DNA of 37,793 nucleotides, taken from the NCBI GenBank assembly GCA_000787465.1, contig JSYX01000330.1, positions 1-37,793 of the forward strand, given 5' to 3'. Made by a program: the position numbers and the translations under genes. A model generated the notes under the pieces. That model searched no databases and had not been told where the DNA came from. It saw only the letters and a list, made by a program, of their open reading frames with translations. This stretch comes from Thermomucor indicae-seudaticae (taxonomy: Eukaryota > Mucoromycota > Mucoromycetes > Mucorales > Lichtheimiaceae). Shown here piece after piece: positions 1 through 37,793 of the stretch. How positions within the stretch are numbered: position 1 is the stretch's first letter; each line of letters opens with the position of its first letter.

Positions 1-1140
1 ACGACCGTGTTCAATGTTTTTTTTGCCCTGAATTGAGAGAACGAATGACTTTGACGTTTCTGAGCTCCATGATTCCTGGAATCTGCATCCAACAGAAGAT
101 CACCTATCTACGGTTGCCTTCAAAGCTGTCCATGTTTTATTCATTCATTGCCACGTTACTTCCAATAACACTACAAGGGTGTAAGTGCAGCGTTCTCTCA
201 TTGACTCGTTGTCTGTCTGACCAATCTTTTGTGCATGAACTTGCAATCCATTTGTCTGTTTCTACAAATCTCGTATATATCGTACACAGCTTCCTAAAGC
301 GGAGCCAACCCTCTTAAGCCGAGTGTAAAAAGCACACACACACTCTCTCTCTCGCGTCAATAAAAAGTATTCTCTGTAAGCTGGTAATAGTCATCAAACG
401 TTCAGTAACGATTTATTGACTCGAATCCTTATGATCAGATTGCTGATCTGCTATTCTGCGACACATCAGCTTTTCCTATCCCTAAACGCCAGCGCTAAAA
501 TCAAAGCAGCAGAAGACAAGAAAACATGGAGTACCTCATCGGAGTGTACTTAAGACTAATCATGGTCGTCTTTGGCTTGCCCTATCAGAGAGGCATTCCT
601 GTATTATCAGCATGATCGCTACGTGGATTGTAACTTGGTTAGTCCTTGGGTTCATTTACGGTGTGGGCTCCAAAGAAGCTTTATTCTGTATGTCCGACAA
701 TCAATCCTTTTCGACATTGTTAAGGCTTTTTGTTCAGTTCACTTCTTTAGAGGTGGGCATGTCCGATACTCGATAAGTTTTAACATTACATCAAGAAGCG
801 GCTTTGACTATCACGCAAATGCAAGCTCGGAAGCTCGGAAGTTCACGAGCCTTTGTTTACACCACGGCGAAAATTAAGCGGGCGAGAGAGGGTGGGCAGG
901 AGAGCGGATTTCACCAAATCGCTCAGAAATCCGCCCTACAGGTTCCACAAGTTACGGATTTGCAGTATAGTTCTTACGTCGCACAGAGTTTTTGGCAAAA
1001 TCTGCCGTTAAATCCGCCCTTTTTCGCCGTAATGTACAGTTGATGCAAAATATACATTTAAGTAGCGCAGAAGTCCAATCAATAAACAGTATACATCAAG
1101 CTGCTGTATTTGAATTGCAATAACTATATCGTTTTAAAGT
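1..1140. other. Gene-poor region with repeat-like sequence
   Basis: I see no convincing gene here. The longest open frames lack family resemblance and are interrupted. Between about 870 and 1035 a short motif, AAATCCGCCCT, occurs twice (near 928 and 1011), with an inverted partial copy (GCGGATTT near 904). This stretch lies just beyond the 3' end of the degenerate Helitron helicase, which runs on the minus strand, so it may be the non-coding 3' part of that element. That assignment is inference. No clean hairpin plus CTRR terminus was recognised. Confidence 0.4.
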
Positions 1141-2400
1141 CTATTGTTCCGCTGGAGGGAAGACTTCAGGATGTACAACGTTTTTTCGTTATTCGAGACC
1201 CGTGCGCATCCCGTTCGGTCATCAAGCAAAGGTTACGGCAGTCGGTGACCCTCGACAGCGCAACGTAGAGCTGGCCATGGGAGAAAACACACGATGGCAA
1301 GTAAACGCGTGGGCTTTGTTGGTCGTCATGCAGAAAGCAGGCTTATTAACTGGTAACTGCTTTCTAGGAAGTTCAAATGGCAATCCCGGATCCTTTGATA
1401 AGGGCTTAATGAGTGGAGCACACACTCTGTTGCCGATGCACCTGCCGCTCGCAATTTCTGCTTCCATGAAATGAGCGTTCATGGAGCGATATATCAGCGT
1501 CGTTCCATTGCATAAGCCTTCCTCGGGATCGAGATTGTGCAAAAGAATGACTGGTTGGTTGATCTTCAGGCGTAATACATGCGGGGGCATACCTGAGTAG
1601 CTAAGGTTAGAGTAGTCGATCCACAATTCAAACGATGTATACCGCTAACTCGATGGTGTCAGTGAATTTAAAGAATCGACAGGAACTTCATTATTGTGAT
1701 CGACAGGAGCTTGGCTGTTGGGATTAGCGCAGGCTTCATCGTTTTGACGGCACTTTACAATTGAGTCAGCGCTAAGGTATTCGACGTAATCTCCAGGGAA
1801 GCGCGCTGTTGCATTTCGGTTCATACGGTCAACGACATCATTTTTCGGGGTAAGTATGGCCCTCTCAGCCAAATAGCCTGCGCTTTGCATATTGTCTCTT
1901 TCCAGGCCAGGGTATATGATGGAAAGAATATTGTCAGTATTTGAGCCTCGGAAACACTTGACGTATTCGAGATAAATGTAATCGCTGCTCCTTGAAAATG
2001 TACAAAAATTTGTTAGCATAAAATGAGTCGATACAACTGTCAATATGCTTACTTTTTGGTACACGTCCGTCCCGATATCGAGAAGATACTGTGCCAATTG
2101 CTTCTGACGCTGAGCGTGCTCACTATCATCGTTCACGTTTCGGAATCTCATATTGACAGTCGATCTGAAGACTTGAACATGAGCCTAACGATGAAAACGT
2201 GCCAAGGTCGCATCAACCAAATCGTCATGGCTGCCTCCGCGCACAACAGGCAGCACTTGACGAAAATTCCCACCAAAGGCAACTGCTTTTCCTCTAAAAG
2301 GAAGGTGTTCAAGTGCAGGATCGATGGCTCCCGCGATATCACGTAGTGTTCGATCAACAGCCTCAATGGCATGTCGGCGGAACATAAGCGCTTCATATGG
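1140..2400 (-). pseudogene. Degenerate Helitron-type PIF1 helicase fragment
   Basis: Several minus-strand frames together read like the C-terminal half of a Helitron/PIF1-family DNA helicase, but no single frame is intact. At 2185-2385 a frame has AFGGNFRQVLPVVRGG, the Walker B-like helicase segment. At 1645-2151 a second frame has YPGLERDNMQSAGYLAERA, then LTPKNDVVDRMN and a GDYVEYLSADSIV stretch. At 1222-1626 a third frame has MPPHVLRLKINQPVILL, NLDPEEGLCNGT and a MTTNKAHAFTCHRV remnant of the usual MTINKAQGQT helicase motif. A further frame to about 1140 looks like the extreme C-terminus. The frame changes, an internal non-matching segment near 1985-2040 and the absence of the Walker A and Rep parts upstream make this a dead, truncated copy. 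In an active Helitron this protein would unwind DNA during rolling-circle transposition. Confidence 0.8.
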
Positions 2401-3232
2401 CGAAGGTTCGACGAGAACTGGACAGTCTTAACTATAGCAAATCAAAGCAAGAAGCCTGTGGATGTTAATGGCCGCTACCTCGCTCTCATGTCAATGCTTT
2501 CAAATGAATGCGGTATACAATATCACAAGTGCATTACCTGAATGCGCGCAAAAGATGCTAACAAAAAGGTCCTAATTATAGGTGGACTTATGAAAGTATA
2601 GCACACAAGGATATCGGTTCAATGTGAGTGCCAGGAATACGAAGAGACTGTCGTTAGAAGAAAGGAACAATATTCATTCGGCAGGTCTTTAAATACAAGG
2701 AATATGCTCTCTCTCCTTGAATACGATCTTACTGTATATCAGAAATGGCAAACGCCCGGAAACCAAGCTGGTGTACTAAACTTGGGATGTCTTTTTGATG
2801 CTCCACTTGCATTGTATAAAGCAATACAAGGCAAAGCCAAGTGACGGACGAACGTATGAAGCTTGGGTGAGTATACAAATGACATTTGTTCATAATGAGC
2901 ACACCATGTGAAAGCATGACGATATAAAATAACTCTGTATAAGCAATGGGTATCCCGGCATATGGCTTGGATTAATGACGATTGTACAGTATTCAGTTTT
3001 GCACAGATGCTTCATTAAAGGACGAATCCAACTCTTGCCGATTAGGCCACACGATCTACTGCCCCACGACAATTGAAGCAAGCTATCTGCTTCTTCATGT
3101 CCTGTATGCGTAAGAAACATTCTCATACTGTGAAACTGGCAGTAGTTTACACACAAATCTATTCTCTGTTCAGCAGTCTTCTATTTTACGATAGTAGAAT
3201 AGACGAGCAATCCTTATTTACAAGGCCAATAC
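2401..3232. other. Intergenic region without recognisable gene
   Basis: I find no supported gene between the helicase relic and the 3' end of the acyl-CoA synthetase gene. Two minus-strand open frames (2729-2917 and 2890-3156) have no family resemblance that I can name. The missing N-terminal part of the Helitron protein would be expected here on the minus strand, but I do not see it. Confidence 0.4.
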
Positions 3233-5553
3233 TCATTCTTCAAACAATTTCAAAAGCGCCTTCTTTGTAACTTTACCCATCGCGTTCTTGGGTAGTGCGG
3301 GTGTGACCTTCAGCAGGTGAGGAATTTTGTACACTGCCACCCTTGACTTCATTACACTTCGCATAGTAGCAACGTCGAGACTCTATTTTGCAAAGAGCGT
3401 CAGATGAGAACTCAAAAATGGAAGGCTGTGTCTTGTCCTTTACCTTGTTGTCTTCAAGAACCACAACCGCAGCCACACGCTGGCCCCACTCTGGGTCAGG
3501 TACGCCTATCACCGCAACATCTTGAATGCCCAAATCGCACGATAACAGTTCTCGCTCAATTTCCAATGCAGACACTTTCTCTCCTCCAGTCTACCTCGGT
3601 ATGAGTATCACGTCGGCAGTCTCGATGCAGTATTTTTCATGTACCTTGATAATATCAACGCTGGCCCGGCCAAGTATCTGGAAGTATCCTTGCTGGCGCG
3701 TACGGACGGCGAAGTCGCCTGTTTTGAACCTAAATGATAAAAACAAGATATCTAAGCTGCTGCTCCGTTGGCTTTATCATCATGGCAACAAGCTGACTTA
3801 CCAACCGTCTTCTGTGAACTCTCTCTGTGTGGCTTCCGGTTTACGCCAGTATTCCTTAAAGACGTTTGGTCCTTTCACTTGAATCATACCAGGGGTATCT
3901 CGAAGCTCCGTGACGTCCTTGTCAAATACGCCTGATCCTTCTTCAGACTCGGCCATAAGTCGCACCTGTACGCCTGGTAAAGGAATTCCAACGGTGCCCT
4001 GAAGTTCCCCATGTTAGCTTAAAGGTCGTCAATTGTGGGATTGTTTTCGGCTTACCTCAACTCTCTCTGAAACAGGGTATTCCTGGCTAAGAGCCATGCC
4101 GATTTCTTGGAAAGTTTGAACGGGTTGGGGAACGTTCCCATATATGCCGCAATTATTTAATCAACTTACCAGTCATACCGTAACGTTCCAGCAGAACCTG
4201 CCCGCAACTGATTCGACGCCAAGTGTCTCGAATGGGAGTGGGGAGAGATGCAGAGCCGGATACCATGAAACGGAATTGCTTGCATGCTTCTGAGTGGGCT
4301 GCTTTGTCTTCTTCACTTAGTGACTGATAATAACTGATGAGCTTCGCTAGCATATAAGTTGCATCGTGAGCGGACGAAGACATGCATACAATATTCGCAG
4401 TCAACTTACAGTAAACTGTAGGCACAGACATGAAAATGGTTAACGGAGGAGCCACGTCACGCTGTTTAGAGCTGTTTTCTGTTGACTTTACAGGGCTGCT
4501 AGCAAGCCAGCGGTCCCAAACTCCTTTGCTGTCAAACTTCTGATGCATTTCAACTGTTGCGCCAGCATATAGAGCACAAGTCAATGCGTTGATGATGCCA
4601 TGAACGTGATGAAGAGGAAGGATGTGATGAATACGGTCATTGCGAGTCCAATACCATGCTTCGACAAGGACGGAAGTTTGTTTATCAATGTTCTTGTGGG
4701 TGCTTACGGCGCCCTTTGGTTTCCCTGTATTATTATGCGCGTTGTTCAATGTGCCCAGCATACGACGCTCGATGCAAACCACTTATCGTACCTGTCGTGC
4801 CGCTCGTGTAAATGATCATTGCCCTTCTTTCTATATCCATGTCGAATGTCTCTGGAAGCTCCGTCTGCAATGCATAAATGTTCTAAGTCTGAAATACGAG
4901 TCTAAACACTTTGCCAGATATCTTACTTCATTGCTTGAATTTAGAGTTTCATCGTCTAGCAGCAGTAGTTGCACATTTACGGCTTCTTTAATTAGTGTCC
5001 TTGCACGTTCTTCGAACAGTGTGTGGCCGATAAGGATAGTTGCTTCAGAGTCCTGAATAGTGTACAATTGCTCGGGAATAGGATGAGTCGTGCCTGTTGA
5101 TGGTAATAAGTATATCATACAACATTGAAATAGAGGTTCTGCCTTACAAATAGGTACAGCTATGCCTCCAGCAGCCCAGACTGCCCATTGGCTTGCGACA
5201 TAAGGGAAGCCACTAGCAGCAACGATGAATTAGTCCTACTGACTGCGGTTATTCAAAATAAAGCTGCTTTATGGGAATACCACCTTGGACATAGAATAGC
5301 AACACGTTGCTCTTGTAGATCGCTACCGGCAATGCATGAGTCATTTTCAAAGTTCCATCTAGCACGGGTAGGCGGGAGACACGCACCTCTTTCCAGCCAG
5401 CAGCTTATTGCGTAACAACGCTGCTGCAGTCACCAACTCAGCATAAGAGAATGACCTGTCTTGTCGTACATCATCCACGGCCGGCCCGAGACCTTCATTA
5501 GCATAAGAGAGAGCACGCTTAAAGAGTGGGATGTTGGGTAATGCTAAAGTCAT
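3233..5553 (-). CDS. ACSF3-like malonyl/acyl-CoA synthetase
   Basis: The protein is an AMP-forming acyl-CoA synthetase of the ANL superfamily, closest in pattern to ACSF3 (malonyl-CoA synthetase, mitochondrial in animals). It would activate a carboxylic acid as an acyl-adenylate and pass it to CoA. The model is complement(join(3233..3382, 3444..3590, 3645..3728, 3802..3998, 4055..4105, 4170..4346, 4410..4724, 4792..4864, 4927..5093, 5148..5212, 5284..5322, 5387..5553)), 12 exons and 543 residues. All 11 introns are GT-AG and 51-73 nt long, and the frame closes. Key motifs after splicing are [13 protein letters not shown] (P-loop, about residues 165-177), [25 protein letters not shown], the FKTGDFAV hinge region, [16 protein letters not shown] and the catalytic-lysine tail [11 protein letters not shown]. 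The start is the first ATG of the exon carrying [11 protein letters not shown]. No strong targeting peptide is evident. A malonate-binding preference cannot be read with certainty, so methylmalonate or a medium-chain acid remain possible substrates. Confidence 0.9.
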
Positions 5554-7414
5554 GGTTATAAAGTAACTGTTCCTCTGCAGCCGTTGTAATTCATTCGCTG
5601 CGTCTATAAGTTTACCCGCTCCTCACAGTGTTCGGCTGTCTCTCCGAAAACTTGCAAGTACAGGATATCTGGGGCAAAGCGGTTTTCTCTGTTTCAGCCT
5701 CGTTATGAACAGCTGCAGCCATTCCTAACGAACGCTACGATAAGGACTGTTACCAAGAACGTAGGACATGAGACTGTGTTTCTGACCAAGAAACGAAAGT
5801 AGATCGAAACCTCTCGGTATACAGTGAAAAAAGTTTTGATATGCGACCTCTTGGGTGTAATTTATATGGTATGATAAGACATAGTTGCAGTAGCCATCAT
5901 CAAATACGTATCGTGAGCACCAACCTTTGCAATCTGATGCCGTGGCTTGTTTTAAAGTAGAATATGCACTTTATGGGTACAGAAAGCCAAGGACTTTGCT
6001 TGGCAGAACAAGTGCGGTCTTCCTCCGCCCTGAGAACGCTCGTCAAGTCAGACGACCAGCGCAATTAGCTTTACAAAGTCGCCATTATGGCGCGTTACGT
6101 CCCGTTAAAATTACTGGGTTTTTCTGTCTGTTTTGCGCTGAAGCAAAAACCTTTTGACGCTGCTGGGGGCGAGTATTTTGCACGATTTTCATTTTTCGTT
6201 TCGCTGTTTTTACTAAGCGATGTTTAACACCAAGTATTCGGCATCTCTTGTCAGTATGATGAAGAACGCATCAGTGCATCATTATAAAGTTCCAGATAGG
6301 CCTCTTGCAAGAGTTCGCTAAAATCATGCCACGTTAGATGTCTCGGCCAAAATAGATATTTAAACAAAGGGCGTTCATCCAATATTCAACATTCTTTTGT
6401 CTTCCCGTTTCTTCTTCATACCACAAGCATCCTCAAGTCGCGCACTCTTTGAAAACTTATATAATTATACTGTCCATGCCATCCACAAGAGTCCATCTAC
6501 GAACATTCTCATGTAAGCCCAGAGATATTTGTTCCCCTTCCGCGTAAGACTTCTGACCTGTGATGCTCCTACTCGTAAGGCAGACAACGAAGGTCTGTTA
6601 TGGATGCAATGAAGGTTGTTTCCAAAGGCAAGGGTATTCTTTGCCAAGTCGCGTGATGGTACGTTCTTTCTGTTTCGATTTTCTATTGATGCAAATTCTC
6701 AGGATGATGATAGGTTTTTCGCCTTTTCACTTTGGGGAATGTGCGGCCGACTGCGGGCCTAATCGGCAGGGGTATGGGTGGGACATTTGGGCTTTCGTTG
6801 TAGTGAATCCTGGCGTTGAGCCCAGGACCGCCCCTGCGGGGCGTACAGGTGTAAGTGTAAATGATTTATTGAAGCAAAGTGACAAATGGACTGACCGCAT
6901 ATTCTGATATCTCTTTGCTGCAAGTTATCGTATCTCTTTTCCGTAAATCATTTTGTTTTCCCTGTCCAAAATCTTTTGTACATTACTGCAAATTTTAAAA
7001 AGTAAACCTGTAATCCTTTGCAGTGCGACCGGAAAAAGAAACGTAGCCCCATCCAGGCTGTTTAACCTATGCAGAACATACATGACCTGACGCGTCATCC
7101 TATGTCATAAACCTGGATTGCGTACGAAAGTATCGTATTTGCTCCGTCTTCTCGGCTTTCATAAACACCAAATGCCTCAGCAAAGTTGAATTTAAACGAC
7201 TGGCGCTGATGGCAATCCTTGTAAGGTGCGGTTATTGAGAGCTTTTCAACTCATGTGCCAGATCCCTTGACCTGCGTGATACACTATATCCACATAGAAC
7301 TTGAGCAAAGGCTTCGAGCTGGTCATTGCTATTGTCAAGAGCTTAAACCCAGCTGACTTTCGATCCGAAAGTTTCGTAGAGAAGTGCGTCAGGGCCCGAT
7401 TCCGTCCTTGCTCA
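5554..7414. other. Long intergenic region, no gene seen
   Basis: This stretch of about 1.9 kb holds no open frame that I can tie to a family. The open frames at 5927-6157 and 6560-6907 show no recognisable domain. The segment near 6040-6200 has a repeat-like composition, and two adjacent hairpins lie at 6808-6843 (listed separately). The region contains the divergent promoters of the acyl-CoA synthetase gene (-) and the Tim17-like gene (+). Confidence 0.4.
6808..6843. repeat. Two adjacent short hairpins
   Basis: TCCTGG (6808-6813) pairs with CCAGGA (6822-6827) across an 8-nt loop. It is followed at once by CGCCCC (6829-6834) pairing with GGGGCG (6838-6843) across a TGC loop. Both stems are perfect. 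They sit in otherwise gene-free DNA, so they could be part of a structured RNA, a relic of a mobile-element end, or chance. I see no tRNA or other known RNA signature around them. Confidence 0.35.
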
Positions 7415-8240
7415 ATGGCAGACGACAACACGGTGTCTACGGTTTTATCTGGCACTTGTATAGCTGGTATATAACACAACAACTACTACTCTTCTGCTTT
7501 GGGCCAAGTTTCACCCGACTTTCTCACCCCAACTTTATTAGCTACGGCCGGTGCGTCGGTCGGTGCAACCATGGCGATCCTGAGGAACGCCCCTATCAAA
7601 CAATATGCATTCGCGACAGGCCTCAACTGCGGCATCTTTGGAGCAACATTTCTCAGTATGTTCCTTTGATTTTGCGACTTTTATTCATTCCAACTGACAT
7701 CACCATAGTTGTGCGACAAACGTTTGCAAAGCATCAACGGAGCAAGAATCCAAAGTTTGGATTAAAAGATTCTCAAACACGCGATCTCGACGATCTCACT
7801 AGCAGTGTATTGGCTGGAGCCACCACAGGCGGCCTCCTTTCAGCTGTTTACCGTAAATATAGATTCAAAGGGAGCGTGCTAGCTTTTCTAAGGCGCTAAC
7901 ACCCTGAATGTATACAGGTGGCCGCAGTGGCGTTGTTCCAGGTTCCATCATGTTTGGTGTCTTGTGCGGTGTTGGTCAGTTTCTCATTAGCGCTGGAAAC
8001 CGATGGCGACAGGATATCATCCTGCGAGAAAACAATCCTATGAATGCAGAAAAATCGCCACCGTCTTTACATTTCAAGGAAACTTTCCGGAATTATCTGA
8101 GGATGCCTTCTTGGTCACCAATACGCATGATATCTGACGAAGAGTACAATGAACTGCTGGATGCACGGTTAAAAGCGCTGGAAATGGAGGTCAGAGAGCT
8201 CGACCGAGAGATAAACCAACAGCAGCAAAACAAATCATAA
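7415..8240 (+). CDS. Tim17/Tim22/Tim23-like small membrane protein
   Basis: The gene has four exons. My model is join(7415..7466, 7542..7655, 7709..7852, 7918..8240), giving 210 residues in a closed frame. The first intron could instead end at 7508, adding 11 residues; both acceptors keep the frame. The sequence has glycine-rich hydrophobic segments (ATAGASVGATMAILR, ATGLNCGIFGATF, SVLAGATTGGLLSAVY, RSGVVPGSIMFGVLCGVGQ) with the GxxxG-type packing seen in the Tim17/Tim22/Tim23 family. A conserved-looking loop (NPKFGLKDSQTRDLDDL) and a charged, probably coiled-coil C-terminus (about residues 175-205) also fit. Members of this loose family sit in the mitochondrial inner membrane or peroxisome. 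The assignment to the family is moderate, and the actual function is unknown to me. No cleavable presequence is seen. Confidence 0.6.
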
Positions 8241-8359
8241 ACCATCTTTGAGCACCATCTTCCATCATATAGAGAGGCACGACTATAGACCATACGACAT
8301 GCAATGCATTGCAATTAATCCGTTATCTGTTTGCTCGGTGTGCAATATATTTGTTTATT

Positions 8360-9903
<1,544 letters not shown>

Positions 9904-10117
9904 CTTGGTATACGTGTTCTCGGAAAGGGAACAAAGACCTTTGGAAATTGAGCCCGACCGGATTGCGCGTTCAACCGGAGATTCAAGTAACTTCAACAAC
10001 TGACGCCGGCATGGATTTGCTTCGGCTACGGCGTCGTATTGTGCGGTATGGAAGTTTCCAATGTTTATCAGCGTTCTATTGTACAATATGTAGGCATAGC
10101 CCATTGTTTTTTATAGA

Positions 10118-11146
10118 TTATACAGACAGCTCTTGTATAGTTCCTTCATCATCCACTGACAGAGTATTAGGATCTATTCTAAATGGTTTGTTCCTGCGTT
10201 TCCAGACGTGTTCATAGAATCTTCTTCGGCAGTCCGCATGGTACCGAAAACCTTTCACACAGTCGCAGTCTCCCAGTCCTTTCAGAAAGCTGCACATGTA
10301 CTTTTGGGTACTAATAAAAACCATCGGCAGTTCCTGCTCCAGGCTAAACTGCTCTTTGATCGATGGCCCGAGTTTGGTTTTCAAGGCCACCTTGTTGCCT
10401 CTGTACAGGTGGGTGCTGCTTGCATCCGCATGCGTAAATACCAGGATGACGTTGTCCCAAAATGTGTCTGCAGGTTTTAACAGATCGCGAAGCGTGCGCA
10501 GCCCGTTCAACACGATGTCCGCGCTTACGAAATCAAAGCGTAAGCCTTCATTTCTCCTATTTTCAGGGCCAACCTTGCTAATATCTTACTTTGCAGTGAC
10601 CTTGAACACCAAAAGAATACAATGGAGACCATCTTCTTCTGCAGCCACTTGGATCATCTTTTTTCTTATTGCAGGCAGAAATTTTTCATCGCGTAGTTGA
10701 GAGTCACCAAATCCAGGCGTATCGATTGCTCGTATGTGGCAACCAAAGTTGGCTTTCCCTGGCATATGAGGACTGAGAGGTGCCCAAAATCCGACTTGCT
10801 CTTGAATTTCAGCAGTTTGGGACTGTCTCGAAAAAAAAACCTGTTGACCAACTGCTTGCTCTCTTACTCTCTCCATGCTGACCAGACTTACTTGCACAGC
10901 GCGTTTATGTTTGAATGCATTCTCACCCAGCATGTCATTGAGTAGACTGGATTTGCCGTCACCTGTTCTACCGAGCGCGATAATATTAATGACTTGTTGT
11001 GGATTACTGTCATCGGTCTCTTGCTTTGTGGCGGCATCTTCCTCATCCTCAATGTGGAAGTCGCGATGTCGCTCACGTTGAGCGGCAATGACTATTGGAT
11101 CGTAGTCCGAGTCAATTGAATGAAATGGGCTCTCATACTCTTCCAT
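10118..11146 (-). CDS. AIG1/GIMAP-type GTPase domain protein
   Basis: The gene has three exons: complement(join(10118..10523, 10590..10822, 10892..11146)), 297 residues. The first intron could also end 18 nt earlier (acceptor at 10841), adding 6 residues; both keep frame, and no stop interrupts the intron itself. Motifs are P-loop GRTGDGKSS (residues 59-67), G3 DTPGFGDS preceded by HIRAI, and G4 THAD after the hydrophobic strand VILVF. This order and the wording fit the AIG1-type G domain of the TRAFAC class, and septins are the nearest alternative. The N-terminus (about 1-50) is acidic and probably disordered. The C-terminus carries a Cys-rich stretch (FLKGLGDCDCVKGFRYHADC) and a basic KRRNKPF segment, with no membrane anchor visible. 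AIG1-type proteins often assemble on membranes and bind GTP; nothing here gives the cellular role. It lies head-to-tail upstream of Rpt6 with a 214-bp gap. Confidence 0.85.
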
Positions 11147-11463
11147 AGCGCAGTAATTGGGAACAGAAGTTTCTGGGATCCAATTCCCTCCTTGTTCCCC
11201 TTTTTAAGCAGAGGGAAAAACGAAAAGGAATGCGTATACGTGAATTTGTCGTCGATGGGAACGGATTCATCTGGTTATGCTACGAATAAGACTAGCTTTT
11301 TATTGTTTCGCTTCTGATTGTTATGACAACATCATGACCAACAAAGGTTTCTTGATCCACTTTTCCAGATGACCAGGTTGCCTAGAAACAATTTCGAGTC
11401 CGAATCTAAATTAAGCGACAAAGCACAACCCTGTGAATTATCTAACGAGCAAACGGCGGCTTC

Positions 11464-13040
11464 ATGGAAAAGGAATTTGAAGAGTTGCTCCTATCCCGTG
11501 GGGTGTCATCAGAACTATTTCTATTGACTGGTACAGCAAGCATGATGTCGTCCCAGAAGGGTTAAAGAGAGAAGTTAATTGAGAAAAGCTGATTAGCTGT
11601 AGAGCTCATCAATGGCACTTGTCGCCGGGATTTCAGTCCTGTTGACATTGCAGAATTGGTCAAACGAGCATTTCGATATTTAAGAGTAAAGGCTTCGATG
11701 GTATACTCTATTACGGAATGGCTTTCGCTTTGCTTTTGTAGTGCCTAATGGAGCTTTCTTCTTTATTTATGCGGATGCGTAGGATGATTTGGAGGCCAAG
11801 ATCAAGCTGAGTACAGTGTTGTACCAAGCGGACGTGGACGTTAATAGAGACAGTCGTGAGGCAGAGATCTGGGCGAGGAGTATCTACGATCGTCGGTTAT
11901 CGGGTGCCTTGGCAGCCTGTGTGCGTGAATTCCAGAAGCAGCAGCAAGACATGGACGACAACAACAGCAGCAGCTTAGTGGATCTGGTGCAAAGAATGGC
12001 TGACGAGGGTGCACCTGTGATGTGTCACCTTGTGGGCTTAGTGCTTATGGACGGTGTAGGGATGCAGCGAGACATTGAACGTGGCGTAGCGTATCTGAAA
12101 AGGGCAGCTGAGGGAGGACATACTGCGGCACGTGTGGAACTAGCTGCCATCTTGAGCGACGAATTTAAATATCCTGGATTATATGACATGCGGCAAAGCT
12201 TACAGCTGTACGAAGAAACGGTCAAGAAACGAGCAGAGAATTCGCGACGATTAACACCTGCGGACGCACGGGCTTTGGCTGATTTAGCACGCGTGTATTA
12301 TGAAGGTGGTGATAAAATACCCCGAGACCTGGACAAGGCCTATGAGTATGCGCGACAAGTGGCAGAAGCGACTGGGGAGCAATACTGTCAATACATTGTC
12401 GGCGATATATTGCTCAACGGAAAAAAGGATGCACGTCAGGCCATCTTTTGGCTCACTCAGTCTGGCGAACAAGGGTTTCCTTTGGCTGTGGAGACCCTCT
12501 CTCGTATATACTTTCAAGGTTTCGCCAATAGTATCAAGCAGGACTATGAACAGGCACATGACTGGTGTCTTCGAGGAGATGATATATGGCCATCTGGACT
12601 AGGGTTTTGTCAAACATGTCTCGGGGATATGTACCGTGCTGGTCTCGGTGTTCCCAAGGATTTGATAAAATCCTTTGAGTACTACCAGAAAGCCGCTAGT
12701 CAGCAAGACGCACCGCAGAACTATGCAAGGTTTATGCTCGGTGAAATGTGAGAATAAAGAAATTTTTCTGTAACGCCCACTGATGTCGCTAACCCATATT
12801 AGGTTTTTCAAAGGTGAAGGGTGGCCCCAGAATTACGCGGTCGCGGCAGAATATTATAAGCTTGCGGCTGCGGAAAATTATCAACCAGCCGTGGATCGTC
12901 TTCGGCAACTTGCTGCGCTCGAAGAGGAGCAGAAAAATCGGGAAATAGCAACCATCGCATCTCCCTCGACGCGTCGCAAACCCTGGCGAATTTGGTCATT
13001 CTTTGGTGGAAGGCGGAAGCAAAGCAATCAAGCAGCATAA
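11464..13040 (+). CDS. Sel1-repeat (TPR-like) protein
   Basis: Four exons, join(11464..11530, 11603..11685, 11783..12747, 12803..13040), give 450 residues in a closed frame. The short 5' exons were placed by splice consensus. They yield MEKEFEELLLSRG, then a segment with DIAELVKRAFRYL, and join smoothly to DDLEAKIKLS. The body consists of Sel1-like repeats, an alpha-alpha solenoid. Clear units are MCHLVGLVLMDGVGMQRDIERG...YLKRAAEGGHTAA, DLARVYYEGGDKIPRDLDKAYEY, LGDMYRAGLGVPKDLIKSFEYYQKA and MFFKGEGWPQNYAVAAEYYKLAA. The C-terminal about 45 residues are basic (TRRKPWRIWSFFGGRRKQ). Such proteins act as scaffolds; fungal examples include chitin synthase activators and ER quality-control factors. 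Neither can be assigned from sequence alone. Confidence 0.85.
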
Positions 13041-13291
13041 TTTAACGCGCATTTTCCCTTTACTTTCATATATCTACATACCCCATATAATCTTTTAATC
13101 ATAATATGATCGATACCATCCCTTAGACATAATCGTACGATAGATCCATTTCCTTAATCATCTCTTTGTGATCTTACTTGAGTGGTCACATTCGGAATGT
13201 ATAGACTGCGCGAATGCATAAAAGTAGCCGATCTTAATCTTAAACCTAAAGCCTTTCTTTTCTTTTTTTTCCATCTTGGTTTCATTTCCCA

Positions 13292-16132
13292 ATGGATTCA
13301 CCACCTGCTGCTGAGGCAACATACCAGATACTTGATATTCGATCATCGGATGGTGTTGGTATTGAGCTGCCTGTTCAAAAGAAGGAACGAAATGTCCCGG
13401 TGGCAACCCGTGGCCACGAACATGAAGCCAGCGGTGACAAGAAGCCACCCACACCTCCTCCCTCAACCGACCAATCCTTGGATGCTTTTGACAGTGAAGA
13501 TTTGGCGGATACCATCATCAAGTCTCTTGAGAAGCCTTTGAACTGCAAGTCCATCCCCACATTTATTCTTTACGACAAGCGCGGACTGCAACTGTTCGAT
13601 CAGATCACGCACCTGAACGAATATTATTTGACTGGCGCTGAAATGAAGATATTGGCAAAGCATGCGGACCAGATAGCCGACAGGCTACAGGATGGAAGCG
13701 CTCTTATAGAACTTGGAGCAGGGTGAGCGAGAAATGTCTTAAGAACGCGTGTGCCGCGCACAGAAATTTCTCACACACAAGAGATGGGATTCAGGTCACT
13801 CCGAAAGACGTCATTAATACTTAATGCGATCGAAAAGGCAAAGCGAAGGGTGACGTACTACGCGCTGGACCTCGACCAGCAAGAGTTGGAACGGTCCTTG
13901 TCGTCGCTGGGTCAATTCGATTACGTTCAGCTCGTGGGACTTTTGGGGACCTATGACCAAGGCATTCCATGGCTGCGGCAGAAATTTATTGGTGATAGTA
14001 ACAACGAACGTCCGGCAACACATAAACTGTTTCTATGGCTAGGAAGCTCGATTGGTAATCAGAACAGGCGCGAGTCAGCCATGTTCCTGCGTCGTATCCA
14101 GCAGACTTGCATGCAACCCGGCGACCAATTTCTGATTGGATTTGACCAACGCAAGGATCCTGCCAAGATCAAGGCGGCCTATGACGACAGAGAAGGCGTC
14201 ACGCGTGAATTTATCATGAATGGACTAGACCATGTTAATGCCATCATGAAACAGCCCGTGTTCAACCGCCAAAAGTTCGATTATGACTCGCGGTACCAGG
14301 AGAGCTTGGGTCGTCACGTGGCTCATTACAGAGCGCGTCAAGAGATGGTACTCCAGTGGCAGCCATCGAATCTCTCACTTCCCCTGGTCAAGATACCCGT
14401 TAACAAGGACGAACTCATCCACGTGGAATACTCTTACAAGTATTCATACGCCGAAATCGTGCACATGCTCGCGGCGGCCGAACTGGACAAGGTAGAAGAC
14501 TGGACGGATTCGGATGACCAATACCGAGTGGTGCTTGCCGAATGCCGTCCATTTATCTTTGAACGTGATAGAAAGGGAGCTCTGCAGACCCTGTTTCCTC
14601 CAACCACTACGGATTCCGAAAAGGAAAAGATCGACTGTCTTTTGTGTATGCACGATTTTGCGCTGCCAGATGACGAGGATGAGGAAGATGAAACGCGACC
14701 TCAAAGCCTCGTGAATATCGTGGGCAGCCTGCATTGGCCACCGCATATCCCATCGTTACATCAATGGCAGCAACTTTGGCGGTCTTGGGATCTCGTGACA
14801 CAAACCATGTTGGACCAACGCACCATGCTCTTTGAACGTCCCATTGCCTTGCGTCACCCTTTCATTTTCTACCTTGGCCACATTCCTTGTTTCCTGGACT
14901 TGCAGCTATCCCGGCATGATGTCGACGGTCTGGGGCTGACGGAACCAGCCCAATTTTCTGAAATTTTCGAGCGCGGTATTGACCCGGACATGGACGACCC
15001 AACGCAGTGCCACCCGCATTCAGAGGTCCCCGACAACGACGACGGCTGGCCTTCAATCGATGCCATCATGGCCTATCAGCAAAGAGTGCGCAACCGACTG
15101 CAGCGGGTTTTGTTGCTTTGGGAAGCAGAAGGTTACAATGCTGCAGTGGAGCCCAAAAAGAAGATCTGTCGGCGACGCGCTGAACGCGCGGTTTGGATGG
15201 CCTTTGAACACGAAGCCATGCATCTCGAAACACTCCTCTACATGCTCCTCCAAAGCCCGCACACCCTTCCACCGCAACATGTTGCTCGGCCACCCTGGAA
15301 AATGGCCGTTTCTGGATCTGGTGCCTACGCATCCGCAGTGCCTGAAGAACAAGAAACGTTACACCAAGCACCACTTATTGCTGTACCAGCAGGCATGGTC
15401 AGCATCGGACACGACGACGACGAAGGCAAGGACTTGACGAATCCAGACGAGGGACCGGTCGAGTTTGGTTGGGACAATGAAAACCCGCGTCGAGAGATGC
15501 AAGTGGACGGTTTCAAGATCCAGAGCAGACCCGTTACCAATGGAGAGTATCTAGCCTACCTTGAAGCCACCCAGCAGCAACAAGACCCGTCGGCCTACCC
15601 CAAGTCATGGCACACAAGCATCAACAACGAAAATGGTCAACTCGAAATAGGCCTCCGCACAGCTTTTGGCATCTGCCCGCTCAAATATGCTCGTCATTGG
15701 CCGGTCCAAGTCTGCTACAACGAAGCCAAACAATACGCCAAACATTACGGCATGCGTATCCCCACAGAACACGAGCTGACGCGGTTCAGAGCATTCATGA
15801 AGGAACCGCAGAACCGATCGGTGCCGCAAAAGACGCCCAACATTGGCTTTGCCGCATGGCATCCAACGGCAGTGGACAATAAACATGTACACACCCTTGG
15901 CGATGTCTGGGAATGGTCATCGACGGTTTGGGACAGGTACCCAGGTTTCAAGCCATCCGCTCTCTATCCAGGCTATTCTGCAGACTTTTTCGATGGCAAG
16001 CATCACACGATTCTCGGAGGCAGTTGGGCAACGCACCCGTGTATCGCTGAACGCGACTCTTTCCGGAACTGGTACCAAACTGCTTACCCTTACGTATTCT
16101 GTGGATTCCGCTGTTGTACTACTTGTACATAA
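13292..16132 (+). CDS. EGT1: Ergothioneine biosynthesis protein Egt1
   Basis: This is the fused fungal enzyme that trimethylates histidine to hercynine with SAM and then forms the hercynylcysteine sulfoxide C-S bond using oxygen and cysteine. Two exons, join(13292..13722, 13795..16132), give 922 residues. The N-terminal methyltransferase part (about 50-390) has the SAM loop ELGAGSLRKT, formed across the splice junction, and WLGSSIGNQ. The central DinB-like part supplies the presumed iron ligands: a histidine in LGHIP (about residue 505) and the H-x3-H-x-E motif FEHEAMHLE (about residues 614-622). The C-terminal formylglycine-generating-enzyme-like domain (about 675-920) has RPVTNGEYLAYL, RIPTEHELTRFRAF, DVWEWSSTVW, ILGGSWAT and CGFRCC. 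A Pro/Thr-rich linker sits near residues 45-65. The gene converges on Mic60, with only 107 bp between the stop codons. Confidence 0.95.
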
Positions 16133-16239
16133 TTTCTTTGTCTTTTGCTTTTTTAGCCAGTGGTAGTAACGAAAACTTCGTTTTTTTGTGTCTCTTCGCA
16201 TTTAAGAAAGAAAGAAAAATTCTAACTCTATCAAGCAAA

Positions 16240-18039
16240 CTATGCTTCCATCAAACTGTTCAAGATGCTTTGTGTCTCAGCAATCTAGCAAAAAAAGTGA
16301 AAAGTCATTAATAACATCCAAACAAAACAAGATTTACTCAATTGTATATGACTTACCTCAAGCACTTGCTTCACTTCCAGATGACGACGAGCTGCTTCTA
16401 TCCAGTCATGTGCTAGTCTCTTGGGCCATCCGCTTAACTGATTCAATTCGCGAGCAGCATTTTCCAGGTCACCGTGTTTTAAGTAATATCCAGAACGAGC
16501 CAAGACGGCTTCGACGTCATTGCCTTCCACCAATCCTTCCTTGCGGAACATGAGTTTGGATAAGACGATGCTTACAATATGGGATCCGAATCCGCCGTTC
16601 TCTGGCACAAGCGCCACGCGTCTGACCTGCTCTGCTACAGCATCGAACCGAGCGCGCAACTCGCTCAAGGACTCCACACCTTCTTCCGGAACTTCTCGTG
16701 GAATCGTCGCTAGGACCGTCTCCAGCAAAGCATTACCCTTGGCGCTGTTCTCAAAGGCCTTGAGTTCTTCTACAAACGGACGCTTGTGGGCCCTGCCCAC
16801 TACAGCATCCTGTAATGCATCCAGAGTGACATGCATCAAGTGTGACTGACGGGACTTGTCCAGTTCCTCGACATTGCGAATGGACTGCTGCTCCAATGCC
16901 TTGAACCGTTTATCGATTTGCTCCAGCTTGCTCAGACGACCTGCGCGCTCCTTTTCCACAAGTAACTTGACTTCACGCACAAACCGGCGCTTCAACTCGG
17001 CTGCCTGTTCCAGCAGAGCCGTGGTCCGCTCCTGTTCCAACTGCAACCTTTGTGCATCCAGTTCCTGTGCAAGCAGTCTGTCGAAAGCTTCCTTCATCTG
17101 AATCCGAGTCTCTGCAAACTGTTGCTGAAGCTCAGCTTCTTTGGCTTCCATTTTCCGTGCCGTCTCAGCGTGTGAGCTCTGAATCACGCTCTTGGCATCG
17201 TTTCGGAACCGCTCCAGTTCAGCCTCGATCTTGTCACTCTGCTGCTTGAGCTGTACCAATGACTTGAGGATGGCCGTCTCCTCAGTAGTAAGTGCCTGCA
17301 ACGATCCATTCAGTTGCTGCAGTTGTTCCTCGGCTTCTTTCATGATCGATCGACCTTTTCCAGACAAGTTGGTGTCGTTCAAGATACTGGCCAGTTCAGT
17401 GAGCACGCGTGACAAGTCGCTGACGGCGGCATAGTCGGATCGAATGCGCTTCATCACAATAGGATCCGGTTTCTCAATGTGTGCTTCAACAAGGACGGCT
17501 GCCTCAGGTTGCTTTTCTGCCACAATCACTACCTTTTCTTCTTCCTTTAGCCGAGGTGGTTCCTTTTGACCTGTCAGCTTCTGGTATGCATCACTGGCAT
17601 ACTCGTATGCACTCGTTGTCATATCCTTTGCGTAGACGCCATATTCCTGCGCTTTCGCAATGTACTCGTTGGCCTGCGCTGTCCAAGACTTTTCGTCGTC
17701 GTTTTTCTTTAGCCATTCTTTGACGTATTCGACTGTCTGCTCGGCACCAGGGACGTACGTCGTAAAGGTGTCGTGAAATGCTTCGTCTTTAAGCGCATAA
17801 TAGACTGCTCCACCGTAGGCAGCCCCTCCAAGTACAGTGACGCCCACGAGCTTACGGCCAAACGAACCTTTTCGCTTTTCCGATGCTGCCGCTGTTGTAC
17901 TTTCACATCGCTAAATATAAATGTTTAACTTTTACATTATAGAACCTACGCTAACAATAACTCCGTGCTTACTTGCCTTGAAGACAAGACGGTGCTGTCT
18001 CGTGACACCGAGCCGGTACAATCGCGTCGCTTTGAGCAT
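16240..18039 (-). CDS. MIC60: MICOS complex subunit Mic60 (mitofilin)
   Basis: Mic60 is the core inner-membrane protein of the MICOS complex, which holds crista junctions and contacts the outer membrane. The model is complement(join(16240..16284, 16357..17891, 17973..18039)), 548 residues. Exon 1 encodes a textbook mitochondrial presequence, MLKATRLYRLGVTRQHRLVF, rich in Arg/Leu and free of acids. I chose this ATG over an in-frame ATG 99 bp upstream for that reason. A single membrane segment follows (VGVTVLGGAAYGGAVYYAL), then an acidic, helical intermembrane-space region with long coiled coils (about 180-370). The conserved C-terminal mitofilin domain has NDVEAVLARSGYYLKHGDLENAA and LSGWPKRLAHDW. 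The last exon is only 15 codons (ending SILNSLMEA). Introns are 72 and 81 nt, GT-AG. Confidence 0.93.
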
Positions 18040-18525
18040 CACTGCGAATGTTTGTTTGTTCGCGCGCTCGGCACAGTAGAACAAGAGGCTGAGAAGGAAA
18101 AGCCCGAAATTTGACGCCATGTCATTGGGCGAGGACATACGATTAGCTGTTATCCTCGCCTAGTTGACAGGCTCTTTGTCCTGTTATATGTTTGGAAAGA
18201 ACAAAAGACCTTTGGTCATAATGACCATCGTCAGGCTAAATAAGCAGACGCTCCTTAGCATTTGTTCGTTAGCATGCCTATACGTTTTCCTACACAGTTT
18301 ATTGCACTTGACAGTAAACAGAGCTTATGCCAAGAAAATAGTTTGCAATGGTATATTCATAAAGAAAGAGCAATCATATACACAAAAAAAAGAGACAGGC
18401 AAACCACAATGCTTCTATATGATCCATAAAGAAAGAGCAATCAAACCATATACAAGAAAAAGATGCAGATAGACGATAATGCTGCTGTATGTACAAGCTT
18501 AAGGAGTCTTTAGGGCGCACCGCAT

Positions 18526-19325
18526 TCAATATAGCAATAGTTCGCTTGCAATGAAGTCAATATAGTTTGCTGATTGCTCAGGGGTCATGGGGTTTCGTAT
18601 TCTGCACAGGACCCTTTCCTCCAATGGTTCGTTTTCCAACTCTAGCAACAGTGCCATGGTAGGGGAACGTTCACAATAGTTTTCGATGGAATAGCTTGGC
18701 TGGCTTGGTCGCACACGAACTCTCTAAACGTATTCAGTCAGTAAAAGAGACCAAGCACGAAGATGAAAAAAATTCATACCCGCTCGCATCTCTCATTGTC
18801 GTCAAGATGCTTCCGTCGACGTGATGGCTCTGATTCTCTTTGGCTTGGCAACGGATTTACAGTAACATCGTCGTCAATATTCAATACAGAGTCGTCAGAG
18901 AATTCTTCGAGCAACATGTTCCATACGTCTTCGAAAGGGAGCGAATGCCGTATCTGACAAATGATTGGTGACTCTGGTTCTTCAAGGTCCAAGTCAACTG
19001 ACGTCTGACGACCAGTAGACGTATGCGACTTGGGCACGAGATATTCCGTTATCGAGTGGTTGTCCTTTTTCACATCTTTTTTGCTTTTTGCAGTAGACGC
19101 AAGCTGCCATTTGTGCTGCTGGCTTTTTGACGGAGCGGCTGACGATTGTGCTTTGCCCAATGTCGGCTGCGCCTGCTTGGTGGTAGACGGAGATGGCAAA
19201 GTGGTTGGCGCGACTTTGGCTTCGTCAGAAGTATCCTGCCTTAAGCGGTTCTTTGCGTCAACGTCAGATTCGGTGTCGTAGCTCACCTTGCGAACAGTGT
19301 AACCAAATTTCCTGAGGGTTGACAT
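18526..19325 (-). CDS. Hypothetical low-complexity acidic/basic protein
   Basis: Two exons, complement(join(18526..18723, 18780..19325)), give 247 residues in a closed frame, with a 56-nt GT-AG intron. I do not recognise the family. The N-terminus (MSTLRKFGYTVRKVSYDTES) is followed by a Ser/Thr/Lys/Gln-rich, probably disordered region (about 25-115). An acidic stretch (DLDLEEPESPI, EEFSDDSVLNIDDD) comes next, then a basic cluster (SRRRKHLDDNERCERRVRVR, about 166-185). The last about 60 residues look ordered and end in NPMTPEQSANYIDFIASELLLY, which could be a short helical binding element. No signal peptide or membrane segment is present. A nuclear location is possible from the basic cluster but is only inference. 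Confidence 0.7.
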
Positions 19326-19729
19326 TGTTGAAAGAAAAAGAGAAACAAAGAGGGGGGATTTTCGATTGTCGCGTCGCTTAAGGCTGACAAGTTCAATTCA
19401 TTTAAATCACCGCTGCAGGCTCATTGGAAAATCAAATGATCATGCTACAAAACGACGCGCGCTGCAAAATAAAAGTTTGCATGGCAATCCTCAAACGACA
19501 GCGTGGACATCATCGCGAAGAAAATAAGCCATTCGTATTCTCTGAGACGAAGCTGTTATGGGACAAAAAACAACGCAAGTCTCCCGTCCAACACCTCCAC
19601 TTGCTTTTTGATCTTTTTACGGAATCACGACGGACACGGTCTTATCTGAGTTGCTGTGAGCATAGCAACCCTTGTTTCTTTCTTGCCGTTAACGTATAAT
19701 GACTAGGCAACCTACCAGGGAAATCAACA

Positions 19730-19837
19730 CTGGATTTGGCGCTGAAGTTGGGACATGCCAGAGCCGTTTTTGAGAGGATGGATTTTTTGGACTTCGAGAC
19801 ACCAAAAGGTCTCGTGTTGAGATGCTGAAGAAATGAA
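19730..19837 (+). repeat. Left arm of inverted repeat pair
   Basis: This segment reappears, reverse-complemented and at roughly 80% identity by eye, at 21306-21415. Shared blocks include GATGGAT, TTCGAGAC, CCAAAAGGT and CGTGTTGAGATGCTG. It is followed by more copies of the GAAGTTGGGAC-like motif (near 19863, 19884, 19931 and 19953), so the repeat unit may extend further on this side. It could be one terminal repeat of a non-autonomous transposon or one of two independent insertions of a dispersed family. Confidence 0.6.
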
Positions 19838-21305
19838 AATTTTCTAGGGCCGCCTTTGCACTGGAATTGGGACGATCTTGAGACGAAGTTGGGACAGCCA
19901 ATAAGGTGAACTTGTGATGCAACATTATATGAAGTTGGGACGCGATATGACGTGAAGTTGAGGCGTGAGTCTGCGGTTGAGACGGGCAAGAAAAGGCGCT
20001 TACAGAATGGTAGAGCAGACCATTCTCAGTCGAACCTATATGCAATTTGTTCTCGTGTATCATGAGCTAGTTTGGATGATGCAGTATTTTGGAAATACCA
20101 TTGGCGCCAAAAGAAGCGAAAGGTGGATGAAAAGGCAGCCGCGGCAACGGAAGATAAAAAACAGAACCCGTTTCCTCGTCTTCATCAGCAGTGTGACGGA
20201 CATCCTTGACAGAAATGGCGTGAACGGCTACCTTCTTGTCGTAAACAATGCATCCATTCAGAAGGGTACCATGGTTGAAAGGCGATCAGGGAACGTGGAT
20301 ACCAGCCATTGTACTTATTGTGATGTGGGGTTCTCCGAGAGGAAATGGGCAAGTCAGAATACGGCGAGACTGATAGCCCTCTTTTATTCTGAAATAAAGA
20401 CAACATTGTATGCTATGAGTTGGTATCTCTGATATACTGTCTACTGGATCGGACCTAAAGTGAATAGTCTGCAAAGCAGCAAAAAATACTTTGATCGACA
20501 GCACACTTCAATAATACCGGAGAGCGAAGGGATGTGAATGGTCAGAACGATGTTGCCTGCTTTATTTTAAGGTACCCATGCAAAGAGGGAGTCAGCAAGC
20601 GAGATTATGCTCTCAAACATACGTACCGGAAGCTCTTCTGAATCAGTCACGGCATCACTCTTTGGCGCGCATTTAGCTACGATGGACTAAGGGAACCTTC
20701 TGGTCTGGGCCCTTCCCGTCATTAGGCCTTCAGTAGGCAGCTCTACAGTGGGCCCCCGCCTAAGGCAACGGCTGGATTCCTGGAAATTTGTTGCAATAGC
20801 CCGGGGTTGCAATGGAGTGAGATGACAGCAGGTTTAGTTTCTGGCCTTGCATCAGTCAACTATTCCACAAGCCCACTTTGATTTTAGCATCGGCGAAGAA
20901 ATAGACATGTCCAGGTATCCTTGGATCTCATTTTCCGTGAAGGCATTCATATAATCAAATACTGCTAACCATTTCCTAAAACGATCTACTATGAGCGATA
21001 ATAGAACAACAATGAAAACCACAGAAGAGACCTCTCCGTCATGCAATGAGGCGTTTGTCTCTTATTTAAATTAGTCCCTTCTTTTATCTTTGTGTTTCCA
21101 AATCTCTGGAGATTAAATGAACAACAAGATAGCCGGCTTGATATGCCCACTGGTGAGGGTACCCCCAGAAAAATTAAGATCTGATACCAGCCGAAGATGA
21201 CTTCGGAAGAAAGGCGTAAAATCAAAGCAAGTATTGCTATAGTTGTATTCGAAGGTTCTCATGTGGTCCATATTTATTAACTTATATATGCATTTTTTGC
21301 CCCAA

Positions 21306-21415
21306 CTTCATTTCTGCAGCATCTCAACACGAAACCTTTTGGCGTCTCGAATTCAAAAAAGATCCATCGTCTTAAAAAAGGCTCTGGGATTGTCCTAACT
21401 TCGGTGCCAACTCCA
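21306..21415 (-). repeat. Right arm of inverted repeat pair
   Basis: The reverse complement of this segment aligns with 19730-19837, with a few substitutions and one-base indels. It too carries GAAGTT(A/G)GG-type motifs at both ends when read on the minus strand. The distance between the outer ends of the two arms is about 1.7 kb. I could not identify a target-site duplication by eye. Confidence 0.6.
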
Positions 21416-21600
21416 GTAACTGACAACAAGCGAAATTAAAATACTTAGTACACTGAGGACAGAGACTTTTACTTCATCTTTCGCACTTTTCACTAGTGCG
21501 GGTTCTCCAGCATTACCATTTCCTTCTGCTCAGCAGGAACTATTAGTCCCCAATAACTGATACCGCCAATCTTGAAAAGTCACTTTGATGGAAGGAAGTA

Positions 21601-21669
21601 CAGTGATCGCTCGTTATAGTGATCGGTTTTTGGGTCCACCGGGGTGATCACTATATCGAGCGAGCACTG
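21601..21669. mobile_element. 69-bp TA-flanked MITE of Tc1/mariner-pogo type
   Basis: The element begins CAGTGATCGCTCGTTATAG and ends with the near-perfect inverted complement ATATCGAGCGAGCACTG. It is flanked on both sides by TA (21599-21600 and 21670-21671). TA target duplication and CAGT-type ends are the hallmarks of Tc1/mariner/pogo elements. Only about 20 bp separates the inverted repeats, so there is no coding capacity and the copy must have been mobilised in trans. The outermost matching bases include the flanking TA. It sits about 320 bp upstream of the CCT6 start, so it could influence that promoter, but this is not shown by the sequence. Confidence 0.75.
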
Positions 21670-21988
21670 TACTGGGGTCAGTAGGCGTAGGTACCACGCT
21701 ATATAGTGTGCGCAGAGCGAAATGGTAGAATGCCCCCACTGGATGGTTCACTGCGTGTCTTTTCGGAATAAGATTCGTCAAAGGCTAAATCATTGTATTA
21801 ATACGATACATCATGCCCCCCCTCGTTGACCCTGTAACGGAAGCTAAATCCGTGGAAGGCTCTAACCACGTCCCTCCGAAGACCATGTCTTGGAAAGGCG
21901 GCGCTTGAACCCTCCACGTCAAATTCCAACGCCAGCCACAGAAGCCGACAGTGCTCCTTTTCATCAACCTGCCTCGCATTAGCACAAA

Positions 21989-24058
21989 ATGTATGTGTAG
22001 TGCTAGTAAGCAGGCGCAACAGCAACCCGAAATGAAAGCTTGAAAACATTGACTAATACGTTACCAATTTCATTAGGGCATCATCTGCCCTGAAGTTGAT
22101 CAACCCGAATTCGGATGTCGCCCGACGCGGCCAAGCACTTCAGCTCAACATTACTGCTGCGATCGGTTTACAGGATGTCTTACGATCCAACCTTGGTCCT
22201 CGAGGAACTATTAAAATGTAACGTACTTTTTTGTGCCCATGGAAAGCAGAGGATGTCCATCGATTCTCTATTTCTGACAGCGACGCGTAACGGGAGAGCA
22301 TTTGCAAACTCACACGTGTAAACTTTTGGCTTGTTGTAGGCTCGTTGATGGTGCTGGTGGTATCAAATTGACGAAAGATGGCAAAGTTTTGCTCAGCGAA
22401 ATGGTAATCATCGTCGTTTTGCTGTTCATGACGGAGTGCTGACATGGCATACATAGCAAATTCAACATCCTACGGCGGCCATGATTGCCAAGGCTGCTAC
22501 TGCCCAAGACGAAATCACCGGTGACGGCACGACGTCAATCGTATTGTTGGTTGGCGAGCTTTTGAAGCAAGCAGAGCGGTATATTTCGGAAGGTTTACAT
22601 CCACGCGTCATTACAGAAGGCTATGATATCTCCAAAAAGGAAGCGTTAAAGGTAGGAAGGATTACGGAGTAAAAATGGTATACGAACAAAGTTGGTGCTG
22701 ACTCTTTACAGTTCCTTGAGAGTTTTAAAACTGTAAAAGAGGAAATCGATCGAGAATTGCTTGTGTCCGTTGCACGCACTTCCCTCCGGACAAAGGTTCA
22801 CCGTGTGTTGGCTGACACCTTGACAGAAGCTGTTGTTGATGCTGTCCTTGCTATTCAACGCGAAGGTCAACCTATCGATTTGCATATGGTAGAGATCATG
22901 AAAATGCAACACAAGTCAGAAACCGATTCCCGTCTCGTCCGCGGTTTAGTGCTTGACCATGGTGCTCGCCATCCCGATATGCCCAAGAAGATTACTGATG
23001 CCTTTATTCTTACTTTAAATGTGAGTTTGGAATACGAGAAGAGGTAAGTTCAAAAGTGGGTGAAAATGGGATTTGCGTAGAGTACTGAATTTGGACATAT
23101 AGTGAGATCAACTCTGGTTTCTTCTACTCGACACCTGAACAGCGTGAAAAGCTCGTTGAAAGCGAACGTAAACACGTCGATGACAAGATTCGAAAGATTG
23201 TAGACTTTAAGAACACAGTGTGCACCGGAGAAAACGCCAACAAGGGTTTCGTGATCATTAACCAAAAAGGCATTGACCCTCTGTCGTTGGATATCCTCGC
23301 AAAGAACAATATTCTTGCACTACGTCGCGCCAAGAGACGCAATATGGAACGTTTACAGCTTGCTTGCGGTGGTGTAGCACAGAACTCTGTTGATGATCTT
23401 ACACCCGAGGTACTTGGTTACGCTGGCTTAGTATACGAACATGTCCTGGGAGAAGAGAAATACACCTTCGTAGAGGAAGTCAAGGACCCTTACAGCGTGA
23501 CCATCCTCATAAGAGGTCCTAACCCGCACACGATTGCCCAAGTCAATGACGCTGTCCGCGATGGTTTGCGTGCAGTTAAGAATGCCATTGAAGATAAGGC
23601 CGTTGTTGCTGGTGGTGGTGCTTTTGAAGTCGCTTGCTCGCAGCATCTTCAAGAGTTTAAAAAGTCAGTCAAGGGTCGTGCCAAGATGGGAGTGCAAGCT
23701 TTTGCCGATGCTTTGCTTGTGATTCCCAAGATCCTCGCACAAAATGCCGGTTTTGATGCGCAGGATGTTATTGTCGCTCTACAAGAAGAACATCAAGAGG
23801 GACACATTGTCGGCGTCGACTTGAAGACTGGTGAGACTATGGACCCTAAGTTGGAAGGTGTCTGGGACAACTATCGTGTGCATCGTCATATGCTTCATTC
23901 ATGGTAAGTAATTACTATATGCTCTTGTTCTTTTTCTCTTTTATCAATGACGCGACCTTATACATTGCAGCTCGGTAATTGCCAGCAACCTTCTGCTGGT
24001 GGATGAGATGATGCGTGCCGGAAGGACATCATTGAAAGCACCAGAACCAGGTGCTTAA
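21989..24058 (+). CDS. CCT6: T-complex chaperonin CCT subunit zeta
   Basis: This is one of eight paralogous subunits of the cytosolic TRiC/CCT chaperonin, which folds actin, tubulin and WD40 proteins with ATP. The model is join(21989..21990, 22077..22217, 22340..22403, 22457..22651, 22712..23043, 23103..23903, 23971..24058), 540 residues, the usual family length. The ATP site is visible as ITGDGTTS (residues 89-96, catalytic Asp92), with [10 protein letters not shown] before it and [11 protein letters not shown] near the C-terminus. The N-terminus [19 protein letters not shown] is diagnostic for the zeta subunit. The first exon carries only the AT of the start codon; G is supplied after an 86-nt intron with donor GTATGT and branch-like CTAAT. 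I inferred this because [10 protein letters not shown] follows directly after the acceptor and no other in-frame ATG precedes it. Confidence 0.93.
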
Positions 24059-24756
24059 TATATAACGTATACAGTCGTATTCGCAAATCAACATACCGGA
24101 AGACGTTATTTTCGCAAATTAAAAACATCTGTTTTGTCTAAGTCTGTTCTGACACAATCTTCATTTGTTCAACAGTGGTTGATCTTGTGTATTTTTCATC
24201 GCTCACGCACTATCTGAACTATCCCACTTTTCACCAGTATAGCGCGAAAGATCCATTAGATTATACCAACTGTATGCTTATCGTGACCACCAAACACATT
24301 CATCATGGGGGACCGAGCAAAAGTGGCATCCCGCACAATAACATTCTTTCTGCCAGAAACAAGAAGCCTAACTTTAGACGAGCGATACCTGTAACGCGAT
24401 ATCCTGACATCAGTGAAGGACAGCGCAAGAGAAAAACTCCGCAATGTACACGTGATGACACTGCTCAAAGATGCCAGATGATGCAAGTTTACTGTCAACC
24501 CTATGATGTCGGGTATAATGCAATTACGTAACTCGCTGCAGGCGCGAACTGGCCAAGTGGCCTCTCGAACGGCTTCTGAGCTACTTCTTCCAGTCCTTCA
24601 CAAGGAAACCGTCATGATATACCAGTATATGCAAAGTCAACCATCAAAATACAAAATACGGTGACGTATGAAGAACATGGGGGATCTTCTTGTCTACACC
24701 GATTTTCATTTATTGGGCGGATAAAGAGGTTGGGTACTAGGATGACGCGTTCATAA
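24059..24756. other. Intergenic region between convergent genes
   Basis: CCT6 (+) and IF1 (-) converge on this roughly 700-bp stretch. Open frames exist on both strands (24175-24531 plus, 24256-24498 minus). Neither has a recognisable domain, and the minus one lacks an ATG start. I see no RNA gene. Confidence 0.4.
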
Positions 24757-25101
24757 CTACTTCTTGGAAGCCTTTTCCAGTTCTTCGATACCCTTCTTTA
24801 ACTCTTCAGTCTTTTTCTGCTGCTCTTCCAATTCCTTCCGAAGCTGCTTGAGCTTTTCCTCGTCCTGAGGTATTATTGTAATTGTTATTTAGGAATTTTT
24901 CTTTCCTAGAAGAAGAAGGCTGTGAGCACTTACGTGAGTCCGGGCCCACTGGTTCTCGATAGCCTTTTCCTTGTCGCTGAAACCACCGCGCGAATTAACA
25001 GTGGCACCTTCGCTGCGACCGCTTTGACCAGCAGAAGAATAGAATCGCTTGTTTGCCAGACGGCTGACACGACGGACTACGTTTCTCGACATAGAATGCA
25101 T
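24757..25101 (-). CDS. INH1: Mitochondrial F1-ATPase inhibitor (IF1/INH1)
   Basis: This small matrix protein blocks ATP hydrolysis by the F1Fo-ATP synthase when the membrane potential drops. Two exons, complement(join(24757..24864, 24934..25101)), give 91 residues, typical of the family. The presequence is Arg-rich (MHSMSRNVVRRVSRLANKRF, likely cleaved near YSS). The inhibitory helix is unmistakable across the splice site: GFSDKEKAIENQWARTH joined to DEEKLKQLRKELEEQ. A Lys/Glu-rich coiled coil follows, ending in IEELEKASKK. A second ATG three codons in (25092) is an equally good start. The intron is 69 nt, GT-AG, phase 0. Confidence 0.93.
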
Positions 25102-26032
25102 TATTTCTTGTTGTCAAAGGAAGAACGGAAGAAAGGAAGAAAAAGAGGTGTGAAGAAAGAAAATGGCGTGAGTGAGGGAAAGCCGGTTCTCTTTTTGACT
25201 CAACTCATGCTGGTTGGCTTCGGAAGTAACGACCAATCAAAACCTACTGTGCCCCCCAACCAGCATTGTCTCAGCTGCACGCAAACCCTGCCACTGCCAA
25301 AGAACCAAAATGTTGCCTAAGAAAACGTTTCCCACGGCGACTAGAGGGTAGCAGTTTCTGTTTTTTTTTGAATGATATTTTGCAATCTCCAATGGCAGTA
25401 TCTGCGTCAACTTGAAAGTGAAATTTGCTCCGTGCTTTAACGAGGACTACGGTGAAATCGAAATACGATATCAAAACCTAATATGTTACAGGAAACTATG
25501 GTATGTCTCTGTACGTTCGATTGACTGCGTAAAAGACACGTTTAATCCTTCTGCTTTTCATCGTATAAAGAAACCGCGCATTTTCAAGCCCTCGGAAGTT
25601 TTGCCGCCTCAACTTCAATATAGGTCCATGGAGGTTCTTTTCAGTCTTGAACTATTCAGGACGGCATATGCAAACCGGAAAACAGTGTTTGAGTTGAAGT
25701 AAATGTATTTCGAGTAGCGCGAATGTTCAATCAATAAAATGTAGTGACAAAGCAGCCGAATTTGTCATGACTTGGGCTCACTCGCAATACTAACGTGGAA
25801 ATGAAGCCAGAGACGCAGAAACGTTGCTATTGCGTGATCGACATAACCTGCGGAATTGGCTGGATCGGCTCCATATCACCCAATTCAGTTCAAGCGTACT
25901 CTGACATGCGTCCGCTTAATCTTCAGCAAAGGAAGCCCAAAATCAGCGGAGTGTGAAACCGGTCCAGCCGGTTGAAATGTGGGTATTGATGTACACATGA
26001 GTCCTTCCTTTTTCTTGCTATCACGATCCAAG
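25102..26032. other. Intergenic region with one doubtful ORF
   Basis: An open frame at 25412-25702 (+, 96 codons) contains a basic stretch and a possible 70-nt intron (donor GTATGT at 25501). It matches no family that I know, so I do not call it a gene. The right end is the shared promoter side of the uS3 gene. It includes a short palindrome (25957-25973) and a pyrimidine-rich stretch just before the start codon. Confidence 0.4.
25957..25973. promoter_or_regulatory. Palindrome upstream of uS3 gene
   Basis: AACCGG-TCCAG-CCGGTT is a perfect 6-bp inverted repeat with a 5-bp spacer, centred about 68 bp before the uS3 start codon. The pyrimidine tract TCCTTCCTTTTTCTTGC (26000-26018) between the two is what one expects at the transcription start of a ribosomal protein gene. 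A binding site for a dimeric factor is an inference from symmetry and position only. Confidence 0.4.
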
Positions 26033-26996
26033 ATGGCTGCTGCTGCCGCTCAAATCTCCAAGAAGAGAAAGGTATAACATCAGAGAGAGAGTCGATGGAT
26101 GGACGCAGATGGATGGATGGATGGATTAATCAATTATTTATTCCTTATAGTTCGTAAGTTATCGAGCATCACTGAATAGCACCCCGAGGAGTAATCGCTG
26201 AAAATGTGTTCAGGTTGCCGACGGTGTCTTTTACGCCGAATTGAACGAATTCCTTACCCGCGAGTTGGCTGAAGATGGCTATGCCGGTGTTGAAGTCCGT
26301 GTGACTCCTGCCCGTACCGAGTATGTCTTTTTCCATCCTCATGAACGTGAATGACTGAATGAGTGAATGTCTGACTTTATATAATTCGCTGCCACATTCC
26401 GTAACAGAATCATTATCCGTGCCACTCACACCCAGAATGTGCTCGGTGAAAAGGGTCGTCGTATTCGTGAACTGACCACGCTTGTTCAGAAGCGTTTCCG
26501 TTTCCCGGAGAACACTGTTGAATTGTACGCCGAGCGTGTGCAGAACCGTGGCTTGTGCGCCATTGCTCAGGCCGAATCCGTCAAATACAAGTTGCTTAAC
26601 GGTCTTGCTGTCCGTCGTGCATGCTATGGTGTTGTTCGTTTCGTCATGGAGTCCGGCGCCAAGGGTTGCGAGGTCGTTGTGTCTGGCAAGCTCCGTGCCG
26701 CTCGTGCCAAGGCCATGAAGTTTGGTGACGGTTTCATGATCCACTCGGGTCAACCTACGCGCGACTTTATTACGACTGCTGTCCGTCACGTTCTTTTGCG
26801 CCAGGGTGTTTTGGGTATTAAGGTCAAGATCATGTTGGACACTGACCCATCAGGCAGACAGGGTCCCAAGCACGCCTTGCCTGATGTCATCACCATCTTG
26901 GAGCCCAAGGATGAGGCCCCCATCACTGAGCCTATCACTCAGGAGTTTGGCAGACCTGCTGAAGCAGCCGTAACACAGCCTGTTGAAGCACAATAA
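26033..26996 (+). CDS. RPS3: 40S ribosomal protein uS3 (RPS3)
   Basis: uS3 lines the mRNA entry tunnel of the small subunit and contains a KH domain. The model is join(26033..26071, 26151..26153, 26214..26320, 26408..26996), 245 residues. Conserved landmarks are [42 protein letters not shown], the KH loop [66 protein letters not shown] and [11 protein letters not shown]. The C-terminal tail is variable, as usual. Exon 2 is only 3 nt (TTC, Phe14). It is needed to restore the one residue found between KKRK and VADG in uS3 proteins (Phe in human, Leu in yeast). Without it the frame is still open. A run of GGAT repeats lies in intron 1. Confidence 0.95.
26094..26125 (+). repeat. GGAT tetranucleotide repeat in RPS3 intron 1
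   Basis: Two short GGAT runs, 26094-26103 and 26108-26125, are separated by a few bases inside the first intron of the uS3 gene, about 25 nt upstream of the microexon acceptor. This is a simple-sequence repeat and is likely to be length-variable between strains. Confidence 0.7.
26151..26153 (+). other. RPS3: Predicted 3-nt microexon of RPS3
   Basis: The triplet TTC is flanked exactly by a canonical acceptor (TTCCTTATAG) and a canonical donor (GTAAGTTATC). It supplies the Phe between KKRK and VADG. The flanking introns would be 79 nt (26072-26150) and 60 nt (26154-26213), both normal for this locus. The alternative, a single 142-nt intron, drops one residue but keeps frame. Confidence 0.7.
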
Positions 26997-27188
26997 AAAC
27001 CGAAACAAACACGGGCCCTCCCATTTTTCCCTTTTTCCAACTGTACATGATGTCTCTTTTATTTGAAAAAAAGAAAAAGCAATGGACTTAAATAATGCCG
27101 TGATGCAAACAAACTGGAAAGGTAGACATAGGGTGAGGGAGCGGAGGATCGAGGGAAAGGAAGAGTATGTCCGCGGTAAATGATGGTG

Positions 27189-28595
27189 CTAGGTCATGTT
27201 TTCTGGTAACGAAACGACTTCCTCGTCTTCGATACAACTTGTCATTTGAGTGAGCCAGCCATACACGCCTCTTACAGCAAAGTCTGCGACCGCAACGCCA
27301 AGCGTGACCCATCGAAGAGTCCAAAGCGGAAGTTCTGCAAGGAACTGCTTGGAACTATACATCTCGCGACTATCGTTGGTGTTTTCGACGCGACCGTCGA
27401 CATGGAACGCAAACAGATTAAAGTGGATCCAGAAAAGGACTACCAATGAACAGCAATAGGTCAAGAGAAATCCTTTGACGAGTTTCCCAAGTCTGCGCGT
27501 GATGCCGTCCAACCTCGCATCATTCTGAGCGGCCGCAGCAACCACCGCAGCCGCCTGGACAATGTCGTGCTCCTGGTTACCGTCTTCGTCTCCTGCTAGC
27601 TGACGATTGTCATGCTGCTGCACGGCCAGAACAATATCAAACATGTCATTCAGTATTCGATAAGTGAACCAGATGTTGTTGATGCTGCCTAACAAGAAGA
27701 AGCCGAGATGGAAATGCTCTAGACGACACAGAATCAGTTGCCATAATCGCTCGTCCGCCAAGGGGAACAGGAAATAGTAGAGGAATCGGCTGGATATCAA
27801 GGAGTGAGTAGAGGACTCAGGATTACGAAAACATATAGGGAAAGGTGTGTAAAGGACATGCATAGAAGAAGACGAGGATCCGTCGGTCATCGTAGTAGTA
27901 GGCTGCAGTGAGCGTCGTAGTGAGTTTTGCGTCGAGGATATTAAAAATTCAGTAAGGGTGCCTGCTGACCAGACGCCCGGAAGACCACCGGGTTGATTGG
28001 CCACATGGACTGAAAAATGTATCAGCGTTTTCATCAATGTGCCTAATAAACCGGACACATATGAATTTCTCGATCCCTAAACAAATACAAATAGGTTTAC
28101 CTGCTGGAATTAGCAAAGCTATTAATATCAGTAATGTCACGAGACCACGTATCACTGGTTTCAAGGACGCGGAATGAGTATACGGGGTTGGGCTGTATCT
28201 GACAATAACCATTTTCGTATATTACCTCTGTTATTAAGCAAAGCTGTCCATTTCCGTTTCTGTCGTACCGTGAGTCGTTGTTTGCATAAAGTGCAATGAT
28301 ATAATTCCTTGTGCCTTCCGCTTCGAGCAAGTGATATCCTCCAAGACGCGATACACCGTGCATGAACATATTTGCTACCATGAGACAGTAATGTCAATGG
28401 ACCCATGCATTTCTTCCTTTATGCGAGTGCACCTCTTTCTTACATTGATCCTTTGCATTTACAAGGCGCAATAAGTTTGGCCTTGTCATCTTTCTCAAGA
28501 CAAATTCGGCATACTCGGTACTCATTTAGCGAGGAAACGAGGTCCGGCGTTGGCCCCGTAGCAACATTGGTAACGTCATGTGGGTCCTCCGTCAT
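27189..28595 (-). CDS. RING-CH (MARCH-type) membrane E3 ubiquitin ligase
   Basis: The protein has a RING-CH finger followed by several membrane segments, the layout of MARCH-family E3 ligases that ubiquitinate membrane proteins. The model is complement(join(27189..28042, 28101..28154, 28226..28374, 28444..28595)), 402 residues. The finger (about residues 29-85) reads CRICLE, then CKCKGSIKYVHARCIASW across the first splice, then CTLC, giving the C4HC3 pattern. Hydrophobic segments are IRGLVTLLILIALLIP, LGFFLLGSINNIWFTY, FLLTYCCSLVVLFWIHFNLF and LGVAVADFAVRGVYGWL. The third intron was placed by requiring the membrane frame and gives a 71-nt GT-AG intron. I used the first ATG of the frame. The frame stays open upstream and reads protein-like (THFWAQVFGLPLPQ), so an upstream coding exon may exist. 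Confidence 0.8.
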
Positions 28596-28685
28596 TACTA
28601 CTGGGTTTTTCCTGGATAACCTGAACTCTTGGTGTGCGCTGGCTTTTAATTCGGCTTCGCATTGAGGGAGTGGCAGCCCAAACAC

Positions 28686-29383
28686 TTGAGCCCAGAAATG
28701 TGTGCGTTGCTCGAAAAGTCCTACCTATAAACCAAGTTCGCGCCAAACATAAAGCATAATTTATTTACGTCAGTAAAACCATTTTAACCGAATAAAAGGG
28801 AGTATTTGCGCCCCAATTATAGCATAATCCCGGCGTTTGCCTTTAAGATACCTCTGTGGTTCTCTTAAATACAGCTGCGACAATGGAAGTCTTTGGAACC
28901 ATTCTTTGGTTTCAACAAGGCTTACTGATCACAGTGGCGTACCCTGTAGCTTTTAAAAGACATTTATATGGTATAGCATCCATCGCTCCATTCTCTCTCA
29001 ATTGGATCGCTCGTTCGAGTATTACTCGTCCGAAGGTCAGGTCTTCCTTCTGCTTTAAAATTACTCAAGGTTGAATATATCTTGCAAAGTGATATGGTTT
29101 TGCATTCTTTGCTCTGCCAAAGATATCCTCGTAACAAAACGGGTCGATGTGTACAGGGTAAGGCTTCTCTGCTTATTTCTTACTTGAAGTGGATGCTAAA
29201 TGATGCATGTCTTTGAACATGCAAAAATTGAATTGTACAACACACAAAATTCTGTGTCCTGCAACTGGTATTTACGCGAAAACCCAGTTCAAAACCCTGT
29301 ACAGGCTTGAAAAAAGGTGGCTCCTGCAAAAAAAGTCGAACATTCGGCCTGCGGGAAACAGCAAAAGGCGAAAAGGATGGTGA
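28686..29383. other. Intergenic region, no gene seen
   Basis: The stretch lies between the 5' end of the RING-CH gene and the 3' end of thymidylate synthase. A plus-strand frame at 28856-29074 has hydrophobic stretches but no family resemblance. The part nearest 28700 may hold an unrecognised first exon of the RING-CH gene, since an acceptor-like TTATAG precedes the open upstream frame. Confidence 0.35.
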
Positions 29384-30352
<969 letters not shown>

Positions 30353-31438
30353 GACGCGCGGCGCGTGCCAAGTAAAACGAATACAAAAATTCGAATGGAC
30401 CGCGTTCACTGGGTTTGAAAGCCACCAGGAAGGGACCAATGGCCTGTGAGGGGTAACGATCAATCTTGGTCCGTTGCTTGGAGCGGTTTTAGGTTAGGTA
30501 TCGCATTGCTCAGATATTAGACTCGAAAGACACACAATGGCTTCTCTCTACGATGATACTTTTGCAGTGATAAACTCAACCTGTTATCAAGACTCAACTA
30601 AACCCATTTCCGATAGCCAGTCTTGGCAAACAAACCCATTCTGGGAGAGGTAAAGATGCGGCAAAACGATATTCCCTCCGTCTCTGCGTCCGGGGTAAGG
30701 TAGATGATGCAGTTATGACAAAAAGCAACGGCGTGCGCTGTGTTCTTTACCACGGTCATTCATACCGCAGACTCGTTATTCTGGTGACGTTTCTGGTAAA
30801 CATTTGAGACTGCACCGGGATCAAACGACATTGATCCAAGAACCTCCGAAAACCATCAGACCGCTTTCCTGCAAGAACTGTCATCGCGTGCCCTGTCGTA
30901 TTGTGAGGTCATCCGGATTGTAAGATTCAGCACTGCGACTCTTAATCCACGTTTTGAGGGAAAAGATTCTCGCCAGGTACTGCTAGATCAGATGCGATGA
31001 GCAACTGTGGAGTCTTTTCATTGGTCGGATCAAAAAGCGATGTTGCCTTTTCATTGCATCATACCGTCGCGGACGCGTATTTTTTTCCCCTCGCAATAAA
31101 TAAGGGAATAAAGCGCTGGACGCATAAACGGATCGATGGTCTATGAAATAGTCGGTGATCTGTGTTGCGACCGGAAGATTACGGACCTGGCTGCCCGGTT
31201 GCAAGTGATGATCGACTAATGACTCACGTGCCATTAATATCTCGCACTGTGAAATCTTTTTTTATGCGAAAGGACTGGGCCCCCAAAACCAGCCTTTCTG
31301 GAAAAAGCGTGGGTCAACCCCAACAAAACAGTAAACAAAAATTTTTCCGTGTAGAAACTATAAAAGAGGGCCAAGCATTCGACCCATGACGCGCTCTCCT
31401 CTTCCTCTCTTACTCTAGCTTTTGTTTTGCAAACCATC
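30353..31438. other. Divergent promoter region of thymidylate synthase and THI4
   Basis: This stretch of about 1.1 kb lies between two divergently transcribed genes. I see no coding sequence. A TATA box for THI4 lies at 31359-31365. I looked here for a 5' TPP riboswitch (CTGAGA core, CTGGATAAT) and found none. Confidence 0.5.
31359..31365 (+). promoter_or_regulatory. TATA box of THI4
   Basis: TATAAAA lies 80 bp before the THI4 start codon and is followed by a pyrimidine-rich stretch (TCTCCTCTTCCTCTCTTACTC, 31394-31414) that fits a transcription start region. This arrangement leaves a short 5' UTR of roughly 30-50 nt, with no room for a 5' aptamer. Confidence 0.6.
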
Positions 31439-32556
<1,118 letters not shown>

Positions 32557-32609
32557 GCCGACACAAGGGGAGGGTACAACGAACAGAAGCGAAATTATGG
32601 GCGAAAAAG

Positions 32610-32611
32610 GT
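32610..32611 (+). other. Candidate 5' splice site in THI4 3' UTR
   Basis: AAAAAG|GTACGTG, 53 nt after the THI4 stop codon, is a strong donor consensus. Possible acceptors downstream are TTATTTTCCAG ending at 32865 and TTTTCTTAG ending at 32883. An intron between these would contain the whole TPP aptamer and the AATAAA at 32777-32782. Use of the site is inference. Confidence 0.5.
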
Positions 32612-32653
32612 ACGTGTTGATTGTATCAGAAACACCGTTGCTTCTGGACAATC

Positions 32654-32749
32654 GGCACTAGGGGCGCTTGGTTGCAATCTTTTTATGCGCCAGGCTGAGA
32701 TTGTACCCTCAACTACTTGATCTGGATAATACCAGCGAAAGGAAGTGCC
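32654..32749 (+). promoter_or_regulatory. TPP riboswitch aptamer downstream of THI4
   Basis: The segment has the conserved core of the thiamine pyrophosphate aptamer in the right order. P1 is GGCACT (32654-32659) pairing perfectly with AGTGCC (32744-32749). P2 is GGG (32661-32663) with CCC (32706-32708). P3 is closed by GGCGC (32663-32667) and GCGCC (32687-32691). The invariant CTGAGA lies at 32695-32700, before ACCC. P4/P5 reads CTTGATCTGGATAATACCAGCG, with CTGG (32722-32725) pairing to CCAG (32732-32735). The CTGAGA and CTGG-ATAAT-CCAG elements bind the pyrimidine and pyrophosphate ends of TPP in known structures. It begins 97 nt after the THI4 stop on the same strand, and the next gene starts 526 nt later with its own TATA box. 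It is therefore most likely in the THI4 3' UTR, where TPP could control splicing or 3'-end choice. Confidence 0.92.
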
Positions 32750-32776
32750 ATTGTTCCCTATTAACCTGACTTACCA

Positions 32777-32782
32777 AATAAA
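32777..32782 (+). terminator. AATAAA polyadenylation signal after the aptamer
   Basis: AATAAA lies 28 nt beyond the aptamer and about 220 nt beyond the THI4 stop. It is a plausible poly(A) signal for THI4 and would be removed if the candidate 3'-UTR intron were spliced. Confidence 0.5.
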
Positions 32783-33275
32783 TACATGTTCCCCACCCCT
32801 ATTGAACCCCCACGAAATGTCTTGTCTAATGGATGGAAGTGGAACGGTCTTCGTTTATTTTCCAGAGTCTATGGTTTTCTTAGTGTGGGAAAGAACACTC
32901 GAAGTCGAGGTCATCTGGCTTGTCACTGGGGTACTGTCTCTTTCCACTATTGCATTTACACCTTGAAAATCTCGATCTTTCTGTTTAAGCCCGGATAGCT
33001 TTGATGCATGGAAAGTAGACGTCGATTGCATGCCTATCTGCAACTTGCAAGTAAAAGATAGCAAGATGGTTCCATTGATTGGGCAAAGGTCGTACGATTT
33101 TCCTTCTGCTGGCCGTCAATTCACAATGACCAATCGTATCCATGCAATGAGGCCATGCTTCTTCATCGCTGGATAATATGAGTTGCGACCCCCCTGATCA
33201 CCCACTATTAATATATATCTATCGAACGCACGGTTCTATTATATTTCCCCTCTTCTCCTTTTCTCTTCATATTTC

Positions 33276-33815
33276 ATGGAACACGAAGACGATTTCAGTA
33301 CTTGGCCCAGTCGATACTATGGCCGTACTCGACATATCGATTTAGAACAACTCTACAAGGACGTTTTAACCCAAGTGCACGAACTCAAATCACATCGTCG
33401 CGTCAGCTTTTCTTCTGAACCACCCATCGTCCATGAATATGAACCCGAAGAAGACGAAGAGGATGAGAACGAGGATCGTGAGAGTCGACTAGCAAGTCTT
33501 CAACTGGATGGCATCAAGCAGCATCGAAGGAATCTGGATTTACGGCCTATACCAAACTTTGAATATCTTGAGCGCAAAAGGGCATCATTGGCCGTCACCG
33601 CCATTGATAACAGCACAGTTCCGGACTTGATCCCGGATGATACAGAAGATGATAATGCCTCATCCCCGGAAGCTTCGCCTACAACGGAAACGCCTCTGTC
33701 ACTACCTGATGACAAACAACCTGCAGCTGGCAAGAATAATATCCTCCTTCGAGTCCGCAGCTTACCATCCTTTTTACGGCCTTTCCGGGGAAAACACTGT
33801 AAAAAGTTTATGTAG
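33276..33815 (+). CDS. Small acidic protein with PP1-docking RVxF motif
   Basis: A single-exon frame of 179 codons has a TATA-like TATATAT (about 33212) and a CT-rich leader before the ATG. I do not recognise a named family. HRRVSFSSEPPIVHEYEPEE (about residues 40-59) contains an RVSF match to the RVxF motif that docks onto protein phosphatase 1, followed by the aromatic/acidic context often seen in fungal PP1 regulators. Around it lie an acidic run (EEDEEDENEDRE) and Ser/Thr/Pro-rich segments with likely disorder. The C-terminus is basic and ordered-looking (LLRVRSLPSFLRPFRGKHCKKF). No signal peptide or membrane segment is seen. A regulatory subunit or substrate of PP1 is inference from the motif. 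Confidence 0.7.
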   Translation: MEHEDDFSTWPSRYYGRTRHIDLEQLYKDVLTQVHELKSHRRVSFSSEPPIVHEYEPEEDEEDENEDRESRLASLQLDGIKQHRRNLDLRPIPNFEYLERKRASLAVTAIDNSTVPDLIPDDTEDDNASSPEASPTTETPLSLPDDKQPAAGKNNILLRVRSLPSFLRPFRGKHCKKFM

Positions 33816-34066
33816 TTACTCTCATTCTTTTTCCTTTCCCACTCGTTACAGTACATATTTCCTTGTCTCTGTGTATACAGCAGTTTGGCTATGCTCTGTA
33901 TGGCGTGATTATAATCGTTGTTGTAGTTCCCCTTTTCATGTATATGTTCGTCATCTTTGTATGCGCGCGAATCCACTCTTTTATATATGAGAAACACAGA
34001 CATACAAAAAGACAGATTAAACATTATCAAACAACAACATAGTAATAGCTTGCAGAGAGATACTAA

Positions 34067-36118
34067 TCATCCTCTTTTGTTATAATGAAGGGTATACTTG
34101 TTCAACGGTGGCTGTTGTTCCGCTGACTTTTCTTCCATCCATCTACACGCCGTCAACATTCTCTCGGCATCCATAAAAGCTTCCGTTGCCGTTTGAATGA
34201 AATCCTTGTTTTTCAGTGCTTGTTGGCTTTCCAATAGCCGTCCAAATTCCGCCACTTTTTGTCGAAGCACTTCAAATTGTTTTTCCACTTGCTGTTGCTG
34301 TTGCCTTGATCGATCTGCATTTGAAGAAGAAGAAGCCTGCTGATGATGATGGTGATGATGAGGAACAAACGGAGGATGTGGATGCTTGTGGATTAGTGTA
34401 ACATGGCCCGTCTTCTTCTCTAAGTCAATAATGATCGTCAATGCACCCGCGCAGTCGTATCGATTGACTGTCTTGGAGGAATCGCCTCCGCCTTTTCGTG
34501 GTTTCGCGGTATCTGCCCGCTGGGAACAATAATATCGAAGTGTCGACAGTGTGTCTGGGGCTTTTGTCGATCGTCGACGATCTTTCATGCTGATCCCATA
34601 TATACATATGCTTAGCAAACCACCGTCATAATATATCCGTCAGACGAGCCACCTTTACCTAAAATTGAATTTGGTACCAGTCAATATCAAGTCGCATATC
34701 GCGCGTCCAATCTGTGTGAATCCAGCATCCTTGCCCAACTCTGTGATGAGAGGCTGTATGTCGACGACGTATTGCTTTCTGTCAAATTCGCTTTCTTGTT
34801 GTAAAGCAAGCACAAAGTTGTTGGGTGATAAGATAGCCTGACTTGTCGTCTTGTCGTCGTATTGATTACTACTGTTAGATCGCGTCGCACGATTACTATT
34901 AACGTTATTATTAGTGATATGTTCCTTGCTCTCTTTGCTGGTGGTCGTAGGCGTGGCGTCGTTGTTGGTAGTTGTTTGGACCAAAGTCAGATCAGGCAAG
35001 ACACTGATGGGTCTTACAGAAGAAGAGGTTGGTACTTGTTGCTGCTGCTGTTGCATGTGTGGTAGAGGAGAGATCTGCCTCATATGATGTAATGCAGAGG
35101 ACGTCGGTACATTGGATGGTGCCGTGACAGACGGTAACGGTTGTAAAGGATATGGAGATGGTTCCTGGACTCGGTGCTGCTGAGGGTAAGTCTGTTGCTG
35201 TTGTTGTAGTGGTAATGATAACGGAAGGGGAAGCGGCGGTTGAGCTACACGCTGAACATTATGAACCTGTAACTGTGGATCAAGGTGAGCCTGCGAGTTT
35301 TGTATTGCAGCTGTTGAGAAATGACCAGGAGGCTTATTGAGCTGTTGATCTTGAGCCTGTTGCTGTTGTTGGTTTATACTGGCCATGACCGAAGCTGAAG
35401 ATAACGCAGGCGGTGGCTGATTGATCTGAGGAGATGATATCGACTGCGGCGATGGTCGCTGTTGCTGCTGCTGCTGTTGAGGATGATAGTGAGGCGGTAG
35501 TCGTAAAGGAGCAGGCATTTGTAAGTGTGTTTGAAGCGGATTAGGTGATATTGCATGCATGGGTTGTGTCGGCGCGTATGGTCGCTGCTGCTGTCGTTGG
35601 TGTTGGTTGCTTGTCTGTGTATATGCTGCTGCTTGAGGCTCCTTATATATCTTGTGTTCTTCCTTGTACGCATCATTATATCGTTCAGCCTGATACTTTT
35701 GTTTCTGCAACTTTCGCGACTTGCACAGATTACACATGTTATAGTCGAATCCACCTCTCTCGTCATGAAAATAAGAAATATGCCGAATGGTCTGGCAGCG
35801 TTGGCAATACACCGTATCTGAACTGCCGGGAGGTAATAAGTCGTTCCCTGTACGACTCGGTTCACCTTGTCCGTTCGCTGTGTTGCTGCTGTTCCCTCCG
35901 GAAGCTGCCGCTGCTACCGCTGCCACTGCCGCTGCAGAAACTCCTGGTGGGTAACCAGCGGTTGACATGGCAGGAGACGCATGAGAACTTGCGCTCGTTA
36001 CTGCTGACATGGTCTGAAACCCTGGATGATTCAGCACCGAACGGCGATGATGGCCTTGATGTTGTATGGGTGTCGCGTAGCCAAGAGGCTGAAATGCGCG
36101 CGGAGGCCCATGTGACAT
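34067..36118 (-). CDS. Gln-rich protein with two putative zinc-binding regions
   Basis: Two exons, complement(join(34067..34589, 34659..36118)), give 660 residues; the 69-nt intron joins TGTKFNF to SMKDRRRSTK. The first putative zinc site is C-x2-C-x20-C-x2-C (residues 105-132: YCQRC ... MCNLCKSRK), followed by a basic Lys/Gln helix. A long Gln/Pro/Ser-rich, disordered region (about 165-420) contains several poly-Gln runs. A conserved-looking segment ends exon 1 (RKQYVVDIQPLITELGKDAG). Exon 2 has a second cysteine/histidine pattern, RYYCSQ ... RYDCAGALTIIIDLEK ... VTLIHKHPHPP, with the C-C-H-H order of WRKY/FLYWCH-like fingers. Poly-His, a further Gln run and a coiled coil (QVEKQFEVLRQKVAEFGRLL) follow. 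A nuclear transcription regulator is likely by composition; no family name is certain. Confidence 0.75.
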
Positions 36119-36486
36119 AACGAACTGAAAGTCTTTTTACACTGCCTGTTCAAACGCACACCAAAGCCTTGCACCTGCAAAGTCCAGCTGAGCTGTAGGG
36201 ATCAGAACGCAATTCACACGCAGAATGCATTTCATTGGTCAGTAGGATACCGACTCTACTGATGCTGCTAAGCTGGCCGCGTATCTACCAGCATTCTGAA
36301 ATAACATATCAAATATAAAAAACGCCTATCTTCCACTATAATCCATAGCACTATAAGAATTTTTATTATTACTTACACGTAAGTTATCATGAAGCTGTTG
36401 AGACGTGCCAAGCGAAATACCCTTCTTAGCGATTCACCTCTGGCTCCTTTACCCGATCAATATCATTTCTTTTCGACTGTTGTAAC
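36119..36486. other. Promoter-side intergenic region
   Basis: This stretch lies upstream of the Gln-rich gene (-). I see no open frame or RNA signature. AT-rich stretches (36300-36380) include TATA-like sequence, but none is placed well enough to assign. Confidence 0.35.
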
Positions 36487-36762
36487 TTAGCACTTCCAAG
36501 TGAGAATTTGTTCCACCTTTAACTCTATAGCTCTTGGCTGTCCAGTGGACATGGGTGAGTATGGTTTTTTCTCGTAGAAACATAGGTCTCTGATCCATGC
36601 TGGGAAAACGACATAGAATGTCGGATCCAACTTTTGCAGGCGCACAGCGTCACCGTACGTATACACTGCTTGAGTAATTCTGTCAAGCAGACTGTCGTGT
36701 GTAAACAGTTTACAGTAGTCATTTGACTGTTTTTGGTAGGCAATGTTCGCAAAGATGATCAT
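36487..36762 (-). CDS. Possible small unknown protein
   Basis: An uninterrupted ATG-initiated frame of 91 codons lies 115 bp downstream of the small heat-shock gene on the same strand. The composition looks protein-like and ordered (LLDRITQAVYTYGDAVRLQK, FYVVFPAWIRDLCFYEKK), and it ends in VEQILTWKC. I recognise no domain. It could be a real small gene, a decayed fragment of a longer one, or chance in the 3' region of the heat-shock gene. Confidence 0.35.
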   Translation of the reverse strand: MIIFANIAYQKQSNDYCKLFTHDSLLDRITQAVYTYGDAVRLQKLDPTFYVVFPAWIRDLCFYEKKPYSPMSTGQPRAIELKVEQILTWKC

Positions 36763-36877
36763 TAAACGCCCTTAAATTTGTCTCATTTCAAAATTATATA
36801 TCAAACAACCACTTTATTGACAAATGGATGGTTCCGGTTATGTACAGGATATCGGAAAGGAAACGGGAATCAAATTT

Positions 36878-37336
36878 TTACTGGATGGTAATTCTGCGGG
36901 AAGTTGTGCTATCGGTGCTCTTGGGCATCTGCAGCTCAAGGATGCCATTCTCGTACTTTGCTTGAATCTTGTCACGGTCAACATTGTCAGGCAAAGTCAG
37001 TGTGCGAGAGAAGACACCCTCACGACGCTCTTGGTAACGGGCATTGTCCTTGGTAAATTCTTGAGAGAACTTGGTTTCGCCAGAGATAGTAAGAGTGTCA
37101 CCCTGAAGGTCAATCTTGATATCCTCCTTCTTGACACCTGGCAGTTCCGCATGGATCGCCCAAGCCTTGTCAGTCTCGTAAATGTTGACGGCAGGGTTGA
37201 GGACACTGGAGCCGCGCGTAGAAAGGGGACGAGCCAATGCGCTGCTTGAGGCAAAGTCGTTATAGATGTGATCGAAAAGCTGGTTCATACGGCGTTCGAT
37301 GCGGTCAATAGGAGAGTCCCAGTTGATGATTGACAT
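36878..37336 (-). CDS. Small heat-shock protein, Hsp20/alpha-crystallin
   Basis: Small heat-shock proteins form ATP-independent oligomers that hold unfolding proteins. The single exon encodes 152 residues. After a short N-terminal arm (SIINWDSPIDRIERRMNQLF), the alpha-crystallin domain (about 50-135) shows PAVNIYETDKAWAIHAELPG, VKKEDIKIDLQGDTLTISG and the Hsp20 hallmark TLPDNVDRDKIQAKYENGIL. The C-terminal ITI is the usual I-x-I anchor for oligomer assembly. I chose the ATG at 37336 because its length and start (MSIIN) fit the family. An in-frame ATG at 37369 would add a hydrophobic 11-residue extension (MKFFISLIIAT), but it lies so near the presumed transcription start that it may not be used. 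Heat-shock elements and a TATA box lie upstream. Confidence 0.93.
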   Translation of the reverse strand: MSIINWDSPIDRIERRMNQLFDHIYNDFASSSALARPLSTRGSSVLNPAVNIYETDKAWAIHAELPGVKKEDIKIDLQGDTLTISGETKFSQEFTKDNARYQERREGVFSRTLTLPDNVDRDKIQAKYENGILELQMPKSTDSTTSRRITIQ

Positions 37337-37399
37337 GGTTGCAATAATCAGTGAAATGAAAAACTTCAAGGTGAGTTGTGCCGAGACAGAGGAACTCCC

Positions 37400-37406
37400 T
37401 TTTATA
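37400..37406 (-). promoter_or_regulatory. TATA box of hsp20 gene
   Basis: Read on the minus strand, GGTATAAAAGGG gives a strong TATA box about 64 bp before the chosen ATG. Initiation 30 bp downstream would fall near 37370, just at the alternative upstream ATG. Confidence 0.65.
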
Positions 37407-37420
37407 CCATTTGATTGGTC

Positions 37421-37466
37421 GAATTTTCTGGAGAATTGTGGTCACCTGGGCCCTTCGTGAACCTTC
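37421..37466 (-). promoter_or_regulatory. Heat-shock elements
   Basis: Two arrays of alternating GAA/TTC units spaced by two bases fit the binding site of heat-shock factor trimers. TTC-gt-GAA-cc-TTC at 37454-37466 is a perfect three-unit element. GAA-tt-TTC-tg-GAG at 37421-37433 is a three-unit element with one mismatch. Both lie upstream of the TATA box of the small heat-shock gene, which matches the expected control. Confidence 0.75.
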
Positions 37467-37793
37467 GCCAAAGTTCCTCCCATAAACTGATGGATACATT
37501 CGTTTGTAAACATTAAGAAAATTTATCGTATGATCTTGTGATCTCCCGTTAAGCAATTGCCTTCTACGCTTCCTTGTAGTTTCCGGGTTTGTTACATGCC
37601 CAGAGTATAGCCGTTTTCTGTGCTCTTTTTTTTTATCAACGGAAACCGCAGTGTAATCACTTCTTTGTAACTTGCTACTATTTGATCGCTTTGTTGCTTT
37701 GCATAGAATCCATTGCAATACTTAAACTTTGCCAGTATACTGGAATTGTAATAAATTTTTGCGCGACCCGAGGATCCCTTTTGCGTTAATGGG
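37467..37793. other. Upstream end of window, no gene seen
   Basis: Beyond the heat-shock elements I find only an interrupted minus-strand frame (37305-37718) that overlaps the promoter and has no family resemblance. The window ends before another gene is recognisable. Confidence 0.4.

What the first reader, a model, noticed from the sequence alone, without database searches (positions are those of the whole stretch)
32557..32890. TPP riboswitch in the THI4 3' UTR of a fungus
The aptamer (32654-32749) shows P1-P5, CTGAGA and CTGG-ATAAT-CCAG intact, yet it follows the THI4 stop instead of preceding the start. It is bracketed by a strong donor (GTACGT at 32610) and by AATAAA (32777), with acceptors at 32865 or 32883. 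Known fungal TPP riboswitches (Neurospora NMT1 and THI4, Aspergillus thiA) sit in 5' introns. This layout instead resembles plant THIC, where TPP controls removal of a 3'-UTR intron carrying the poly(A) signal. I do not know whether 3' aptamers are already reported in this fungal group.
Basis: partly seen in the sequence, partly recalled or inferred. Interest (0 to 1): 0.9.

Follow-up and report, generated by a model that had tools for sequence, protein, structure and literature searches.

The report
Vitamin B1 riboswitches after fungal genes
In this fungus, likely of the bread-mould order Mucorales, sequences matching the vitamin-B1-sensing (TPP) riboswitch family lie just after, instead of before, the genes for both halves of the vitamin, where they likely shut the genes down by splicing away the signal that ends the message, a kind of control described in plants.

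Summary
Confirmed. Window 32650-32760 (+) matches Rfam RF00059 at 64.9 bits (gathering 54.3), starting 94 nt after the THI4 stop codon. The 24.8-Mb genome yields one other aptamer (61.8 bits), and it lies 3' of the other fungal thiamine-precursor gene, NMT1/THI5. NMT1's next gene downstream is on the opposite strand, so a 5'-leader reading is very unlikely there. Both 3' regions have the same order: stop, the region's only good 5' splice site, aptamer, the region's only AATAAA, best acceptor. A THI4 tree places it beside Fennellomyces and Circinella. In the passages read, fungal TPP riboswitches sit in 5' UTRs or internal introns; the one 3'-UTR case named is eIF5B in Postia. Most likely TPP exposes the donor and splicing removes aptamer and poly(A) signal, like plant THIC in outcome but not in anatomy: the plant-type acceptor inside the aptamer scores poorly here. 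Folding gives mixed support for a donor/P1 switch in THI4 and little in NMT1. No transcript or binding data. New variant of a known kind; a key survey (Moldovan 2018) could not be read.

The parts
31439..32556 (+). THI4 (thiamine thiazole synthase): exons 31439-31647, 31707-32233, 32294-32378, 32439-32556; stop TAA 32554-32556
   Evidence: Open spliced frame of 312 aa; Pfam PF01946 353.2 bits; best PDB match Thiazole biosynthetic enzyme 1rp0, E 1.7e-128; only copy found in the genome
32610..32615 (+). Candidate 5' splice site GTACGT (AAG|GTACGT) in the 3' UTR, 53 nt between it and the stop codon
   Evidence: Score 8.82, 49th percentile of 72 self-trained introns, 1 per 3,394 nt; only donor over 5 between the stop and 33270
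32614..32634 (+). 5' arm of the predicted anti-P1 helix; overlaps donor positions +5/+6
   Evidence: Pairs with 32639-32658 in unconstrained folds; donor +5/+6 unpaired at most 0.01 in 5 of 5 segments; 9 of 300 shuffles capture the P1 strand as well
32639..32658 (+). 3' arm of the predicted anti-P1 helix, taking in P1 5'-strand bases 32654-32658
32650..32760 (+). TPP riboswitch aptamer (core 32654-32749; P1 32654-32659/32744-32749, CUGAGA 32695-32700, P5 32722-32735)
   Evidence: RF00059, 64.9 bits, gathering 54.3; one of two found in the genome
32777..32782 (+). AATAAA, presumed poly(A) signal, 27 nt between it and P1
   Evidence: Only AATAAA between the stop and 33270; its use as a signal is inferred, and AATAAA is only weakly enriched at ORF ends here
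32852..32865 (+). Candidate 3' splice site CGTTTATTTTCCAG| (intron 32610-32865, 256 nt)
   Evidence: Score 8.57, 76th percentile of 72 introns, 1 per 2,305 nt; best acceptor between the stop and 33270
33276..33815 (+). Downstream gene, 179 aa, no Pfam family; TATATA at 33212 may be its own promoter

Best explanation
Sequences matching the TPP riboswitch aptamer lie 3' of the coding regions of both THI4 and NMT1 in this fungus, where they would likely act as feedback off-switches by letting thiamine pyrophosphate (TPP) turn on splicing of a 3'-UTR intron that carries the aptamer and the only AATAAA. Shown by calls: the aptamer matches, their places, the splice-site-like and AATAAA sequences, and, as a folding prediction for THI4, a helix beside the donor that excludes P1. 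Inferred: with little TPP the strand next to the THI4 donor (32614-32634) holds the P1 5' strand, the donor is hindered, the intron stays and the message is cleaved after AATAAA and is stable; with TPP the aptamer closes P1, that strand is released, the donor is used with the acceptor at 32865, AATAAA is lost, and the message runs on or is not polyadenylated and decays. For NMT1 the same splice outcome (L003:4815 to 5184) is proposed, but the RNA switch that would gate it is not identified.
For: RF00059 at 64.9 and 61.8 bits, the only two found in 24.8 Mb at E up to 10, with 49 of 862 first-look candidates scored; an aptamer-core pattern finds only these two, backwards control 0. The hosts are THI4 and NMT1, the two fungal thiamine-precursor genes, each found once. 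NMT1's next gene downstream is on the minus strand. Each 3' region has one donor over 5 (8.82; 7.91), upstream of the aptamer, and its best acceptor (8.57; 7.74) downstream of its only AATAAA; such a pair is met at 0.49% of 20,000 random places. TATAAA lies under 100 nt before each start codon, leaving little room for a 5' riboswitch. THI4: donor +5/+6 locked in a helix that excludes P1 in 5 of 5 segments and 3 of 3 longer ones; 9 of 300 shuffles reach its P1 capture, 3 of 300 its free energy. Plant precedent: splicing at high TPP removes the poly(A) signal (PMC3665906, PMC5853225, PMC10043782; passages).
Against: No RNA data. THI4: with P1 or the aptamer enforced the donor as a whole (-3 to +6) is less open in 2 of 5 segments and 2 of 3, because a small local hairpin forms. 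NMT1: enforcing P1 changes the donor little (mean unpaired 0.15 to 0.19 and 0.17 to 0.18; 0.20 to 0.19, 0.19 to 0.19 and 0.10 to 0.25), and its P1 strand is not captured by the upstream segment (0.0, reached by 300 of 300 shuffles). Donor-to-aptamer pairing is no better than shuffles (49 and 96 of 500 reach it). NMT1 has another usable acceptor at 4989 (6.48) before the aptamer, whose use would keep aptamer and AATAAA. The proposed introns (256 and 370 nt) are much longer than 13 read by eye (54-69 nt). The rank of acceptor 32865 depends on the model (97th percentile; lowest; 76th). A THI4 branch-point match (CTAAT, A at 32829, read from the sequence) is about 36 nt from the acceptor, against 11-24 in the 17 of 72 introns with such a match. 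AATAAA is weakly enriched at ORF ends: 8 in the first 50 nt after 147 ends, about 3.5 expected, 5 antisense. Diatom 3'-UTR TPP aptamers showed no thiamine response (PMC9544697, passages).
Confidence: 0.5

Rival explanations
1. TPP acts on 3'-end formation without splicing: the aptamer closes next to AATAAA and changes cleavage and polyadenylation, or message stability, directly.
For: In both genes AATAAA follows the aptamer closely (27 nt after P1 in THI4; 18 nt after the extended P1 in NMT1). NMT1 folding shows little donor switch. Some algal 3'-UTR TPP aptamers are in single-exon genes (PMC4260697, passages).
Against: Does not account for a lone average-strength donor upstream and a strong acceptor downstream at both genes.
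Confidence: 0.22
2. TPP chooses between acceptors: in NMT1 the extended P1 helix starts 1 nt after the acceptor at L003:4989 and would block it when TPP is bound, pushing splicing to 5184 and removing AATAAA.
For: Acceptors 5184 (7.74) and 4989 (6.48) are the two best of the region; bases 4991-4996 are complementary to 5091-5096.
Against: THI4 has no comparable acceptor before its aptamer (32661 scores 0.43), so the two genes would work differently.
Confidence: 0.12
3. The aptamers belong to the 5' leaders of downstream genes rather than to THI4 and NMT1.
For: The gene after THI4 (33276-33815) is on the same strand, 515 nt beyond the Rfam hit.
Against: It has no Pfam family and TATATA at 33212. 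After NMT1 the next gene is on the minus strand, and the next long + frame with an ATG, read by eye at L003:6331, is 1.2 kb beyond the aptamer and behind that gene.
Confidence: 0.03
4. The aptamers are intact but do not respond to thiamine in the cell, as reported for diatom THIC.
For: Precedent of a conserved but non-responsive 3'-UTR aptamer in Phaeodactylum (PMC9544697, passages).
Against: Splice-site bracketing at both genes; that paper reports no obvious splice acceptor near the diatom P2.
Confidence: 0.1

Closest known systems
Plant THIC 3'-UTR TPP riboswitch (Wachter 2007 and Bocobza 2007, not held; seen as cited in PMC3665906, PMC5853225, PMC12371167, PMC10043782, passages)
   Same: TPP aptamer 3' of a thiamine-precursor gene, donor upstream of it, and a layout in which splicing would remove the poly(A) signal
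   Different: The best acceptor here lies after the aptamer and AATAAA, so the whole aptamer would go; in plants the spliced form lacks only 7 nt of the aptamer and the processing site is upstream of it; donor-aptamer pairing not supported here
THI1 3'-UTR TPP riboswitch of ancient plant taxa (one sentence in PMC3665906)
   Same: 3'-UTR aptamer on the plant homologue of THI4
   Different: Plants, not fungi; its splicing anatomy was not described in the passage seen
Fungal type I-IV TPP riboswitches (Neurospora NMT1, THI4, NCU01977; Mukherjee 2018, PMC5882874, passages)
   Same: Same aptamer class, same target genes, splicing control in types I-III
   Different: All four types have the aptamer in a 5' UTR or an internal intron, not after the stop codon
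Postia placenta eIF5B 3'-UTR aptamer (PMC5882874, passage)
   Same: A fungal TPP aptamer called in a 3' UTR
   Different: Unrelated host gene; the authors' folding method did not validate it
3'-UTR TPP aptamers of diatoms, Micromonas and Aureococcus (PMC9544697, PMC4260697, passages)
   Same: 3'-UTR place; in two algae on SSUA/THI5-like genes
   Different: Other lineages; those THI5-like genes are single-exon; the diatom aptamer tested did not respond to thiamine

Membership tests
TPP riboswitch class (RF00059) | Covariance score over the curated threshold, full length | tested here: met
   64.9 and 61.8 bits against 54.3, positions 1-105 of 105
TPP riboswitch class (RF00059) | CUGAGA and GCG motifs and helices P1, P2, P4, P5 | tested here: met
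   Present in both aptamers; NMT1 P1 has two non-standard pairs in the Rfam register but can form an alternative, extended P1
TPP riboswitch class (RF00059) | Binds TPP | not testable with these tools
   Needs in-line probing or calorimetry
Fungal type I-IV TPP riboswitches | Aptamer in the 5' UTR or in an internal intron | tested here: not met
   Both aptamers follow the stop codon; no other aptamer found in the genome
Plant THIC-type 3'-UTR riboswitch | Aptamer 3' of the coding region with a donor upstream of it | tested here: met
   Donor sequences at 32610 and L003:4815; their use is untested
Plant THIC-type 3'-UTR riboswitch | Acceptor inside the 5' edge of the aptamer | tested here: not met
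   AG at 32661 scores 0.43 and at L003:5002 3.03; better acceptors lie downstream
Plant THIC-type 3'-UTR riboswitch | Poly(A) processing site inside the intron, upstream of the aptamer | tested here: inconclusive
   The only AATAAA is downstream of the aptamer, though inside the proposed intron; real cleavage sites unknown
Plant THIC-type 3'-UTR riboswitch | Donor pairs with the aptamer in the free state (P4/P5 in plants; recalled) | tested here: inconclusive
   Donor-aptamer duplex no better than shuffles; THI4 has an anti-P1 helix instead
Plant THIC-type 3'-UTR riboswitch | TPP-dependent splicing and 3'-end choice | not testable with these tools
   No transcript data

The most novel reading that the evidence does not exclude
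A fungal lineage independently evolved plant-style control of vitamin B1 synthesis: both precursor genes end in a self-erasing riboswitch, in which TPP triggers splicing that cuts out the sensor together with the only poly(A) signal, so the gene loses its message end when the vitamin is plentiful.
Probability: 0.4. Interest if true: 0.8.

Novelty: new variant of a known kind. Interest (0 to 1): 0.6.

Why it matters
In the review passages read here, TPP control of a 3'-UTR intron is given for plants, while fungal switches act on introns 5' of or within the coding region (PMC10043782). A fungus with 3' aptamers on both precursor genes, bracketed by splice sites and a poly(A) signal, would be a second lineage with this logic and a pair for testing how one aptamer is coupled to splicing and 3'-end formation. 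It also suggests (inference) that fungal surveys could miss 3' aptamers or assign them to the wrong neighbour.

Tried and rejected
5' leader of a neighbour: very unlikely for NMT1 (minus-strand neighbour), unlikely for THI4. Chance hit: rejected by score and by the second copy. Plant-type acceptor in P2: scored and not supported. Direct donor-aptamer pairing: not better than shuffles. Exon-junction decay: the recalled rule of about 50 nt after the stop does not fit NMT1, whose donor is 13 nt after the stop, so not proposed. Further aptamers: a looser pattern gave four places, the two aptamers and two others (L043, L044) that the genome-wide RF00059 search did not list; these were not scanned or folded apart. 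A P4/P5 motif with up to 3 mismatches gave 213 places against 97 for the pattern read backwards; of the best ten, two are the aptamers and the other eight (L005, L007-L013) carried no TPP match in Rfam at E up to 5; the other 203 were not examined one by one. Relatives: THI4 in genome contigs gave 20 pattern matches, none a relative, and viral contigs nothing; no eukaryotic DNA collection was open, so whether other Mucorales share the 3' layout is untested. Splice models: the first two drifted and were replaced, whose intron length window (50-77 nt) was imposed by me; 72 introns against 11 in the reversed control. Their scores for 32865 differ as told under evidence against; the NMT1 donor scored -1.11. 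One search translated from a wrong start base; one search corrects it.

Full report
What was checked. The window is a whole contig (G000:C285) of a 24.8-Mb genome in 735 contigs. Rfam finds one match over gathering in it: the TPP riboswitch RF00059 at 32650-32760 (+), 64.9 bits (gathering 54.3), E 1.1e-10, full length. The sequence shows P1 GGCACU/AGUGCC, CUGAGA, P5 with its AUAAUA loop, and GCG. The gene upstream is THI4: four exons from 31439, stop at 32554-32556, 312 aa, Pfam Thi4 353.2 bits, nearest solved chain the thiazole biosynthetic enzyme 1rp0. The Rfam hit begins 94 nt after the stop codon.

The second case. The genome search finds one more RF00059 match, C56:84490-84601, 61.8 bits, and no third at E up to 10; 49 of 862 first-look candidates were scored. 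A pattern for the aptamer core finds the same two places and nothing else, with no match for the pattern read backwards. In locus L003 the second aptamer (4991-5102) lies 3' of NMT1/THI5 (exons 3638-3672, 3736-4303, 4373-4801, stop 4799-4801; Pfam NMT1 245.7 bits; nearest solved chain THI5 4h65). The next gene is an L30e-type ribosomal protein gene on the minus strand, seen in two pieces, one over and one just under the Pfam cut-off. The next long + frame with an ATG, read by eye, starts at 6331, 1.2 kb beyond the aptamer and behind that gene. A 5'-leader reading is therefore very unlikely. THI4 and NMT1 were each found once. Both have TATAAA less than 100 nt before the start codon.

Layout of the 3' regions. 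I trained a donor and acceptor model on 22 sequences of this genome (495,586 nt over both strands), starting from 13 introns read by eye (54-69 nt). Two earlier models drifted. The one used selected 72 introns, and 11 in a reversed-sequence control; I limited its introns to 50-77 nt. In the THI4 3' region (to 33270) one donor scores over 5: 32610, AAG|GTACGT, 8.82, 49th percentile of the 72. The only AATAAA is at 32777, between aptamer and acceptor. In the NMT1 3' region (L003 to 5500) one donor scores over 5: 4815, 7.91, 26th percentile. The best acceptor ends at 5184 (7.74, 61st percentile), the next at 4989 (6.48, 35th percentile), before the aptamer; the only AATAAA is at 5115. A donor of at least 7.9 within 60 nt plus an acceptor of at least 7.7 at +220 to +400 occurs at 0.49% of 20,000 random places. 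Of 44 ends of frames of 200 aa or more, 0 have such a donor; these were not checked to be gene ends. The thresholds were set from the two observed loci, so these rates are descriptive. The rank of acceptor 32865 depends on the model: 97th percentile, lowest. AATAAA itself is only weakly enriched at ORF ends (8 in the first 50 nt after 147 ends, about 3.5 expected, 5 antisense).

Folding. In THI4 the sequence from donor position +5 onward (32614-32634) forms a long hairpin with 32639-32658 that takes in the 5' strand of P1. Donor positions +5 and +6 are unpaired with probability at most 0.01 in 5 of 5 segments folded without constraint, and pair with the P1 strand at 0.99 or more in 3 of 3 longer ones. 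Enforcing P1 costs 4.2 to 8.1 kcal/mol. When the upstream segment was shuffled, 9 of 300 captured the P1 strand as well, and 3 of 300 had as low a free energy. Against this, the donor as a whole (-3 to +6) is on average less open with P1 or the aptamer enforced in 2 of 5 segments and 2 of 3, because a small local hairpin takes over. In NMT1 the donor pairs with a U-rich tract just before the aptamer, and enforcing P1 changes it little (0.15 to 0.19 and 0.17 to 0.18; 0.20 to 0.19, 0.19 to 0.19 and 0.10 to 0.25). Its P1 strand is not captured by the upstream segment. Its P1 can be extended, starting 1 nt after the acceptor at 4989, so an acceptor choice is possible there. Direct pairing of donor and aptamer is not better than shuffles in either gene (49 and 96 of 500 reach it).

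Which fungus. Of the 30 best THI4 protein matches (120 listed of 2,547), 28 are from genera that I recall as Mucorales, at 72-81% identity; the other two are Calcarisporiella and the alga Auxenochlorella. A tree of 26 sequences (25 picked from the 120 listed, plus this one) puts it beside Fennellomyces and Circinella with support 100/98, highest identity 82%. The order is inferred from this one protein.

Mechanism. The best reading is a TPP-gated 3'-UTR intron. With little TPP the donor is hindered, AATAAA is used and the message is stable. With TPP the intron 32610-32865 is spliced out, taking aptamer and AATAAA. Aptamer matches, positions and splice-site-like sequences are shown; TPP binding, splicing, cleavage-site use and decay are inferred. 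The main rival is direct control of 3'-end formation, since AATAAA follows the aptamer closely in both genes.

Comparison with print. [quoted passage not shown] also PMC10043782, and PMC12371167, passages). A 3'-UTR riboswitch on THI1, the plant THI4, in ancient plant taxa is mentioned in PMC3665906. [quoted passage not shown] here the equivalent AG scores 0.43 and 3.03. So it would work like plant THIC in outcome, but it does not meet that type's anatomy. Fungi: Mukherjee 2018 (PMC5882874, passages) defines four types, all 5' or internal; it says 3'-UTR places were found too, but the only one named in the passages is eIF5B in Postia, not validated by their folding, and it lists an NMT1 riboswitch in a Mucor without giving its place there. 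Vargas-Junior 2024 (PMC11683625, passages and outline) reports Mucoromycota aptamers at THI4, NMT1 and sugar transporters; type I (5' UTR) predominates in its whole set, and the place of the Mucoromycota THI4 and NMT1 ones was not stated in what I saw. [quoted passage not shown] The searches led to no fungal THI4 or NMT1 3' case in what I read of their hits, which was a part. Moldovan 2018 is not held and supplements could not be opened, so priority is not settled. Diatom 3'-UTR aptamers that look sound did not respond to thiamine (PMC9544697, passages), a real caution.

Verdict. A twice-found 3' placement of TPP aptamers in a likely Mucorales fungus, with a layout that fits splicing control; a new variant of a known kind, mechanism about even odds.

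Noticed in passing
L003:4815-5184: NMT1 has two candidate acceptors (4989 and 5184) on either side of its aptamer, with the extended P1 helix starting 1 nt after the first; this could be an acceptor switch.
   Followed up: partly
window 29387-30490 (-): Thymidylate synthase gene in two adjoining frames (Pfam PF00303 in both), divergent from THI4, with roughly 1 kb between.
   Followed up: partly
window 33276-33815: 179-aa acidic protein with no Pfam family and an RVSF motif (recalled as a PP1-docking motif) downstream of THI4.
   Followed up: no
window 34655-36136 (-): Long glutamine-rich frame with a cysteine cluster (CQRCQTIR...CNLC) and no Pfam hit.
   Followed up: no
protein hits P0001, P0046, P0049 and others: Several Apophysomyces and Mortierella-type Thi4 proteins are named triosephosphate isomerase in public records, which looks like a propagated misnaming.
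   Followed up: no
protein hit P0079: A record named Citrobacter portucalensis holds a THI4 71% identical to this one on a 1.5-kb contig among plant hits, probably contamination.
   Followed up: no
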